DNA of 64,000 nt from Pseudomonadota bacterium. GTDB taxonomy: Bacteria > Pseudomonadota > Gammaproteobacteria > Burkholderiales > Rhodocyclaceae. Positions 1 through 64,000 of this stretch are shown in pieces. Positions within the stretch are counted from its first letter, which is position 1. Each line of letters opens with the position of its first letter. Made by a program: the position numbers and the translations under genes. The notes under the pieces were generated by a model. The model saw only the letters and a program-made list of their open reading frames with translations, did no database searches and was not told where the DNA came from. The DNA is taken from assembly GCA_018241665.1 (NCBI GenBank), contig JAFEDK010000026.1, forward strand, positions 1 to 64,000, in the 5' to 3' direction.

Positions 1-36
1 TCTGAAAAATAATTCTCGAACGCCTCATCACACGTC

Positions 37-67
37 CGGGTGGGCTTCTTTAAGAGGAGCCCGCCCG
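37..67. terminator. Strong GC hairpin beyond the leftmost operon
   Basis: Positions 37-46 pair with 58-67 (ten pairs including one T-G), leaving a short loop. The hairpin lies about 140 bases beyond the last gene of the leftward operon. It has no U-run directly after the stem on either strand, so it may be a 3'-end stabiliser rather than an intrinsic terminator. I see no gene in 1-204. Confidence 0.35.
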
Positions 68-204
68 TCAATCCGCAGCCACCCAGCCTCACCTGAAGAG
101 CGCAGCCCACTAGCTCCGATACCGCCGACCTCAGTTTCATTCATCAAAAGATGAGACCCCCAGTGCATCAACGACGAGTTCGCCAATGAAGTCCGCAGCA
201 CGTA

Positions 205-588
205 TCAGCGCCGCTGGCGCTTGGGTCCCTCACTGGCGGTGATGGACAACACGGGCGTTTTCTGCCCACGCACCACTACCGCACCAGTGTTATCGAGGAT
301 ACCTGACGGGCCAGTGACGAAACCGATGCTCTCCGCGTGCAGTAAATGACGCGACGGCGCCATCAGGCGGACCTTGTACCACTTGCGGAAGTTGTCCTGG
401 ATCAGCAAGGTGCTGTCGTCCTCGGCGATCCAGTCCCGAACGCCGCGGCCATTGACCGCCGGGATGGAAAGCTCCGGCGCGTTTGTCGGCTCGCTCTTGC
501 CGGCTTCATCCTCCGCCGCTGCCAGCCCCAGCCAGCCGATGATCACGCCGACGACAGTCAGCCACACCAGCAGGATCACGTAACGCAT
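205..588 (-). CDS. Small secreted protein, DUF6491-like
   Basis: 127 residues. A hydrophobic N-terminal segment (about residues 3-25, ending AAA) looks like a signal peptide or anchor, so the product is probably periplasmic. The rest has the shape of a small beta-rich domain, with a stretch reading VRDWIAEDDSTLLIQ followed by WYKVRL that recalls DUF6491-type proteins; that match is from memory and not certain. The C-terminus is basic (PKRQRR). It starts 34 bases after the molybdenum hydroxylase large-subunit gene and is probably the last gene of the operon. No function can be assigned. Confidence 0.7.
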   Translation of the reverse strand: MRYVILLVWLTVVGVIIGWLGLAAAEDEAGKSEPTNAPELSIPAVNGRGVRDWIAEDDSTLLIQDNFRKWYKVRLMAPSRHLLHAESIGFVTGPSGILDNTGAVVVRGQKTPVLSITASEGPKRQRR

Positions 589-621
589 CGCCCCCCCTTC
601 AGGACATGTAGTGCAACGCGC

Positions 622-2868
622 TCAGCCCCAGCGCAGGTCAGTCCGCGCCAGCGGGAACTGACGGACACGCTTGCCAGTAGCGGCGAAGATCGCATTGCAG
701 ACGGCCGGAGCCAGCGGCGGCAGTGCCGGCTCGCCGAGGCCGGTGACCGGGTAGTCGGTCTTCACGAAATGCACCTCGATCTTCGGCGGCGCATCGGACA
801 TGCGGATCAGCGGATACTCGTTGAAATTGCCCTGCACGATGCGCCCACGCTCGATGGTGAGCTCCGGGAACATCAGCGTGCCGAGGCCATCGACGACCGA
901 GCCTTCGACCTGGTTCTCGGCGCCGGACAGGTTGACGATCTGCGCGCCGATGTCGGTGGCCACCACCACCCGGTCCACCTTCAGCGTACCGTCCTTCGTC
1001 ACCGTCACCTCGGCTACCTGGGCGATATAGCCTCGGTGGCTGAAATGGAAGGCAATGCCCTGCCCCTGGCCTTTCGGGAATTTCCGCTTGCCCCAACCGG
1101 CCTTGTCCGCCACATGCAGCAGCACCCGGCGCATGCGACTGACGTCGTAAGGCGTACCCCGCTCGCCGCTGCCGGCCACGATGGCCTTGTCGCCGAGGAT
1201 GTCGAGGCGGAACTCCAGTGGGTCACGCCCGGCAGCGTGGGCCAGCTCGTCGATGAAGCTGTGGAAGACCCACGCGAAGACGCAACTGCCCGGCGCCCGC
1301 CAAGGGCCCATCGGCACGCCGCATTCGATGGCCGACTGCTCCAGCAGGCAGTTGGCAACCCAGCGGCCGGGAAACTCGTCGCCCGACAGGCTGCCGCCGC
1401 TGCCCGGCACCAGGCTGGTCTTGCCGTCGCGGGTCACCGGGTTGGCAAAAGTCACGAAGTGGTTGTGCCAGGCGACCAGCCTACCCTGCGCATCGACGCC
1501 GCCGCGCAGGAAGTGGAAGCCGGCGGGCCTGAAATGGTCGTGGCGCAGGTCGTCCTCCCGCGTCCAAGTCAGCTTGACCGGCGCCTGGACACGCTGGGCG
1601 ATGGCCGCTGCCTCGACGATATAGTCCGCCGACAGGCGCCGGCCAAAGCCGCCACCACTGCGCGTGATGTGCAGGACAATCCTGTCCTTCGGGATGCCCA
1701 GCGTGGCGGTGACCAGCTCCTGACCAGCGGCCGGGTTCTGGGTCGGTGCCCACAGTTCGAGCACGCCATCCTTATAGTAGGCCGTGCAGTTCTGCGGCTC
1801 GAAGCTGGCGTGGGAGATGAACGGGTAGCTGTAGGCGGCCTCGACCGTTTTGGCGGCTCCGGCCAGCGCGGCGCCCACATCGCCATCCTGGCGCAGCACG
1901 GTTGCACCTGCCTGCTTGGACAGCCGCTGGGCGTCGGAGACGAAGCCGGACCAGCTCTGGTTGGCGAAGCGCCCTTCGTCCCAGTCCACCTGCAGCTGCT
2001 TGCGGGCGCTCCACGCCGCCCAGGTGGACTCGGCGACGATCGCCACGCCCGGCAGCAGGCCGCGCAGCTCGTCCGTGCCGGCGATCACGAAGGCGTCCTT
2101 CACACCGGGCAGCGCCTTGATCGCATCCAGATTGGCCGAGCGGACCTTGCCGCCGAACACCGGACTTTTCTCGTAGACCGCGTAGAGCATGCCCGGCAGC
2201 TGGGTGTCGATGCCGAACAACGGCCGGCCGGTGACGATCTGGTGGTTGTCCACGCCGCCGATCCGCTTGCCGAGCAACTTGAAGTCTTTCGGGTCCTTGA
2301 CCTGCACGTTCTTCGGGTCGGGCACCGGCAGCGCCGCCGCCGCATCCACCAGCTGGCCGTAGCCCAGCTTGCGCTTGGTCGGACGGTGATGCACGGCGGA
2401 GTCCGCCGCGAAACACTCGCCGACCGGCACCTTCCAGCTGCGCGCGGCCGCTTCCACCAGCATCAGCCGGGCTGCAGCGCCGAGGCGGCGGAAGTCCTCA
2501 TAGTTGGTCGGGGTGGATGTGGAACCACCGGCGCTCTGGCGACCATAGGCCGGGTCCAGGTCGCCCTGCACGATGCGCACGTCCTTCCAACTGACTTCCA
2601 GTTCCTCGGCGATCACCGTCGGCAACGAGGTCTTGATGCCCTGGCCGATTTCCGGCTGCTTGGAAACCAGCGTCACAACGCCGTCGCGGCCGATGCGGAT
2701 GAAGGCATTGGGCTTGAACTCGGCACCGCCGGCGACGGGCTTTTCAAGCCGCTCGACGGCCTGGGTCGTGCCGTTCAGGTAGAAACCGAGCACGAGACCG
2801 CCACCCGCCGCGGCGGACTGGCGGAGGAAGTTGCGGCGGCCGGCGCTGGCGAGATCGGGGGCGTTCAT
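622..2868 (-). CDS. Molybdopterin-binding subunit of a periplasmic xanthine dehydrogenase-family oxidoreductase (IorB type)
   Basis: About 748 residues, the usual size for isoquinoline 1-oxidoreductase beta-type subunits. The N-terminus carries a twin-arginine signal (GRRNFLRQSAAAGGG), so the folded cofactor-loaded enzyme is exported by Tat. The C-terminal motif GLGEPALPPLAP holds the conserved active-site glutamate region of the family. Members hydroxylate N-heterocycles or oxidise aldehydes and pass electrons to cytochrome c; the substrate here is unknown. The start at 2868 was chosen because GAGG lies six bases upstream; an in-frame ATG at 2880 that overlaps the previous stop as ATGA is the alternative. 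It follows the 2Fe-2S subunit and di-haem cytochrome genes, which would form its electron chain. Confidence 0.9.
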   Translation of the reverse strand: MNAPDLASAGRRNFLRQSAAAGGGLVLGFYLNGTTQAVERLEKPVAGGAEFKPNAFIRIGRDGVVTLVSKQPEIGQGIKTSLPTVIAEELEVSWKDVRIVQGDLDPAYGRQSAGGSTSTPTNYEDFRRLGAAARLMLVEAAARSWKVPVGECFAADSAVHHRPTKRKLGYGQLVDAAAALPVPDPKNVQVKDPKDFKLLGKRIGGVDNHQIVTGRPLFGIDTQLPGMLYAVYEKSPVFGGKVRSANLDAIKALPGVKDAFVIAGTDELRGLLPGVAIVAESTWAAWSARKQLQVDWDEGRFANQSWSGFVSDAQRLSKQAGATVLRQDGDVGAALAGAAKTVEAAYSYPFISHASFEPQNCTAYYKDGVLELWAPTQNPAAGQELVTATLGIPKDRIVLHITRSGGGFGRRLSADYIVEAAAIAQRVQAPVKLTWTREDDLRHDHFRPAGFHFLRGGVDAQGRLVAWHNHFVTFANPVTRDGKTSLVPGSGGSLSGDEFPGRWVANCLLEQSAIECGVPMGPWRAPGSCVFAWVFHSFIDELAHAAGRDPLEFRLDILGDKAIVAGSGERGTPYDVSRMRRVLLHVADKAGWGKRKFPKGQGQGIAFHFSHRGYIAQVAEVTVTKDGTLKVDRVVVATDIGAQIVNLSGAENQVEGSVVDGLGTLMFPELTIERGRIVQGNFNEYPLIRMSDAPPKIEVHFVKTDYPVTGLGEPALPPLAPAVCNAIFAATGKRVRQFPLARTDLRWG

Positions 2869-2876
2869 TGGCGGCC

Positions 2877-3359
2877 TCATTTGCGGGCTTTCTTGTCGGC
2901 GGCGGCCAGTTCGGCGGCCCGGTGAATACCCTTGCGGATGCGCAGATAGGTGCCGCAGCGGCACAGATTGCCCGCCATCGCACCGTCGATGTCCTCGTCG
3001 CTGGGGCGGGGGTTCTCCTTCAACAGCACCGCGGCAGTCATGATCTGGCCGGCCTGGCAGTAGCCGCACTGGGGCACGTCGAGTTCCTTCCAGGCCCGCT
3101 GCAGCGGGTGCTCGCCCTGCGGATCGAGCCCTTCGATGGTGGTGACCTGCTTGCGGCCGACAGTGGACACCGGCGTCATGCAGGCGCGGGCCGGCACGCC
3201 GTTCAAGTGGATCGTGCACGCGCCGCACTGACCGATGCCGCAGCCGTACTTGGTGCCGAGCAGCGACAGGCTGTCGCGCAGGACCCACAGCAGCGGCGTT
3301 TCCGGCGCCGCTTCGACGCTGCGGCTGTGACCGTTGATGGACAGGATGTATTTGCTCAT
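2877..3359 (-). CDS. [2Fe-2S] subunit of the molybdenum hydroxylase (IorA type)
   Basis: 160 residues. The N-terminal plant-type ferredoxin domain has cysteines C40, C45, C48 and C60 (CGIGQCGAC...C). The C-terminal helical domain has the second cluster (CGYC at 98-101 and CRC at 133-135). This is the standard small subunit that carries electrons from the molybdenum centre. It has no signal peptide of its own and is presumably exported bound to the Tat-signal large subunit encoded immediately downstream. The upstream neighbour is a di-haem cytochrome c, the likely acceptor. Confidence 0.93.
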
Positions 3360-3393
3360 GGAATAGGTCGGTCCGGATGGTTGAAGGCGAGCC

Positions 3394-4020
3394 CTACAAA
3401 CCTGAAAGATAGTCCGCCAGTGCTTCGATATCCTTGTCGCCGAGCGACTTGGCAATCTGGTTCATGACGCCGTCCGGGCTGTTGCGGCGGGTGTCGCTGC
3501 GCCAGTCTTGCAACTGCCCGCGCAGGTAGAAGCGGTGCTGGCCGCCGATGGCCGGATAGGCCAGGCCGCCGTCCACCCTTCCCTTGCCGTCGGCCCCGTG
3601 GCAGGCGCTGCAGGCCGGGATGCCGCGCGCGCCGTCGCCCTGCTCGAAGAGGCTGCGCCCCAGAGCGTTGGCACTCAGCACAGCACCCTTCATCGCCGGC
3701 TGGGCGGCGAAATGGGCGGACACGTTGGCCAGTTCCGCGTCGCCCAGTTCCTGCGTCAGCGCCTGCATGATCACGTTGCGACGGCGGCCGTCGCGAAAGT
3801 CGCGCAGCTGCTTATATAGATAGGCCGCCTGCTGACCGCCCAGGCGCGGGTACTCGGCCACCGTGCTGTTGCCGTCCGGGTTGTGGCATTCCTTGCAGAC
3901 GTTGTCGTCGGACCAGGCCTTGCCGGCCAGCGGGTCGCCGATGCGATCCGCCGCAACCGCACTGCCAGCCGCACACAGCGCGCCGAGCAGCAGCATACGA
4001 AGTGAAGACGGAAGCCGCAT
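3394..4020 (-). CDS. Di-haem c-type cytochrome, cytochrome c4-like
   Basis: About 208 residues with a cleavable signal peptide (hydrophobic run ending AVAA) and two haem-binding sites, CKECH near residue 42 and CSACH near 137, each followed by a c4-type domain (LGGQ, QL.DF.. and [19 protein letters not shown]). Periplasmic electron carrier. ATG at 4020 is preferred for its GGTGA ribosome site; a GTG at 4029 overlaps the stop of the previous gene as GTGA. It is paralogous to the cytochrome at 9841-10578. Position next to the Mo-hydroxylase suggests it takes that enzyme's electrons. Confidence 0.9.
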
Positions 4021-4025
4021 CGCGC

Positions 4026-4436
4026 TCACCCCAACGGCCGGATCGGCTTGAAGCGGTCGTGGCAGGCACGGCAGTCACGAGCAATGCCCAGCGCCGACTC
4101 GTAGGCGGCGGCGAAATCCCCGCGCTCCGCCAGGCTCGCCGCCCTGGCTGCCCGCTGGCGCCCGTCCCAGGACAGCAGCAGCGGATCGTCGTGTTCCCCC
4201 CGCGCCTCGTAGAAGCGCTCCATCAAACCGTACAGGTGCTCCAGCTCGCGGGCATCGGCGGTGGCCGACGCGGCGTCCTGACGCTTGAGGGCGAGCAACA
4301 CCGACTGGCTGTGACGGTCGATCTTCTGCATCCACACATCGAACTCGAGGATGCTGTCGGCCGCCGCGGTGCCGACGTAAAGCACACCGGCACTCAGGAC
4401 GACAACCGCCAGCAGACGTGGAAAGACGTGCTTCAA
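4026..4436 (-). CDS. Small periplasmic mono-haem cytochrome, C-terminal haem site
   Basis: 136 residues: a signal peptide (about 1-26), a helical body, and a single CRACH haem site at about 122-126, close to the C-terminus as in cytochrome c' four-helix bundles. It resembles in layout the protein at 5017-5400, although the sequence is diverged. Its start overlaps the peroxiredoxin stop by four bases (ATGA), so translation is coupled. No methionine ligand can be named with certainty; a pentaco-ordinate cytochrome c' is possible. Function in the operon is unknown, probably electron transfer or small-ligand binding. Confidence 0.82.
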   Translation of the reverse strand: MKHVFPRLLAVVVLSAGVLYVGTAAADSILEFDVWMQKIDRHSQSVLLALKRQDAASATADARELEHLYGLMERFYEARGEHDDPLLLSWDGRQRAARAASLAERGDFAAAYESALGIARDCRACHDRFKPIRPLG

Positions 4437-5011
4437 CGCGCCCCGCCCGCCAGCGTCTGCACCACTTCGAGGGCCTTGTCCACGTTGGCCACCGGCTGGA
4501 GGCCGGCCACCGTGGCGGCGATGCGACCATCCGGCCGGATCACGAAGGTGGTGCGCTCGGTGAAGGCGTGGTCGATGTCCTTGCCGCGGGAGTCCTTGGC
4601 GCCGCTGCGCGCCTCTCGCACCGCGATGTCGAAGGACTTGGCGATGCGGCCGTCGGCATCCGAGGCGACCGGCAGCTTGCCGGCGCAGAACTCCGGATCG
4701 GCGGAGAACTCGTTGAGGCGGCCGATGCTGTCCAGGGACACGCCGACCACGGTGGCGCCGGCGGCGTTGAACTTGCCCATGTTCTCGGCGAAGGTGTGGG
4801 CCTGCAGGTTGCAGCCGTTGGTGTAGGCCGACGGGTAGAAATACACCACCACCGGCCCCTTCCTGAGGGCGTCCTTCAGGGAATAGGAAAAGGCCTTGCC
4901 GGCCAGCGAGGCCTGGGCCTTGAAGTCCGGGGCAGCGTCACCCTCCTTGAGGGCGGCGGTGGCGGGCACGGCCAGGGCGGCGAGCAAGGCGCCGATCATG
5001 AGGGTCTTCAT
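4433..5011 (-). CDS. Exported peroxiredoxin, AhpC/TSA family (copy 1)
   Basis: About 192 residues. A signal peptide (MKTLMIGALLAALAVPATAA) places this thiol peroxidase in the periplasm. The peroxidatic motif reads YPSAYTNGC with Cys67; a further cysteine in DPEFCAGKL may be resolving. The ATG at 5011 was chosen because it directly precedes the signal peptide. It is closely similar over its length to the protein at 10589-11173, and both sit between a DUF1501 gene and a c4-like cytochrome gene. Likely role: removing peroxide made or met by the neighbouring redox proteins. Confidence 0.9.
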   Translation of the reverse strand: MKTLMIGALLAALAVPATAALKEGDAAPDFKAQASLAGKAFSYSLKDALRKGPVVVYFYPSAYTNGCNLQAHTFAENMGKFNAAGATVVGVSLDSIGRLNEFSADPEFCAGKLPVASDADGRIAKSFDIAVREARSGAKDSRGKDIDHAFTERTTFVIRPDGRIAATVAGLQPVANVDKALEVVQTLAGGAR

Positions 5012-5016
5012 TGGGG

Positions 5017-5400
5017 TCAATCCTGCTTGTAGACGTTGTGGCAAGCCTTGCAGGTCCGGCCGAGTTCGGCGGACGCGGCGGCGGCGCTGTCGAAATCCTT
5101 GGCAGCGACGGTGGTCACGATGCGGGCAGACAAGTCGATGCTCTTCTGGGACATCTTCACGCCGTCCTCGGCATCGCCCTTCTTCACGTAGTGATCCACC
5201 ACTTCCTTGAAGAGCTTCTCCAGCTCCTTGGCATCGGCGGTGGCGGTCTTGGCGTCCTTGATGCCGATGGCGGCGTCGGCGCTCTTGAAGGTGTCTTCCA
5301 CGTTGCGCATGAAGTCTTCGTCCACCGCCCCGGAGGCGGTGAGCGCAGTCGTGGCGAGCAGGCTGGTCAGGGCAAGGCGGAACAATTTTTTCTTGTACAT
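5017..5400 (-). CDS. Cytochrome c'-like periplasmic protein
   Basis: 127 residues with a signal peptide (about 1-25, ending ASG) and a helical body rich in Lys and Ala. The single haem motif CKACH lies at 117-121, ten residues from the end, the arrangement of cytochrome c' / c-556 bundles. ATG at 5400 immediately precedes the signal peptide. It lies between the DUF1501 gene and peroxiredoxin copy 1; the paralogous operon further right has no equivalent here, so it was gained or lost after duplication. Confidence 0.85.
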   Translation of the reverse strand: MYKKKLFRLALTSLLATTALTASGAVDEDFMRNVEDTFKSADAAIGIKDAKTATADAKELEKLFKEVVDHYVKKGDAEDGVKMSQKSIDLSARIVTTVAAKDFDSAAAASAELGRTCKACHNVYKQD

Positions 5401-5467
5401 GGGATCAAGCTCAGGGTGAATGCCGGCGGGCATGGCGAGGGCCCCTGCCCTCGCCCCCCGTTGCCGG

Positions 5468-6913
5468 TCAGGTGATGATTTCCGGCACCACGTCGCCAAA
5501 GACGGTCGTCGCCTTCTCCTGGCGGCCCTGGTACTGGAAAGTCAGCTTGCGGTGGTCGAGGCCCAGCTGGTGCAGCAGCGTGGCCTGCAGATCGTAGGTA
5601 TCGACGATGCCGGACGTGGCGCGCAGGCCGATTTCGTCGGTGGCCCCGTGGGTGTAGCCGGCCTTGATGCCACCGCCGGCGATCCACGAGGTGAAGCCCC
5701 ACGGATTGTGGTCGCGCCCGTCGCCGGTCTGGCCGTAAGGCGTGCGGCCGAACTCGGAGGTCCACACCACCAGCGTGTCCTTCAGCAGGCCGCGGGCCTC
5801 CAGGTCGGCGAGCAGGCCGGCGATCGGCTTGTCCACCAGCTTGGCCATCGTGCCGTGGTTCTTCTCGATGTTGTTGTGGGCGTCCCAGTCCGGCAGGCTG
5901 TCGTCCGGCGAGCCGGAGATCACATGCACGAAGCGCACGCCCTTCTCCACCAGGCGGCGGGCCCGCAGCAGATTGGTGCCGTATTCCACGGTGCCCTTGT
6001 CGTCGAGGCCGTAGAGCTTCTTGGTGGCGTCGCTTTCCTTGGACAGGTCCACCGCCTCCGGCGCCGACTTCTGCATGCGGTAGGCCAGGTCGTAGGAGCG
6101 CAGGCGGGCCTCCAGCTCGGTATCCGCCGGGAAACGCGCAGTGGTGCGCTGGTTGAGGGTCTTCAGCAGCTCCAGCGTGTTGCGCTGCTCCACGTCGGAC
6201 ACGCCGGCCGGGCGGTCGAGGTACATGATCGGCGAATCGCCCTGGCGGAAGGCCGTGCCCTGATATACCGCCGGCAGGAAGCCGGAGCTCCAGATCACCT
6301 GGCCGCGCCCGCCGCCACCGGTGCTGCGCCCGTTGGCGAGCACCACGAAGGCCGGCAGGTCGGGGTTGTTGGTGCCCAGGCCGTACTGGATCCACGAGCC
6401 AAGGGCCGGACGGCCCGGCACCAGGCCGCTGGTGTGCAGCTTGAGGGAGGCGATGACGTGGGTCGAGCCTTCGGTCTTGCTGCCCTTCAGGAAGCAGATC
6501 TTGTCGGCGTGCTGGGCCAGGTTGGGCACCAGGTCGGAGAACCAGGCGCCGCTCTCGCCGTACTGCTTCCAGGTGCGCTTGGTGGCGTAGAGGGCGCCGA
6601 CGCCACCGTCGGTGGCCGTCTTGAGGTTCTTGGAGAAGGAATCCGGCAGCGGCTGGCCGTGCAGCTTGACCAGCTCGGGCTTGTAGTCGAACAGGTCGAG
6701 GGTCGACGGCGCGCCGGCCATGTGCAGCCAGATCACCGCCTTGGCCTTGGCCGCGTGGTGGGGCTGCTTGGGAGCCAGCGGGTCGAGGTACTCGGCGGCC
6801 TGCACCGAGGAAATGAAGCCGCCACCGGGCAGCACGCCACTGAAGGCGAAGGCGCCGATGCCATAGCCGGCATTGACGAGGAAGCGACGACGGGCGTTGT
6901 GATCGTGAGTCAT
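5468..6913 (-). CDS. DUF1501 family exported protein (copy 1)
   Basis: 481 residues, full length for DUF1501. The N-terminus has a twin-arginine signal (RRRFLVNAGYGIGAFAFSG). The family belongs to the alkaline phosphatase/sulfatase fold group; motifs seen include the N-terminal WLHMAGAPSTLDLFDYKP and the C-terminal SEFGRTP...GRDHNPWGF region. No activity is established. DUF1501 genes are typically paired with DUF1549/DUF1553 genes, as here (36 bases upstream). It is clearly homologous to 11280-12734. Confidence 0.93.
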   Translation of the reverse strand: MTHDHNARRRFLVNAGYGIGAFAFSGVLPGGGFISSVQAAEYLDPLAPKQPHHAAKAKAVIWLHMAGAPSTLDLFDYKPELVKLHGQPLPDSFSKNLKTATDGGVGALYATKRTWKQYGESGAWFSDLVPNLAQHADKICFLKGSKTEGSTHVIASLKLHTSGLVPGRPALGSWIQYGLGTNNPDLPAFVVLANGRSTGGGGRGQVIWSSGFLPAVYQGTAFRQGDSPIMYLDRPAGVSDVEQRNTLELLKTLNQRTTARFPADTELEARLRSYDLAYRMQKSAPEAVDLSKESDATKKLYGLDDKGTVEYGTNLLRARRLVEKGVRFVHVISGSPDDSLPDWDAHNNIEKNHGTMAKLVDKPIAGLLADLEARGLLKDTLVVWTSEFGRTPYGQTGDGRDHNPWGFTSWIAGGGIKAGYTHGATDEIGLRATSGIVDTYDLQATLLHQLGLDHRKLTFQYQGRQEKATTVFGDVVPEIIT

Positions 6914-6949
6914 GATGTATGTGTTCCTGCCTTGTTCTCGCTGCGGCGC

Positions 6950-9415
6950 TTACAGGCGGTAGAGGAATTCGTTGGAGTTCACCACGGCGTGGACCAGCTC
7001 CACGAAGGCGGCGCTGCGGGCCGGGTTGGCCTTGTCCTTGGCAGACGCCTTGGCGCCGCCGGCACTGTCGCCGTCGTCATCGGACGCCTTCGCCAGCTTG
7101 GCCTGCTGGGTGTCCAGGTAGGACAGCAGCGTAGCCCGCTCGAACTTGTCGGGGCTGCGGCCGTAGAGCGTCTTGAAGAGGCCGTCCACCTTCTCGCGCA
7201 CGGCGCCGGCGTCCTTGGCGCCAACCGGGGCGACCACCTTCTTGCCGCCGGAGATCTGACCGGCGACGACCTTCTCTTCCTTGTCGAGGAAGGCCAGCAG
7301 GGACTCCTTCTCGGTCTTGTCCGGGTTGCGGCCGAAGGCGATCTGGTACAGGCGGTCGAGGCGTGCGTTGTCGCTCTCCCCCACTTCGCGGATCACCCGG
7401 CCGGCCAGCGCCTTCGACCACTCGAAGACCAGGTCGCTATTGACCAGCGCCAGCGCCTGCGGCGCGGTGGTGGTCACCTCGCGGCGGCCGTGGACCAGCT
7501 GGGGGTTGGCCCAGTCGAAGGTGTCGAGCAGCGGATACGGCGTATTGCGGCGCACGAAGATGTAGGCGCTGCGGCGGTGCTGGTCGGCCAGGCTGTCGGA
7601 GACCTTCCACGCGTTGCGGTTGTCGAAATTGACCGGCACCGGCGGGAACACCGACGGGCCGCCGATCTTTTCTTCGAGCAGGCCGGCGGCGTACAGCAGG
7701 GAGTCGCGCACCTGCTCGGCGTCCAGGCGCTGGCGCGGGAAGTAGGCCAGCAACTTGTCTTCCGGATCGATGCTGACCAGCTCCTCGCGGTGGTCGGACG
7801 ACTGGCGATAGACGCTGGACAGCAGGATTTCCCGCTGCAGCTTCTTCACGCTCCAGCCGTTCTTCACGAAGCTGTCGGCCAGGTAGTCGAGCAGCGCCGG
7901 ATTGACCGGTTTCTGGCCCATCTTGCCGAAGTCATTGACGGTATCCACCAGGCCGCGGCCGAAGTAGTTGTTCCACACCCGGTTCGCCAGCACCCGCGCG
8001 GTGAGCGGGTTGGACGGGCTGGCGATCCAGTTGGCGAGCGCGGTGCGCCGGCCGGACGAGGCGGCGGTGGCGACGATCTGCGGGTTCTGGCCGCCGGACA
8101 GGGCCGCCGGCAACGCCGGCTGGACTTCCTCCAGCTTGCGGTCGTAGATGCCCTTGAAGAGCACGAAGGTGGACGGCGAATCGCTGTGGCCGAGCTCGGT
8201 GGCGGTGGAGATGTTGCCCGGGTCCTTCGGTTTGAGGTCGTCGAACTTCTTCAGCTCGGCCACCACCTTCTCGTACTCCGCGTACTGGGTCTTGTCCTTC
8301 TCCTTCATCTGGTTGGCCGCATTGCGGGTGCGGCCGGACATGGTCCACAGGTTGCGGTGGTAGATCCAGCGGTCGTAGGCGTTGCGTTCCTTCTCCGGCT
8401 TGTTGATGGAGTCGCGGGTCTCCGGCACGAAGCCGAGCAAGCGGTCCGCCTCCAGCTTGTCGATGTAGGGCTTGAGCAGGGTTTCCTGTTTGGCGCGGAC
8501 GTCCTTGGTGGCGTCTTCCCACTTGGCCAGCCGGGCCGAGTAGTCGGCCAGTTCCTTGCCGGACAGCGGCGTGACGTCGTCGCGGAAGCTGGTGTTAACA
8601 AAGTAGGCCTGGAGCTGGTAGTACTCCTTCTGGCTGAACTTGTCGAACTTGTGGTTGTGGCACTGGGCGCAGTTGGCGGTGGTGGCCAGGAATACCGAGC
8701 TGACCGTGTCGGTCAGGTCGTTGGCGATCTCCTGCTTCTTCAGGTTGAGATCGCGGGCGTTGATCTCGTCCGGGAAGTTGCGCAGGAAGCCGGTCGCCAC
8801 CAGGGCGTCCTTGCGGTTGGGCCACAGCTCGTCGCCGGCCAGTTGTTCCTTGATGAAGACGTCGTAGGGCTTGTCGTCGTTAAAGGCCTTGATGACGTAG
8901 TCCCGGTAGCGCCACATGTTGGGCCGGGTGCCGTCGGTGTTGTAGCCGTCGCTGTCGGCGTGGCGGGTCAGGTCGAGCCAGCGGCGGCCCCAGCGCTCGC
9001 CATAGCGCGGCGAAGCGAGCAGGCGGTCCACCAGCTTCTCGTAGGCGTTGGGCGACTTGTCGCTGACGAAGGCCTTGACCTCCTCGGGGGTCGGGATGAT
9101 GCCCCAGGTGTCCAGCGTGACGCGGCGGATCAGCGTGGCCCGGTCCGCATCGGCGGACGGCTTGATGCCCTTGGCTTCGAGCTGGGCCAGGATGTGGGCG
9201 TCGATCGGGCTGCGCACCCACTTGGCGTCCTTCACGGCCGGCGTAGCCGGGCGCGCGACCGCCTGGTAGGCCCAGTGCTGCTGGCCCTGGGCCTGGCGAG
9301 CCGGACGGGCAGGTTCGGCGGGCGCGGCATCGGCGGCCAGCACGGCCACCGACTCCAGACTCATGACCCCGACCAGGCTCCAGGCCACCGCCAGGGATGC
9401 GGCTTTTCTCTTCAT
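6950..9415 (-). CDS. DUF1549/DUF1553 protein with one haem-type CxxCH (copy 1)
   Basis: About 821 residues with a signal peptide. An N-terminal DUF1549 domain (IDAHILAQLEAKGIKPS...) contains C249-A-Q-C252-H253 followed by NHKFDKFSQKEYY, a conserved haem c-like site. The C-terminal DUF1553 domain has GRRTALANWIASPSNPLTARV and FVKNGWSVKKLQREILLS. Such proteins are abundant in Planctomycetes and Verrucomicrobia, usually behind an extra PSCyt1 domain; here that domain is missing. ATG at 9415 directly precedes the signal peptide. First gene of the nine-gene leftward operon; a candidate sigma-54 site lies about 200 bases upstream. Biochemical role unknown. Confidence 0.92.
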   Translation of the reverse strand: MKRKAASLAVAWSLVGVMSLESVAVLAADAAPAEPARPARQAQGQQHWAYQAVARPATPAVKDAKWVRSPIDAHILAQLEAKGIKPSADADRATLIRRVTLDTWGIIPTPEEVKAFVSDKSPNAYEKLVDRLLASPRYGERWGRRWLDLTRHADSDGYNTDGTRPNMWRYRDYVIKAFNDDKPYDVFIKEQLAGDELWPNRKDALVATGFLRNFPDEINARDLNLKKQEIANDLTDTVSSVFLATTANCAQCHNHKFDKFSQKEYYQLQAYFVNTSFRDDVTPLSGKELADYSARLAKWEDATKDVRAKQETLLKPYIDKLEADRLLGFVPETRDSINKPEKERNAYDRWIYHRNLWTMSGRTRNAANQMKEKDKTQYAEYEKVVAELKKFDDLKPKDPGNISTATELGHSDSPSTFVLFKGIYDRKLEEVQPALPAALSGGQNPQIVATAASSGRRTALANWIASPSNPLTARVLANRVWNNYFGRGLVDTVNDFGKMGQKPVNPALLDYLADSFVKNGWSVKKLQREILLSSVYRQSSDHREELVSIDPEDKLLAYFPRQRLDAEQVRDSLLYAAGLLEEKIGGPSVFPPVPVNFDNRNAWKVSDSLADQHRRSAYIFVRRNTPYPLLDTFDWANPQLVHGRREVTTTAPQALALVNSDLVFEWSKALAGRVIREVGESDNARLDRLYQIAFGRNPDKTEKESLLAFLDKEEKVVAGQISGGKKVVAPVGAKDAGAVREKVDGLFKTLYGRSPDKFERATLLSYLDTQQAKLAKASDDDGDSAGGAKASAKDKANPARSAAFVELVHAVVNSNEFLYRL

Positions 9416-9840
9416 CGTTTCAACTCCATGTACCTGCGTCGACTCGTCACCGAACCGCCGCATAGAAAACCTGCATTCGGTTCAGCGGGCAGCCGGAGCG
9501 GCCGCCATCGATGCCGGCGCCAGCGACATGGCCAAGTGCGGGCTCTTCATTGCCGTGAACCTTCCAATGACAGATTGGATGAGCCGACGCGTGCGCATCG
9601 GCATGCAGGCTTTCAGCAGAATCCATGCCGCTCCATACCGGAGTGGATTCCATGGTCATTGAATGGCAATCAAGAATTCAATTTTTCAATCGCTTACAAA
9701 ATCTCCTGTGTCCAGGAAAAATCCCTCCCGACAACCTCGGCGACGGTGAACGAAGCGCCGGCCTGCTGCGCTGCCAGCACCGGGCACAACCCAAATGCTG
9801 CACCGCCAACAGACGGTGTTCAGCCCCACACAGCCGCGCC
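9416..9840. other. Intergenic region between the two paralogous leftward operons
   Basis: No convincing gene. The stretch holds an AT-rich patch (about 9661-9720) and a small hairpin near 9629-9647. It also holds a candidate sigma-54 promoter for the downstream operon, listed separately. Weak stem-loops near 9800 follow the cytochrome gene but lack a U-run. Confidence 0.6.
9616..9630 (-). promoter_or_regulatory. Candidate sigma-54 (-24/-12) promoter for the 9415-205 operon
   Basis: On the minus strand the site reads CGGCAT-N5-CTGC, with GG and GC at the required spacing but imperfect -12 and -24 elements. The predicted start near 9604 would give a leader of about 190 bases. Its credibility comes mainly from three better sites of the same kind in this region. 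Confidence 0.4.
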
Positions 9841-10578
9841 TCAGCGTTGCCCGGCCAGGTAGTTGGCCAACGCCCGCACGTCCTCATCACTGAGGGATTT
9901 GGCGATGCGGTTCATCACCCCGTCCCGGCTGTTGCTGCGGTCGCCGCTGCGCCAGTCGAGCAGCTGCTTTTCCAGGTAGCGCCATTCCTGCCCGCCGATG
10001 GGCGGTGAGGCAGCGCCCATGCCGGCGATGCCCTTCCCGGCCGGACCGTGGCAGGACACGCAGGCATCCACGCCGCGGGCCGGATCACCACTATCGAAGA
10101 GCTTCCGCCCCAGCGGGTTGTCGCCCTGGCCGTCGCCCTGCATGGGCTTCTGGCTGGCGAAATACGCCGCGATGTCCACGATGTCGGCCGGATCGACGGT
10201 CCGCGCCATCACAGTCATCACGTCGTGCTTGCGCGCACCACTACGGAAATCCGCGATCTGCTTGACGATGTAATCGGCCGGCAGACCGCCGAGCTTGGGA
10301 TGACGACCTTCGGAGCTGGCACTCTGGTCGAAGCCATGCCCATCAACGCCATGACACTCCTGGCAACGTTCATCGTCCGACTTGCGGGCGCCGGCAAGCA
10401 CATCGCCGGCACGCGGTGCGGAGGCGGCCGCGACAGGCACCGCCCCCGTTACCGACTTCCCCTTGCTCTTTACCGCCTGGGCCGCCACCGGCCCGGACAG
10501 GAGGACTGCAAACACCAAGGCAGCGCAGCCCCCCGCACCCCAGGCCAGGCCCGGGGCATTGCGAACTCTCAAACTCAA
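9841..10578 (-). CDS. Di-haem c-type cytochrome, cytochrome c4-like (copy 2)
   Basis: 245 residues. Signal peptide up to about residue 34, then an Ala/Lys-rich linker, then two c4-type domains with haem sites CQECH (72-76) and CVSCH. The C-terminal half (GGQEWRYLEKQLLDWRSG...DGVMNRIAKSLSDEDVRALANYLAGQ) closely follows the cytochrome at 3394-4020. Periplasmic electron carrier. It lies 10 bases after peroxiredoxin copy 2 and is the last gene of the rightmost leftward operon. Confidence 0.9.
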   Translation of the reverse strand: MSLRVRNAPGLAWGAGGCAALVFAVLLSGPVAAQAVKSKGKSVTGAVPVAAASAPRAGDVLAGARKSDDERCQECHGVDGHGFDQSASSEGRHPKLGGLPADYIVKQIADFRSGARKHDVMTVMARTVDPADIVDIAAYFASQKPMQGDGQGDNPLGRKLFDSGDPARGVDACVSCHGPAGKGIAGMGAASPPIGGQEWRYLEKQLLDWRSGDRSNSRDGVMNRIAKSLSDEDVRALANYLAGQR

Positions 10579-10588
10579 ACGATGATCC

Positions 10589-11173
10589 TCAGCGCCTTGC
10601 GGACGCCAGACGCGTCACCGTTTCGAGGGCTTTTTCGACGTTCTCCACCGGCGCCACACCACCGATCGTCGCGGCAACCTGGCCATCCGGCTTGACGACG
10701 AAGGTCACGCGATCGACGCGGCCGTGGTCGATGTCCTCGCCACGGGTGTCCTTGCGCCCGGCCGGTACGTCGGCCACCGCCAGATTGAAGGACTTGGCGA
10801 TCTTGCCGTCCGGATCGGAGGCCACCGCGACCTTGCTGGCGCAGTACTGCGGGTCCGCCGAGAAGGCGTTCAGCCGCTTGATGCTGTCGAGGGACACGCC
10901 GATCACCGTCGCGCCGGCGGCAGAGAACTTGTCGATGTTCTCGGCGAAGGTATGGGCCTGCAGATTGCAACCGCCGGTGAAGGCTGACGGGTAGAAATAC
11001 ACCACCACCGGCCCCTTCTTCAGCGCGTCGCGGAAGGAGTAATTGAAGGCTTTGCCGGCCAACGAAGCCTGGGTACTGAATTCCGGCGCCTTGTCGCCCT
11101 CGTTGAGGGCCGCGGTCGCGGGCGTCGCCAGCACGCTGGCGAGCAGCAGGCCGGACAGGAGAGATCGCTTCAT
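10589..11173 (-). CDS. Exported peroxiredoxin, AhpC/TSA family (copy 2)
   Basis: About 194 residues, signal peptide ending ATPATAA, peroxidatic motif YPSAFTGGC with Cys69. Sequence runs in parallel with the copy at 4433-5011 over nearly the whole length (for instance both share FYPSA.T.GCNLQAHTFAEN and GVSLDSI.RLN.FSADP). ATG at 11173 chosen as it begins the signal peptide. It directly follows the DUF1501 gene; in the other operon a cytochrome c' gene is inserted between them. Confidence 0.9.
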   Translation of the reverse strand: MKRSLLSGLLLASVLATPATAALNEGDKAPEFSTQASLAGKAFNYSFRDALKKGPVVVYFYPSAFTGGCNLQAHTFAENIDKFSAAGATVIGVSLDSIKRLNAFSADPQYCASKVAVASDPDGKIAKSFNLAVADVPAGRKDTRGEDIDHGRVDRVTFVVKPDGQVAATIGGVAPVENVEKALETVTRLASARR

Positions 11174-11279
11174 GCTGAATCCAAATTGGGGAATGTCTGT
11201 TGTGCGTCGGATGGAAGCCTGCACCACCCTGCTGAAAAGACGGGAGCCGGCTTTCCCGGCCCCCGTCCGCTGCAGCCCT

Positions 11280-12734
11280 TTAGGCCAGCAGCTCCTTGAC
11301 GACCTTGCCGTACACCACGGTCGGACGCTCGGAACGGCCGTTGTTCAGGAAGGTGGTCTTGAGGTGGTCGAGACCCATCAGGTGCAGCACGGTGGCGTGC
11401 AGGTCGTAGGTATCCACGCCCTTGTCCTTGTCCGCCACCTGCAGGCCGATCTCGTCGGTCTCGCCGTAGGTGAAGCCAGCCTTCAGACCGCCGCCGGCCA
11501 GCCACTGGGTATAGCCCCACGGGTTGTGGTCACGGCCGGTGCCGCTCTCGCCCCACGAGGTGCGGGAGAACTCGGAGGCCCACACCACCAGCGTGGTATC
11601 GAGCAGGCCGAGGGCCTTCAGGTCGGTCAGCAGGCCGGCGATGGGTTTGTCGACCATGCGTGCCTGGGTGGCGTGATTGCCGTCCAGATCGCTGTGGGCA
11701 TCCCAGCTGCGACGCTCCTGGTCGGAGATGTTGCTGGGGTAACCGGACACCACCTGCACGAAGCGCACGCCGCGCTCCACCAGGCGGCGGGCACGCAGCA
11801 GCACCTTGCCGTAGCTCTCGCTGGTGGGATCGTCGATGCCATACAGCTTGAGGGTGGCTTCGGACTCCTTGGAGAGATCTACCGCGGCCGGAGCGGCCGT
11901 CTGCATGCGGTCAGCCAGTTCGTAGGACTCCAGGCGGGCGCGCAGCTCGGTGTCGGACGGGCGGCGATCGCCGCCGAAGCGGTTGAGCTGCTTCAGCAGG
12001 TCCAGCGAGGCGCGCTGCTGGGAGGCAGAACGCAGGTCCGGGCGCTCCAGGTAGAGGATGGGGGACTCACCCGGGCGGAAGGCCGTGCCCTGATAAACCG
12101 CCGGCAGGAAGCCGGAGCTCCAATTCACGGAGCCCGCGCTGGGCTCCTGCTCGCCGTTGTAGAGCACCACGTAGGGCGGCAGATCCGGGTTCAGGGAGCC
12201 CAGCGCGTAGGTGATCCACGCGCCCAGCGACGGACGGCCCGGGTTCAGGTCGCCGGTGTTGAGCTTGAGGATGGAGATGTCGTGGGTCGCGCCGACAGTC
12301 ACGCTGGACTTCACGAAGGTCAGGGTGTCCGCGTGCTGGGCCAGGTTGGGCAGCAGGTTGGAGAACCACGCACCGCTCTGGCCGTACTGCTTCCACGTAC
12401 GTTCCTTGGAGGCGAACAGCTTGCTGACCCCCCCCTGGGTGGAGGTCTTGATGCCCTTCAGGAAGGACGCCGGCACCGGCGTACCGGCCAGGCGCTCCAG
12501 CTCCGGCTTGTAGTCGTAGAGGTCCAGGGTGGAGGGTGCACCGTTCTGATGCAGCCAGATCACGGACTTGATCTTGCCCGGGAAGTGCGGCTGCTTGGCC
12601 GCCAGCGGGTCGATCAGTTCGGCGGCAGTGGCTGCATTGATGTAGCCCAGGCCGGGGATGAAGCCGCCGGCGGCAGCTGCGCCACCGAGGCCAAGGCCAG
12701 TCTTGAGCAGGAAATCGCGACGGTTGATGCTCAT
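11280..12734 (-). CDS. DUF1501 family exported protein (copy 2)
   Basis: 484 residues with a twin-arginine signal (NRRDFLLKTGLGLGGAAAAGG). Same domain as 5468-6913, with matching WLHQNGAPSTLDLYDYKPELERL near the start and SEFSRTSWGESGTGRDHNPWGYT near the end. Alkaline phosphatase/sulfatase-like fold by family; activity unknown. Tat export suggests folding, perhaps with a metal, in the cytoplasm. Downstream partner of the DUF1549/DUF1553 gene, 34 bases away. Confidence 0.93.
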   Translation of the reverse strand: MSINRRDFLLKTGLGLGGAAAAGGFIPGLGYINAATAAELIDPLAAKQPHFPGKIKSVIWLHQNGAPSTLDLYDYKPELERLAGTPVPASFLKGIKTSTQGGVSKLFASKERTWKQYGQSGAWFSNLLPNLAQHADTLTFVKSSVTVGATHDISILKLNTGDLNPGRPSLGAWITYALGSLNPDLPPYVVLYNGEQEPSAGSVNWSSGFLPAVYQGTAFRPGESPILYLERPDLRSASQQRASLDLLKQLNRFGGDRRPSDTELRARLESYELADRMQTAAPAAVDLSKESEATLKLYGIDDPTSESYGKVLLRARRLVERGVRFVQVVSGYPSNISDQERRSWDAHSDLDGNHATQARMVDKPIAGLLTDLKALGLLDTTLVVWASEFSRTSWGESGTGRDHNPWGYTQWLAGGGLKAGFTYGETDEIGLQVADKDKGVDTYDLHATVLHLMGLDHLKTTFLNNGRSERPTVVYGKVVKELLA

Positions 12735-12768
12735 GGTTATTTTCCTTGTCGTCAGATGTTGGGGTCGA

Positions 12769-15117
12769 TCAGAAGCGGTAAGCAAAGTCGTTGGAGTTGG
12801 CGACGGTGTGCACAAGATCCACGAAGGCCGCGCCGCGCACCGGATTGATGGCGCCCGGATCCTTCAGGCCGGTGGGCACGGCAGCTTCGAACTTGCCGTC
12901 AGCCACCTTCTTCTGGACGATCGCCTCTTCCTTGTTCAGGAATTCCTTCAGCGCGGCGAGCTCGGTCTTGTTCGGCTCGCGGGAGAACAGGATCTGGTAG
13001 AGGCGGCTGAGCTGGGCAGCCTGATCCTTGCCCGCTTCGTTGATGATCCGGCCGGCCAGCGCCTGCGACCAATTCACCACGATGTCGCTGTTGAACAGGG
13101 TCAGCGCCTGCAGCGGGGTGGTGGTCACGTCACGCTTGTGGTGGGCCTGCGACGGGTTGGCCGGGTCGAAGTTCTGCAGCAGCGGGTAAGGCAGGCTGCG
13201 GCGGCTGAAGATGTAGATGCTGCGGCGGTTCCAGTCGGCCTTGTCCTTGGACACGGTCCATTGGCGGTTGCCGTCGAAGTCGGCCTGGCCGCCTTCCAGC
13301 ACCTTGGCGATCGGCGGGAACACCGACGGACCACCGACCACGTCGGTCAGCTGACCGGATGCATACAGCAGCGCATCACGGATCTCCTCGGCTTCCAGAC
13401 GCTTGCGCGGATAGACCGCCAGCAGCTGGTTCTTCGGATCGAGCTTGGCGACATCCGCACGCTCTTCGGAGGACTGGCGATAGACCGCCGACAGCAGGAT
13501 TTCCTTGTGCAGCTTCTTGACGCTCCAGCCGTTCTTCACGAAGGTGCTGGCCAGGTAATCGAGCAGCTCCGGGTTGGTCGGCTTTTCGCCGGCACGACCA
13601 AAGTCGGCGACGGTCGGCACGATGCCCTTGTCGAAGTACTGGCTCCACACGCGGTTCGCATAGACCCGCGACGTCAGCGGATTGTTGGGGCTGGCCAGCC
13701 AGTTGGCGTAGGCGGTGCGACGGCCGGACGAGGTGCCGGTCGGCTTGATCTCGAGCTTGTCGCCGCCCCACAGGGCCGGGATGCCCGGCTGCACTTCCTC
13801 GGTCGGACGTTCATGGATGCCGCCGAAACGCACGAAGGTCGGGGGCGAGTCGGAATGGCCCAGTTCCGTCGCGGCGGTGAGGTTCACCGAGCCGCTGATC
13901 GGACGCAGGTTGTCGAACTTGCGCAGTTCGGCCTGCAGCTTCTTGTATTCATTCCAGGCAGCCACCTTTTCCGGCGAGTGATCCTGGTGCTCCTTGTTCT
14001 CGGCGGTCAGGCGCAGGTAGCCAGAGGTATCGGTGTCCGGATTGAAGACGGTCTTGTGGCGGAAGTTCACCCAGCGGTCGAGGGCGTTCCAATCGCTCTC
14101 GGCCTTGAAGATGGATTCACGGCTGTCGGTGAGGTAACGCTCCTTCTGGTACTTGATGGCGGCTTCGCGATAAGGCTTGAGAAGAGCTGCCTGCTTGTCG
14201 CGGATTTCCTTGGTGGCCTCGCGGTACTTGGCCTGCTGCTCGGCGAACTTCTTGTCCCACGCCGTTTCGGTGCCCTTGGCCAGCGGCGTACGCTGGTCGA
14301 AGGAGGTATTGGCGAGGAAGGCCTGCAGCTGGAAGTATTCCTTCTGGCTGACCTTGTCCGACTTGTGGTTGTGGCAACGGGCGCAACCGATCGTCGACGC
14401 CAGGAAAGTCTCACCGATGGTGTCGGTGATGTCGGTGGTGATCTGGTACTTGCGCTGCACCAGGTCACGGGAGTTGGCGTTGTCCGGATAGCCGGCGATG
14501 AAGCCGGTGGCGATCTTGGCTTCCTGGCTGTCCGGCCACAGTTCGTCGCCGGCGACCTGTTCGCGGATGAAGCGATCGAAGGGCTTGTCGTCGTTGAAGG
14601 CCTTGATCACGTAATCGCGGTAGCGCCAGTTGTTCGGGCGGGTCGAATCGTTCTGGAAGCCGGAGCTGTCGGCGTAGCGGGCCAGGTCGAGCCAGCGGCG
14701 GGCCTGGCGCTCGCCGAAGTGATGGGACGCCAGCAGGCGGTCCACCAGCTTTTCGTAGGCGTTCGGCGACTTGTCATTGACGAAGGCCTTGACCTCTTCC
14801 GGCGTGGGCAGCAGGCCCCAGGCATCGAGCGTCGCGCGGCGGATGAAGGTGGAGCGGTCGGCCTCCGCCGACGGCTTGATGCCGTTTTCCTCGAGACGGG
14901 CCAGCACGAAAGCGTCGATCGGCGTCCGCACCCATTTCTGTTGCTTGACCGAGGGTGGCTGCTGCTGCTTGACCGGCTGGTAAGCCCAGCCATTCGGCAC
15001 CGCCTTCGCAGCTACCGTCGCAGGCGCCGCAGCGGCTTTTCCATCCCCTTCCGCGTGAATGGCAGATGCACTGACCGCCAAGGCAACCGCGATATAGATC
15101 CCTTTTCTTTTAAACAT
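12769..15117 (-). CDS. DUF1549/DUF1553 protein with one haem-type CxxCH (copy 2)
   Basis: About 782 residues: signal peptide, DUF1549 domain with C245-A-R-C248-H249 followed by NHKSDKVSQKEYFQLQ, then a DUF1553 domain (GRRTAYANWLASPNNPLTSRVYANRVWSQYF). Paralogue of 6950-9415. Here the aspartate and cysteine neighbourhood is kept but HKFD has become HKSD. ATG at 15117 begins the signal peptide (MFKRKGIYIAVALAVSASA). It is the first gene of the four-gene operon, divergent from the TonB-dependent receptors. Confidence 0.92.
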   Translation of the reverse strand: MFKRKGIYIAVALAVSASAIHAEGDGKAAAAPATVAAKAVPNGWAYQPVKQQQPPSVKQQKWVRTPIDAFVLARLEENGIKPSAEADRSTFIRRATLDAWGLLPTPEEVKAFVNDKSPNAYEKLVDRLLASHHFGERQARRWLDLARYADSSGFQNDSTRPNNWRYRDYVIKAFNDDKPFDRFIREQVAGDELWPDSQEAKIATGFIAGYPDNANSRDLVQRKYQITTDITDTIGETFLASTIGCARCHNHKSDKVSQKEYFQLQAFLANTSFDQRTPLAKGTETAWDKKFAEQQAKYREATKEIRDKQAALLKPYREAAIKYQKERYLTDSRESIFKAESDWNALDRWVNFRHKTVFNPDTDTSGYLRLTAENKEHQDHSPEKVAAWNEYKKLQAELRKFDNLRPISGSVNLTAATELGHSDSPPTFVRFGGIHERPTEEVQPGIPALWGGDKLEIKPTGTSSGRRTAYANWLASPNNPLTSRVYANRVWSQYFDKGIVPTVADFGRAGEKPTNPELLDYLASTFVKNGWSVKKLHKEILLSAVYRQSSEERADVAKLDPKNQLLAVYPRKRLEAEEIRDALLYASGQLTDVVGGPSVFPPIAKVLEGGQADFDGNRQWTVSKDKADWNRRSIYIFSRRSLPYPLLQNFDPANPSQAHHKRDVTTTPLQALTLFNSDIVVNWSQALAGRIINEAGKDQAAQLSRLYQILFSREPNKTELAALKEFLNKEEAIVQKKVADGKFEAAVPTGLKDPGAINPVRGAAFVDLVHTVANSNDFAYRF

Positions 15118-15278
15118 CAAGCAACCCCCAAAGGCCATTTAAGAACGACTGAATGGCGTCGAATCGGCAAGCAAGCCATCACCCGACACAATTCCTGGAA
15201 ATAGACAGAGCGCTACGGAGATCCAGACAGACACGCAAGCCGTGGAAGAACTCTCCGAACGCAGCGACCATTTCAGTC

Positions 15279-15293
15279 GCATCAAGCATGCCA
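15279..15293 (-). promoter_or_regulatory. Candidate sigma-54 promoter for the 15117-9841 operon
   Basis: The minus strand reads TGGCAT-N5-ATGC with correct GG to GC spacing; only the first base of the -12 TTGC box differs. The predicted start near 15267 gives a 150-base leader. A weaker site (GG and TTGC spaced correctly) lies at about 15171-15185. Confidence 0.45.
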
Positions 15294-15722
15294 ACGCCGG
15301 GAATACCCCGAAAATGCGTCGCACATGCTTGCAAGACGCTGTTTGGGAAGGTTTTTTTACAGAGCCGGGATCACGACCCGGCACACCCGGGGAAAGGCCC
15401 GGCCGCAGGCAATGTTGAAGCAGCAACACGCTCCGCAGGCTCGCTGCTGCCCTACGCGCAGCCCGTGCACAACCCCCTGCAGAAGCATGAAAGCTGAATG
15501 GACAATGGCCAATAAGAACCGCAGCTCAATATCCGGACAAAGGCTGTTCAGATAATCACATCAGAAAAGCCAGAAATGCATTAAGCCCAACAGCATATCT
15601 TTTTTTGATAAGCAAAATAGCTTTTGCGGATACGCATATCGGCTTGCATTTCCCCCATTAAAACAACCACAAGGATTGCATCATTTTTCAAAAGGACAAC
15701 ACGGCAAGATAAAAAGTTCGAT

Positions 15723-15738
15723 TGGCACAGCGGTTGCT
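15723..15738 (+). promoter_or_regulatory. Sigma-54 (-24/-12) promoter upstream of TonB receptor 1
   Basis: The sequence is TGGCAC-N5-TTGCT, a full match to the RpoN consensus with exact spacing. Expected start is near 15749, leaving a leader of about 40 bases before the ATG at 15788. An RpoN-dependent activator would be required; none is encoded in the window. Confidence 0.8.
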
Positions 15739-15787
15739 GAATGCATTTCGTCAATTCACTTCCGATTAGAAGACGAAAGCAGCCACC

Positions 15788-18649
15788 ATGACCGATCGTT
15801 CCCACCGAACACCTGACTCCTCGCCATTTCCGTCCGCGTTCCGGCGCAACCCGATTGCCGCCCTGCTGATTGCCGGCCTGGCCATTTCTTCTACTCCGGT
15901 ACACGCCGCGGGCGAGAAGACCGCCACTGAATTGCAGGGCGAACTGACCCGGGCCAACGCGGAAATCCAGCAGCTCAAGCGCGAACTCGAGAAGTCACGC
16001 GGCACCCCCACCGCCGTGGCGCCTGCCGCAGCCCCTGTTGCGATTGCCCCTCCCACACCAGAGGAAGCCGCGGAAGCGGTGAAGCCCCAATCCCTGGATT
16101 CGGTGGTGATCCGTAGCCGCCGCCAGCTGGAGAAGCTCCACGACGTGCCCGTGTCCGTTTCCGTTGTTTCCGGCGGAGAACTGGCGCGCGAACAGGCCTC
16201 GGACTTCGAGGCCATCACCAAGCGCCTCGGCAACATCACCTTCAACCAGAACAACACCCGCGGCTCGTCCCTGTCGATCCGCGGCCTTGGCCGGCGCGGC
16301 TTTACCGAAACCCAGGACCCCAGCGTCGGCATCATCGTCGATGGCGTGCCCTACGGCTTGGCCCAGCTCGGCAACTTCGACTTCTATGACGTGCAGTCGG
16401 TGGACGTCGCCCGCGGCCCGCAAGGCACGCTACAGGGCAAGGGCGCCAGCGCCGGCGCGCTCACCATCACCAGCAAGGCACCGTCCTTCACGCCCAGCTC
16501 CGACCTGGAGATCACCTACGGCCAGCGCGAAACCGTGCTGCTGAAGGGCGCCCTCGGCGGTCCGATCGTCGACGATCTGCTGGCCTGGCGCGGCTCCTTC
16601 GTGGTGAACAACCAGCGCGGCTACTACACCGTGTGGGAAGACTCGGACAAGCAGCTCGACACCATGTACAACCGCAACCGGGTCAGCGCCCGTACCCAGT
16701 TCCTGCTGACCCCGTCGCCGGACTTCAACGCCAAACTGAGCCTGGACATCCAGCCCCGCGCCGCCCAGTTGCAGAACGGCCTGACCAACTTCGTCGATAC
16801 GCCGCTGCGCTACACCAACGGCACCCTGGTGGACCCCAGCGGCACCGGCGCCCGCAGCCGCCTCAACCGCAGCTGGTTCGGCGGCCGCAATTTCAACTAC
16901 GACACCTACATCAACAGCATCACCCGGGAAGGCAAGGTCTACCAGAACGAGACCCAGGGGCAGATCGCCTCCAGCCACGGTGCGGTAGCCGAACTCAATT
17001 ACAACCTGAACGATACCCACACCCTCACTTCCATCACCGGTACCCGCCAATACACCTTCCAGGCTCGCAACGACGAGGGCACGCCCTTCGACATCAGCAA
17101 GCTCGGCGGCGGCAGCGTATTCTACAACCAGGCCACGCAGGAATTCCGCCTGACCGGCAAACCGAACAAGCGCGTCGATTACCAGACCGGCGTCTTCCTG
17201 CTGCGCACGGAAGACGAAGTCGAATCCCGCTCCGGCTACGGCGCCGACGCCGGCGCCTGGTTCGCCAACAATGCCCAGTACGGCACCCTCATCACCAACG
17301 CCGGCACCAACGTCGGCGCTGGCCGTGCGCTGGCTACCGACTCCCTGAGCGGGCTCTACAAGTGGGGCGAGCAGAACATCAAGACCTTCAGCAAGGCGAT
17401 CTATGGCCAGGCCAACTTCCACGTCACCGACCAGCTGACGGTTACCGCGGGCCTGCGCATCGGCACCGAGGCCCGCTCCACGACCCAGTTCAACGCCCTC
17501 AACAACTTCGGCTACGGCACCGCGCTGAACCCGGTTTCCGCCCGGGTCGACGGGGTGGGCAACACCGTTTCCCTCGGCGGCTTCAACTCGGTGGCCTACA
17601 CCACGACCAGCGTTGCCAATGGCACCGCCGGCAACCTGACCGGCGCCAACAGCGCCGCCCAGCTGGCCCAGGCCAACTCCATCGCGCAGAAGTACTTCGG
17701 CGTTTCCAGCTACGCCGAGCTCACGGTCGCCCAGAAGGCCCAGGTGGCCGCCGCCAAGGCGATCCGCGCCTCACAGATCGCCACCCTGGTGAACAACGTG
17801 CGCAGCGACTACAAGGACCAGCTCCACTCCGCCGTACTGAGCCCGAAGTACAAGATCAACGACGACATCACCGCCTACGCGAGCTGGCAGTACGGCGAGA
17901 AGTCCGGTTCGGCGCTGGTGGTCAATGGCATCCCGACCACCGTCAAGCCCGAGAAGACGAGCGCCTATGAGGTGGGGATCAAGAGCTTCCTGCTCAACAA
18001 GACCCTCACCCTCAATGCCGACGTCTTCCTGATGGACATCAAGGATTACCAGCAGACAGTGGTCGCGGTGGATGATTTCGCCACCCAGGACAACATCAAG
18101 AACGGCATCGCCAACCCGACCGCCTATGCCAGCGTGCAGGGCAACGTGAACAAGGTGCAGGTTTCCGGCGTCGAGGTGGACGCGGTTTACAACGGCATCC
18201 CCTTCACCAGCTTCCGCCTCGCGGCGTCCTACAACGACGCCCGCTACAAGGATTTCAAGAACGCCGGCAAGCCATCCGAACTGGCCTACCTGTCCAACCC
18301 CTTCATCGACCGCAGCGGCACGCGGCTGGGTGAAGCGCCGTACTGGCAGGCCAACCTGAGCGGCGAATACCGCCGCCCGGTGCTCGGCGACAAGGTCTTC
18401 CATGCCAGCTTCACCACCGCCTACAGCGGCAAGGCCAATACCGACGAGCTGATCTCCGACTACGCCTGGGTGCCCGACCACGCCACCACCGACCTGGCCA
18501 TCGGCCTCGGCCACGTCAAGGGCAACTACGACGTGACCTTCATCGCCAAGAACGCCTTCAACGACACCGCCCACGAGCAGGGCTGGGCCAGCTACACGCC
18601 CTACCCCTACCCGCGCTGGTACGGCATCGTCTTCAGCGGCAAGCTCTGA
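15788..18649 (+). CDS. TonB-dependent outer-membrane receptor with N-terminal coiled coil (1)
   Basis: 953 residues. Signal peptide ends at about VHAA (residue 41). A short heptad-patterned segment (about 45-72, ELQGELTRANAEIQQLKREL) and an Ala/Pro linker precede the plug, which opens with LDSVVIRSRR near 103 and contains SIRGLGRRG and VDVARGPQGTLQGKGASAGAL. The rest is a 22-strand beta barrel ending in a terminal aromatic-rich strand (RWYGIVFSGKL). Substrate unknown. The coiled coil ahead of the plug is not part of ordinary receptors. Sigma-54 promoter directly upstream; close homologue follows at 18960. Confidence 0.93.
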   Translation: MTDRSHRTPDSSPFPSAFRRNPIAALLIAGLAISSTPVHAAGEKTATELQGELTRANAEIQQLKRELEKSRGTPTAVAPAAAPVAIAPPTPEEAAEAVKPQSLDSVVIRSRRQLEKLHDVPVSVSVVSGGELAREQASDFEAITKRLGNITFNQNNTRGSSLSIRGLGRRGFTETQDPSVGIIVDGVPYGLAQLGNFDFYDVQSVDVARGPQGTLQGKGASAGALTITSKAPSFTPSSDLEITYGQRETVLLKGALGGPIVDDLLAWRGSFVVNNQRGYYTVWEDSDKQLDTMYNRNRVSARTQFLLTPSPDFNAKLSLDIQPRAAQLQNGLTNFVDTPLRYTNGTLVDPSGTGARSRLNRSWFGGRNFNYDTYINSITREGKVYQNETQGQIASSHGAVAELNYNLNDTHTLTSITGTRQYTFQARNDEGTPFDISKLGGGSVFYNQATQEFRLTGKPNKRVDYQTGVFLLRTEDEVESRSGYGADAGAWFANNAQYGTLITNAGTNVGAGRALATDSLSGLYKWGEQNIKTFSKAIYGQANFHVTDQLTVTAGLRIGTEARSTTQFNALNNFGYGTALNPVSARVDGVGNTVSLGGFNSVAYTTTSVANGTAGNLTGANSAAQLAQANSIAQKYFGVSSYAELTVAQKAQVAAAKAIRASQIATLVNNVRSDYKDQLHSAVLSPKYKINDDITAYASWQYGEKSGSALVVNGIPTTVKPEKTSAYEVGIKSFLLNKTLTLNADVFLMDIKDYQQTVVAVDDFATQDNIKNGIANPTAYASVQGNVNKVQVSGVEVDAVYNGIPFTSFRLAASYNDARYKDFKNAGKPSELAYLSNPFIDRSGTRLGEAPYWQANLSGEYRRPVLGDKVFHASFTTAYSGKANTDELISDYAWVPDHATTDLAIGLGHVKGNYDVTFIAKNAFNDTAHEQGWASYTPYPYPRWYGIVFSGKL

Positions 18650-18672
18650 TCCGGAAGAAGCGATCCGCAATA

Positions 18673-18698
18673 CGCCCGCCCGACCCACCGGGCGGGCG
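18673..18698 (+). terminator. GC-rich hairpin after TonB receptor 1
   Basis: Positions 18673-18681 pair perfectly with 18690-18698 over nine base pairs, 24 bases after the stop codon. There is no U-run after it, so termination may be partial or Rho-assisted. The remaining gap to 18904 is AT-rich and carries no gene. Confidence 0.5.
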
Positions 18699-18903
18699 TA
18701 GCTGCATCGCAGCAAACAATCTGAATGCGCAGCTGCTGCCTAATCAGCAGCCCCATTGTTTTTCATTTGCTTACGCCTTTCTCACGATTCTTATCCGTCA
18801 TTACATAAATCACACCAAAGCTGGCAAAAAAACCAATTTACTTCCAACACTTATTGAACTGAATATGGATTTTCTTATTTCTTATAAGCACGCTTAGCAG
18901 GCG

Positions 18904-18918
18904 TGGCATAGCTATTGC
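18904..18918 (+). promoter_or_regulatory. Sigma-54 (-24/-12) promoter upstream of TonB receptor 2
   Basis: TGGCAT-N5-TTGC with exact spacing, preceded by an AT-rich stretch (18770-18895). The start would be near 18930, about 30 bases before the ATG at 18960, with AGAGG as ribosome site in between. Confidence 0.75.
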
Positions 18919-18959
18919 GGAATGTGTCCTCGAATATCTACAAGAGGAACAGTCCCGTC

Positions 18960-21776
18960 ATGACCAGCACCATCCAGGCTCGACCGCGCCCCGCCGCCCG
19001 TCGCAACACCGCCGCCCGCTTCCGCCTGTCCCCGGTCGCCGCCGCCATCGCCGCCGTCTCGGTCCTCGCCAGCGGCGCCGTGCACGCCCAGGAAAAATCC
19101 AGCGCCGAGCTGCAATCCGAAATCGCCCGCCTCAAGCAGGCCCTCGAAAAGGCCCAGCAGGAACTGCAGAAAAAAGACGGCGCCAGCGCGCCTGCCGCGT
19201 CGGCTCCCGTGACCGCCGAACCCGCTGCAGCCCCCGTCAAGGACGAACCGGTCGCCCTCGACTCGGTGGTGATCCGCTCTCGTAACCGTATCGAACGCCT
19301 GCAAGACGTGCCGCTGTCCGTCGCCGTCGTCACCGGCCGCGAACTCGACCGCACCGGCGCCGACGACATCAAGGCGATCACCCAGCGCCTCGGCAACATT
19401 TCGTGGAACCAGGGCAACCAACGCACCTCCAGCCTGTCCATCCGCGGCATCGGCAAGCAAGGCCAGACCGAAGCCCAGGATCCCAGCGTCGGCGTGATCG
19501 TCGATGGGGTGAACTACGCCTACAACGCGCTGACCTCCAGCTTCACCTACCACGACATCGAAGCGGTCGAAGTCACCCGCGGCCCCCAGGGCACCCTGCT
19601 CGGCAAGAACACCAGCCTCGGGGTGGTCAACATCACCACCCGCAAGCCCTCCTTCACCCCCAGCGCCGACTACTCCATCACCCTCGGCCAAAACGACCGG
19701 GTAACCGGCAAGTTCGCCGGCGGCGGCCCGCTCATCGACGACCTGCTGGCATGGCGCGGCTCCTTCGTGGTGGACAAGGGCGAAGGCGACATCCGCAACC
19801 TGGACAACAAGGACATCACCTACCAGAACATCGACCGCGTCTCCGGCCGCGTCCAGTTCCTGCTGACCCCCACCCAGGACTTCAACGCCCGCCTCGCCGT
19901 CGAGCTGCAACCCCGTGCCGGTGAAACCACCAACGGCCGGACCATCAACACGCCGACCCCGACGCTCTATTCCAATGGCGCCGTCAACACCCTCGGCACC
20001 GACGCCTCCACCCGCCTGGCCCGCTCCTGGTTCAAGCAACAAAGTACCTACAACTACGCCAACGACTACCTCTATGGCGGTGGCCACCGGGCGGTCAACA
20101 ACGACACCGTGCGCCCCCTCGTCACCGGCAGCCACGGCGCCTCGCTGGAGCTGAACTGGAACGTCGCCAACCATACCCTGACCTCCATCACCGCCTACAA
20201 GGACTACCACTTCAACGCGGTGAACGACGACGGCACGCCCTTCGACATCTACCGCAATGCCGGTGGCTTCTGGAACGACTACAAGCAGCGCACCCAGGAA
20301 CTGCGGATCAGCTCCAAGACCGGTGGCTTCGTGGATTACCAGGCAGGCCTGTACTACATCAACGTCGCCAACAGCTCGGAATACCAGCGCGAATGGGGTA
20401 ACGACGCCGGCGCGTGGTTTGCCAGCACCGCCCAGTACAACCGCCTGAACACCAGCGCCGCCGGCCAGCTGCTGATGCAGAACTCGCTGGACCGTGTGGT
20501 GATGGCCTACAACTCCCCCACCGGCCTGCAGAACATCAAGAACACCAGTTCGGCGATCTTCGCCCAGGCCAACTGGCACCTGAGCGAGCCGCTGACCCTC
20601 ACCACCGGCCTGCGCTTGACCCGCGAGGACCGCAGCAACACCGGCTCCAGCTTCATCCGCGACTACGGCAACGGCGCCGAACTCAACCCGGTCGCCGTCA
20701 ATGGCGTGCAGCTGGGCGGCTTCGCCTCCAGCAGCGCCGGCGTCCTGGCTGCCGGCAACTCCGCGGCCCAGCTCGCGGTGGCCGACAAGGTCGCCAACAA
20801 GTACTTCGGCGTTGCGGTCAATCCGAACAACCCGGGTGCCGCCTACAACAGCCTGACCGCCGAACAAAAACGCCAGGTGGCCGACGCCAAGGCGATCCGC
20901 GCAACCCAGGTGGGCGTGCTGTTCAATCAGACCCAGGCTGCGTCCTACCGCGACACCCAGCCGGCCTTCGTGGTCAGCCCGTCCTACAAGGTCAACCCGA
21001 ACCTGACCACCTACTTCTCCTGGCAGTACGGTGAAAAGGCCGGCATCTCCCAGCTGACCAACGGTGTCTCCAATCTGGTCAAGGCTGAGAAGACCAACTC
21101 CTTCGAACTGGGCCTCAAGTCCACCTTGCTCGACAAGACGCTGGTCTTCAACACCGCGCTGTACTTCATGAACATCCGCGACTACCAGCAGTCGGTGCGC
21201 GTGCTCGACCAATACACTACCAGCCTAAACAACGACGGCACCAACTACTACACCTCCGCCACCGGCAACGTGCCGAAGGTGCAGGCCAAGGGCATCGAAG
21301 TCGACGGCGTGTATGCCGGCATCCGCAATGTGACGCTGCGCTTCTCCGGCGCCTACAACGACGCCCGCTACAAGGACTTCACCAACGCGGCCCTGCCCAA
21401 CGAGGAGAACTACCCCGGCGCCCCCGCCTACAAGGACCTGAGCGGCCAGACCCTGCCCGGCGCCTCCAAGTGGAACTTCAACATCGGCGCCGACTATCGC
21501 CGTCCGGTGTTCGGCGACAAGGAATTCCACGCCAGCTTCAACACGGTCTATTACAGCCGCGCCAACTCGGACAACTCCCTGTCCAGCTACTCGTGGATTC
21601 CTGACTACAGCATCACTGACCTGGCCATCGGCATCGGCCGTGCCGACAAGTCCTACGACGTGAGCCTGCTGGTCAAGAACGCCTTCGGCGACAGCACCCC
21701 GCTGTCCGCCACCTGGAACAGCTACACCCCGGCCCTGCCGCGCTGGGTCGGCGTGATGTTCACCGGCAAGCTGTAA
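18960..21776 (+). CDS. TonB-dependent outer-membrane receptor with N-terminal coiled coil (2)
   Basis: 938 residues. Basic N-terminus and signal peptide ending VHAQ (about 44), then a heptad segment (about 47-72, ELQSEIARLKQALEKAQQEL), an Ala/Pro linker, the plug (DSVVIRSRNRIERLQDVPLS, SIRGIGKQGQTEAQDPSVG, EVTRGPQGTLLGKNTSLG) and the barrel ending PRWVGVMFTGKL. It is homologous to receptor 1 along its whole length, including the coiled coil. The ATG at 18960 is used because AAGAGGAAC lies just upstream; a TTG in frame further up is inside the promoter. Probably takes up a related ligand. Confidence 0.93.
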   Translation: MTSTIQARPRPAARRNTAARFRLSPVAAAIAAVSVLASGAVHAQEKSSAELQSEIARLKQALEKAQQELQKKDGASAPAASAPVTAEPAAAPVKDEPVALDSVVIRSRNRIERLQDVPLSVAVVTGRELDRTGADDIKAITQRLGNISWNQGNQRTSSLSIRGIGKQGQTEAQDPSVGVIVDGVNYAYNALTSSFTYHDIEAVEVTRGPQGTLLGKNTSLGVVNITTRKPSFTPSADYSITLGQNDRVTGKFAGGGPLIDDLLAWRGSFVVDKGEGDIRNLDNKDITYQNIDRVSGRVQFLLTPTQDFNARLAVELQPRAGETTNGRTINTPTPTLYSNGAVNTLGTDASTRLARSWFKQQSTYNYANDYLYGGGHRAVNNDTVRPLVTGSHGASLELNWNVANHTLTSITAYKDYHFNAVNDDGTPFDIYRNAGGFWNDYKQRTQELRISSKTGGFVDYQAGLYYINVANSSEYQREWGNDAGAWFASTAQYNRLNTSAAGQLLMQNSLDRVVMAYNSPTGLQNIKNTSSAIFAQANWHLSEPLTLTTGLRLTREDRSNTGSSFIRDYGNGAELNPVAVNGVQLGGFASSSAGVLAAGNSAAQLAVADKVANKYFGVAVNPNNPGAAYNSLTAEQKRQVADAKAIRATQVGVLFNQTQAASYRDTQPAFVVSPSYKVNPNLTTYFSWQYGEKAGISQLTNGVSNLVKAEKTNSFELGLKSTLLDKTLVFNTALYFMNIRDYQQSVRVLDQYTTSLNNDGTNYYTSATGNVPKVQAKGIEVDGVYAGIRNVTLRFSGAYNDARYKDFTNAALPNEENYPGAPAYKDLSGQTLPGASKWNFNIGADYRRPVFGDKEFHASFNTVYYSRANSDNSLSSYSWIPDYSITDLAIGIGRADKSYDVSLLVKNAFGDSTPLSATWNSYTPALPRWVGVMFTGKL

Positions 21777-21805
21777 GCAAGAACCTCCTCGTCATCTCGA
21801 GATTT

Positions 21806-21835
21806 CCCCCGGGGTCCCCCCGGGGGTTCTTTTTC
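21806..21835 (+). terminator. Rho-independent terminator after TonB receptor 2
   Basis: A nine-pair GC stem (21806-21814 with 21818-21826, three-base loop) is followed at once by TTCTTTTT. It lies 30 bases after the receptor stop codon and separates the receptor from the PepSY operon, which has its own promoter. Confidence 0.85.
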
Positions 21836-21941
21836 ATTACGAGTGCTTTGAATTCAGCAGCGCCATGCGCCGATTCCAGCAGCCCTTCCGCTGCTGAACT
21901 CCAAGCCCTTGATAACAAAGACCCCTTTGACACAAAGGGAA

Positions 21942-21956
21942 TGGCATCAAGATTGC
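21942..21956 (+). promoter_or_regulatory. Sigma-54 (-24/-12) promoter upstream of the PepSY operon
   Basis: TGGCAT-N5-TTGC with exact spacing. Predicted start near 21968, about 70 bases before the GTG start at 22039. This is the third such site in a row and uses the same TGGCAT form as receptor 2. Confidence 0.72.
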
Positions 21957-22038
21957 CTATTTACTGGGATCGCCACTCCGGCGTCATTCCGGAACTCCGT
22001 TTCCGGCCCCTGTCGTCCGTCACAAGAAAGGCATCCTG

Positions 22039-23619
22039 GTGAAACGTCTCCTGTATCAGATCCACCGCTGGGCCGGCATCGGCCTGGCCTTGTTCATGTT
22101 CATCTGGTTCCTGTCGGGGCTGGTCATCATGTATGCCGGCCCGTCTGCGCTGGGCAAGGCCGAACAGCTGGCCCACCGCGAGCTGCTGGCACCCGAGTTC
22201 GGCTGGCTGAGCCTCGGCGAGGCATGGACGCGCAGCGCCGCCGAGCGCCCCCAGGGCAAGGCCGTCGTCACCGACGCCCGCCTGGTCCGCCAGGCCGGCC
22301 AGCCCCTGTGGCTGGTGGAAGACAGCCGCGGCGGACGTTTCGCCCTGTCCGCCACGGATGGGCGCGTGCACGAGACCTCCGCCGACGAAGCCACCCGCAT
22401 CGCCGCCCAGTGGCTGGCCGCCGACAGCGAGCCCGTCGCAGCAACGCCGACCTACCTCGACACCGGCATCCAGGACAGCGCCGTGCGCAACCACGAAGCG
22501 CTGCGCCCCTTCCACCGCTTCGCCGTCGGCGACAGCGGGCGCGAACTGCTGATCTCCGCCCGCACTGGCGAAGTGGTGCGCGACTCCACCCGCGTCGACC
22601 GCGCGCTGTACTGGACCGGCAACTGGATCCACCTGCTGCGCCCCCTCGAAACCGCCGGCCTCAGCGCCGACACCCGCCGCACGGTGCTGGCCTGGCTCGG
22701 CTTCATCGCCTTCGCCGCCTGCCTCACCGGCCTCATCATCGGCTGGCAGCGCTGGCGGCCGGGCTGGGGCGGTCGCCCCACCTACAAGGAAGGCCGCACC
22801 CAGCCTTACCGGGAATTCTGGTTCAAGTACCACTTCTGGGCCGGCCTGCTCGGCGGCAGCGCCGCGCTGCTGTGGGCCCTCAGCGGCTACCTGAGCAACA
22901 ACCCCTTCCAGCTGTTCTCCCCGGCCGCCGCCAACAAGGAAGAGCTGGCCCGCTACCAGGGCACCGAAGTTCCGGCCGCGATGCGCGACTGGCGCCCGTC
23001 CGCCTTCGTCACCGCCGACGAGAGCCGCCGCGTCGTCGAACTGGCCTGGCGCCGTCTCGGCGACCAGGCCGTGCTGGTCGCCCAGGCCGCCGACGGCAGC
23101 CGCACGCCTCACAACGTGGACGCCAGCGTAAGCCGCTTCGACGCTGCCGCGCTGGCCCAGGCCGCCGAGCGCCTGGCCCCCGGCAGCAGGGTCGCCGCCC
23201 AGACCAGCCTCGACGCCTACGACAGCTACTACTACCCGCGCCATCACCAGGGCGCCGTCGAGCGCCCACTGCCGGTGGTCCGCGTAGACCTGGACGACAA
23301 GGCCTCCACGCGGCTCTACATCGACCCGCAGGACGGCCGCCTGCTGCTGCGCCAGGACGACAGCCGCCGCGTCTATCGCTGGCTGTACTCCGCGCTGCAC
23401 CACTGGGACTTCGGCGTGCTCTACCAACGCCCCGTGTGGGATGCCTGGATGCTGGTGTGGGTGCTGCTCGGCGTGGTGCTCGGCGCCAGCAGCCTGGTGA
23501 TCGGCTGGAAACGCCTGCGCCGTACCTTCCAGACCGACAAGCCGAAACCCAAGGCCAAGCCTGGCAAGCCCCAGGCCGCCGGCCAGCCGCGCCTGGCCAC
23601 CGACAGCCCGGCGAGCTGA
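22039..23619 (+). CDS. PepSY-associated transmembrane protein (PiuB-like)
   Basis: 526 residues with a GTG start. Four membrane segments are visible: about 11-33 (LALFMFIWFLSGLVIMYAG), about 215-235, about 265-285 and near 470-490. Periplasmic PepSY-type loops lie between them. Histidines sit at the membrane borders (YQIHRWAGI, YHFWAGLLGG, HHWDFGVLY), as in proteins of this family proposed to reduce ferric chelates with membrane haem. Family members often lie beside TonB-dependent receptors, as here, so an inner-membrane role in handling imported metal or chelate is likely but inferred. Confidence 0.87.
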   Translation: MKRLLYQIHRWAGIGLALFMFIWFLSGLVIMYAGPSALGKAEQLAHRELLAPEFGWLSLGEAWTRSAAERPQGKAVVTDARLVRQAGQPLWLVEDSRGGRFALSATDGRVHETSADEATRIAAQWLAADSEPVAATPTYLDTGIQDSAVRNHEALRPFHRFAVGDSGRELLISARTGEVVRDSTRVDRALYWTGNWIHLLRPLETAGLSADTRRTVLAWLGFIAFAACLTGLIIGWQRWRPGWGGRPTYKEGRTQPYREFWFKYHFWAGLLGGSAALLWALSGYLSNNPFQLFSPAAANKEELARYQGTEVPAAMRDWRPSAFVTADESRRVVELAWRRLGDQAVLVAQAADGSRTPHNVDASVSRFDAAALAQAAERLAPGSRVAAQTSLDAYDSYYYPRHHQGAVERPLPVVRVDLDDKASTRLYIDPQDGRLLLRQDDSRRVYRWLYSALHHWDFGVLYQRPVWDAWMLVWVLLGVVLGASSLVIGWKRLRRTFQTDKPKPKAKPGKPQAAGQPRLATDSPAS

Positions 23620-23655
23620 ACCCCGTTTTTTTACAACCACTCCAGGAAACACCGC

Positions 23656-24342
23656 ATGAAGCGCACCCCCCTCATCGCCGCCGCCCTCGTCCTCGCCGCC
23701 GGTGCCGCCATCGCCCAGCAGGCCGCCGAGGCCCCCAAGCTGCCCCTCGGCTTCTTCGTCACCAGCGTCGGCGTCGGCAAGGGCGCCGACCTGGGCGGCC
23801 TGGCCGGCGCCGATGCCCACTGCCAGAAACTGGCCGCCGCCGTCGGCGCCGGCAACCGGACCTGGCACGCCTACCTGAGCACCCAGGCCGCCAACGGCCA
23901 GCCGGCCGTCAACGCCCGCGACCGCATCGGCAAGGGCCCGTGGGCCAACGCCAAGAACGCCATCGTCGCCAACGACGTGGCCCACCTGCACGGCGACACC
24001 GTCGAGCTGGGCCAGCTCGGCAGCAACCTGCACCGCACCACCGCGCTGACCGAAAAGGGCGAGCCGATCAAGGGCGTCGGCGAAACCCCGAACCAGCACG
24101 ACATCATCACCGGCTCCAAGCCCGACGGCCGCGCCTACGCCGACGCCGCCGACCACACCTGCAAGAACTACACGAGCAGCGGCGAAGGCAGCGTGCAGCT
24201 GGGCCACTCCGACCGCACCAACCGCGGCGCCACCGGCGGCAACGTGTCGTGGAACTCCACCCACGGCAGCCGCGGCTGCAGCCAGGATGCCCTGATCGCC
24301 ACCGGCGGCGCAGGCTACTTCTACTGCTTCGCCACCAACTGA
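23656..24342 (+). CDS. Secreted lectin/endostatin-like domain protein
   Basis: 228 residues with a signal peptide (about 1-20, ending AIA). The mature part has FFVTSVGVGKGADLGGLAGADAHCQ near the start, W.AYLS, and a C-terminal cysteine-containing segment ending GAGYFYCFATN. That pattern recalls bacterial proteins of the C-type-lectin/endostatin fold, judged from memory. Cysteines near DAHCQKL, DHTCKNY, RGCSQD and YFYCF could form two disulfides, which fits the thiol-redox genes that follow. Exported; ligand unknown. Confidence 0.78.
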   Translation: MKRTPLIAAALVLAAGAAIAQQAAEAPKLPLGFFVTSVGVGKGADLGGLAGADAHCQKLAAAVGAGNRTWHAYLSTQAANGQPAVNARDRIGKGPWANAKNAIVANDVAHLHGDTVELGQLGSNLHRTTALTEKGEPIKGVGETPNQHDIITGSKPDGRAYADAADHTCKNYTSSGEGSVQLGHSDRTNRGATGGNVSWNSTHGSRGCSQDALIATGGAGYFYCFATN

Positions 24343-24395
24343 TCCACCCCGCCCCGGCCTGGCCGGGGCCTCTGCGCGGGGCCCGGCCCCGCCCG

Positions 24396-26573
24396 ATGAC
24401 CGCCATGCCTACCTTCTCCTCCGCACGCATTGCCTCCGGCCTGGCCGTGCTGGCCTTGAGCCTGGCCGCAGACACCGGCTTCGCCGCGTCGTCCCGTGCC
24501 AGTACGCCGCAGGTCGAGGCCGAACTCGTCGCCTCCGCCGCCGCCATCCGCCCCGGCGACGAGATCCAGCTCGGCGTGCGCCAGAAGATCATTCCCCACT
24601 GGCACACCTACTGGGTCAATCCCGGCGACTCCGGCCTCGCCACGCAGATCGCATGGACGCTGCCCGACGGCGCCCGCGCCGGCGACATCCAGTGGCCAAC
24701 GCCCGGCCGCTTCAAGCTCGGCCCGGTGGTCAACTACGGTTACGAAAACGAAGTCACCCTGCTCACCACCGTCACGGCGCCGGCCACGCTGCCGGCCGGC
24801 GGACGCTTCCCGGTGAAGGCCACGGTGGACTGGCTGGTCTGCCAGGAAACCTGCATCCCGCAGCAGGTCGAGCTGGAACTGACGCTGCCCGTGCAGGCCG
24901 CGGGCAGCAGCGTCGGCCCCGGCAGCCCGCTGATCGAACAGGCCCGCACCCGCCTCCCCGTCACCAGCCCATGGCCCGTCGACGCCCGCGTGGGCAAGGA
25001 CGCGCTGACGCTGCGCATCGCCGATGCGCGGCTGGCAACCAAGCCGCCCGGCGAGCTGTGGTTCTACGCCGAGCAATGGGGCAAGACGGCCCATGACGCG
25101 CCGCAGCCGGTCACCGTCGTCGGCGACAGCCTGGAGATCCGCATCAAGCCCGGCGACGAGCCACCCAAGGACGGCGAAACCCTCGCCGGCGTGCTGAGCG
25201 TCCGCGACGATGACGGCCAGACCCGCGGCTATCGCATCGCCGCCCCGGTGTCCGCTACCGCCGGCGCCATCGCCGGGGCGCCGCCAACCGGCGAGAACGC
25301 CGACCTCTCCGTCGGCATGGCCGTGCTGCTGGCCCTCGCCGGCGGGCTGGTCCTCAACCTGATGCCCTGCGTCTTCCCGGTGCTGTCGATCAAGGCCTTG
25401 TCGCTGCTGCGCCACGCCGGCCACGACCGCCGACTGGTGCGCCTGCAGGGCCTCGCCTACACCGCCGGCGTGCTGGCCAGTTTCGCCGCCCTCGGCGCCG
25501 TGCTGATCGCCCTCAAAGCCGGCGGCGCCCAGGTCGGCTGGGGCTTCCAGTTCCAGTCACCGCCCTTCGTGCTGGCGGTGGCCTACCTGATGTTCGCGGT
25601 CGGCCTCAGCCTGTCCGGCGTGTTCACGCTGGGCGCCTCGGCGGCCGGCGTCGGCGCCTCGCTGGCCGACAAGCCGGGCTACGCCGGCAGCTTCTTCACC
25701 GGCGTGCTGGCCACGGTGGTCGCCACGCCGTGCACCGCCCCCTTCATGGGCGCCGCCCTCGGCTTTGCGCTGGGCCAGCCGGCGCTGGTGCTGCTGGCGG
25801 TGTTCCTCAGCCTCGGCCTGGGCCTCGCCCTGCCCTACCTGCTGCTGTGCTTCTGGCCGGCGCTGCAGCGCGCGCTGCCGCGCCCCGGCGTGTGGATGGA
25901 ACGGGTCAAGCAGGCGCTGGCCTTCCCGATGTATGGCGCCGCCGTGTGGCTGGTGTGGGTGCTGGCCCAGCAGGCCGGCCCCAACGCCATCGCCATCGCG
26001 CTGGGCGGCATGCTGGCCATCGCCTTCGCCGCGTGGCTCTACGACAGCAGCCGCAACGCCCACGTGTTCACCCGCCACGGCAGCACCGGCCTGGCCGTAC
26101 TGACGCTGCTCACCGCGCTGGCCGGCGGTTATGCCGGCGTGCAGTCCAGCGCCGCCAATGCCGCTGCCCCAGCCACGGTCGGCACCGCCAAGCACGCCTG
26201 GGAGCCCTACAGCAAGGCCCGCTTCGACGAACTGCGCGCCGCCGGCAAGCCGGTGTTCGTCAATTTCACCGCCGCCTGGTGCATCACCTGCCTGGCCAAC
26301 GAGAAGGTCGCCCTCAGCGACACCGGCGTGACCGATGCCTTCCGCCAGGCCGGCATCACCTACCTGAAGGGCGACTGGACCAACCAGGACCCGCAGATCT
26401 CCACGCACCTGGCCGAGTTCGGGCGCAGCGGCGTGCCGCTGTACCTGCTCTACCCGGCCGGCGCCGGCAGCGCACCGCAGGTGCTGCCCCAGCTGCTCAC
26501 CCCCGCCACGGTCCTGTCCGCCATCGCCGCGGCCGGGCCGGCCACCGCTTCCCCCAAACTCGCCAAGGAGTAA
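24396..26573 (+). CDS. Thiol:disulfide interchange protein, DsbD/ScsB-like
   Basis: About 725 residues. N-terminal signal peptide, then a periplasmic immunoglobulin-like domain with CQETCIPQ, a membrane domain of about eight helices with the paired cysteine motifs MPCVFPVLS and ATPCTAPFMG, and a C-terminal thioredoxin domain with AAWCITCLANE. This passes electrons from cytoplasmic thioredoxin to periplasmic partners. The N-terminal CxxxC domain resembles ScsB (copper-stress) rather than classical DsbD. A second ATG at 24405 is possible. The substrate may be the CPFV protein encoded five bases downstream, the lectin-like protein, or the peroxiredoxins. Confidence 0.9.
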   Translation: MTAMPTFSSARIASGLAVLALSLAADTGFAASSRASTPQVEAELVASAAAIRPGDEIQLGVRQKIIPHWHTYWVNPGDSGLATQIAWTLPDGARAGDIQWPTPGRFKLGPVVNYGYENEVTLLTTVTAPATLPAGGRFPVKATVDWLVCQETCIPQQVELELTLPVQAAGSSVGPGSPLIEQARTRLPVTSPWPVDARVGKDALTLRIADARLATKPPGELWFYAEQWGKTAHDAPQPVTVVGDSLEIRIKPGDEPPKDGETLAGVLSVRDDDGQTRGYRIAAPVSATAGAIAGAPPTGENADLSVGMAVLLALAGGLVLNLMPCVFPVLSIKALSLLRHAGHDRRLVRLQGLAYTAGVLASFAALGAVLIALKAGGAQVGWGFQFQSPPFVLAVAYLMFAVGLSLSGVFTLGASAAGVGASLADKPGYAGSFFTGVLATVVATPCTAPFMGAALGFALGQPALVLLAVFLSLGLGLALPYLLLCFWPALQRALPRPGVWMERVKQALAFPMYGAAVWLVWVLAQQAGPNAIAIALGGMLAIAFAAWLYDSSRNAHVFTRHGSTGLAVLTLLTALAGGYAGVQSSAANAAAPATVGTAKHAWEPYSKARFDELRAAGKPVFVNFTAAWCITCLANEKVALSDTGVTDAFRQAGITYLKGDWTNQDPQISTHLAEFGRSGVPLYLLYPAGAGSAPQVLPQLLTPATVLSAIAAAGPATASPKLAKE

Positions 26574-26578
26574 TCACG

Positions 26579-27220
26579 ATGCCCTTCGCCCTCGCCCGCA
26601 AGCTCTCCCGCCGCAGCCTGCTCAAGCTGGCCGTCGCCACCCTGCCGCTGGCCGCCGTCGGCAGCGCCCACGCCAATGCCGAGATCGGCCAGCCGGCCCC
26701 GGCCTTCACCGCCCAGGGCGCCGACGGCAAGCCGGTCAGCCTGGCCGCCTACAAGGGCAAGACGGTGGTGCTCGAATGGACCAACCACGAGTGCCCCTTC
26801 GTCGTGAAGCACTACGAGAGCGGCAACATCCCGCAACTGCAGAAGGACGCCACCGCCAAGGGCGTGGTGTGGCTGCAGGTGATCTCCTCGGCCCCCGGCA
26901 AACAGGGCCACGTGGAAGGCGCCTCGGCGATCAAGATCAACGGCTTCCGCAACGCCGCGCCGAGCGGCGTGGTGCTCGACCCGGACGGCAAGCTGGGCAA
27001 GCTCTACGGCGCCCAGACCACGCCGCACCTGTTCATCGTCGATCCGGCCGGCAAGCTGGTGTACAAGGGCGGCATCGACAGCATTCCGTCGGCCCGCAAG
27101 GACGACATCGCCAAGGCCGACAACTACGTGAAGCTGGCCCTCGCCGACCTCGGCGCCAACCGCCCGGTGGCCCACGCCAGCACCAAGCCCTACGGCTGCT
27201 CGGTGAAATACGCCGACTGA
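26579..27220 (+). CDS. Exported thioredoxin-fold (redoxin) protein with single active-site Cys
   Basis: 213 residues. The N-terminus SRRSLLKLAVATLPLAAVGSAHA is a Tat-like signal. The thioredoxin-like domain has WTNHECPFVVKHY, so Cys72 is present but the second cysteine of CxxC is replaced by Val; this form is typical of AhpC/TSA-type redoxins of this subfamily. TTPHLFIVD holds the cis-proline. A Cys near the C-terminus (YGCSVKY) could act as partner. Located five bases after the DsbD-like gene, so it is a probable electron acceptor of it. Confidence 0.87.
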   Translation: MPFALARKLSRRSLLKLAVATLPLAAVGSAHANAEIGQPAPAFTAQGADGKPVSLAAYKGKTVVLEWTNHECPFVVKHYESGNIPQLQKDATAKGVVWLQVISSAPGKQGHVEGASAIKINGFRNAAPSGVVLDPDGKLGKLYGAQTTPHLFIVDPAGKLVYKGGIDSIPSARKDDIAKADNYVKLALADLGANRPVAHASTKPYGCSVKYAD

Positions 27221-27236
27221 GCCACGCTCCAGCGAA

Positions 27237-27275
27237 AAAGGGGCGGGCCGCCGACCACACGGCGCCCGCCCCTTT
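27237..27275. terminator. Bidirectional hairpin terminator
   Basis: Twelve bases at 27237-27248 pair perfectly with 27264-27275. The stem is flanked by A's on the left and by TTTC on the right, so it can end the rightward PepSY operon and also transcripts from the leftward gene at 27325. Confidence 0.75.
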
Positions 27276-27324
27276 CGCATTCAATCCGTCATCCCGCCAC
27301 AGCGGGAATCAGATCGCGGAACGC

Positions 27325-27738
27325 TCAGTCCGCCCGCTCGCTGCGGCGCTCCAGATCCTGCTCGAAGGCCGCGATGATGGCCTCTTCCCGGCTATCGAAA
27401 AGCGGCCCTGGCAGGCCGGCGTAGCTGGCCAGCGTCGGCGCCTCGCTGTCCTCACTGGCGAAGTGGAACAGGAACTCCCCATCCGGCGTCGCATACACGC
27501 TGAACAAACGGTTGGCGTACACCACCGGCAGCTCGGCGCCCAGGCTGCCGATCTCCACGTCGTAGAGTTCGCAGGCCGCCTCCAGCGCCGCTTCGTAACT
27601 GTCTTCAAACGGGCTGTCCTGGTAGGTGTCGTCGTCGAGTTCCACGCCAGCCGCTTCGTACACATAGCCGCCCGCCTGGGGCACATGCCAGATCGCGAAG
27701 TCGATGTGTTGGAAAACCTTGCTCACCTGCTTGGCCAT
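27325..27738 (-). CDS. Conserved hypothetical acidic cytoplasmic protein
   Basis: 137 residues, no signal peptide or membrane segment, strongly acidic (many Asp/Glu). A motif-like stretch reads DDTYQDSPFEDSYEAALEAACELYDVEIGSLGAELPVVYANRLFSVYATPDGE, suggesting an alpha/beta fold. I do not recognise the family. ATG at 27738 (MAKQ) fits the start; ATG at 27750 is an alternative. It stands alone between the PepSY operon and a divergent His-rich protein gene. Confidence 0.72.
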   Translation of the reverse strand: MAKQVSKVFQHIDFAIWHVPQAGGYVYEAAGVELDDDTYQDSPFEDSYEAALEAACELYDVEIGSLGAELPVVYANRLFSVYATPDGEFLFHFASEDSEAPTLASYAGLPGPLFDSREEAIIAAFEQDLERRSERAD

Positions 27739-27903
27739 TTTTTGTCTCACTGATTGATGCGTGTTCGGGCCCGAACTATATCAATGCCGGGCCGGCAAGG
27801 CGCGATGATGCGGGATCCGGACCACCCTTGATACCGGTTAAAGCCCTGGCCACCGGCTTGGCCGACAATGCCGGCTCCCAGCCCCACTACGCGGAAGAAA
27901 GAC

Positions 27904-28398
27904 ATGCAGACCAGACCGTGGATCACCCTGGCGCTCGGCGCGCTCACGCTGCTGACCGTACCCGGCCAGGCATCCTTCGCCGCCGACGCCCACCATCATC
28001 ACGAACACCACGGTGCCGCTCCAGCCGCCGGGCTGCATCTGAACGCCGGCGCCCGCTGGGAGACGGACGCCCCGCTGCGGCAGGTCATGGGCGACATCAA
28101 CCAGGCGCTGGCCGACGCGCTGCCGGCCATTCACCGGGAACGCTTCAGCAGGCGCGACTACGCGGCCCTCGCCGCCACCGTCGAGCGGAAGATCGCCCAT
28201 GCCGTCGAGCACTGCCGGCTGGCCCCCGAGGCCGATGAAATGCTGCACCTCGTCATTGCCGACATGCTGGGCGGCGCCGAGAGGATGCGGAGCAAGACAC
28301 CCGGCCAACGTCACGCCGGCGCCGCCCGCCTGCAGAAAGCCCTGCAGGCCTACGGCAGCTACTTCGAGCATCCCGGCTGGCAGCCGGCGGCGGACTGA
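27904..28398 (+). CDS. Histidine-rich periplasmic protein, DnrO-like
   Basis: 164 residues. Signal peptide ends at about FAADA, directly followed by a metal-binding-like cluster HHHHEHHG. The remainder is helical, with regularly spaced Ala, Arg and Glu and single His residues (AHAVEHCRL, HLVIADM), consistent with a four-helix bundle. The family name DnrO is used for similar proteins; I am recalling this rather than proving it. It likely binds a metal ion in the periplasm. ATG at 27904 chosen because the earlier in-frame ATG would add residues before the signal. Confidence 0.7.
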   Translation: MQTRPWITLALGALTLLTVPGQASFAADAHHHHEHHGAAPAAGLHLNAGARWETDAPLRQVMGDINQALADALPAIHRERFSRRDYAALAATVERKIAHAVEHCRLAPEADEMLHLVIADMLGGAERMRSKTPGQRHAGAARLQKALQAYGSYFEHPGWQPAAD

Positions 28399-28417
28399 CG
28401 CCCCCCAAGCCCAAGCG

Positions 28418-28451
28418 AAAAAAACCCGATGGCGCGGGGGGCGGCATCGGG
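28418..28451 (-). terminator. Rho-independent terminator of the flagellin gene
   Basis: On the minus strand, seven bases at 28451-28445 pair with 28431-28425 (CCCGATG with CATCGGG), followed by a run of seven T. It lies about 50 bases after the flagellin stop. A second short GC hairpin (28462-28478) precedes it. Confidence 0.8.
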
Positions 28452-28502
28452 CGGTACTTCACCCCCGCCAGGCGGGGGCATCCGTCATCCTGTTCCGGAT
28501 GA

Positions 28503-29396
28503 TTACTGCATCAGCGACATGACCATCTGGGACATGCTGTTGGACTGCTTCAGCATGGAGGTGCTGGCTTGCATCAGCATCTGCTTGGAGGTCATGTTGG
28601 CGGTTTCCGTGGCGTAATCCACGTCCATGATGCGGCCCTTGGCGGCAGCGGTGTTGGTGCTCATGTTGGCCAGGTTGTTATAGACGTGGTCCAGGCGGTT
28701 GGAGGCGGCACCGAGGGCGGAACGCACGGTGCTGACCGAAGCCAGGGCGGTATCCAGCAGGGTAATCGTCCCGTTGGCGGTGGCGGTCAGTTCGGTGCCT
28801 GCAGCGCCTGTCTTGTAGGAGAGGCTGGCACCTGCCAGGGAACCGGTAGTGCTGGTCAGCCCGTCCATGGCGGTAGAAATATCGGTGGTCATCGTTTCCG
28901 CGGCGCTGGCACCGATCTGGAACTTCACCCCACCCGTCTTGTTGAAGAAGCTCGTGCCCGCGCCCGTGGCGACACTGCCGTCGTTGAACAGCGTTTGCCC
29001 GCCGAAGGTCGTGTTCTTCATGATGTTACCCAGCTCGGAACCCAGCGCATCGTACTCGGACTGCATGGACGTCTTGTCGGCGGCGCTGGAGGTCGCGTCA
29101 GCGGCCTGGGTCGCCAGGTCCTTCATGCGCATCAGGATGTCGGTGACTTCCTTGAAGGCGCCTTCGGCGGTCTGCATCAGCGAGATGCCGTTCTGGGTAT
29201 TGCGCTGGGCCACCGCCATGCCACGGGTCTGGGCGTCCAGACGGGTGGCGATCTGCAGGCCGGCGGCATCGTCCATCGCGGAGTTGATGCGGTAGCCGGT
29301 GCCCAGGCGGGCCATCGAGGTGGACAGATTCTTCTGCGTCGCGCCGAGGGAATTCTGCGAGGTCAGGGAGGCGAGGTTGGTGTTCAGGCTGAGCAT
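28503..29396 (-). CDS. fliC: Flagellin, lateral type (LafA-like)
   Basis: About 297 residues, short for a flagellin. The conserved N-terminal D0/D1 region (LSLNTNLASLTSQNSLGATQ...GTGYRINSAMDDAAGLQIA) and C-terminal D1/D0 region (AALGAASNRLDHVYNNLANMSTN...MDVDYATETANMTSKQMLMQAS) are intact, with a reduced variable domain between. The short form and locus order fit a lateral flagellin. A strong ribosome site (AAAGGAG) precedes the ATG at 29396. A promoter-like motif shared with fliD and flgK lies about 60 bases upstream, and the gene has its own terminator. Confidence 0.95.
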   Translation of the reverse strand: MLSLNTNLASLTSQNSLGATQKNLSTSMARLGTGYRINSAMDDAAGLQIATRLDAQTRGMAVAQRNTQNGISLMQTAEGAFKEVTDILMRMKDLATQAADATSSAADKTSMQSEYDALGSELGNIMKNTTFGGQTLFNDGSVATGAGTSFFNKTGGVKFQIGASAAETMTTDISTAMDGLTSTTGSLAGASLSYKTGAAGTELTATANGTITLLDTALASVSTVRSALGAASNRLDHVYNNLANMSTNTAAAKGRIMDVDYATETANMTSKQMLMQASTSMLKQSNSMSQMVMSLMQ

Positions 29397-29452
29397 GGCA
29401 AGACTCCTTTTGAGGTTGTTCGTTGCGGGCACCGTTTCCTGCGCCCTCACCA

Positions 29453-29485
29453 GTCAAAGGCGACCCCCCGTCGCAAGCCCTTAAA
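29453..29485 (-). promoter_or_regulatory. Flagellar sigma-factor promoter candidate for flagellin
   Basis: On the coding strand: TTTAA, exactly 16 bases, then GTCGCCTTTGAC. The same two boxes at the same spacing occur before fliD and flgK. The distance from the downstream box to the ATG is about 60 bases. This does not match the classic GCCGATAA -10 box, so it is a proposed variant recognised by the FliA-like sigma encoded at 44103-44801. Confidence 0.6.
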
Positions 29486-29540
29486 TCGATCTGGAAAAAA
29501 TTTCGACGACCTGCAGGAAAATTCTTTGGGAGAAGAGCCA

Positions 29541-29626
29541 CCCGTGGGGGCCACCCGTAGGGGCGAATTCATTCGCCCATCGAGCGTGAAATGGAGTGCA
29601 GTGGGCGAATGAATTCGCCCCCACGG
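29541..29626. repeat. Inverted-repeat element, copy A (REP/BIME-like)
   Basis: Two 25-base arms, 29555-29579 and 29602-29626, are inverted copies with one mismatch, separated by 22 bases. Each arm contains its own palindromic core, GCGAATTCATTCGC. A partial third copy (CCGTGGGGG) lies just left at 29543. The same element recurs at 62340-62410. It sits between the flagellin gene and the flagellin-adjacent LafW-position gene and may act as a transcription end. Confidence 0.85.
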
Positions 29627-29678
29627 TCCAGTCCACCGCTCCGGAGCCAGCCGGGCAGTGAAGCGATCCGGGGGGCTT

Positions 29679-30713
29679 TCAGCCCTGGGCCAGCAGGGCC
29701 GTGACGCGTTCGCGGGTGAGGCCGCGGGTGGCGGGCAGCATGGCGGCCAGCGCGGAGAAGGAGGACGTGCGCGCCTGCACCTCGAAGTCGGCGGCCAGCC
29801 GGGCGGCCTGGCGGGCCTGGTCGGCCGCCGAGGGGGACTCCGCCTCGCCGGCGAGCGGGGCCAAGGCCGCATCGGCGCCCTGCTGCAGACTGTCCAGCCC
29901 TTGTCCGGCCAGCACCACGTCGCGCAGGGTCTGGCGCAGGGCGGTCGGGCTGTCGGTCTGCCAGCCGTCGGGGCGGATCGCCGCCGCGTCGGCATCGATA
30001 CGCACGCGGTTGAACTGGCCGGTCGGATAACGGCGCCCCTCGCCCTTCACCTGCAGGCTGTCGCGCACCGCCGGCCAGTCGGCTTCGGCGGCGCTGAACT
30101 GCAGCACGCCGCCGGCATCCGCCGCGACGCGCACCCCCAGTGGCGCCAGGGCCAGATCCAGGCGGCGGCCGAGGGTCCGTGGCGACAGGCCGGGTTCGAT
30201 GAATACCGGCATCGACTGGCGCCCAGCGACGGAGAACTGCAGCTTCTCCGCCCCGCCCGCGGCAACATCGGACGCATCAAGACCGCGCAGGCGGAAACCC
30301 TGGCGGGCCGTGCCGGCCTCGCCCAGCCGCAAGCCCGCGTCCACGCTGCCGGCGGTGGCAAGCGGACGGCTCTGCCAATAGGCGGCGAAGCGCTGCACCT
30401 GCTGCTGTACCCGCGCATCGGCGGTCCGCTGCCCGGCCAGCGCATCCCCCAGCCCTTTCTTGAGATCGGCGAGCAGCGCCTGCCCGCGGCCGGCAAAGGC
30501 GCGGGTCTGCTGCAGCGCAGAGGCCTGGCGGTTGAAACCTTCCTTCAGGGCGAGGCCGCTGCCGGTCGGCGGGGCGAACACGACGGTCCGCTGCGCCGGG
30601 ACATCCCGCCCCGCCGAGCCCAGCGCCGGCACCCGCGTGGCGGCAAGCGCCGCCCCGGCGGCGGCCGTGGTGCCGCGGGCCTGCACGGCGGAAATCTGCA
30701 TCGACGCCGCCAT
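29679..30713 (-). CDS. Uncharacterised flagellar-locus protein in the LafW position
   Basis: 344 residues, Ala-, Leu- and Gln-rich, no signal peptide. It starts three bases after the flgL stop, so it belongs to the hook-associated operon, and lies between flgL and the flagellin gene, where Flag-2 loci place lafW. The sequence has helical N- and C-terminal parts (about 60-120 and 270-344) and a likely beta-rich centre (GFRLRGLDASD...FSVAGRQSMPVFIEPGL). This layout suits a flagellar axial or secreted hook-associated protein. I see no convincing homology to LafW, so the role is inferred from position. Starts at 30713 or 30701 are possible. Confidence 0.7.
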   Translation of the reverse strand: MAASMQISAVQARGTTAAAGAALAATRVPALGSAGRDVPAQRTVVFAPPTGSGLALKEGFNRQASALQQTRAFAGRGQALLADLKKGLGDALAGQRTADARVQQQVQRFAAYWQSRPLATAGSVDAGLRLGEAGTARQGFRLRGLDASDVAAGGAEKLQFSVAGRQSMPVFIEPGLSPRTLGRRLDLALAPLGVRVAADAGGVLQFSAAEADWPAVRDSLQVKGEGRRYPTGQFNRVRIDADAAAIRPDGWQTDSPTALRQTLRDVVLAGQGLDSLQQGADAALAPLAGEAESPSAADQARQAARLAADFEVQARTSSFSALAAMLPATRGLTRERVTALLAQG

Positions 30714-30716
30714 CGC

Positions 30717-31628
30717 TCAGATCACGTCGAACAGGGACAGCTGGCTGACCCGCGCGTAGGCCTTCTGGGTCGCCTGGGCCGCCTCGGTATAGCCGTTGAG
30801 CTTGACCACCGCGTCGCCATAGTCGAGCTGCCCGAGGTCGATCAGGGCCTGCTGGTTGGACAGGCTGACATTGGCGAAATTGCCGTCCAGGGTTTCGAGG
30901 AGGTTCTGCATGCCGCCGAGCTTGGCGATCTTGCTGCTGAACTGGCCCTTGGTATCGTCGATGAGCTGCAGCGTGGCCGTGAGCTGGGCGCGTGTTGCCG
31001 GGTCATTGACGTTGACCGCCGGCGTGCCGAGCAGGCTGGCGGTCTGGTCGAGCTGGTTCAGCATGGCGGCCATTTCCGCCACCGTCACATTGACGTCCTG
31101 CGTCACGCCGTTGCCGACCACCACCTGCTGCTGCCCCAGGTTGCCCTGGTAGCTGTAGCGCGACCCGCTGGGCTGGGCCGGGTCATAGGCGATCGGCGCG
31201 GTGGCGGTCTTGGTCCCGGAGAACACGTAGCGCCCCTCCTGATCCCTCTCGTTGGCGGCATAGAACAGGCTGCCGCGGATGGAGTCCAGGGAAGCCGCCA
31301 TCGCGGCCACGTCCTCGGCCGTGTTGGCGCCGTTGAGGGCCCACACCATCAGGTCGCGGCTCTCCTGAAGGCTCGCGTTCATGCTGTCCAGGCTGGCCTC
31401 GTTCTGGCGCAGGCGCACCGTTAGCGCACCGATGTTGTCCCGGTACTGCTTGACCGCCGCCTCTTCGCGGCTCAGCCGGGACAGGCGCACGTCGGTGACC
31501 GGATCGTCGGACGGCAGCAGCAGCTTCTGTCCCGTGGCCATCTTCTGCATGATCGTCTCGAGCCGGGACGAGGCGGTCTGCAGCGTGCTGCTCATGGTGC
31601 TGTGATACTGGGTGGTGGAAATGCGCAT
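30717..31628 (-). CDS. flgL: Flagellar hook-filament junction protein FlgL (LfgL)
   Basis: About 303 residues. N-terminus MRISTTQYHSTMSSTLQTASSRLETIMQKMATGQKLLLPSDDPV is diagnostic, and the C-terminus (DYGDAVVKLNGYTEAAQATQKAYARVSQLSLFDVI) is the usual coiled pairing segment. The ATG at 31628 is preferred since GAGG lies six bases upstream; ATG at 31640 overlaps the PilZ gene stop (ATGA). It joins FlgK to the filament. It is unusual that a PilZ-domain gene separates flgK and flgL. Confidence 0.95.
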   Translation of the reverse strand: MRISTTQYHSTMSSTLQTASSRLETIMQKMATGQKLLLPSDDPVTDVRLSRLSREEAAVKQYRDNIGALTVRLRQNEASLDSMNASLQESRDLMVWALNGANTAEDVAAMAASLDSIRGSLFYAANERDQEGRYVFSGTKTATAPIAYDPAQPSGSRYSYQGNLGQQQVVVGNGVTQDVNVTVAEMAAMLNQLDQTASLLGTPAVNVNDPATRAQLTATLQLIDDTKGQFSSKIAKLGGMQNLLETLDGNFANVSLSNQQALIDLGQLDYGDAVVKLNGYTEAAQATQKAYARVSQLSLFDVI

Positions 31629-31636
31629 CGCTGGCC

Positions 31637-32104
31637 TCACGGGTTTTCAAGGGATGGTGTCGGCGCCGCCGCGGGCCGGGGCGCTTCGAGCTCGGCCAGC
31701 GCGTGGGCGAGGACGGCCTCGGCCTGGGCCGACAAGCCGGCAAAGCGGCACCCGACCACGTATTGCTGGCCGAGCAGGAAAGTCTGCAGCACGCGCCGGG
31801 AGCGGACCTCGAGCTCCGCCTGGAAGCCGCTGCGCGGCCCCAGTTCGAGCCACACCCGCGGCAGGCGCCGCCCCACGTAGAGCAGGGCCGCCTGGGTCGG
31901 CGAGGCCCGCAGGCCGATGCCCCCGCGGGCGAGGTCGTCCACCCCCAGCACGCGCAGCCGCCCGCCCAGCGAGAACTCGGCGGTAAAGGGCAGGCCGACC
32001 GGCGCGTGCACGCGGGCGTAGCCGCGCCGCTGGACGAAGGCCTCGGCGGCAGCGTCGCCGACGGCGGCCGTGGCCTCGGCAGGCAAGGCGGAAACCCCGG
32101 ACAC
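31637..32104 (-). CDS. PilZ-domain (c-di-GMP-binding) protein within the flagellar operon
   Basis: 155 residues. QRRGYARV near residue 26 supplies the RxxxR motif, and VDDLARGGIGLRAS supplies a D-x-A-x-x-G version of the second PilZ motif (D/N-x-S-x-x-G); both are the ligand-binding elements. The fold following (LPRVWLELGPRSGFQAELEVRSRRVLQTFLLGQQYVVGCRF) fits a PilZ beta barrel. It lacks the YcgR-N domain. The gene lies 3 bases after flgK and is followed directly by flgL, so it is made with the hook-associated proteins. Likely role: linking c-di-GMP level to motor or secretion function. Confidence 0.82.
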   Translation of the reverse strand: MSGVSALPAEATAAVGDAAAEAFVQRRGYARVHAPVGLPFTAEFSLGGRLRVLGVDDLARGGIGLRASPTQAALLYVGRRLPRVWLELGPRSGFQAELEVRSRRVLQTFLLGQQYVVGCRFAGLSAQAEAVLAHALAELEAPRPAAAPTPSLENP

Positions 32105-32107
32105 CGC

Positions 32108-33484
32108 TCAGCCGATCATCGCCAGCGTGGCGTCGAACAGCTCGTTGGCCACCGCGATGACCTTCATGTTCGACTTGTACATCTGCTGGTACTGCACCAG
32201 GTTCATGGCCTCCTCATCCTGGTTCACGCTGCTGGTGGAGGCCCAGCTGTCCTCGCTCTGGGTGCGCACCGTCTGGGCGGTGGTGAGGGAGGTCTGGTTC
32301 TGCTGGCTGACCATGCCGAGCTTGCCGACCAGCTGCGTCACCGCATCGCCAAGGCTGGCCGTGCCGAGGGAGACCACCGCCAGCGGGGTTTGCTGGAGCG
32401 CGACCAGGGCCTTCAGGTTGGCGCTGTCGCCAGGCAGGCTGGCGTCGGACGAGAAACCGAGATCCTGGGCGGAGACCGAGGCATCCACCCGCAGCATGCC
32501 GGTGACACTGCTCGCGTCGAAGATGAACAGGGGCTTGCCGGGACTGCCGTCCACCGCAAAGCCGGCCGCCAGCTGGCCGTTGAACAGCGCGGACAGCTGG
32601 CTGGCCATGTCGGTGACGGCGGCCATGGTCGGCACCAGCACGCCTCGCTCCAGCTCGTCGAGGCCGCCGAGCTGGCCACCCAGGCCCTTGATCGGCAGCT
32701 TGAAGTTCTCCTTCGCGAAACTCACGCTGAGGATCTGCGAGCCATCCACCTGCGCGCTCACCCCCAGCGTGGCGGCGAGGGAACCGGCGACCAGCGGCTG
32801 GCCCGAGCGCAGGGACACGCTGCGCATGCCATCGGCCTGGTCCACCACTTGCACACCGACCAGGCCGGCCAGCGAATCGATCTTCAGATCCCGCTCGTCG
32901 ATCAGGCCGGAGGCATTGACCCCGGCGGCGTAGGCCGCGGCGATCTGCTTGTTGAGCACCGCCACGTCGGTGGTCAGCGTATTGATCTGGCCGACCGCCG
33001 TGCTGCGCTGCTGCTGCACCGACGCGCGCTGGTTGGCGAGCACCTGGTTGAGGCTGTTGAAGCGCTGGGACAGGGCCTCGCCGGCGGTGATCACCTGCTG
33101 GCGCAGGGGGCTCGAGGTGGGGTCGACGCTGGCCGCGTTGAGGGCGCCGAAGAAGGCATCCAGGCCGCTGTTGAGGCCGGCGGTCTCGTCGCCCATCACC
33201 TGCTCCAGCTGGGTCAGGTAGGGTTGGGCCACCTGGTACTGGCCGAGGCCGGAAGCGGCCCGCCACATCTGCTGGCTCTTGTAGCTGTCGGCGAAGCGCG
33301 TCAGCGCCGTCACCTCCACCCCGCTGCCGGCGGACAGGCCGCTGTAGGCCGGCTTGAGGGCGGTCAGCAGCACGCCCTGCCGGGTGTAGCCGGGGGTCAT
33401 GACGTTGGCGACGTTCTGGCTGGTCGCGTTGAGCGCAGCCTGAGCGGCCAGGCTGCCGGTCAGGGCGTTGTTGATGATGCTCAT
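32108..33484 (-). CDS. flgK: Hook-associated protein 1 FlgK (LfgK)
   Basis: 458 residues, short for FlgK. The N-terminal rod/hook motif (SIINNALTGSLAAQAALNATSQNVANVMTPGYTRQ) and the C-terminal helix (SVNQDEEAMNLVQYQQMYKSNMKVIAVANELFDATLAMIG) are characteristic. First of the distal hook-filament proteins. First gene of the operon flgK-pilZ-flgL-(LafW position), driven by a candidate flagellar-sigma promoter inside the end of flgJ. Confidence 0.95.
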   Translation of the reverse strand: MSIINNALTGSLAAQAALNATSQNVANVMTPGYTRQGVLLTALKPAYSGLSAGSGVEVTALTRFADSYKSQQMWRAASGLGQYQVAQPYLTQLEQVMGDETAGLNSGLDAFFGALNAASVDPTSSPLRQQVITAGEALSQRFNSLNQVLANQRASVQQQRSTAVGQINTLTTDVAVLNKQIAAAYAAGVNASGLIDERDLKIDSLAGLVGVQVVDQADGMRSVSLRSGQPLVAGSLAATLGVSAQVDGSQILSVSFAKENFKLPIKGLGGQLGGLDELERGVLVPTMAAVTDMASQLSALFNGQLAAGFAVDGSPGKPLFIFDASSVTGMLRVDASVSAQDLGFSSDASLPGDSANLKALVALQQTPLAVVSLGTASLGDAVTQLVGKLGMVSQQNQTSLTTAQTVRTQSEDSWASTSSVNQDEEAMNLVQYQQMYKSNMKVIAVANELFDATLAMIG

Positions 33485-33540
33485 GGGCGGGTTTCTTCCT
33501 GTAGCGGGGCGCCGGCAACGGACAGGCCCCTTCCTGGCGG

Positions 33541-33570
33541 AAAGGCGACCTTTCAGGGCTGGGACTTAAA
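33541..33570 (-). promoter_or_regulatory. Flagellar sigma-factor promoter candidate for flgK operon
   Basis: On the coding strand: TTTAA, 16 bases, GTCGCCTTT. It overlaps the last codons of flgJ and lies about 60 bases before the flgK start. Same arrangement as before fliC and fliD. Confidence 0.55.
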
Positions 33571-33969
33571 CGGGCGCGTCGCCGCGGCGGCCGGCACCGG
33601 CGCAGCGGAGGACGGCGCCCTGCCCCCGGCCGCCGGGCTGCGCGCCTCGGGCAGCAGCTGGGCGAGGATCGCGTCGGCCACGCCGAAGGCGCGCTGCCCG
33701 GCGAGCACGTCGGCCAGCTTGCCGTCGGCGATCTCCAGCATGTCCTGGTTGATGGGGCTCTGGAAGGCGCTGTCCTCGTCGGCCATCTGCCGCGTCGCGC
33801 TGCGCATCTGCTTGAGCATGTCGGCGATGAAGAAGGACTCGAACTTCTCGGCGGCGGCCACCACGCGGGCGCGCTCGGCGTCTTCGCCGCCGGCACCGCG
33901 CGGCAGGTCGAGGACACGCTCGGCGGTGGTCGGGGCGGCAGGTGAGGCGATGGCGGGATTCAGTTTCAC
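33553..33969 (-). CDS. flgJ: Rod-binding protein FlgJ, single-domain form
   Basis: 138 residues containing only the rod-scaffold domain (AAEKFESFFIADMLKQMRSATRQMADED...INQDMLEIADGKLADVLAGQRAFGVADAIL). The muramidase domain usual at the C-terminus of beta- and gammaproteobacterial FlgJ is missing; a separate muramidase gene lies at 40704-41432. The C-terminus is instead a short Ala/Pro-rich tail. Role: cap for rod assembly in the periplasm. Confidence 0.92.
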   Translation of the reverse strand: MKLNPAIASPAAPTTAERVLDLPRGAGGEDAERARVVAAAEKFESFFIADMLKQMRSATRQMADEDSAFQSPINQDMLEIADGKLADVLAGQRAFGVADAILAQLLPEARSPAAGGRAPSSAAPVPAAAATRPFKSQP

Positions 33970-33978
33970 GGCGCGCTC

Positions 33979-35094
33979 CTAGATGACGATCAGTTCGCCG
34001 TCGATGGCGCCGGCCTGGTCGAGGGCCTGCAGGATCGCCATCACGTCGTCGGGATTGGCGCCGATGCTGTTCACGGTGTCGATGATGGCCTGCAGGCTGA
34101 CCCCGGACGGCCACTTGAACATGCGCCCGCCGGCCTGCTCCACCTTCACCTGGGACTGGGGCACCACCGCAGTCTGGCCGCGCCCGAAGGGACCGGGCTG
34201 GCTGACCTGTGGCATCTCGGAGATGACCACCTTCAGCGAACCGTGGGAGATCGCCGCAGCGCGCACGCGCACCCCTTCCGAGATCACCACGGTGCCGGTG
34301 CGGGAGTTGAAGATGACCTTCGGGCGGCTCTCGCCGATGTCCACCGGCAGCATTTCCAGATCGGCGACGAAGGCCACCCGGCGGGTCGGGTCGGCCGGTG
34401 CGACGACGTCCACGCTGGTCGCGTCACGGGTCGTCGCGAGCTGGCCGTAGCGGCGGTTGATGGCTTCGACGATGTTGGTGGCGGTGCGGAAATGGGGGCG
34501 CTTGAGGCTCAGGCGGATCGTCGGCTGGGTGTCGAAGTCGGTCTCGATCTCCCGCTCGACGGTGGCGCCGTTGGGAATGCGCCCGGACGTCGGGCTGTTG
34601 ACGGTCACGCTGGAGCCGCTGGCGCCCTGGGCGGTGACGCCACCGACCACCAGCTGGCCCTGGGCCAGCGCGTAGATCTCGCCGTCGGCGGCGCGCAGCG
34701 GCGTGAGCAGCAGCATGCCGCCGCGCAGGCTCTTGGCGTCGCCCATCGACGACACGGTGATGTCGAGCTGCTGGCCGCGCCGGTAGCCCGGCGGAAAGAC
34801 CGCGCTGACCATCACCGTCGCCACGTTCTTCAGCCGCGAGGCGTTGCCCTCCGGCGGCTTGATGCCGAACTGCTTGAGCATGTTGCTCACCGACTGGCTG
34901 GAAAACTTGACCTGGGTGCTGTCGCCGCTGCCCTGCAGGCCAACGACCAGGCCGTAGCCGAGCAGCTGGTTCTCGCGCACGCCCTCGACGCTGACCAGCT
35001 GGCCGAGGGCCTGGGCGGCATGCACCGCGGGGACGGGAAGGAGCAGCGCGGCGGCAAGGCCGAGCCGGCGCAGACAGGTGTTCATGGGCAACAT
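33979..35094 (-). CDS. flgI: Flagellar P-ring protein FlgI (LfgI)
   Basis: 371 residues with a signal peptide ending VHAA. Conserved stretches include LGQLVSVEGVRENQLLGYGLVVGLQGSGDST and NGATVEREI. Forms the ring in the peptidoglycan around the rod. Its start lies one base beyond the flgH stop; an in-frame ATG at 35085 is the alternative. Confidence 0.96.
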   Translation of the reverse strand: MLPMNTCLRRLGLAAALLLPVPAVHAAQALGQLVSVEGVRENQLLGYGLVVGLQGSGDSTQVKFSSQSVSNMLKQFGIKPPEGNASRLKNVATVMVSAVFPPGYRRGQQLDITVSSMGDAKSLRGGMLLLTPLRAADGEIYALAQGQLVVGGVTAQGASGSSVTVNSPTSGRIPNGATVEREIETDFDTQPTIRLSLKRPHFRTATNIVEAINRRYGQLATTRDATSVDVVAPADPTRRVAFVADLEMLPVDIGESRPKVIFNSRTGTVVISEGVRVRAAAISHGSLKVVISEMPQVSQPGPFGRGQTAVVPQSQVKVEQAGGRMFKWPSGVSLQAIIDTVNSIGANPDDVMAILQALDQAGAIDGELIVI

Positions 35095-35095
35095 G

Positions 35096-35785
35096 TCAGA
35101 AAGGGCTCCAGGGGCTGTTGAAGAAACGGGTCAGCCAGCCCGGCTCGTTGGCGTCGGCCAGCGTGCCGCGCCCCGAATAGGCAATGCGTGCGTTGGCGAT
35201 GCGCAGGGACGAGACCCGGTTCTCGGTGTCGATGTCCGACGCGCGCACGTAGCCGGCCAGGCGGACCAGCTCCTCGCCCTGGTTCAGGTACAGGCTCTTT
35301 TCGCCGCTGACGCGCAACAGGCCGTTGGGCAGCACTTCCTGCACGATGACGGTGATCGCCCCCTGCAGGGTGTTCTGCTGGCGGCTCGACGCATTGCCGG
35401 CGAAGTTGCGATTGGCGTCGAAGCCGAGGCCGGTGCTCTTCACCGTCTTGCCGAACAGGGTCATCGGCGCCACCGTCGCCCCGCTCTTCTTGTCGATCGC
35501 GGTGTCCGCCGACTTGCTGGCCTGGGTGGTTTCCTCCAGCTGCACGGTCAGCAGGTCGCCGGGACGGAAGGCCCGGCTGTCGGCGGTGATGGCCCACGGC
35601 AGCTCGCTGGAGAAGACCCCGCCAGCCCTCGCCTTGCGCGGCATCGGCGCCGGGATGTTGGGGCGGGCGTCGTCCTCGAGGGGCGGGATCTGGGCAGGCT
35701 GGATCGCCGCGCACGCGGCCAGCAGGCCGGCGGCGCAGGCCACCAGCCCGTTCCAGGCGCACGACAGGGCGCGGGCGGCGGACAT
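35096..35785 (-). CDS. flgH: Flagellar L-ring lipoprotein FlgH (LfgH)
   Basis: 229 residues. Signal peptide with lipobox-like CAAGLLAAC near residues 17-25. Conserved stretches RAFRPGDLLTVQLEETTQASKSADT and NQGEELVRLAGYVRASDIDTENRVSS...ARIAYSGRGTLADANEPGWLTRFF are diagnostic. Forms the outer-membrane ring. One base separates it from flgG. Confidence 0.95.
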   Translation of the reverse strand: MSAARALSCAWNGLVACAAGLLAACAAIQPAQIPPLEDDARPNIPAPMPRKARAGGVFSSELPWAITADSRAFRPGDLLTVQLEETTQASKSADTAIDKKSGATVAPMTLFGKTVKSTGLGFDANRNFAGNASSRQQNTLQGAITVIVQEVLPNGLLRVSGEKSLYLNQGEELVRLAGYVRASDIDTENRVSSLRIANARIAYSGRGTLADANEPGWLTRFFNSPWSPF

Positions 35786-35786
35786 C

Positions 35787-36578
35787 TCAGCGGGCCGCCT
35801 GGGACAGGTACTGCATCATGTTGTCGGCCGCGGACAGGACCTTGGTGTTCATCTCGTAGGTCCGCTGCGCGGCGATCATGTCCACCATCTCCTCGACTAC
35901 CTGCACGTTGGAGCCTTCCAGCGAGCCCTGCTTGAGCTTGCCGAGGCCCTCCTCGCCGGGGTTGGCCTCGGTCGGCGCGCCGCTGGCGGTGGTCTCCTGG
36001 TAGAGGTTTTCGCCGAGGGCCAGCAAGCCGGCCGGATTGACGAAGTTGGACAGGGTGATCTGCCCGACCTCCTTGGCGGTGGTGGCGCCGGACTGGGTGA
36101 CGGACACCGCGCCGGTGTCGCTGATGGTCACCGAGGTGGCGTCGGCGGGGATGGTGATCTCCGGCTGCAGCGGGCGGCCCTGGGTATTCACCAGCTGGCC
36201 TTCGGCATTGACCTGCAGCTGGCCGGCGCGGGTGTAGCCGATCTCGCCGCTGGGCTGCAGCACCCGGAAGAAACCCTTGCCGAGGATGGCCACGTCGAGC
36301 GGCTGGCTGGTGGTCTGCAGGCTGCCGGTGGTGAACACCTTCTGGGTGCCGACCAGGCGCGTGCCGTTGCCCAGCTGCACGCCCACCGGCGCACTCGCCG
36401 CGGCGTTGTTGCCCTGGGTGCCGGGCTGGCGGTCCACCTGGTAGAACATGTCCTCCATGATCACCCGGTCGCGCTTGAAGCCGACCGTGTTCACGTTGGC
36501 GATGTTGTTGGCGATGGCCTGCAGCTTGGCATCCTGGGCCTGCACGCCGGTCTTGCTGATCCACATGGCGGGATTCAT
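35787..36578 (-). CDS. flgG: Distal rod protein FlgG (LfgG)
   Basis: 263 residues, with the N-terminal rod motif (QAIANNIANVNTVGFKRDR) and C-terminal EGSNVQVVEEMVDMIAAQRTYEMNTKVLSAADNMMQYLSQ. Built by type III export. Starts MNPAMWISKTGV. Located between flgH and flgF in the standard order. Confidence 0.96.
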   Translation of the reverse strand: MNPAMWISKTGVQAQDAKLQAIANNIANVNTVGFKRDRVIMEDMFYQVDRQPGTQGNNAAASAPVGVQLGNGTRLVGTQKVFTTGSLQTTSQPLDVAILGKGFFRVLQPSGEIGYTRAGQLQVNAEGQLVNTQGRPLQPEITIPADATSVTISDTGAVSVTQSGATTAKEVGQITLSNFVNPAGLLALGENLYQETTASGAPTEANPGEEGLGKLKQGSLEGSNVQVVEEMVDMIAAQRTYEMNTKVLSAADNMMQYLSQAAR

Positions 36579-36590
36579 GGTCTTCTTCCT

Positions 36591-37316
36591 TTATTCCGAG
36601 ATCAGGTGATTGCCGCTGGCGGCCATCGAGTCGGCCGACTTGAGCAGGCGCATCTGGATTTCAAACTCGCGGTTGAGGCTCATGGTCGCGACCATTTCCT
36701 CCACCGCCGAGACGTTGCTGCTTTCCAGGTGCCCGCTGCTGACCGTCACCGCCTCATCGACCGGCAGCGGTGCGCCGTTGCGGGCGACGATCAGGCCGGC
36801 CTCGTTCTTGGTGAGCTGGGCCGCGTCGGCGCGCACCAGCTTCAGCCGGTCCACCGGCTGCATGTCGCGCTGGCCGGGGGACAGCACGGAGATCGTGCCG
36901 TCCTTGCCGATCTCCACCTGGCTGAAGGGCGGCAGCACGATCGGGCCGTCGTCGCCGAGCACCGGGTGGCCATTGACGCTCAGCGCCCCCTCACCGTCGA
37001 CGGTCAGGTTGCCGGCCCGGGTGTAGGCCTCGCCGCCCTGCCAGCGCACCGCCAGCAGGCCTTCGCCGCCGAGCGCCACGTCCAGCTCGCGGCCGGTCTC
37101 GCGTACGCCGCCGCCACGCATGTTCAGGCTGTTGGCCTGCAGCTGGCTGAAGTGCCGGCTGTCGTAGCCGAAGCCCGGCACCGCCTGGCTGGTGGCCAGC
37201 TCCAGGTCGGCGCGGAAGCCGCTGGTGTCGGCGTTGGCCAGGTTGTTGGCGCGCACCTGCTGGGCGTGCAGCGCCCGCTCGGCGCCGCTCATGATGGTGT
37301 AGATCAGCGCATCCAT
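36591..37316 (-). CDS. flgF: Proximal rod protein FlgF (LfgF)
   Basis: 241 residues. N-terminal ALHAQQVRANNLANADTSGFRADLE and C-terminal LESSNVSAVEEMVATMSLNREFEIQMRLLKSADSMAASGNHLISE match FlgF. It ends just before flgG and begins three bases after flgE, a tight operon. Confidence 0.95.
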   Translation of the reverse strand: MDALIYTIMSGAERALHAQQVRANNLANADTSGFRADLELATSQAVPGFGYDSRHFSQLQANSLNMRGGGVRETGRELDVALGGEGLLAVRWQGGEAYTRAGNLTVDGEGALSVNGHPVLGDDGPIVLPPFSQVEIGKDGTISVLSPGQRDMQPVDRLKLVRADAAQLTKNEAGLIVARNGAPLPVDEAVTVSSGHLESSNVSAVEEMVATMSLNREFEIQMRLLKSADSMAASGNHLISE

Positions 37317-37319
37317 GGC

Positions 37320-38504
37320 TTAGATGGCCTGCATCAGGTTCTGCATCATCTGGCTCTGCGCGGTGATCACCTTGGTGTTGGCCTGGTAGTTGCGCTGGGC
37401 CGTCATCAGGTTGACCAGTTCGCCGGTCAGCTCGACGTTGGACTGTTCCAGCGCGCTGGCGGTCAGCTTGCCGGCCAGGCCGCTGCCGGGGGTGAAGAAC
37501 AGCGGCGTGCCGGAATCGTTGGACATGATCCAGCTGGTGCCACCGGCCGGGGTCAGCGCACCTTCGTCGGGAAAGGTCGCCAGCGCGATGGTGCCGGCAC
37601 GCTGCTTCTGGCCGTTGCTGTACTGGACCATGATGCCGCCGTCGTCGGCGATCTGGACGCTGCTGAGGGAGCCGGAGGCGTAGCCATTGGCGGCGTTGGC
37701 GCTGGTGGTGGCCTCGCCGGCGAACAGGGTGGAGCCGCTGTAGTTGATGTTCACCGCCAGCGCATCCGCGCCGGTCGGCGTACCCAGGGCCAGCGCAACC
37801 GGGGCGACCGGCGCGGTGAGCTGGCCGGAGACGTTGAACTGCAGCGCCGTGGTGGCGGGCAGCACCGTGGCGTCGAAACCGTAGTGCACGGTGACCTCGT
37901 TGGTGCCGGTCTTGACGAAGTACTGGGTCACGCTGTGCTGGGCGCCAAGGGAGTCATACACCACCGAGACCATCGAGCTGTTGAAGGTCTGCGGGTCGGT
38001 CGCATCGAAGGGCAGCGCCGGCACGCTCCAGTCGGCCGACATGTTGGCGACGTACTCCAGCTTGTCGGTGGCCTTCGCCGCCACCTGGCCGGCCGGCACC
38101 TTCAGGTCGCCCATCGCGCCAAGGGTGGTGCTGCCGGCCAGGGCGGCATAGCCCTGCACGTGGCGCCCCGAGCCATCGACCACGTAGCCGTCCTTGTTCA
38201 CCGAGAAGACCCCGACGCGGCTATAGACGGACTGGCCGGAGATGTCCTTGCTGACGAAGAAGCCGCGCCCGAGGATCGCCGCATCCATGCTGCGCCCGGT
38301 GCTCTGCACGCCGCCGCCGACGCCGATGCTCTGGGTCTGGGAGGAGACGGTGGCGCCGGTGGACTGGGTGCCGGCGTATACCGACGAGAAATTGGCGCGG
38401 CTGGACTTGAAGCCGTAGGTGGCGGAGTTGGCGATGTTGTTGCTGATGGTGTCCAGCTGGGTGTTGACCGCATTGATGCCGGACAGGGCGATTTCGAAGC
38501 TCAT
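37320..38504 (-). CDS. flgE: Flagellar hook protein FlgE (LfgE)
   Basis: 394 residues. N-terminus SFEIALSGINAVNTQLDTISNNIANSATYGFKSSRANF, hook core with VSVVYDSLGAQHSVTQYFVK, and C-terminus EQSNVELTGELVNLMTAQRNYQANTKVITAQSQMMQNLMQAI are typical. Polymerises into the hook with FlgD as cap. Confidence 0.96.
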   Translation of the reverse strand: MSFEIALSGINAVNTQLDTISNNIANSATYGFKSSRANFSSVYAGTQSTGATVSSQTQSIGVGGGVQSTGRSMDAAILGRGFFVSKDISGQSVYSRVGVFSVNKDGYVVDGSGRHVQGYAALAGSTTLGAMGDLKVPAGQVAAKATDKLEYVANMSADWSVPALPFDATDPQTFNSSMVSVVYDSLGAQHSVTQYFVKTGTNEVTVHYGFDATVLPATTALQFNVSGQLTAPVAPVALALGTPTGADALAVNINYSGSTLFAGEATTSANAANGYASGSLSSVQIADDGGIMVQYSNGQKQRAGTIALATFPDEGALTPAGGTSWIMSNDSGTPLFFTPGSGLAGKLTASALEQSNVELTGELVNLMTAQRNYQANTKVITAQSQMMQNLMQAI

Positions 38505-38551
38505 GATGGATTCCTTGTGACGGGGCTATTCGGTGGGCTCGGTCGGAAAAC

Positions 38552-39214
38552 TCAACCTGCGGGACTGTTGAAACCGGTGATCGCCGACGAGCCGATCTCG
38601 CCGACGTTGGCGACCTTCAGCACCACGCCCGAGCCTGCGGAGACGCGGACGCTCTCCAGCTTGCCGGTGAGGTCCACCGCCGGGGTCTCGCCGCCGTCGG
38701 TCTTCACCGCGATGCGGTAGCGCCCGGGCGCCAGGCCCAGGCTGGCCGGGTCGAGGCTGAAGCTGTTGAGGCCGGCGCCGGCGCTGCCGAGGGCCACGCT
38801 GTAGGCCTGGCCCAGCGCATCGGTCAGCACCAGGCTGGTCGCGCTGCTGCCGCTGGCCAGCTCGAAGCGGCCAGCGAGGGGCTGGCTGCCGAGCTCCACG
38901 CTGTCGCTGCGCACCGTCACCTCGCTGCCGACGCGGGCGCCGAGCAGCAGGGTCTGCAGGCCGTCCAGCTGGGTGGCGGCGCTCTTGCCCTGGCTGACCA
39001 GGGACTGCAGCGACGAAGTCTGGCTGAGCTGGCTCAGCTGGGTCACGAACTGGGAGGCGTCCTGCGGATTGAGGGGGTCCTGGTTCTTGATCTGGGCCAC
39101 CAGCAGGGTCATGAACATGTCGCCGCTCAGGTCGAGCCCGTTGCCCTTGACGGTGCCGGTGTCGCTCGCCGCGGAACCGGTGGCGGTGGTGGAGGAATTG
39201 AAGACGGCGCTCAT
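38552..39214 (-). CDS. flgD: Hook-capping protein FlgD (LfgD)
   Basis: 220 residues. The capping core FMTLLVAQIKNQDPLNPQDASQFVTQLSQLSQTSSLQ is diagnostic, followed by an FnIII/FLG-type beta domain (SGSSATSLVLTDALGQ...LAPGRYRIAVKTDGG). It precedes flgE by 47 bases, the widest gap in this operon. Confidence 0.95.
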   Translation of the reverse strand: MSAVFNSSTTATGSAASDTGTVKGNGLDLSGDMFMTLLVAQIKNQDPLNPQDASQFVTQLSQLSQTSSLQSLVSQGKSAATQLDGLQTLLLGARVGSEVTVRSDSVELGSQPLAGRFELASGSSATSLVLTDALGQAYSVALGSAGAGLNSFSLDPASLGLAPGRYRIAVKTDGGETPAVDLTGKLESVRVSAGSGVVLKVANVGEIGSSAITGFNSPAG

Positions 39215-39215
39215 C

Positions 39216-39635
39216 TCAGTTCTCCCCCATGCGCAGCAGGGCCTGCTGCATGCCCTTCACGCGGCCGAGCACTTCGACGTTGGTCTCGAAGGCGCGGGAG
39301 GCTTCCATCATGTCGGTCATCTCGGCCACCGAGTTGACGTTGGGATAGAACACCATGCCGTCCTCGTTGGCCTGGGGATTGCCCGGCTCGTACACCTTGC
39401 GCACCGGCTCGCTGCTCTGCACCACGTCGAGCACGCGCACGCCGGCGGCGGCCGGCTCGCCGTCCATGCCGCCCTGGTAGAGGGTCGCGAAGACCGGCTT
39501 GCGGGCGTGGTAGGTCTTGTCCTCGCTGGCGGCGGCGGTCTGGGCGTTGGCCAGGTTGCTGGCCACCGTGTTGAGGCGCAGGCTCTGGGCCGTCATTGCC
39601 GCCCCGGCGATCTGCGCAATGCTTCTGAACGACAT
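39216..39635 (-). CDS. flgC: Proximal rod protein FlgC (LfgC)
   Basis: 139 residues. MTAQSLRLNTVASNLANAQTAA at the start, VYEPGNPQANEDGMVFYPNVNSVAEMTDMMEASRAFETNVEVL at the end, the standard FlgC motifs. It starts three bases after flgB. Confidence 0.95.
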   Translation of the reverse strand: MSFRSIAQIAGAAMTAQSLRLNTVASNLANAQTAAASEDKTYHARKPVFATLYQGGMDGEPAAAGVRVLDVVQSSEPVRKVYEPGNPQANEDGMVFYPNVNSVAEMTDMMEASRAFETNVEVLGRVKGMQQALLRMGEN

Positions 39636-39638
39636 GTC

Positions 39639-39998
39639 TTATTGCCCCTCGATGACTCGGGCCAGGCCCTTGAGTTTCATGTTGATAAAGCTCAGGCTGG
39701 TCTGGAAATCCGACGCGTTCTGGGAGAACGCGGCCTGCTCGACGCCCAGCTCGACGGTGTTGCCGTCGGCCGTTGCCTGGTTGGGCACCCGGTAGCGCAG
39801 CTCGGCGGCATCACCACCGGGCACAGCGCCCTGCCCCGCCAGCGCCTCGCGGAGGCTGGCCGAGAAGTCCACGTCGCGCGCCTGGTAGCCCGGCGTGTTT
39901 TCATTGGCGATGTTGGATGCCAGAATCCTCGTCCGCTCGGCACGCAGCTTCAGCGTGTCGGCATGGACTCCAAGAGCCTTGTCGAAATCGATACTCAT
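39639..39998 (-). CDS. flgB: Proximal rod protein FlgB (LfgB)
   Basis: 119 residues: FDKALGVHADTLKLRAERTRILASNIANENTPGYQARDVDF and the C-terminal FQTSLSFINMKLKGLARVIEGQ. First gene of flgBCDEFGHIJ. Its ATG (minus strand 39998-39996) overlaps the ATG of the divergent flgA gene, forming CATG. GGGGGA lies upstream as ribosome site. No promoter was recognised in the adjoining flgA sequence. Confidence 0.95.
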   Translation of the reverse strand: MSIDFDKALGVHADTLKLRAERTRILASNIANENTPGYQARDVDFSASLREALAGQGAVPGGDAAELRYRVPNQATADGNTVELGVEQAAFSQNASDFQTSLSFINMKLKGLARVIEGQ

Positions 39999-40719
39999 GC
40001 GTTTTCCCCCTACATCCAGATCCGTAATCAATGCCCTGCTCGCCGCCCTGCTGGCCGCCGGCACCTTGCCGGCCCAAGCCGACACGGCAAGCGAGGTGGC
40101 GCGGGCGGCGCGCCAGTTCCTGACTGGCGAGGCGGCCCGGCTGGGGCTGGTGGAGCCGCAGTTCACCGTCGAGGTGAGCGGCAGCCCGGCGAAGGCCCAA
40201 CCCTGCCCCAAACCCGTCAGCGTCGAGCCCGCCGACACCCAGTTTCCGTCGCGCATGCGCTTCGTCGCCCGTTGCGCGGCGGCCGGCTGGAGCGAGACAT
40301 ACACGGTGCGCGCCGAGGTCAGCGCCCAGGTCGTCGTCGCCGCCAGCCAGCTCAACAGCGGCCAGCCCATCGTCGCGGACGACCTGCGGCTGGAGCGGCG
40401 CACGCTGGTGAACCTGCAGGACGCCCTGTCCGACCCGGCAGCGCTCGTCGGCATGGCCAGCCGGCGTGCGCTGCGGCCAGGGCAGCCGGTGGACCGCCGC
40501 GCGCTGGCCCCGGCGGTGCTGGTGCGCCGCGGCGCCAGCGTGACCATCGTGGCGCGCAACCAGGGCATCCTGGTCAGCTCGACCGGCGAAGCCACCGAGA
40601 CCGGACGGCGCGACGACGTGATCGGCGTGCGCAACAGCGCCACCGGCCGGGTGATCCGGGCGCGGGTGACGGGCGCGAACGAGGTGGAGCCGGTCGGCAT
40701 CGTTCACTCCCCCGACTGA
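39997..40719 (+). CDS. flgA: P-ring assembly chaperone FlgA (LfgA)
   Basis: 240 residues. Signal peptide (VINALLAALLAAGTLPAQA) then the chaperone domain with SQLNSGQPIVADDLRLERRTL, the SAF-like beta-clip, and the end VIRARVTGANEVEPVGIV. Periplasmic helper of FlgI. The ATG at 39997 overlaps the divergent flgB start; there is no good ribosome site, so an alternative start inside flgB antisense cannot be excluded. Its 3' end overlaps the convergent muramidase gene by 16 bases. Confidence 0.92.
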   Translation: MRFPPTSRSVINALLAALLAAGTLPAQADTASEVARAARQFLTGEAARLGLVEPQFTVEVSGSPAKAQPCPKPVSVEPADTQFPSRMRFVARCAAAGWSETYTVRAEVSAQVVVAASQLNSGQPIVADDLRLERRTLVNLQDALSDPAALVGMASRRALRPGQPVDRRALAPAVLVRRGASVTIVARNQGILVSSTGEATETGRRDDVIGVRNSATGRVIRARVTGANEVEPVGIVHSPD

Positions 40720-41432
40720 AGCCGGGCGGCGATGCGCGCCAGCTTGGCCCCGTACTGGGGATCGGTGGCGTAGCCGCCCCGGGCCAGGCCACGGGCGTAG
40801 GCAGCCACGTCGCCGCCGGTGTTGAGGGCGCCCTGGTAGCGCGGGTTGTCGAGCAGCAGGCGGCCGAAGTCGCGGAAGGCCTCGCCGGGGTTGGCGTAGC
40901 TGCGGAAGCGCTCGGTCCGGGTCAGCTTGGCGCCGCCTTCGTATTCGGTCGTGGCGATGCTTGCGCTGTCGCCCTGCCACGCCCCGCCGGCCTTGAGGCC
41001 GAACAGGTTGTGGGTGTCGCGGCCGTCGGACTGGCGGATCGGCCGCTGGCCCCAGCCCGACTCCAGCGCCGCCTGGGCGGCCAGGATCTCCGGCGACACG
41101 CCGAGGCGGCGCCCGGTCTCGGCGGCCAGCGGGGCGATGGCATCGAGGAAGGCACGCCCATCCACCGGCAGCCCGTCCGGCTGGCCCGCCGCACTGACCG
41201 GATCAGCGGCCACCGGCACCATGCCCTGGCGGGCCAGGTAAGCACGCGCCGCCGCGTCGAGGCCCATCACGGCGTCGCTGTCGCCACCGCCGTTCTCGAT
41301 GAAGTTCGTCACGTCCTGCTTCACGTCGCGCATCAGCGCCGCGAAGTCGCCCTGGCCGGCACCCCCGGTGGGCAAGGCGACGGCGTCGAAGGCCGCCGCA
41401 CCGGCACGGAAGGCGGCGTCAGGCCGGAGCAT
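40704..41432 (-). CDS. Flagellar peptidoglycan hydrolase (stand-alone FlgJ muramidase domain)
   Basis: About 242 residues. A short N-terminal part (about 1-90) precedes a glucosaminidase domain with VSPEILAAQAALESGWGQRPI (catalytic Glu in ALESGWG), NLFGLKAG, TTEYEGG, FRSYANPGEAFRDFGRLL and PRYQGAL. This is the domain normally fused to the FlgJ rod scaffold. It has no obvious signal peptide, as expected for flagellar type III export. The start at 41432 is chosen for GGAG nine bases upstream; ATG at 41447 is the alternative. It follows flgN in the same operon. Confidence 0.9.
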   Translation of the reverse strand: MLRPDAAFRAGAAAFDAVALPTGGAGQGDFAALMRDVKQDVTNFIENGGGDSDAVMGLDAAARAYLARQGMVPVAADPVSAAGQPDGLPVDGRAFLDAIAPLAAETGRRLGVSPEILAAQAALESGWGQRPIRQSDGRDTHNLFGLKAGGAWQGDSASIATTEYEGGAKLTRTERFRSYANPGEAFRDFGRLLLDNPRYQGALNTGGDVAAYARGLARGGYATDPQYGAKLARIAARLQSGE

Positions 41433-41877
41433 AGATACCGTCTCCATCCGTGAGCACGCGCTGCATGATTTCCTGCTGATCCATCAGCAGCTGGCCATTG
41501 CGGCCATTGAGGGCCTTGCACTCGTGTACCAGCACGCACAGGGTCATCCAGTCCGACGCGGCGGCGCCGCGCTGCGACACCGGCAGATGGGCCAGCAGGG
41601 CCGGCACCGCGTCCGCCGGCGGCATGCCCGGCAGCGCCGTGGCGAACACCCGCAGCAACCCGTTGCGCTGGCGGCGGCGCTCGTCGAGGGCATTGCACAG
41701 CGCGACGATCTCCTCGGCGAGCCGGGCCAGCCGGCCGTTGTCGTGGCGCAGGGCGGCGTCGAACTGGGCCTCGAGCCGTTCCCGCAGCCGCTCGTAATCG
41801 GCTACGTCGGCGTGCACGCCGGCGGCGAGGCCGTGGAGCGCCTGGGCGGGCTTGGCAGGCAGCGTCGGCTGGGTCAT
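41419..41877 (-). CDS. flgN: Flagellar export chaperone FlgN
   Basis: 152 residues, mostly helical (DYERLRERLEAQFDAAL...LARLAEEIVALCNALDERRRQRNGLLRVF), the usual FlgN pattern: chaperone of FlgK and FlgL. Its start overlaps the flgM stop by four bases (ATGA). It also overlaps the start of the muramidase gene. Confidence 0.87.
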   Translation of the reverse strand: MTQPTLPAKPAQALHGLAAGVHADVADYERLRERLEAQFDAALRHDNGRLARLAEEIVALCNALDERRRQRNGLLRVFATALPGMPPADAVPALLAHLPVSQRGAAASDWMTLCVLVHECKALNGRNGQLLMDQQEIMQRVLTDGDGIYAPA

Positions 41878-42158
41878 CGACGCGTGCCGTGGTAGCGGTC
41901 GATCAGGCCGGCCAGCTTGCCTGCGTCGAAGGGCAGCTCGCCCTTGGCCAGGGCTTCGCGCAAGGCATTCACCTTGGCCTGGTCGATCTCGGGCAGCGCC
42001 TGCAGGGCTTCCTTCGCCTGCTGCAGCACGGCCGACTGCAGGGGCGCCTGCTCGGCGGCGCCGGAAGCCGGGGTGACGGCGGGCGCGCCGCTGACCGGGG
42101 CGACCTCGGAAGTCGCCGCGGCGGAGGTCATCGGGATGGAAGGGCCGGAAATCTTCAT
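41874..42158 (-). CDS. flgM: Anti-sigma-28 factor FlgM
   Basis: 94 residues. MKISGPSIP start; C-terminal part DQAKVNALREALAKGELPFDAGKLAGLIDRYH matches the sigma-binding region of FlgM. It lies 31 bases after motB, in the same operon as the sigma factor it should bind (fliA), so sigma and anti-sigma are co-transcribed. No promoter fits in the 31-base gap. Confidence 0.9.
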   Translation of the reverse strand: MKISGPSIPMTSAAATSEVAPVSGAPAVTPASGAAEQAPLQSAVLQQAKEALQALPEIDQAKVNALREALAKGELPFDAGKLAGLIDRYHGTRR

Positions 42159-42189
42159 TCGGGACTCTCTGGGTTTGGTTCGCATGGGC

Positions 42190-43176
42190 TTAGCGGGCAG
42201 CGCCCTCCAGCAGACGACGCACGTCGGCGCCCTGACGGGCATCGCCGGCGCGCGGCAGGCCGACATTGACACCGTCGATCAGCGGGGCCACCGCGGCGGG
42301 CATGCCGAAGGTGGCGGACAGGCTGCGGGCCTGCTCGCTGCTCAGGATCAGCAGTTCGATGCGGCGGTTCACCGCCGCGCGGGGGTTCTTCGGGTCGATC
42401 GGCGCCCGGTCGGCCATGCCCACCACCTGCAGCACGCTGTCCGGGCGCATGCCGCCGGCCAGCAGGTTGAGGCGCGCGCGCATGGCCCGCTCGTTGGACA
42501 GGGTCCAGTTGGAATAGGCCGACGGGCCGGCGTCCGCGTACTGCATGGCGTCGGTGTGGCCGAGGATCAGCATCTGGTTCTCGATGCGCGCGAACAGCGG
42601 CCCCATCTTGCGCAGCAGGGCACGGAAGGGTTCGCTGGGCAGCGCCGAGCCACGGGCGAACATGCCGCTCTGGTCGGTGTCGTGGAGCATCACGCGCAGG
42701 CCCTGCTGGCTCACCTCGGTCAGCAGGTTGCCGGCCAGGCCGGCTTCGGCGCTGAGGCGCTTCACCACCTCGGCCAGCTCCTGCATGTCGGCGGTGGTCT
42801 CGAGGCGGCTCTTCGACAGCTGCGGCTCCCGGCCGGCATGGCCATCGCCGTTGGAGCGCAGCCGGCCATTGGGGTCGTCGCCGTGATCGGGCACCGGAAA
42901 GCGGTCGATCAGGCTGCCGCGCGGCCCGCCCACCGCCTCCGGGCGGCGGCCGGCGCCCTCCTCCATCAGCTCGCCGCTGGCCGTGCGGGTGATGTCGGCC
43001 AGTTGCTCGGCGTTGCGGGCGGCCATCACCCACAGCACCAGGAACAGGCACATCAGTGCCAGGCAGAAATCGGCGAAGGCGACCTTCCAGGCGCTGCCGT
43101 GGCCCTCGTCGTCGTGCCGGCGGGAAACCCGCTTGACGACGGCTTCGCCGTGCTTCTTGTCGGCCAGGCTAGGCAT
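42190..43176 (-). CDS. motB: Flagellar motor stator protein MotB (LafU)
   Basis: About 328 residues. One membrane segment FADFCLALMCLFLVLWVMA with the essential proton-carrying Asp36, and a C-terminal OmpA-like peptidoglycan-binding domain (ILGHTDAMQYADAGPSAYSNWTLSNERAMRARLNLL...VVGMADRAP...NRRIELLI). ATG at 43176 overlaps the motA stop by eight bases and has GGAG seven bases upstream; an earlier ATG at 43194 is less likely. Confidence 0.95.
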   Translation of the reverse strand: MPSLADKKHGEAVVKRVSRRHDDEGHGSAWKVAFADFCLALMCLFLVLWVMAARNAEQLADITRTASGELMEEGAGRRPEAVGGPRGSLIDRFPVPDHGDDPNGRLRSNGDGHAGREPQLSKSRLETTADMQELAEVVKRLSAEAGLAGNLLTEVSQQGLRVMLHDTDQSGMFARGSALPSEPFRALLRKMGPLFARIENQMLILGHTDAMQYADAGPSAYSNWTLSNERAMRARLNLLAGGMRPDSVLQVVGMADRAPIDPKNPRAAVNRRIELLILSSEQARSLSATFGMPAAVAPLIDGVNVGLPRAGDARQGADVRRLLEGAAR

Positions 43177-44077
43177 TCGCGCGTGCTCCGCCACGACGCT
43201 GCATCACCGCGTCCGGATCGCCACTGAGGGCCATGATCCAGCTCTCCAGCTCGGCGAAGCTCGGCTTGATGTTGAGCTGCACGAGGCGCCGGCCGGCATC
43301 GATGGACAGCAGCGCCGGCTTGCCGGACACGTGGGTGACCAGCACCACCTTGACGCATTCGAGGGCCGACAGCTCCTGGGTGACCACCTGCTTCATCATG
43401 TTGGCGAGGGGGTCGAAGAGGCCGTAGCAGAAGAAGATGCCGATGAAGGTGCCGACCATCGCCGCCGCCACGCGCTCGGCGATCTCCGCCGAATTGGCGC
43501 CCTCGCCGACGGTGTTCATGGCCATCACGATGCCCAGCACCGCGGCCAGGATGCCGAAGCCCGGCATCGCCTCGGCGATCTTCGACAGGGACTTGGCGGG
43601 CTGATTCAGCTCGTCGTGGATGGACTCCAGCTCCTGCTCCAGCACGCCTTCCAGCTCGTGGGCGTTGATCTTGCCCATCGCCATCAGGCGGAAGTTGTCC
43701 ACGATGAAGGCCAGCAGCTTGGGCTCGTCGAGGATCAGCGGGTAGTTGCGGAACAGCGGGCTGTTGTGGGGCTCCTCCACGTGGGCGTCGAGGGCCTTGA
43801 GGCCGCCGGCGGCGGTCTGCAGCAGCTCGTACATCAGCAGCAGCAGCTGGCGCTGGAACTCGCGCCCCTGCTTGCGGCTGGTGACGATCTGGCGGATCTG
43901 CAGCCAGGTTTCGGCCAGCACGTGGCGCGGGTTGCCGAGCACCAGCGCGCCGAAGGCCGCGCCGCCGATGATCAGCAGCTCGACCGGCTGCCAGATGACC
44001 TTGAGGATGCCGCCGCCGAGCACGAAACCGCCGAAGACGGTGCCGAGGACAATGACGATTCCGATGAGTTGTTGCAT
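43169..44077 (-). CDS. motA: Flagellar motor stator protein MotA (LafT)
   Basis: 302 residues with four membrane segments and the large cytoplasmic loop. Conserved features are LRKVIWQPVELLIIGGAAFG-like TM2 region, NYPLILDEPKLLAFIVDNFRLM, and the TM3-TM4 block MPGFGILAAVLGIVMAMNTVGEGANSAEIAERVAAAMVGTFIGIFFCYGLFDPLA. Position after fliA matches lafS-lafT-lafU. Confidence 0.95.
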   Translation of the reverse strand: MQQLIGIVIVLGTVFGGFVLGGGILKVIWQPVELLIIGGAAFGALVLGNPRHVLAETWLQIRQIVTSRKQGREFQRQLLLLMYELLQTAAGGLKALDAHVEEPHNSPLFRNYPLILDEPKLLAFIVDNFRLMAMGKINAHELEGVLEQELESIHDELNQPAKSLSKIAEAMPGFGILAAVLGIVMAMNTVGEGANSAEIAERVAAAMVGTFIGIFFCYGLFDPLANMMKQVVTQELSALECVKVVLVTHVSGKPALLSIDAGRRLVQLNIKPSFAELESWIMALSGDPDAVMQRRGGARANA

Positions 44078-44102
44078 GTGCGTCGCTCCGCCGGTCTGGC
44101 GT

Positions 44103-44801
44103 TCAGTGCTGCAGGCACGCCCGCATCTTGCGGAGCGCCCCCTTGTTGATCTGGCAGACCCGCGCTTCGGTGAGATCGAGCACCGCCGCGATCTCCTTCA
44201 GGCTCAGGTCGAATTCGTAGTACAGCTGGATGACCCGCTGCTCGCGCTCGTCGAGGGTCCGCAGGGCCTGCTCGATGCTGCGCCGGCGCACCAGCTGGGC
44301 CTCCGGCGACGGGCCGTCGGCGGACAGGCAGCCCATCTCCTGCAGCACCTCGTCGAAGCTGACCAGCACCTCGGCGTTCTCGGCGAGCAGGAACTCCTGA
44401 TAGCCTTCCGGGCTCAGGCCGAGGGCCTGCATCACCTCCGCCTCGCTGGGCTCGCGGCCGAGGCGGCGGCTGAGGGCGCGGATGCCGTCGCGCAGGCGAT
44501 GGCTCTCCTGGCGCACGCTGCGCGGCCGCCAGTCCTGGCGGCGCAGTTCGTCGAGCACCGCGCCGCGCACCCGCATCGAGGCGTAGGCGCCGAACTTCTC
44601 ATCGGGCGTGCCATAGCGGCGCAGGCAGTCGAGCAGGCCGAGCAGGCCGATCTGCTCCATGTCCTCGCGCTCCATCGCCGGCCCGACCTGGGAGCGCAGC
44701 TGGCGCACGATGCGCTTCACCAGCGGCACGTACTGCAGCAGGTGGCGCTGCTCGACGGCGCCGCTGCCCTGCAGTTCGGCGTACCCCGCGTACATGTCCA
44801 T
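44103..44801 (-). CDS. fliA: Flagellar sigma factor, sigma-28 family (LafS-like FliA)
   Basis: 232 residues with sigma regions 2 (YVPLVKRIVRQLRSQV...MEREDMEQIGLLGLLDCLRRYG...FGAYASMRVRGAVLDELRRQDW), 3 (REPSEAEVMQALGLS) and 4 (LDEREQRVIQLYYEFDLSLKEIAAVLDLTEARVCQINKGAL). Should direct flagellin, cap and junction genes. Encoded between fliL and motA, exactly as lafS in lateral loci. Confidence 0.95.
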   Translation of the reverse strand: MDMYAGYAELQGSGAVEQRHLLQYVPLVKRIVRQLRSQVGPAMEREDMEQIGLLGLLDCLRRYGTPDEKFGAYASMRVRGAVLDELRRQDWRPRSVRQESHRLRDGIRALSRRLGREPSEAEVMQALGLSPEGYQEFLLAENAEVLVSFDEVLQEMGCLSADGPSPEAQLVRRRSIEQALRTLDEREQRVIQLYYEFDLSLKEIAAVLDLTEARVCQINKGALRKMRACLQH

Positions 44802-44807
44802 GGCCGC

Positions 44808-45269
44808 TTACTCGATGATCAGCTTGCTGACCATCGCCTCGACGAAGGGCTTCTCGCCATGTTCGCGGGCGTAGCGGTCGTTGAAGGCGCGGTTGATGTT
44901 GGCGGCGAACTCCTCGAGGGTCATCGTCGAGGCCTTCTCATGGGTGTAGCGGGACAGCTCCATCACCGCCACGCTGCGCAACAGCGGCAGGTGTTCCTTG
45001 GCGCTCTTCTCGCTTTTCAGCGGGGTCTTGAAGACCAGGTCCATCGCCAGGTAGTGGCTCATCGGCTCGCCGGCGCCGCCGCGCAGCATGACGATCACCT
45101 TCTCCAGATTGATGTAGCGGTACTCCTGGGGGTCGACCGCCGCGGTGGCCTCGGCGCCCTTGTCCTGCGGGCGCAGCGTCCACCAGGCCGCCCCGGCGCT
45201 GATGCCGGCGGTCAGCAGCAGCGCGCCGGCCAGCAGGAGGGTTCGGGTCAGTTTGCTCATTTCGTTCAT
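44808..45269 (-). CDS. fliL: Flagellar basal-body-associated protein FliL (LafF)
   Basis: 153 residues. One N-terminal membrane helix (TLLLAGALLLTAGISAGAAWW) and a periplasmic FliL domain (YINLEKVIVMLRG...YLAMDLVFKTP). Start overlaps fliK stop by four bases (ATGA); ATG at 45260 is an alternative. Supports stator function. Confidence 0.9.
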   Translation of the reverse strand: MNEMSKLTRTLLLAGALLLTAGISAGAAWWTLRPQDKGAEATAAVDPQEYRYINLEKVIVMLRGGAGEPMSHYLAMDLVFKTPLKSEKSAKEHLPLLRSVAVMELSRYTHEKASTMTLEEFAANINRAFNDRYAREHGEKPFVEAMVSKLIIE

Positions 45270-46432
45270 TCCTCATTCCGGGCCAGGCGGAAGGACGTGG
45301 TCCCTCCCTCGGCCTCGGCGTCGCCCAGCGCCCGGCCGGGGTTCTGTTCGGACGGGGCCTGGCGCTGCCGCTGGCGCTCGCCGTCGCCCTGGCCCGGGCG
45401 GGACGACGCGGTGTCGGCGACCTGCACCGACACGTCGCCGCCGTGGCGCTGGCCAAGGCTGTGACGCAGGTTGTCGCTGATGTCCTGCAACTGGCGCAGC
45501 ACCTCGTTGTGGGTGGCGCTGAGATTGATCTGCAGGGCGCCGTCCTGGTGGTGGATGGCGATCTCGATGCTGCCCATGCGCGGCGGCTCGAGGCGGATCA
45601 CCGCGCTGTCGATGCCCTTCTCCGAGGCGAACTGCAGGCGTTCGCCGAGGGCCTGCAGGAGGGGCTGACGCCACTGGCCCGCGTCGCCGTTGGGCAACCG
45701 CAGGGCCGCATCCGCGCTGCCCGGGGTGCCGGCAGCGGCCGGTGCGAGGGTGGGCATGGCGAGCGGCAGCGGACGCTCCACGCCGTCCGCCGGCGCAGGA
45801 CGCCCCGCGTCGCCGGCAACGGCGCCTGCCGTCACGGCCATCGGCACCGCCACCTGCGGGCGCTCGGGCATCGGCAGCCCGGCGGCAGTCGTTACCGGGG
45901 CATCAGACGGGGCAGCTTCGCTGCGGAGCGTCACCGGGAGCGGGCGCAGGCTACCGTGTTCGGCGGCAAGCGCGAGGGCGATCCGCTGGATGGCGCCGCC
46001 ATCCCCGCCGACCGGCACGGAGGCCGGCCGGGGCGCACTGTCGGTCGCGGTCGCGGCCTGGGCGGCGGCAGCCTGGGTCGCCCCGTCCGGCTTGGCCACC
46101 GGCGGCGCGACCCAGCTCGCGGCCGGCGACGGCGGCAGGAGCGCGATCAACAGGGGCGGCAAGTCCTGGCCGCGTGCCGCCGGGGTTTCACCGGCAGCCG
46201 TTGCAGCGGCGGCATCCTCGCCGTCCCGCCGGCCATTCCCGTGCTCCTCGCCGGGCAGCTCCGCGCTTTCGATGGCCGGCATATCGGCCAGACAGGCCTG
46301 CAGCGCGGCATCGAAAGGCAAGCCGGCGGCGGCATCGTCGGCCACCATCGGCAGGCCCGCCGCGGCGACTGGCAGCGCCGCAGCGGCCGGCGCAGCGACC
46401 GCCGGGCCGTCGGCAGAGATCACGACGCTCAT
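45266..46432 (-). CDS. fliK: Flagellar hook-length control protein FliK (LafE)
   Basis: 388 residues. Long low-complexity Ala/Pro-rich N-terminal region, then the C-terminal Flg_hook domain (RLQFASEKGIDSAVIRLEPPRMGSIEIAIHHQDGALQINLSATHNEVLRQLQDISDNLRHSLGQ) and a basic Gln/Arg tail. ATG at 46432 overlaps the previous stop as ATGA. Confidence 0.92.
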   Translation of the reverse strand: MSVVISADGPAVAAPAAAALPVAAAGLPMVADDAAAGLPFDAALQACLADMPAIESAELPGEEHGNGRRDGEDAAAATAAGETPAARGQDLPPLLIALLPPSPAASWVAPPVAKPDGATQAAAAQAATATDSAPRPASVPVGGDGGAIQRIALALAAEHGSLRPLPVTLRSEAAPSDAPVTTAAGLPMPERPQVAVPMAVTAGAVAGDAGRPAPADGVERPLPLAMPTLAPAAAGTPGSADAALRLPNGDAGQWRQPLLQALGERLQFASEKGIDSAVIRLEPPRMGSIEIAIHHQDGALQINLSATHNEVLRQLQDISDNLRHSLGQRHGGDVSVQVADTASSRPGQGDGERQRQRQAPSEQNPGRALGDAEAEGGTTSFRLARNEE

Positions 46433-46746
46433 GCCGGACGCTCCCACAGTTCGTAATCAGCCATCGCGTAGGCCATCCAGCCATCCCGATGGGCACACAT
46501 TTCGGTCAGCCGCCGCTCCAGGCGGGCGGCATCCTCGGCACAGGATTCGCGGGCCATCCGATGCATGCTTTCCAGCGCGTCCACCGCCTGCCGCTCGCCA
46601 CTGCTCAGGGGGCAGCCCTTTTGCAGGGCGGCCAGCAGTGCGGCGATCTCGCTGTCGATGCGCCCCACCGCCACCCACTGGCGGGCCGCCGTGGCGGCAC
46701 GCAGACGGGTGGCCAGCGCGGCCAGGACATCCAGCCGTTTAGCCAT
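46429..46746 (-). CDS. Small flagellar chaperone-like protein (LafD / FliT position)
   Basis: 105 residues, helical (LDVLAALATRLRAATAARQWVAVGRIDSEIAALLAAL...AARLERRLTEMCAHRDGWMAYAMADYELWERPA). It lies between fliS and fliK, where lafD is found, and FliT-like proteins (FliD chaperones) have this size and make-up. Sequence identity to FliT is not obvious. Overlaps fliS by eight bases and fliK by four. Confidence 0.72.
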   Translation of the reverse strand: MAKRLDVLAALATRLRAATAARQWVAVGRIDSEIAALLAALQKGCPLSSGERQAVDALESMHRMARESCAEDAARLERRLTEMCAHRDGWMAYAMADYELWERPA

Positions 46747-47125
46747 GGCGGGCCTGCATCCCTTCCCAGCCGCTGCGCAGGGTGCCGAGCAGCCCGACCA
46801 CCTCGTCGATGATGCCGACGTCAAGCGCCACGCCAGCCTGGTAGAGGCGGCGGGCGCAGTAGTCGTAGAGCTCGCCGAGGCTGGCCACCACGGCGCTGCC
46901 GGACTCCAGGTCGAGGGCGCTGGCCAGCCCGTTGAGCATGCCGAGGGCACGGTCGAGGCTGTGGGCCTTCTGTTCGTAGCGCCCGGCCTCGATGTGGGCG
47001 CGGGCGCGGAACAGCTCCTCGAGCAGGCCGTCGGTCAGGATCAGCACGAGTTGTACCGGCGAGGCCTGGGCGGTCTGCGCCGCCAGGTTGTCGCTGTGAT
47101 AGCTCTGATATGCGGAGTGATGCAC
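46739..47125 (-). CDS. fliS: Flagellin export chaperone FliS (LafC)
   Basis: 128 residues. QSYHSDNLAAQTAQASPVQLVLILTDGLLEELFRARAHIEAG and LDRALGMLNGLASALDLESGSAVVASLGELYDYCARRL match FliS. Binds flagellin in the cytoplasm before export. Thirty-one bases after fliD. Confidence 0.93.
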   Translation of the reverse strand: MHHSAYQSYHSDNLAAQTAQASPVQLVLILTDGLLEELFRARAHIEAGRYEQKAHSLDRALGMLNGLASALDLESGSAVVASLGELYDYCARRLYQAGVALDVGIIDEVVGLLGTLRSGWEGMQARHG

Positions 47126-47156
47126 GGTGGTGGTCCCGGTGGTTCTGGTGAGTCGG

Positions 47157-48551
47157 TCAGCTGGTGCTGCTGCTCAGGCTGCTGAACAGGTTGGAGGTCT
47201 GCCCCATCTGTTCCTGCAAGCCCTGCAACGCGGTGAATTGCTGCAGGTAGCGCTCGTAGTACAGCTTGAAGGTGGCGTCGAGGCGGGTCTGCTTGTCGGT
47301 CAGCGCGCTCTGCGCGCGTTGCAGCGAGTCCTGGCGGTTCTTGAGGAGCCCGTTGGCGCTGTTCAGCCACACCCCGGCGTAATCGTTGAACGCCCCCAGC
47401 AGGCCGCTGCCACCGGTGGCGGAGGCGCTGCCGAAGACCTGCGACAGCCCGTCCGGATGGGCCGCCAGGGCCTTGCCCAACCTGGCGCTGTCGAGGCTCA
47501 GGGTGCCGCTGCGGTCGCTCTTCACGCCGAGGTCCAGCGCGCTCAGCCCGCCGAAGCTCTGGCGCAGGATGCTGGCCAGCTTGCCGCGCAGCGCACGGAT
47601 GCCGGCGTCGGAGACGAAGGCGCCGGCGCTGGTCTTGCCATCGGCGCTGCCGGCGGCGGTAAGGCTGTCGAGGACCTTGTTCAGCGCGTTGTAGGCATCG
47701 ACGAAGGTCTGCACGTTGGCCGCGGTACCGCTGGCGTCACCGGCCACCGTCAGCGTCACCGGCGCGCTGCCGGCCGCCATGGCCTGGTTGAAGGTGATGC
47801 TGACGCCGGGGATCGACGTGAAGGTGTTGCTCGCCTGCTCCAGCTTGATGCCGGTGCCCTGCGCACCCAGCCAGACGACCGCGTTCTGGGCCCCTGCCAG
47901 CACGTTCGGCATGGCGCCCAGGGCGGTCTGCAGGGTGCCGGCAGGCAGGCCGCTGGCGTCGATGGCGATGTCGGGGACGACGCCCGTCGCGGCATCGGCG
48001 ACACCGCCGGTCTGGGCCGCCGTCAGCACCAGCTGGGTCTTGCCGTTGGCGCTCACGGTGGTGGCGGTGAGCTTGCCCTGGTTGTCCGGGGCGAGGTTGA
48101 TGGCGCGTGCCACTTCCGCCTGGGAGATGCTGCCGTCGCCATCCGCGTCGGCCAGCGTGACATTGATCTTGGCGCCGTCGGGCATCTGCACGATGATCGG
48201 GCCGCCTTCGGAGGCGGCGGCAGCGGGCAGGTCCTGGTAGGCGACCTGGCTGCCGGTGGCCAGCTTGTCCACGAAGAAGGAATAGCTGCCGGCCTGCGCG
48301 GTGGCGTTGGCCGTCGCGGTGCCGATCGCCGTATTGCTGAAGGTGGCCGTATTCTGGGTCAGCCCCTTCTTCGCGCTGAGCGCCGTCAGCGCACCGTCGA
48401 AGGTGCTGAGCGCCGAGCGCAGGGACGTCAGCGCGGTGGAGGTGGCCTGGGCCTTGCTGGTCTGGGTGGTCAGTTGGTCCTGGGCGGCCTGGGTGTAGGC
48501 GGTGGCCAGGGAATTGGCCATCGAGGTCGGGTTGATGCTCGTGCTAGCCAT
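47157..48551 (-). CDS. fliD: Filament cap protein FliD (LafB)
   Basis: 464 residues. FliD N- and C-terminal domains: NTATFSNTAIGTATANATAQAGSYSFFVDKLATG near 100 and TLSLDSARLGKALAAHPDGLSQVFGSA...LLKNRQDSLQRAQSALTDKQTRLDATFKLYYERYLQQFTALQGLQEQM at the end. First gene of the operon fliD-fliS-lafD-fliK-fliL-fliA-motAB-flgMN-muramidase, with its own promoter motif. Confidence 0.95.
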   Translation of the reverse strand: MASTSINPTSMANSLATAYTQAAQDQLTTQTSKAQATSTALTSLRSALSTFDGALTALSAKKGLTQNTATFSNTAIGTATANATAQAGSYSFFVDKLATGSQVAYQDLPAAAASEGGPIIVQMPDGAKINVTLADADGDGSISQAEVARAINLAPDNQGKLTATTVSANGKTQLVLTAAQTGGVADAATGVVPDIAIDASGLPAGTLQTALGAMPNVLAGAQNAVVWLGAQGTGIKLEQASNTFTSIPGVSITFNQAMAAGSAPVTLTVAGDASGTAANVQTFVDAYNALNKVLDSLTAAGSADGKTSAGAFVSDAGIRALRGKLASILRQSFGGLSALDLGVKSDRSGTLSLDSARLGKALAAHPDGLSQVFGSASATGGSGLLGAFNDYAGVWLNSANGLLKNRQDSLQRAQSALTDKQTRLDATFKLYYERYLQQFTALQGLQEQMGQTSNLFSSLSSSTS

Positions 48552-48594
48552 GGAGCGCTCCTGCGGGGAAGGAAGTGGGTCGGAATTCACCCTG

Positions 48595-48627
48595 GTCAAA
48601 GGCGACCGGATCGGCTTCCGACTGAAA
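48595..48627 (-). promoter_or_regulatory. Flagellar sigma-factor promoter candidate for fliD operon
   Basis: On the coding strand: TTTCA, 16 bases, GTCGCCTTTGAC. The 12-base downstream box is identical to that before fliC. About 45 bases upstream of the fliD ATG. If real, the operon carrying fliA is under control of its own sigma factor. Confidence 0.6.
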
Positions 48628-48647
48628 TCCCGCACGCATTCCGGTGT

Positions 48648-49097
48648 TCATGCCCGCCCCCGCCACCAGCTCTGGGTGGCCAGCTCATCCTGGCGCTTCT
48701 GCTCGCCCTGGCGCTGCTCCCGCTGCAGGACCTGCAGCTTGCCGTCGAGCACGCGGTTGAGGGCTTCGTGGCGCTGCACCGCGCGGGTCAGCGCCAGCTG
48801 GGCGAGCTGCAGGTCGGCGTCGTGGCGCAGGACTTCGTCCCGCTGGCTGTCGGCGAGGCGCAGCACGGCCTGCTTGTAGTCGCCGCAGTTCAAGGACAGG
48901 GCGGCAACGTGGGGGGTCGCGCCCGCAGCGCCGACGGTGGCGCCGGCGCACAGTTGTTCGAGGCGGGCCAGCGTGGCGCGATGGCGTTCGAGCTGGGCGC
49001 GGCGGCCGGCCAGCTCGCCGACCAGGCCCTCCTTCTCGCGGCGGCGCTGGTCGACGACGGCCGCCAGGCCGCGCAGGGTCTTGGGTTGGGTGCTCAT
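48648..49097 (-). CDS. fliJ: Flagellar export protein FliJ (LfiJ)
   Basis: 149 residues, a coiled-coil protein rich in Gln, Arg, Glu and Leu (GLAAVVDQRRREKEGLVGELAGRRAQLERHRATLARLEQLC...QLALTRAVQRHEALNRVLDGKLQVLQREQRQGEQKRQDELATQS). Start overlaps the fliI stop by four bases. Last gene of fliEFGHIJ. Confidence 0.88.
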   Translation of the reverse strand: MSTQPKTLRGLAAVVDQRRREKEGLVGELAGRRAQLERHRATLARLEQLCAGATVGAAGATPHVAALSLNCGDYKQAVLRLADSQRDEVLRHDADLQLAQLALTRAVQRHEALNRVLDGKLQVLQREQRQGEQKRQDELATQSWWRGRA

Positions 49098-50404
49098 GCC
49101 AGCAGGCTCTCCAGTCGGGCCAGGGTGTCGCCGAAGGGCGCCGCCTCCCGCGTGCCCTGGTGCAGGAAGGCCTCGATCTGCGGGTACAGGGCCACGGCCC
49201 GGTCGGTGGCCGGATCGGCGCCGGCGACGTAGGCGCCCAGCGGCAGCAGGTCGCGCACGCGGGCGTAGCGGGAATACAGGGCCTTGATTTCGCGGGCCGC
49301 AGCCTGCTGCGCATGGCTCGTCACCTGCGCCATGCAGCGGCTGATCGACTGGGCGATGTCGATGGCCGGGTAGTGGCCGCGGTCGGCCAGCTCGCGGGAC
49401 AGCACGATGTGGCCGTCGAGGATGGCCCGGGCGGTGTCCACCACCGGGTCCTGCTGGTCGTCGCCTTCGGCCAGCACGGTGTAGATGGCGCTCATGCTGC
49501 CCTCCGCGTGCTCGCCGTTGCCGGCGCTCTCCACCAGTTGCGGCAGCAGGCCGAACACAGATGGCGGATAGCCACGGGTGGCCGGCGGTTCGCCGAGGGC
49601 CAGCGCCACTTCGCGGCGGGCCATCGCGTAACGGGTGAGGGAATCGACCAGCAACAGCACGTTCTGGCCCTGGTCCCGGTAATGGGCGGCGATGGCGTGG
49701 CACAGCTCGGTGGCGCGCAGGCGCATCAGCGGGGATTCGTCGGCCGGCGCGATGACGACCACCGCACGGGCCAGCCCGGCCGGGCCGAGGGACATGTCGA
49801 TGAACTCGCGCACCTCGCGGCCACGCTCGCCGATCAGGCCGACCACCACCACGTCGGCGACGGTCTGGCGGGTGATCAGGCCGAGCAGCACGCTCTTGCC
49901 GACGCCGCTGCCGGCCATCAGGCCGACGCGCTGGCCGCGCCCGAGGGTCAGCAGGCCGTTGATCGAGCGCACGCCGACGTCGAGGACGCCCTCGACGGGC
50001 TTGCGGCGCAGCGGATGCACATGCGGCGGCTGGGCCGTCAGCGGATGCTCGCCGCCGAGGCGGCCGCGGCCGTCCACCGGCTCGCCGAGCCCATTGACGA
50101 TGCGCCCCAGCCAGGACGGTCCAATCATCAGCCCGCCCTGCTCGGCCGCCGGCAGCACCCGGGCGCCGGTGGCCAGGCCTTCCGGGCGCTTGAAGGGCAT
50201 CAGGTAGGAGACGTCGTTGCGGAAGCCCACCACCTGGGCGGCGATCCACTCGCCGCTGGCGGTCTCGATGCGGCAGCACTGGCCGGTCTGGAAGGCGCAG
50301 CCGGTGCTTTCCAGCAGCAGGCCGGAGGCGCCGACCAGGCGCCCGGTCAGCGTGGCCACCGGGATGTCGGCGAATTCGAGCTGGCGCAGCGCGGCGGCGA
50401 TCAC
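49094..50404 (-). CDS. fliI: Flagellum-specific ATPase FliI (LfiI)
   Basis: 436 residues from a GTG start that overlaps the fliH stop as GTGA. Walker A AGSGVGKS at 164-171, Walker B LLLVDSLTRYA, and the conserved GLIGERGREVREF. Energises export of flagellar substrates. Upstream ATG codons in frame would run into fliH, so GTG at 50404 is preferred. Confidence 0.95.
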   Translation of the reverse strand: MIAAALRQLEFADIPVATLTGRLVGASGLLLESTGCAFQTGQCCRIETASGEWIAAQVVGFRNDVSYLMPFKRPEGLATGARVLPAAEQGGLMIGPSWLGRIVNGLGEPVDGRGRLGGEHPLTAQPPHVHPLRRKPVEGVLDVGVRSINGLLTLGRGQRVGLMAGSGVGKSVLLGLITRQTVADVVVVGLIGERGREVREFIDMSLGPAGLARAVVVIAPADESPLMRLRATELCHAIAAHYRDQGQNVLLLVDSLTRYAMARREVALALGEPPATRGYPPSVFGLLPQLVESAGNGEHAEGSMSAIYTVLAEGDDQQDPVVDTARAILDGHIVLSRELADRGHYPAIDIAQSISRCMAQVTSHAQQAAAREIKALYSRYARVRDLLPLGAYVAGADPATDRAVALYPQIEAFLHQGTREAAPFGDTLARLESLLA

Positions 50405-51075
50405 TGGCGCACCTCCTCGCCGTCCTCGGCGAGATGGCTTTCCAGCTGTTCGATGCAGGCGGCGAGGCGCTGGCGGCAACCCGCATCGGCCTCCCGCCCG
50501 TCGGCGCGAACGCGGCATTCGCCGGGTTCCAGGCGCGGATCGGCGATCAGCGTCCAGCGCGCGGCACGGTCCGGCGCCAGCTCGAGGATGCGCTGGCGCT
50601 CCTCGGGATTCAGGAAGACCTCGACTCCTTCGCGGGCCGGCGGCATCGTCGCCAGGGTTTCATCCACCAGTGCGAGCAGTTGCACCGGCTGCAGGGCCAG
50701 TTCGCTACGGATGACCTGGCGGGCCACCTTGGCGACCAGGTCCACCACCTCCCGGCGCAGCGCGCCCTGGTAGTCGGCTTGCAGCTGACGCAGGCCGGCG
50801 ATCAGCGCGTCGATCGGCGCACTCAGCGTGTCGAACTGGGCCAGCACCTCGCGGCGGGCCTCCTCGCGGCCGACGCGCAGCCCTTCCGTGCGGCTGTCGG
50901 CCAGCCCATCCGCGCGGCCCTGGGCCAGGCCCAGCTCATGCCCTTCCCGGTAGCCCCGCTCCATGCCCTGCTGAAAGCCATCGGCCAGCGAGGCCTGGGC
51001 TTCCGCCGCCGCAGCCGGCGAGGCCGCGGCCACCTGGGACAGGGGCGGGAAACGGTAGGGGCGCAGGCTTTTCAT
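50401..51075 (-). CDS. fliH: Flagellar assembly protein FliH (LfiH)
   Basis: 224 residues. N-terminal coiled segment with GXXXG-like repeats (ADGFQQGMERGYREGHELGLAQGRADGLADSRTEGLRVG) typical of FliH, then the C-terminal domain (LVAKVARQVIRSELALQPVQLLALVDETLA). Start overlaps fliG stop by four bases. Confidence 0.93.
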   Translation of the reverse strand: MKSLRPYRFPPLSQVAAASPAAAAEAQASLADGFQQGMERGYREGHELGLAQGRADGLADSRTEGLRVGREEARREVLAQFDTLSAPIDALIAGLRQLQADYQGALRREVVDLVAKVARQVIRSELALQPVQLLALVDETLATMPPAREGVEVFLNPEERQRILELAPDRAARWTLIADPRLEPGECRVRADGREADAGCRQRLAACIEQLESHLAEDGEEVRQ

Positions 51076-52103
51076 TCGACCGTCGCCTCGGCGAACAGCT
51101 GGATCTCGATCTCGCCGGCATCGACGAGCTCCTTGACCTGTCCCATGATCTCGGCGCGCACCTGCTCGACGCGGCTGCGCGGCACCGGGCCGCTGCGCCG
51201 CATCAGATCCTCGAAGCCCTGCGCCTGACGGCGCGGCATCGCACGCAGGATGGCGTCGCGCACCGCCGGCTCGGCGCCCTTGAGGGCGATGGCCCACTGG
51301 TCGAGGGCCACTTCCTCGATGAGGCGGGTGATGACCTCGTCGTTCTGACGGGACAGCACGTAGAAGTCGTACATGCTGACCTCGATCTCCGACACCATTT
51401 CGGGATCGTGGGCGCGCAGCATCTCGACCATCTGCTGGCGGTTGCCGGGCAGCCGGTTGAGGATCTCGGCAGCATGGCGCACGCCCTCCACGCTGGCGCT
51501 CTGCAGGCCCAGGCTGTCCAGGCAGCGGAGCACCATTTCCTCCAGCTCGATCAGCAGCTCGCGGTCGATCTCGGTGAGGCGCGCCACGTTGAGCAGCACC
51601 TGGTCGCGGTTGTCGGTGGGCAGCGCATCGACGATCTCGCTGGCCAGCGCGGCCGGCAGGAAGGCCAGGAACACCGCCTGCATGCGCACGTGTTCGTTGA
51701 TCAGCTGCTCGGCCAGCCACTTCGGCGAGGCCCACTGCAGGCGCGCCATCTTCGGGCGGATCTCGTCGCCGTAGATCTTGTTGAGCACGCTGCCGGCGAT
51801 GTCGGCGCCGAGCGCCAGGTCGAGGGAGCGCCGCAGGTAGGTGCGCGAGGCACCATGCACGCCGCTCTGCTCCCGGTAGTCGTCGAAGAAGCGCTGCAGC
51901 GAGCTCTTCACCGCCTCCACCTTGATGCCGCTCATCCGCGACATCACCTGGGTGACTTCCAGCAGCTCGTCGCGGGACAGGCAGCGCAGCACCGCGGCGG
52001 CGGGCTCCTCGCCCATCGACAGCAGCACGATGGCGGCCTGTTCCACCGGCGTCGGCGTGGCGCCGGGGACGATCATGTCGGGCAGATTATTCGCTTCGGC
52101 CAT
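51072..52103 (-). CDS. fliG: Flagellar motor switch protein FliG (LfiG)
   Basis: 343 residues with N, middle and C domains. EQAAIVLLSMGEEPAAAVLRCLSRDEL at the start, the EHPQ-like NEHVRMQAVFLAFLPAALASEIVDALP in the middle, and the C-terminal torque domain ILRAMPRRQAQGFEDLMRRSGPVPRSRVEQVRAEIM with charged residues retained. Overlaps fliF by 17 bases. Confidence 0.95.
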   Translation of the reverse strand: MAEANNLPDMIVPGATPTPVEQAAIVLLSMGEEPAAAVLRCLSRDELLEVTQVMSRMSGIKVEAVKSSLQRFFDDYREQSGVHGASRTYLRRSLDLALGADIAGSVLNKIYGDEIRPKMARLQWASPKWLAEQLINEHVRMQAVFLAFLPAALASEIVDALPTDNRDQVLLNVARLTEIDRELLIELEEMVLRCLDSLGLQSASVEGVRHAAEILNRLPGNRQQMVEMLRAHDPEMVSEIEVSMYDFYVLSRQNDEVITRLIEEVALDQWAIALKGAEPAVRDAILRAMPRRQAQGFEDLMRRSGPVPRSRVEQVRAEIMGQVKELVDAGEIEIQLFAEATVE

Positions 52104-53757
52104 TTTTCTGCATCCATTGGCGGACCACTTCGGCGACGCGCTCCGGCTCCTTCGCCGACAGCACCTTCAGGTGTTCAACCATCACGTCCACCGGCGAACC
52201 CGGCGCCGGCAGGTCGTAGTTTTCGAGCAGGCCGGCAACCGGCATGCGCTGCGTATCGGGTGCGGCCAGCGCGGCATGGGCGGCCGGCGCGGCGAGTTCC
52301 GGCGTGGCGGGCTCCTGTGCCTCCGCCAGTTCTGCGACGGTCTCGACGGCCGGCAGCGCCAGGCGCTGCTGGGCCAGCTTCATCAGCGGACGGACGACGA
52401 ACAGGAAGGCCAGCAGCAGGCTGATCGCATAGGCCAGCCAGCTGCCCATCTCGATGACGTTGTCGCGCTGCTGCCACCAGGCCACGCTGTCATCCACCGG
52501 CTTGCGGAAGCCGCTGGCGGTGACGACCAGGCTGTCGCCGCGCGCCGCATCGATACCGAGGCCGCTGCGCAGCACCTTGTCCACATTGGCCAGCGCCTCC
52601 GGCGTCCAGGTCTTGCCGTCGGGGGCGGCGGCGTTGTTCATCACCACCGCCACGGAGAGCTTCTTCAGGCGGCCACGGCTGCGCTTCACCTGGGTCACGC
52701 TGCGGTCGTAGGCGTACTGGCGGGTGGTGGCGTTCTTCTTGGTGGTCGCCGCCTCCGGCTCCTCGTCAGCCTTGGCGCCGTCGGCCTTCACCGCCACCGG
52801 ACGGTTGCTGAGGGAGCCCGGCACGCCAATCGCCAGCGGGTCGCGGCCGTTCTCGGTGCGCATCGCCTCGTTGGTGATCTTCGGCGCCTCGCCGTAGCGT
52901 TCGGTGGTTTCCTGAATGCGGTCGTTGTCCACCTCGGCGGTGACGCTGACCTTGTAGTTGCCTGTGCCAAGCATCGGCAGCAGGAGATCCTCGGCATTAC
53001 GCTGGGTTTCGTCGCGGAAGCGGTGGGAGGCGTCGTTGAGCTGGGCGCCCTCGAAGCCCTCGCTGAGATCGACGCGGGCCGACAGCAGGTTGCCGGCCTG
53101 ATCGACCACGCTGACCCGCTGGGGGTCGAGGCTGGCGACGCTGTTGGCGACCATGTTGATGATCGCCGCAATCTGTTCGGGGCTGAGGGAACGGCCGGCC
53201 TTCAGGGCCAGCACCACCGACGCGGTGCTCTTCTCCCCGTCATTGACGACAAAGGACGAGGAGCGCGCGATGGACAGATGCACCCGCGCCGAATCCACCG
53301 CGTCGAGGGTCATGATGCTCTGCACCAGCTCCCCTTCCAGGCCGCGGCGGAAACGCACGTCCTGCACGAACTGGCTGACCCCCAGCGGGTCGTTGCGGTC
53401 CATCAGCTCCAAGCCTTGGGGCAGCTTGGCGACGACGCCCTTGGCGGCCAGCAGCATGCGCACTTCGCCGAGGCGCCGGGACGGCACCAGCACCTGACCG
53501 GAGTCCGGATGGAGGCGGTAGGGAATGCCCTGGGCATCGAGCAGGGCGATCATCTCGGCCGACGCCACCTTCTCGCGGCTGCCGAACACCGGCTTGTAGC
53601 CGGCCTGGTCGTTCCACGCGAACATCAGCACCAGCGCGGTGATCGCCAGCGCCAGCAGCACGATGGGCAGCAGGCCCTTGACGAAACCCGGCGGCAGCTT
53701 CGGCAGGCCACCGGGCGCCCGCAGGCGGGCCAGGGCGGGAGAGAGGGAGAGATTCAC
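52087..53757 (-). CDS. fliF: Flagellar MS-ring protein FliF (LfiF)
   Basis: 556 residues. Two membrane helices, near 28-48 and near 440-465, flank the large periplasmic ring-building domain (KVASAEMIALLDAQGIPYRLHPDSGQVLVPSRRLGEVRMLLAAKG...RRGLEGELVQSIMTLDAVDSARVHL). The C-terminal tail binds FliG. Standard length. Confidence 0.95.
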   Translation of the reverse strand: MNLSLSPALARLRAPGGLPKLPPGFVKGLLPIVLLALAITALVLMFAWNDQAGYKPVFGSREKVASAEMIALLDAQGIPYRLHPDSGQVLVPSRRLGEVRMLLAAKGVVAKLPQGLELMDRNDPLGVSQFVQDVRFRRGLEGELVQSIMTLDAVDSARVHLSIARSSSFVVNDGEKSTASVVLALKAGRSLSPEQIAAIINMVANSVASLDPQRVSVVDQAGNLLSARVDLSEGFEGAQLNDASHRFRDETQRNAEDLLLPMLGTGNYKVSVTAEVDNDRIQETTERYGEAPKITNEAMRTENGRDPLAIGVPGSLSNRPVAVKADGAKADEEPEAATTKKNATTRQYAYDRSVTQVKRSRGRLKKLSVAVVMNNAAAPDGKTWTPEALANVDKVLRSGLGIDAARGDSLVVTASGFRKPVDDSVAWWQQRDNVIEMGSWLAYAISLLLAFLFVVRPLMKLAQQRLALPAVETVAELAEAQEPATPELAAPAAHAALAAPDTQRMPVAGLLENYDLPAPGSPVDVMVEHLKVLSAKEPERVAEVVRQWMQKNGRSE

Positions 53758-53778
53758 GAGTGGCGTCCCGGGGTACGC

Positions 53779-54120
53779 TTAGAGCGGCAACTTGATGAGG
53801 TCGTCCATCGCACCAACCATCTTGTTGCGGACCTGCATCAGCATCGAGAAGGACAGGCTGGCCTCCTGGCTGGCCAGCATCGCCCCCACCAGGTCGTCGC
53901 TGCGGCCGCTGTCCACGTCGGCCATCCGCTCGCCGGCGACGCGATCCTTCTCATTGACGCCCAGCACGGCCTGCTTGAGGTGCTCACCGAAGCCGTCGGC
54001 TTCGGGGCTGGCCGCATCCAGCGGGTTGGCCACGGGCAGGGACGGCTCGACCGCCGGCAGGCTGCCCTGCAGTTTCATCAGGTCGGCGCCGATCGACGCC
54101 AGCATTTCAGTCACCACCAC
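53779..54120 (-). CDS. fliE: Hook-basal body protein FliE (LfiE)
   Basis: About 113 residues. C-terminal motif GFGEHLKQAVLGVNEKDRVAGERMADVDSGRSDDLVGAMLASQEASLSFSMLMQVRNKMVGAMDDLIKLPL is characteristic. The start region has three GTG codons in a row (54120, 54117, 54114) after AGGAG; the middle or last gives better spacing. An ATG at 54105 is also in frame. First gene of fliEFGHIJ; its leader contains a c-di-GMP riboswitch. Confidence 0.93.
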   Translation of the reverse strand: MVVTEMLASIGADLMKLQGSLPAVEPSLPVANPLDAASPEADGFGEHLKQAVLGVNEKDRVAGERMADVDSGRSDDLVGAMLASQEASLSFSMLMQVRNKMVGAMDDLIKLPL

Positions 54121-54588
54121 GCACTCCTTCAGAAAGGGAACCCCGGCTCACCGCCACCGATCGACGCCTTTTTCCGCTCGATACAAATTCATCGAGCGAT
54201 TTGCATCACGGTTTTTTGGGCAAGACAATTCCCCGCCCGCAACTCAAGGCAAATAGAAAACAAGAACGAATTGATCAATGAGTAAATTGGCCGCCCAATA
54301 AGGCTCAATTCAAATACGGACGCAAAAAGCCCCCGCCGGACACATCATGGCGAATAGGATCCGAATTGAAAAAGCGGATCGGGGCGCGGCGTTCGGAAAG
54401 CATGCGGACGAACCGATGCCATGGACGGCCAAGGCGCGTATTCAGACGAGAATGTGACAGTTCATGCGCTTTCCCTCATCGATGTGCTCGGGACGCACAC
54501 ATGGGAAAGACGAGCCGCAGCCGCCAGGAAGGCGACAGCACAGACCCGGCGCGGCGTGCAGGCATGGCCAGCACGGACAACAACCGGT
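54121..54588 (-). other. Long untranslated leader between the riboswitch and fliE
   Basis: About 470 bases with no convincing gene on either strand. It is less GC-rich than the flanks. Visible structures are a seven-pair hairpin (54177-54197) just upstream of the fliE ribosome site and a six-pair hairpin at 54357-54379. LafK, found at this place in lateral loci, is missing, and no remnant of it was recognised. Confidence 0.6.
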
Positions 54589-54608
54589 AGAACCGAGACA
54601 GCGGTTCT
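54589..54608 (-). promoter_or_regulatory. Hairpin directly after the riboswitch aptamer (possible expression platform)
   Basis: Seven bases pair perfectly (AGAACCG with CGGTTCT, loop six) starting two bases after the aptamer end on the minus strand. There is no U-run, so it is not a plain terminator. An alternative pairing of GGTT in the aptamer 3' end with AACC of this hairpin could compete with it, which is speculative. Confidence 0.45.
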
Positions 54609-54610
54609 TG

Positions 54611-54692
54611 CCTGGCAACCCCGCTATCGTACCCGTGAAGGGCTTTAGACCGGAGGCTTTGCGACCCCGTCTTTCGAACGGGTGTGCCCAAA
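54611..54692 (-). ncRNA. Cyclic di-GMP-I riboswitch (GEMM-I)
   Basis: The minus strand carries the hallmark elements in order: GGGCACACC, a stem with the UUCGAAAGA tetraloop segment, GUCGCAAAGCCUCCGGUCUAAA, a variable stem, and UAGCGGGGUUGCC. These correspond to the conserved c-di-GMP-I aptamer (Vc2 type), including the GAAA loop and its receptor. The closing helix UUUGG/CCAGG sets the ends. Oriented toward fliE, about 490 bases away. A sigma-70-like promoter lies about 30 bases upstream. Confidence 0.88.
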
Positions 54693-54728
54693 TTTAAGTT
54701 TTCGCGGTTTTGGTCGCGAGTTGGACGG

Positions 54729-54757
54729 ATTATGCCTACAAGCTCTCAGGCAAGCAA
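54729..54757 (-). promoter_or_regulatory. Sigma-70 promoter for the riboswitch leader
   Basis: On the minus strand: TTGCTT (54757-54752), 17-base spacer, CATAAT (54734-54729). The start near 54722 leaves about 30 bases before the aptamer. It is a good match for a housekeeping promoter, suggesting this operon is not driven by sigma-54. Confidence 0.62.
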
Positions 54758-54961
54758 TCATTTTTTTCAATTTACACCCAACCTGAATTAATCGAATGGC
54801 ACACCGCCAATTCCTGTTGCGCCAAATCGAATTAGACCGCAAACTAAAAAACGATTAGCCCCTAATTCCTCCGGCAATAAGCAGAGCCGAGAGCGCCATT
54901 TGCGGGCGAAACGCGACCGGCTTTCGGCCTGAATCACCGGGCTATTATTGGTAATCCAGAC

Positions 54962-55816
54962 ATGCAGAAATCCGCAGCACCGCGCGGAGGGGTGTCGCTC
55001 GATCCTCTCTCGCTAGGGCGCCCACTCCACCTGCTCGACCGCTTCACCGCGCTCGCCCGGGACGATCTCGACGAGGCTTTCCGCAGCAGCCTGAACCGCC
55101 GCTACCGCGCGCAGTTCGAAGTGGCCGAGGTGCGCCTCGCGCCGCTCGACACGCTGCCCGAACGCGGCCGGTGGACCGGCTATGCGCACGAACAGGGGCG
55201 CATCGACTTCACACTGGACCGGTCTCTGCTGCTGGAAGCCCTCGATTACCGCTACGGCAGTCATCCTGCCGCCCTGGGCAGCCCGCGGGATGCCGCGCCG
55301 GTGACGGCCACCGAGGAACGCCTGGCGGCCCTGCTCGGGCGCCGCTTCGTTGGCGTACTCGTCGAGCGCCTGGAAGGACGCACCCCGTCCCACGACGGCA
55401 GCGCCCACACCGGGCGCCTGCTCGCCGATGCGACGACACCGCTGCGCCGCCAGGGCGCCTGGGCCTTGCGCGTGGCCGTGCGCGAACGCGTCCATGACAT
55501 CGACGGCGCCATGTATTTCCTGCTCGAGGATGCCTGGCAGCGCCACCTGTTGCAGCAACTCGCGCCCCTGCGGGAGCGCCCCGCCGAGTCGGCCACGGCG
55601 CAACCCTTCGCGCACCGCCTGCCGCTGGCACTGACCGCCCGCCTGCTGGAGAAGGACATCCCGCTGGGGCGCCTGCTCGACCTGAAAGTCGGCGACGTGA
55701 TCCCGGTGAGCATGGGGGTCTCCGACGTGCTGATCGACGATTCCCGGGTGTTCACGGCCCAGGTCGTGGAGCACAAGGGCAAGCTTTGTTTAACCGCTTT
55801 TGAAGATGTGGAGTGA
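54962..55816 (+). CDS. fliM: Flagellar motor switch protein FliM (LfiM), N-terminally short
   Basis: 284 residues against about 330 in ordinary FliM. The conserved CheY-binding start (EIDALL) is absent; the protein begins MQKSAAPRGG followed by PLSLGRPLHLLDRFTALARDDLDEAF. The middle domain and C-terminal FliN-like domain (LPLALTARLLEKDIPLGRLLDLKVGDVIPVSMGVSDVLIDDSRVF) are present. This shortened form is consistent with a lateral-type switch that may not respond to CheY-P. No good ribosome site precedes the ATG. Confidence 0.88.
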   Translation: MQKSAAPRGGVSLDPLSLGRPLHLLDRFTALARDDLDEAFRSSLNRRYRAQFEVAEVRLAPLDTLPERGRWTGYAHEQGRIDFTLDRSLLLEALDYRYGSHPAALGSPRDAAPVTATEERLAALLGRRFVGVLVERLEGRTPSHDGSAHTGRLLADATTPLRRQGAWALRVAVRERVHDIDGAMYFLLEDAWQRHLLQQLAPLRERPAESATAQPFAHRLPLALTARLLEKDIPLGRLLDLKVGDVIPVSMGVSDVLIDDSRVFTAQVVEHKGKLCLTAFEDVE

Positions 55817-55821
55817 ATGGG

Positions 55822-56187
55822 ATGGACCCGATCAACCCGAGTCTCGAAGACATGCTGGGCGACTTCGACAATGAAGCCGCCGATTTCGGCGACGGCGCCC
55901 AGCCCGCCGCCCCTGCCCCGCGCCCTGCCCGGCCGCTGGCCCAGATGCTGCGCAAGATCCCTGTCCGGCTGACGCTGGAAGTCGGGTCGACCAGCATTTC
56001 GCTGCAGGACCTGATGAACATCGACCGGGACAGCGTCATCGAACTCGACACGCTGGCCGGCGAGCCGCTGCTGATCAAGGTGAACGGCACCGCCATCGGC
56101 CGCGCGGAAGTCGTGCTGGCCGGCGAGAACTACGGGCTGAAGGTCGTCGAGCTGTGCGACCTGGACCTGGGTTCGCTGGCGTCCTGA
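55822..56187 (+). CDS. fliN: Flagellar motor switch protein FliN (LfiN)
   Basis: About 121 residues. Acidic N-terminus (DPINPSLEDMLGDFDNEAADFGDG) and C-terminal domain (LRKIPVRLTLEVGSTSISLQDLMNIDRDSVIELDTLAGEPLLIKVNGTAIGRAEVVLAGENYGLKV). ATG at 55822 has GGAG eight bases upstream; a GTG at 55813 overlaps the fliM stop (GTGA) and is the alternative. Confidence 0.93.
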   Translation: MDPINPSLEDMLGDFDNEAADFGDGAQPAAPAPRPARPLAQMLRKIPVRLTLEVGSTSISLQDLMNIDRDSVIELDTLAGEPLLIKVNGTAIGRAEVVLAGENYGLKVVELCDLDLGSLAS

Positions 56188-56197
56188 GGCTGGCAGC

Positions 56198-56965
56198 ATG
56201 ATGCCGTTGCGAACGCGCCTGGGGCCGTCGGCCCTGCTCGGCCTGCTGGCGCTCGCGCTGCTGGTGCTGCCCGACCTGGCCGTGGCCGACCAGATCGGGC
56301 TGTTCACCAACGCCACCCAGGGCGCAAAAACCGAGCTGACGGTCAAGACTCAGGTCCTGATCATCATGACCCTGCTCGGGCTCCTGCCCGCGCTGGTGCT
56401 GATGATGACCAGCTTCACCCGCTTCGTCATCGTGCTGTCGCTGCTGCGCCAGGCCCTCGGCCTGCAGCAGGGCCTGCCCAACCGTATCATCACCGGCGTG
56501 GCGCTGATCCTCACGCTGCTGGTCATGCGCCCGGTCGGCGAGACCATCTGGGAAAAGGCGCTGCAGCCCTACGACCAGGAGAAAATCGGCCTGCAGGAGG
56601 CGCTCTCCATCGCCGAGCAGCCCCTGTCCCGCTTCATGCTCGCTCAGACCAGCAAGAGCGCGCTGGCCCAGGTCTCCCGGCTGGCCGGCGAGAAGGCCGT
56701 CGACCAGCCCGAGCAGCACGCCTTCACCGTCAAGCTGGCGGCCTTCGTGCTCAGCGAGCTGAAGACCGCCTTCCAGATCGGCTGCATGCTGTTCATCCCC
56801 TTCCTCGTCATCGACCTGGTGGTGTCGTCGGTGCTGATGGCGATGGGCATGATGATGCTGTCGCCGCTGGTCATCTCCCTGCCCCTCAAGCTGCTGCTGT
56901 TCGTGCTGGTGGACGGCTGGACCCTGACCGTCGAGACGCTGGTGACCAGCGTGCGCGGCCTGTGA
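56198..56965 (+). CDS. fliP: Flagellar export gate protein FliP (LfiP)
   Basis: 255 residues: signal sequence, four membrane helices, and the family motifs LTVKTQVLIIMTLLGLLPALVLMMTSFTRFVIVLSLLRQALGLQQ and FVLSELKTAFQIGCMLFIPFLVIDLVVSSVLMAMGMMMLSP. Confidence 0.96.
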   Translation: MMPLRTRLGPSALLGLLALALLVLPDLAVADQIGLFTNATQGAKTELTVKTQVLIIMTLLGLLPALVLMMTSFTRFVIVLSLLRQALGLQQGLPNRIITGVALILTLLVMRPVGETIWEKALQPYDQEKIGLQEALSIAEQPLSRFMLAQTSKSALAQVSRLAGEKAVDQPEQHAFTVKLAAFVLSELKTAFQIGCMLFIPFLVIDLVVSSVLMAMGMMMLSPLVISLPLKLLLFVLVDGWTLTVETLVTSVRGL

Positions 56966-56978
56966 GGGAGCACGCGCC

Positions 56979-57251
56979 ATGCTGAGCCCCGAGATCGCCG
57001 CCGACCTGATCGGCGAAGCCCTGCAGATGGTGATGGTGCTGGTCGCCGTGCTGGTCGTGCCCGGCCTGGTGGTCGGCCTGCTGGTCGCGCTGTTCCAGGC
57101 CGCCACGCAGATCAACGAGCAGACCCTCAGCTTTCTGCCGCGCCTGGTCGTCACGCTGCTGGCGATCACCCTCGCCGGGCGCTGGATGACGTCCTATGTG
57201 ATGGACTTCTGCGTCGCGGTGTTCCGGCGCGCCGCCACGCTGGTGGGCTGA
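56979..57251 (+). CDS. fliQ: Flagellar export gate protein FliQ (LfiQ)
   Basis: 90 residues with two membrane helices (MVMVLVAVLVVPGLVVGLLVALFQAATQINEQTLSFLPRL and VVTLLAITLAGRWMTSYV), normal for FliQ. Confidence 0.95.
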   Translation: MLSPEIAADLIGEALQMVMVLVAVLVVPGLVVGLLVALFQAATQINEQTLSFLPRLVVTLLAITLAGRWMTSYVMDFCVAVFRRAATLVG

Positions 57252-57271
57252 ACCCCGCCCCCCGCCGCATC

Positions 57272-58042
57272 ATGGAAGCGCTTTTCGGCCAGCTGCTCGC
57301 CCTGCTGCATACCCTGTGGTGGCCCTTCTGCCGCAGCCTGGCGCTGTTCAGCGCCGCCCCGGTGATCGGCGAGAACATGCTGCCGGTACCGATCCGCGTG
57401 CTGCTGTCGCTGCTCATTGCGGTGGTCATGCTGCCGGTCGTCGGCCCGTCCGCGCACATCGACCCGTTCTCGATGGCCGGCCTGCTGGCCACCGGCGAAC
57501 AGGTGCTGATCGGCTTCGTGATCGGCCTGGCCTTCCACCAGCTGATGGCCATCCTCGCCATCCTCGGCTACCTGGTGTCGTCCCAGATGGGCCTCAGCAT
57601 GGCGGTCATGAACGACCCGATGAACGGCACCTCGTCGGACGTGGTCTCGAGCCTGCTGTACATGCTCGGCATCATCGTGTTCTTCTCCATCGACGGCCAC
57701 CTGGTGCTGACCGGCGTGCTCGCCGAGAGCTTCCACGCCTGGCCGGTGGGCCACGGCTTCCACTTCCTGGCCCTGCGGACCCTCGCCCTCAACATCGCCT
57801 GGGTGTTCGCCGCGGCGCTGCTGCTGGCCATCCCGATCATCTTCTCGACGCTGGTGGTGCAGGTCGGGCTCGGCTTCCTCAACCGCGTGGCACCGGCCCT
57901 CAACCTGTACGCCCTCGGCTTCTCGCTGATCACCCTGTTCGGCCTCTACATGCTGGTGCGCATCGTCGGCTTCGTGCCGGAACACTACGTGCGCATGACC
58001 AGCCAGGTGCTGCGCCTGCTCCACCACGACATGGGGCTGTGA
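57272..58042 (+). CDS. fliR: Flagellar export gate protein FliR (LfiR)
   Basis: 256 residues, hydrophobic with six predicted helices. Motifs: FSAAPVIGENMLPVPIRVLLSLLIAVVMLP and VLTGVLAESFHAWPVG, end GLGFLNRVAPALNLYALGFSLITLFGLYMLVRI. Starts MEALFGQ, 20 bases after fliQ. Confidence 0.95.
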   Translation: MEALFGQLLALLHTLWWPFCRSLALFSAAPVIGENMLPVPIRVLLSLLIAVVMLPVVGPSAHIDPFSMAGLLATGEQVLIGFVIGLAFHQLMAILAILGYLVSSQMGLSMAVMNDPMNGTSSDVVSSLLYMLGIIVFFSIDGHLVLTGVLAESFHAWPVGHGFHFLALRTLALNIAWVFAAALLLAIPIIFSTLVVQVGLGFLNRVAPALNLYALGFSLITLFGLYMLVRIVGFVPEHYVRMTSQVLRLLHHDMGL

Positions 58043-58045
58043 GCG

Positions 58046-59188
58046 ATGGCCGACACGTCGACCGAAGACAAGAGCGAAAAGGCCTCCGCGCAGAAACTGC
58101 GCAAGGCCCGCGAACAGGGCCAGGTGGCCCGCTCGCGGGACTGGGCCACCGCCCTCGGGCTGCTCGTCAGCCTCAAGCTGCTGCTCCTGCTGATGCCCGG
58201 CTACCTGGCGGATTTCCGCGCCCTGTTCGGCGTCGGCTTCGCGGCGCTGGACGGCGACGGCACGCTGGACAACCTGTGGTCCATCGCCTTCACGACCACC
58301 ATGCTGCTGTTCGCCAAGATGCTCGCCCCGCTGTTCGCGGTGCCGCTGATCGTCTCCATCGGCTCGCTGGTGCCGGGCGGATGGGTTCTCAGCGGCGAGA
58401 ACCTGAAACCCAGGCTGGACCGCCTCAACCCGCTCTCCTACGCCCAGCGCCTGACCCAGCCCAAGCACCTGGTCGAGCTGGCCACCACCATCGTCAAGGC
58501 CACCGCGCTCAGCCTGGTGCTGTGGCACGTGGTCAGCAGCGGCCGCGAAGCCTTCATGCAGCTGCAGGCCCTGCCCCTCGACCAGGCCCTGGCCGGCGGC
58601 GCCGGCCTGATGGTGGACGGCATCATGGCCCTGTGCGCGGTCTTCGTCGTCTTCGCGCTGGTCGATGTGCCGGTGCAGCACTTCATCTACCTGCGCGGCC
58701 AGCGCATGGGCCGGCGCGAGATGAAGGAAGAGCACAAGTCAAACGAAGGGCGCCCGGAAGTGCGCCAGCGCATCCGCCAGATCCAGCAGCAGCTCGCCCG
58801 CCGCGGCGTGCGCAAGACGGTGCCCGGCGCCGACGTGGTGATCGTCAACCCGCAGCACTACGCGGTCGCCCTCAAGTACGACGCAAACCGCGCCGAGGCC
58901 CCCTTCGTGGTGGCCAAGGGCGTGGACGAGATGGCCTTGTACATCCGCGAGGTGGCCACCGAGCACAAGGTCGAGATCGTGCCGCTGCCACCGCTGGCCC
59001 GCGCCATCTACAACACCAGCCAGGTCAACCAGCAGATCCCGGCCCCGCTGTACCGCGCGGTGGCCCAGGTGCTCGGCTACGTGCTGCAGCTGAAGGCCTT
59101 CCGCAACGGCCAGCGCCCGCAACGCCCGGATCTGCCCGACCCGCCGCCGGTGCCGCGGCAGTTCCTCGACACCGAACCCGATATCTGA
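58046..59188 (+). CDS. flhB: Flagellar export substrate switch protein FlhB (LfhB)
   Basis: 380 residues: basic N-terminus (DKSEKASAQKLRKAREQGQVARSRD), four membrane helices, a cytoplasmic domain with the linker motif RGQRMGRREMKEEHKSNEGRPEVRQRIRQ. The self-cleavage site reads N268-P269-Q270-H271 instead of the usual NPTH; the cleaved Asn and Pro are kept. Three bases after fliR. Confidence 0.94.
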   Translation: MADTSTEDKSEKASAQKLRKAREQGQVARSRDWATALGLLVSLKLLLLLMPGYLADFRALFGVGFAALDGDGTLDNLWSIAFTTTMLLFAKMLAPLFAVPLIVSIGSLVPGGWVLSGENLKPRLDRLNPLSYAQRLTQPKHLVELATTIVKATALSLVLWHVVSSGREAFMQLQALPLDQALAGGAGLMVDGIMALCAVFVVFALVDVPVQHFIYLRGQRMGRREMKEEHKSNEGRPEVRQRIRQIQQQLARRGVRKTVPGADVVIVNPQHYAVALKYDANRAEAPFVVAKGVDEMALYIREVATEHKVEIVPLPPLARAIYNTSQVNQQIPAPLYRAVAQVLGYVLQLKAFRNGQRPQRPDLPDPPPVPRQFLDTEPDI

Positions 59189-59243
59189 GCCACCTCCGGC
59201 AATCCATTCCAGCCCGCCCCCTGACGGACCACGGACCCCGCCC

Positions 59244-61334
59244 ATGAACACCCTGCGCCAACTCCTCTCCGACCTCAGCCGTCACCGCGTCGCTGCGCCG
59301 CTGTTCGTGCTGACCATCCTGTCGATGGTCATCCTGCCGCTGCCGCCGGTGCTGCTCGACGTGTTGTTCACCTTCAACATCGTGCTGGCGCTGATCGTCA
59401 TCCTGGTCAGCGTGAATGCGCGGCGGCCGCTGGATTTCTCGATCTTCCCGACGATCATCCTGGCCACCACGCTGCTGCGCCTGACCCTCAACGTGGCGTC
59501 CACGCGGGTCGTGCTGCTGCGCGGCCACGAAGGCACCGGCGCCGCCGGCCAGGTCATCGAGGCCTTCGGCCACGTGGTCATCGGCGGCAACTTCGTGGTC
59601 GGCCTGGTGGTGTTCGTGATCCTGATGATCATCAACTTCATCGTGGTCACCAAGGGCGCCGAACGGATCTCCGAGGTGTCGGCGCGTTTCACGCTGGATG
59701 CGCTGCCCGGCAAGCAGATGGCCATCGACGCCGACCTCAACGCCGGCCTGATCAACCAGGAGAAGGCCCAGCAGCGGCGCCGCGAAGTGGCCGCCGAGTC
59801 GGACTTCTACGGGGCGATGGACGGCGCGTCCAAGTTCGTGCGCGGCGACGCCATCGCCGGCATCCTGATCCTGCTCATCAACATGCTCGGCGGCGTCGCC
59901 ATCGGCGCGCTGATGCACGACCTGAGCCTCGCCGACGCCTTCCGCCTGTACGCGCTGCTGACCATCGGCGACGGCCTGGTGGCGCAGATCCCGGCGCTGC
60001 TGCTGTCCTCCGCCGCGGCCATCGTGGTGACCCGCGTCGGCAACGACGGCAAGGACTTCGAGCAGCAGGTGGCAGCCCAGATGCTGGCCTCGCCCGCCGT
60101 GCTGTACGGCGCCGCCGGGCTGATGCTGACGCTGGCGGCGATTCCCGGCATGCCGTGGCTGGTCTTCCTGGCCTTCGGTGGCGTGCTCGCCTTCGTCGCC
60201 TGGCGCCTCGGCCGCCGCCCCGCCGCGCCGGCCGAAGCAGACAACGCCGCCGTCGAGGCCGCGCTGCTCACCGAAAGCGCCCCCGAGCTGGACTGGACCG
60301 GCCTGCCCTTCGTCGAGCCGCTCGGCGTCGCGGTCGGCTACAAGCTGGTCGGCCTCATCGACAACGCCCAGGGCGCACCGCTCAGCAAGCGCCTGGCCGG
60401 CATGCGCCAGGGGCTCAGCGAGAGCATGGGCCTGCTGCTGCCGAAGATCCGCGTGCGCGACGACCTGACGCTGAAGCCTGCCCAGTACTCGGTGCTCCTC
60501 AACGGCACGCCGATCGCCCAGGTGCTCACCTACCCGGACCAGCTGATGGCCATCCCGTCGCCGCAGATCTATGGCGAGCTGGATGGCACGCCGGGCGTCG
60601 AGCCGGCCTACGGCATGCCGGTCATCTGGATCGCGCCGGAACAGAAGGCCCACGCACTGGGCCTCGGCTACCAGGTCGTCGACGTGGCCAGCATGATCGC
60701 CACCCACGTCGCCAAGCTGATGCGCGACCACCTGCCCGAGCTGATCGCCCACGAAGACGTGCCAGCCCTGCTGGAGCGCCTGACCGCGGTGGCCCCCAAG
60801 CTCGCCGCGGCCCTCGAAAAGGCTTACAGCCACAGCCTGCTGCTGAAGATCTTCCGCGTGCTGCTGGCCGAGAACGTGTCCCTGAAGGACATCGTGCCGA
60901 TCGCCACCACGCTGCTCGAAAACGCCGAAGCCACCCGCGACCCGATCCTGCTCGCCGCCGAAGTACGCTGTACGCTGCGCCGCCAGCTCGTCGCCGCGCT
61001 GGCCGGCCCGAGCGGCGAGATGCGGGTCTTCAACCTGGGCGGCGAGCTGGAGAACATGCTGCTCGGCTCCCTGAACCAGGCCCGCCAGGGCGGCAAGGCG
61101 GCCCTCGACAACTACCCGATCGACCCCAACCTGCTGGCCCAGCTGCAGTCCAACATGCCCCAGGTGCGCGAGCAGATGAAGCAGCAGAACGTGCCGCCGA
61201 TCCTGCTGGTGATGCCGCAGATCCGCCCGCTGCTGGCCCGCTACGCGCGCCTGTTCGCGCCGGGCCTTTCCGTGCTGTCCTACAACGAGATCCCGGAGCA
61301 GCGCGAGGTCAGCATCGTCGGCTCGCTGGGCTGA
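59244..61334 (+). CDS. flhA: Flagellar export protein FlhA (LfhA)
   Basis: 696 residues, full length. N-terminal membrane domain with the conserved FHIPEP-like stretch RRPLDFSIFPTIILATTLLRLTLNVASTRVVLL and RISEVSARFTLDALPGKQMAIDADLNAGLINQEKAQQRR, then the cytoplasmic docking domain ending REVSIVGSLG. Last gene of fliMNPQR-flhBA. Confidence 0.96.
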   Translation: MNTLRQLLSDLSRHRVAAPLFVLTILSMVILPLPPVLLDVLFTFNIVLALIVILVSVNARRPLDFSIFPTIILATTLLRLTLNVASTRVVLLRGHEGTGAAGQVIEAFGHVVIGGNFVVGLVVFVILMIINFIVVTKGAERISEVSARFTLDALPGKQMAIDADLNAGLINQEKAQQRRREVAAESDFYGAMDGASKFVRGDAIAGILILLINMLGGVAIGALMHDLSLADAFRLYALLTIGDGLVAQIPALLLSSAAAIVVTRVGNDGKDFEQQVAAQMLASPAVLYGAAGLMLTLAAIPGMPWLVFLAFGGVLAFVAWRLGRRPAAPAEADNAAVEAALLTESAPELDWTGLPFVEPLGVAVGYKLVGLIDNAQGAPLSKRLAGMRQGLSESMGLLLPKIRVRDDLTLKPAQYSVLLNGTPIAQVLTYPDQLMAIPSPQIYGELDGTPGVEPAYGMPVIWIAPEQKAHALGLGYQVVDVASMIATHVAKLMRDHLPELIAHEDVPALLERLTAVAPKLAAALEKAYSHSLLLKIFRVLLAENVSLKDIVPIATTLLENAEATRDPILLAAEVRCTLRRQLVAALAGPSGEMRVFNLGGELENMLLGSLNQARQGGKAALDNYPIDPNLLAQLQSNMPQVREQMKQQNVPPILLVMPQIRPLLARYARLFAPGLSVLSYNEIPEQREVSIVGSLG

Positions 61335-61478
61335 GCCCTGCCCCACCGCGGGCGGCCCGGCCGGGCGCCCGCATATGTTTTGCAGAATTTCTTGGTTCCG
61401 CCACCGGCCCGGCGGAAATAGATTGGACAGCCGGAGCGCCACCGCGCGTCCGCCCCCGATCCACCAAGGAGTTTCCCC

Positions 61479-62303
61479 ATGGCCGCAGCCACCGCATCCC
61501 ACCTCAACCCGCTGGCGCGGGATTTTCTCGCCCGTCTGCCGCAGGAACCCGTCCCCGGCAAGCAGTTGCACCGTACGGAGAATGGCGCGGTGGTCGGCGA
61601 CTGGTTCGGCTTCGAGCTGTCCAGCGCCTTCCAGCCCATCGTCGATGCAACCAGCGGCGCCGTCGCCGGCCGCGAGGCCTTCCTGCGCAGCCATGGACCG
61701 GACGATGACGGCCTGTCGCCGTGGACGCTGTTCTCCACCGCCGCCGAGGATGCCCGCCTGATCGCCCTCGACCGCCTGGCGCGTACGCTACACCTGCTCA
61801 ACGCGCTGGCCGCCGGCAACGACGTGCCTCTCTTCCTCAACGTGCACGGCCGCCTGCTGGCCGCCGTCGGCGACGACCACGGCCACGCCTTCCGCCGGGT
61901 GGTGGACGCCCTCGGCGTGGCGCCGGACAGCATCGTCATCGAGACCCCGCCGGAAGCCAGCGCCCAGCCGGATCTGCTGGCCTTCGTGCTGCGCAACTAC
62001 CGCAACAACGGCTTCCGCGTCGCCGTGAACGTGGAATCCCCCGCCCAGTGGCAGGCCATCGCCAACACCGTATGGCCGCAGTTCGTGAAGGTGGACCGGC
62101 GCAAGCTCGGCAGCGGCGCCGAAGCCCACGAACGCCTGAAGTGGCTGGCCGCCCTGCGCGAGGACGCCCACATCATCGTCACCCACGTGGAAGAGCCCGC
62201 CCCGGAACTGGCCGCCGAGCATGTGCTGCTGCAGGGCTACGCCTACGGCCACCCGGTCGGGGCGACGGCATTCGCGCAGGAACAGCAAACGAGCACCGGC
62301 TGA
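61479..62303 (+). CDS. Degenerate EAL-domain protein
   Basis: 274 residues, cytoplasmic. The domain is recognisable by FQPIVDATSGAVAGREAFLRS (residues 51-71), LFLNVHGRLL, IVIETPPEA, FVKVDRRKL and LLQGYAYGHP. The EAL signature reads E66-A-F, and the metal-binding DDFG block is replaced by NVES around 184-187, while N121, E155, K204 and D206 remain. Hydrolysis of c-di-GMP is therefore unlikely; binding or protein-protein control is possible. It has its own good ribosome site (AAGGAG) and lies 144 bases after flhA in the same direction. Confidence 0.85.
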   Translation: MAAATASHLNPLARDFLARLPQEPVPGKQLHRTENGAVVGDWFGFELSSAFQPIVDATSGAVAGREAFLRSHGPDDDGLSPWTLFSTAAEDARLIALDRLARTLHLLNALAAGNDVPLFLNVHGRLLAAVGDDHGHAFRRVVDALGVAPDSIVIETPPEASAQPDLLAFVLRNYRNNGFRVAVNVESPAQWQAIANTVWPQFVKVDRRKLGSGAEAHERLKWLAALREDAHIIVTHVEEPAPELAAEHVLLQGYAYGHPVGATAFAQEQQTSTG

Positions 62304-62320
62304 TCTGGCGGGCCCAGCGG

Positions 62321-62410
62321 GGCTAACCGTGGGGGCTAACCGTGGGGGCGAATTCATTCGCCCTCGGACTTTGGTGAACCGACTGAGGGCGAATAAATTC
62401 GCCCCCACGG
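62321..62410. repeat. Inverted-repeat element, copy B (REP/BIME-like)
   Basis: Arms at 62340-62365 and 62385-62410 (26 bases, one mismatch) face each other across 19 bases. The core GGGGGCGAATTCATTCGCCC is the same as in copy A at 29541-29626. A 13-base tandem copy of GGGGGCTAACCGT precedes it. It lies 36 bases after the EAL gene and before the convergent ABC transporter operon. Confidence 0.85.
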
Positions 62411-62485
62411 GCTTGGACAGAGCTTCCTCCTCAGGCCCGGGCGGCGAGGCTCCAGCACTCCCCGCCCCGAGGCCCCCTCCCCGCC

Positions 62486-63235
62486 TCAGGCGTGCAGCCA
62501 GCGCCGGTGCAGGCTGCGGGCAGCGTGGTCGAGCAGGTAGCCGAGGAAGCCGATCACCAGGATCGCCGCCATCAGGTCCGAGTAGGCCAGGCGGTCGCGG
62601 GAATCGAGGATGAAGTAACCCAGCCCGGCCGACACGCCGAGCATCTCCGCCGGCACCAGCACGATCCAGATGATGCCGATAGCCAGCCGCACGCCGGTCA
62701 GGATGTGGGCGGTGATGCCCGGCAGGATCACCCGCAGGATCGTCTCGCGGCGGGTCGCCGACAGGCTGCGCGCCAGCAGCAGCCAGTTGGGGTCGAGCTG
62801 GGCCACGCCCGACGCGGTGTTGAGCAGGATTGGCCACACCGCCGCAAAGGCCAGCAGGAAGTACACCGGCGCATCGCCGACGCCCAGCACCATCACCGCC
62901 AGCGGCATCCACGACAGCGGCGAGATCATCCGCGCAAACTGGAACAGCGGCGTGGTGCTGCGCGAGAACCACTTCGACAGCCCGGTCAGCACGCCGAGGG
63001 GAATGCCCAGCACCAGCGCGATGGCGAGGCCGATACCGACCCGCTGCAGACTGATGCCCACGTGGGGCCACAGGTCGCGCCCCTGCAGCAGTTGCAGCAG
63101 CGCCTCGAAGGCCGGCAGCGGCGCGAAGCTGGCCGCCACCGGCGTGTGGGACGCCAGCCAGCCGGCGCCGACGGCCCACAGCAGGGCCGCCGCCAGCAGG
63201 CCGGTGAGCGGAAGCAGGAGATTCACTACCATCAC
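62486..63235 (-). CDS. ABC transporter permease, NitT/TauT (SsuC-like) type
   Basis: 249 residues, about six membrane helices. The cytoplasmic loop motif LARSLSATRRETILRVILPGITAHILTGVRLAIGIIWIVLVPAEMLG (EAA loop) identifies an import permease of the nitrate/sulfonate/taurine class. Start overlaps the substrate-binding protein stop by four bases (ATGA), so they are one operon. The ATPase gene is not in the window. Confidence 0.92.
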   Translation of the reverse strand: MMVVNLLLPLTGLLAAALLWAVGAGWLASHTPVAASFAPLPAFEALLQLLQGRDLWPHVGISLQRVGIGLAIALVLGIPLGVLTGLSKWFSRSTTPLFQFARMISPLSWMPLAVMVLGVGDAPVYFLLAFAAVWPILLNTASGVAQLDPNWLLLARSLSATRRETILRVILPGITAHILTGVRLAIGIIWIVLVPAEMLGVSAGLGYFILDSRDRLAYSDLMAAILVIGFLGYLLDHAARSLHRRWLHA

Positions 63236-64000
63236 ACCGCCAGCACTTCCTTGCGCAGCAGGTCGGCCGGCAGCCCGAAGACCGACGGCCCGCCGACGGC
63301 GGCGATGGCCTTGCGCACGAAGCGGTCATCCACCAGGTCGCGGGCGGCGAAGCGCGGGTCGAGCCTGGCCAGGAAGGCGTTGTCGCCCTCCACCTTGGTC
63401 TTCTGCAGCACACGCACCAGCTCTTCCGTGTAGGACGGGAAGGGATAGGGCTGGAAGTCGATGCGCCGCTGGTACCAGCCCCTGTTGCGCGCCGCGCCGC
63501 TGGCCTCGTAGCTGGCGTAGTCGGTGGTCGCCAGCACCTTGGCGAGCACCTGCGGGCTGTGCGGCGTGTAGCGGTTGTCATCGGCGCTCGACAGCAGCTT
63601 GGCGGCGTCGAGCTGGTTGCTGCGGGTCCACAGCTGTGCCTTGACGATGGCGTTGGTGACGCGCTGGGCCCACTCCGGGCGCTCGGCGATATCCCGCTCG
63701 GCAAGAAAGGTCACGCAGCAGGCGTGGTTCTTCCACACGTCGCCGGACAGGCGCAGCACCTTGCCGACGCCGGCGGTCTCAGCCAATGCATTGAAAGGAT
63801 CGGCGACGATGAAGCCGGCGATGGACTTGCCGGCCAGCGCCGACACCATCTCGGCGGGCGGCAGCACGATCAGGTTCACCTCGTTGCGGGCCAGGCCCGC
63901 GTCCCGCGCCTTGGTCACCGGCACCAGGCCGTTGGCCTGCAGGATCTGCTGCAGCAACACGTTGTGGATCGAGTACCAGAACGGGATCGCCACCGTCTTG
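63232..64000 (-). CDS. ABC transporter substrate-binding protein, NitT/TauT type (partial)
   Basis: The 3' part of the gene, open through the window edge. Visible segments: AIPFWYSIHNVLLQQILQANGLVP, LPPAEMVSALAGKSIAGFIVADPFNALAETAGVGKVLRLSGDVWKNHACCVTFLAERDIAERPEWAQRVTNAIVKAQLW, typical of the nitrate/taurine-type periplasmic binding fold. The ligand is not clear. Coupled to the permease gene by a four-base overlap. Confidence 0.88.
   Translation of the reverse strand, partial: KTVAIPFWYSIHNVLLQQILQANGLVPVTKARDAGLARNEVNLIVLPPAEMVSALAGKSIAGFIVADPFNALAETAGVGKVLRLSGDVWKNHACCVTFLAERDIAERPEWAQRVTNAIVKAQLWTRSNQLDAAKLLSSADDNRYTPHSPQVLAKVLATTDYASYEASGAARNRGWYQRRIDFQPYPFPSYTEELVRVLQKTKVEGDNAFLARLDPRFAARDLVDDRFVRKAIAAVGGPSVFGLPADLLRKEVLAV

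Follow-up and report, generated by a model that had tools for sequence, protein, structure and literature searches.

A c-di-GMP-I riboswitch and a conserved, putatively translational platform in the fliE leader of a lateral-type flagellar locus

The second messenger c-di-GMP is best known to act on flagella through proteins. The locus studied here raises the question whether it also addresses the first structural genes of a flagellar system at the level of RNA and, if so, how an aptamer located several hundred nucleotides ahead of fliE could bring this about. The window analyzed is a stretch of 64,000 nucleotides (64 kb). An earlier note on this DNA had described a GEMM-I aptamer with a matching closing helix on the minus strand between the divergent fliE and fliM operons, had proposed a search with the covariance model RF01051 and had left the mechanism open.

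The proposed search bore out class, strand and position of the aptamer. With cmscan on the entire 64-kb window, RF01051 (c-di-GMP-I, GEMM-I) was matched at 54698-54611 on the minus strand with 66.7 bits (E 7.2e-11) at a curated cut-off of 35 bits, the match covering model positions 1-87 of 87, that is the full, not truncated length, and it was the sole RNA family above threshold. The closing helix is readable as UUUGG/CCAGG, including two G-U pairs. The GGCA core, the CGAAAG loop, CGGGGTCGCAAAG and AGCGGGG do not vary among the 14 aptamers compared, all of which stem from lateral loci; the CGAAAG loop provides the GNRA tetraloop in every row, its receptor side being placed via the model alignment only. 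Equally invariant, in 14 of 14, are the aptamer columns G11/G12, A39 and C84, which we take to be the ligand-contacting G20, A47 and C92 in Vc2 numbering. It is near certain that the element is a true member of the RF01051 riboswitch class, and binding of c-di-GMP is predicted for it. The same genome contains a second c-di-GMP-I riboswitch (L003 6123-6211; G000:C10:254122-254210, minus strand; 87.4 bits) that lies ahead of an ORF whose putatively secreted product has CxxCH haem-type motifs.

The operon behind the aptamer starts with fliE, the start codon of which (54120) lies 490 nt beyond the aptamer end at 54611, the distance given earlier, while fliM and fliN lead the divergent plus-strand operon (Table 1). 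As had been claimed, the context is that of lateral flagella. The genome encodes two FliF proteins that are 34% identical, the second of them outside the lateral locus and thus indicative of a second flagellar set, and the cluster in the window has a sigma-28 factor, a MotA and a MotB of its own (44103-44801, 43169-44077 and 42190-43194). The lateral type is supported by the second FliF elsewhere in the genome and by the MotB from the window, which scored best against LafU, yet below the cut-off of the LafU model. In the distant lateral locus G198 (FliF 42%) a gene for a sigma-54 activator is situated between fliM and fliE (PF00158, 223.5 bits). No such gene for LafK stands beside fliE here: the activator domain PF00158 was not detected in the 64-kb window, the nearest instance on the contig being located at 146 kb, and one is encoded on contig C44, at a distance of about 2 kb from the genome's other fliF. 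The "LafK position" is therefore empty of LafK and it is the riboswitch that sits there, at the position which the earlier note had named. FlhDC was considered as a lateral-specific regulator and rejected; FlhD occurs in 18 of the 23 genomes of the genus, including 14 of the 19 without lateral FliF, and is therefore no marker of the lateral locus. An EAL-domain protein (PF00563, 63.6 bits) is encoded after flhA in the divergent operon (61479-62303, plus strand). Its EAL motif reads REAF and a DDFGTG-like motif was not seen by eye, so that, instead of acting as a phosphodiesterase, it may be a degenerate sensor or regulator.

Table 1. Positions of the features discussed, numbered along the window
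Feature	Position	Strand	Evidence and remarks
fliM, head of the divergent fliMNPQR-flhBA operon	54962..55816	+	PF01052; gene order in relatives from tblastn
Promoter of the sigma-70 type, TTGCTT-N17-CATAAT, 5' of the aptamer	54729..54757	-	sequence reading
c-di-GMP-I (GEMM-I) aptamer	54611..54698	-	RF01051, 66.7 bits, full length
Hairpin SL1, directly 3' of the aptamer	54589..54608	-	7 bp; 100% of cells paired in four Zoogloea; two pairs changed on both sides
Hairpin SL2, outer CCGG/CCGG and inner CGTGC.GGC	54546..54587	-	96.9% of cells paired; outer helix invariant
Hairpin SL3, GTCGCC/GGCGGC	54520..54536	-	six pairs invariant in 4/4 Zoogloea; covariation uninformative either way
Hairpin SL4, CTTTCCC pairing with GGGAAAG (holds the Shine-Dalgarno sequence)	54469..54509	-	predicted fold; 100% of cells paired
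7-codon leader ORF ATGAACTGTCACATTCTCGTCTGA (MNCHILV)	54442..54465	-	Shine-Dalgarno dG -6.1; start, length and stop kept in 4/4 Zoogloea
fliE, first gene of the operon	53779..54120	-	PF02049, 63.3 bits
fliF (lateral type)	52087..53757	-	PF01514, PF08345, TIGR00206
fliG	51072..52103	-	PF01706, PF14842, PF14841
fliH, fliI, fliJ	after fliG to about 48648	-	assigned by gene order and ORF list

The switch is not a peculiarity of one genome. Among the 23 Zoogloea genomes that made up the genus set (Zoogloea sp. LCSB751, G006, is the named relative), four encode the lateral FliF at an identity of at least 94%, and all four carry RF01051 just upstream of fliE. Nine further switch-bearing loci of the same FliF group stem from six other genera and one MAG. 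Eight of the 22 named loci found via FliF have the switch, namely three of the Zoogloea type, Ramlibacter, Pelomonas, two Ideonella and one Steroidobacteraceae MAG, as do four (G175, G150, G180 and G025) of ten loci from the same family, nine of which have FliF proteins 64-68% identical and the tenth of which is the distant G198. In G025 two c-di-GMP-I riboswitches are arranged back to back, each pointing towards one of the genes fliE and fliM; they occupy positions 5018-5105 (plus) and 4578-4665 (minus) of L146 in the fliM-fliE gap, and over long stretches their platforms are identical by eye. Close pairs of c-di-GMP-I riboswitches were also noticed elsewhere, a divergent one in the Zoogloea-genus genome G005 (C41:35925-36004, minus, and 36244-36328, plus) and a tandem one in G1055 (C7:719338-719423 and 719560-719649, minus). 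In the family with lateral loci of the Massilia/Janthinobacterium type, lateral FliF was found in 145 of 392 genomes at E 1e-150, and in none of the 56 of these 145 that were examined did a switch lie beside fliF, in a survey run with stricter filters by which weak matches can be lost. The switch was likewise absent from all 11 named loci of this type (0 of 11), some from the same strains as among the 56, and no switch was present beside the lateral fliF of two f27 genomes. In genus g6 (L142 4305-8295, L145 4269-8200) the lateral locus is arranged differently, with three ORFs that resemble flagellin genes and each other by eye between flhA and fliE, and with fliM not adjacent to fliE.

The distribution is clustered and resembles that expected for a single origin. 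In a FliF tree of 51 rows, midpoint-rooted, with 11 of 44 inner branches open and with near-copies among the rows, the 13 switch-bearing rows require two label changes (2-3 upon bootstrapping) as compared with a mean of 11.7 for shuffled labels. G1055 has the single switch-less FliF within the switch-bearing group; a remnant aptamer was sought by eye in its fliM-fliE gap and not found, the six RF01051 matches of this genome being located on other contigs. The simplest reading of the history of the switch is one gain and one loss, with the deeper forks partly open.

Transcription of the leader would start at a sigma-70-type promoter that the earlier note had called good. Its position holds, with TTGCTT at 54757-54752, a spacer of 17 nucleotides and CATAAT at 54734-54729, and -10 element and spacing are identical in all four Zoogloea loci, the other three of which have TTGCCT as -35 element. 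Its strength as a match does not hold: the score in the window was reached by 74 of 300 shuffles and is thus not above chance; the scores of the three Zoogloea relatives were equalled in 22, 23 and 10 of 300. A promoter of the sigma-54 type, sought over 150 nt upstream, was discarded, with agreement at 6-8 of 11 positions at best (raw counts). On the 5' side of the promoter the block TAATTCGATTTggCGCAACAGG (54834-54813, minus) hardly varies among the four Zoogloea loci and is possibly an activator site.

What lies between aptamer and fliE is by no means featureless. The Zoogloea sequences remain well conserved for about 170 nt past the aptamer, with a mean column identity of 92% over 54740-54440, and conservation falls after about 54440. 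The conserved part can be folded into the four hairpins SL1 to SL4 (Table 1). From the aptamer to the Shine-Dalgarno sequence 98.8% of the cells are paired across the four Zoogloea sequences, and three pairs have changed on both sides, all of them in SL1 and SL2. The inner helix of SL2 accounts for one of these changes among its eight pairs, besides four one-sided variants and one pair that departs by an unpaired cell, while in SL4 ten of 13 pairs are invariant, three vary on one side and none has changed on both. For four of five covariation measures the observed value was reached in 14 of 500 shuffles; the fifth, concerned with further pair types, does not stand out from the shuffles (245 of 500). 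When the partner strand was slid by 1-3 columns, pairing dropped to 37-46%, a drop that is partly due to the structure having been taken from the window's own sequence. Outside Zoogloea the corresponding stretch of the leader is no longer alignable by eye.

In spite of this divergence, one feature recurs at nearly constant distance. A Shine-Dalgarno sequence followed by ATG is present 134-166 nt after the aptamer in eight of nine lineage representatives, which were drawn from 14 leaders by retaining one of the four from Zoogloea, one of G150 and G180 and the fliE-side one of G025; the MAG locus L127 counts among them through the start of fliE itself. The test demanded a Shine-Dalgarno dG of at most -4 and an ATG 130-170 nt past the aptamer. 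Dinucleotide shuffles gave a mean of 0.59, and none of 1000 reached eight. As the pattern had first been spotted by eye and then been tested, a control was run in which any 40-nt window could be chosen freely, again with a clear outcome (eight versus a mean of 2.0; 0 of 500 shuffles). At a dG of at most -5 six of the nine representatives remain (0 of 1000 shuffles). The exception is Pelomonas (L123), which has no such pair at the set threshold and an ATG with poor Shine-Dalgarno sequence at 128 nt. In the predicted folds of 13 of 13 leaders the Shine-Dalgarno sequence is mostly paired (mean probability 0.59-1.00, raw values). A start codon and a Shine-Dalgarno sequence with a predicted place in a hairpin, both features of a translational riboswitch, are present in the platform. 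Of the RF01051 loci of the family that are not flagellar, 37 of 53 have the Shine-Dalgarno sequence and ATG of an ORF of at least 80 codons within 210 nt, and a translation-type platform therefore fits the surroundings. The sequence comparison provides good support for regarding the Shine-Dalgarno-ATG pair about 150 nt past the aptamer as the expression platform of the 490-base leader, and its conservation points to translation rather than termination. With respect to the mechanism, the earlier note was correct in seeing no strong terminator and missed this pair, conserved in eight of nine lineages.

What does the start codon open? In L127 it is that of fliE, 148 nt past the aptamer and beside a hairpin CTCTCC-GTGA-GGAGAG. 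Elsewhere it opens a short ORF of 5-61 codons. The fliE-side ORF of G025 comprises 61 codons and shares 11 nt with the start of fliE in an overlap; that on the fliM side has 38 codons and stops 45 nt before fliM. In Ramlibacter and the two Ideonella species 190-200 nt separate the ORF stop from the gene, and in Zoogloea, G175, G150 and G180 ORFs of 7-8 codons are followed by gaps of 319-387 nt (319-353 nt to fliE within Zoogloea, 321 nt in the window). The leader peptides are unlike between lineages. Coding selection on the ORF was considered and dismissed: besides the differing peptides, the ORFs of the two Ideonella species show two base differences over their final 19 codons, counting the stop, and each of them changes an amino acid, so that this end appears to be constrained as DNA or RNA and not as peptide. 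What selection seems to preserve is the initiation site and not a peptide.

Taken as a whole, we favor with modest confidence a switch that acts at the level of translation, is OFF at high c-di-GMP and controls fliE either directly or by way of a leader ORF. The c-di-GMP-I riboswitch in the 5' leader of fliEFGHIJ would leave the translation start about 150 nt further on open when c-di-GMP is low; when it is high, the folded aptamer would favor the hairpin holding the Shine-Dalgarno sequence and the start would be closed. In L127 the gated start would be that of fliE, resulting in direct control. For the other leaders we infer that translation of the ORF behind the gated start (seven codons in the window) would set the expression of fliE, through ribosome coupling where ORF and fliE overlap or almost meet and, as a guess, through survival of the transcript where the ORF ends some 320 nt short of the gene.

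c-di-GMP generally lowers motility, which argues for the OFF sign and against its opposite. The sign is probably OFF and was so chosen because of the Shine-Dalgarno hairpin, this usual effect on motility and the OFF action of the Cd1 switch. Alternative pairing between aptamer and platform did not exceed dinucleotide shuffles in 13 leaders (p 0.035-0.97), and the sign therefore draws no firm support from structure. A segment scan over nine representatives, in which 20 segments were tried, yielded z values of 1.9 for the aptamer 5' strand (GGGCACAC with GTGTGC) and of 2.6 for CGAAAGACGGG. Direct competition between aptamer and platform, at chance for the set, was kept only as a candidate; the candidate competitors, in which GGGCACAC or GAAAGACG of the aptamer would pair with the anti-Shine-Dalgarno side, would give OFF. 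The opposite sign, with c-di-GMP freeing the Shine-Dalgarno sequence and its higher levels leading to the formation of lateral flagella on surfaces or in flocs, is in our view unlikely. It is true that no pairing was found that would fix the sign, that both signs occur among c-di-GMP-I switches (PMC6366702) and that Vc1-dependent expression in V. cholerae drops when c-di-GMP is lowered (PMC4744006); the switch on the flagellar operon of C. difficile, however, is OFF (PMC5386303), and so would be the outcome of the candidate pairings, even though as a set they are not above chance.

It is likewise improbable that the leader is an RNA standing by itself or a unit uncoupled from fliE, its transcript ending or decaying before fliE, which would then possess a promoter of its own in the 320-nt gap. 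Free-standing c-di-GMP-I RNAs are known in Bdellovibrio, the loss of conservation after about 54440 would be in line with such an arrangement, and both Ideonella species have a sigma-28-like site TTTACTTT-N11-GCCGTTAC on the way from the switch to fliE (L126 and L132, about 293-327 nt past the aptamer; equalled by 9 and 16 of 150 shuffles). In the four Zoogloea gaps, however, no sigma-70, sigma-28 or sigma-54 site rose above shuffles, and an additional promoter there was rejected as not above chance. Moreover, the association of switch and fliE is kept across the FliF group, L127 has the switch directly on fliE and the leader ORF of G025 overlaps this gene. A Rho model was also considered; the best 78-nt C/G ratio past the leader ORF amounts to 1.4 to 2.75, with 1.81 in the window, raw values that speak neither for nor against it. 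Very unlikely is attenuation, in which bound c-di-GMP would form a terminator past the aptamer and halt transcription before fliE: Cd1 is the closest functional precedent on a flagellar operon in the accounts drawn upon (PMC5386303) and four terminator-like sites occur over 54000-55000 on both strands (shuffle mean 1.7, sd 1.2), three on the minus strand and one right after the aptamer (54596-54584, tail TTGTTGTCCG), but all four are weak, none of SL1 to SL4 in the window has a clear U-tract behind it, no stem with a good U-tract is found between 54611 and 54440 of the window, in agreement with the earlier note, and a conserved Shine-Dalgarno-ATG pair downstream is not expected for a pure terminator switch.

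Translational control through the start about 150 nt past the aptamer can be extended, tentatively and with less confidence, to a wider picture, in which one group of lateral flagellar loci has lost LafK from its position, an RNA switch acquired once has taken its place, and the start under its control usually belongs to a throw-away leader ORF that gates the basal-body operon. If true, this would be a c-di-GMP riboswitch acting through a leader ORF, and its doubling in G025 would place both divergent flagellar operons under the second messenger at the RNA level. In Zoogloea and related Proteobacteria the arrangement would give c-di-GMP direct access, by way of RNA, to the first structural genes of lateral flagella, and this at a locus without the usual activator gene. 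Furthermore, the natural series from a switch on fliE itself via an overlapping ORF to a 7-codon ORF 320 nt away renders riboswitch action at a distance testable.

Among the matches listed from the open-access literature, judged by titles and the beginnings of abstracts, none describes a c-di-GMP riboswitch at a lateral flagellar locus, in keeping with the earlier statement that no such case had come to attention; on an early flagellar operon Cd1 is known. Among the known systems considered, this switch and that of Mycobacterium tuberculosis ppe2 come closest. Cd1 precedes the flgB operon of Clostridioides difficile, ends transcription and lies within the first 160 nt of a leader that continues for a further 338 nt past the termination site (PMC5386303). 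The system described here shares with it the aptamer class, the early flagellar operon and the long leader and differs by the absence of a strong terminator, by the conserved Shine-Dalgarno-ATG pair about 150 nt on, and by belonging to another phylum and to a lateral-type system. A translated leader under riboswitch control, whose role here would be analogous, is found at ppe2 of Mycobacterium tuberculosis, where a B12 riboswitch controls a leader the translation of which the gene requires, mainly via termination-reinitiation (PMC11260477); ligand and aptamer are different, and the gaps in our set extend from an 11-nt overlap to 387 nt. In the SAM-II switch of Sinorhizobium meliloti metA the Shine-Dalgarno sequence is likewise part of the switch and the protein start lies further downstream, such that translation is controlled "at a distance" (PMC9373788), but this distance is 74 nt and a second AUG is in frame there, whereas up to several hundred nucleotides and an intervening stop codon separate the two here. 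Vc1 of Vibrio cholerae gbpA is, as described, a proteobacterial c-di-GMP-I switch without apparent terminator as well; it also has no apparent anti-Shine-Dalgarno sequence (PMC4744006), whereas a Shine-Dalgarno hairpin is predicted in the present case. A long, dual-acting platform has been reported for the c-di-GMP-I switch Bc1 of Bacillus thuringiensis (PMC11218506). Seen against these systems, the element at the lateral locus belongs to an established riboswitch class, while its genetic setting is new and its conserved platform of the translational type is unusual.
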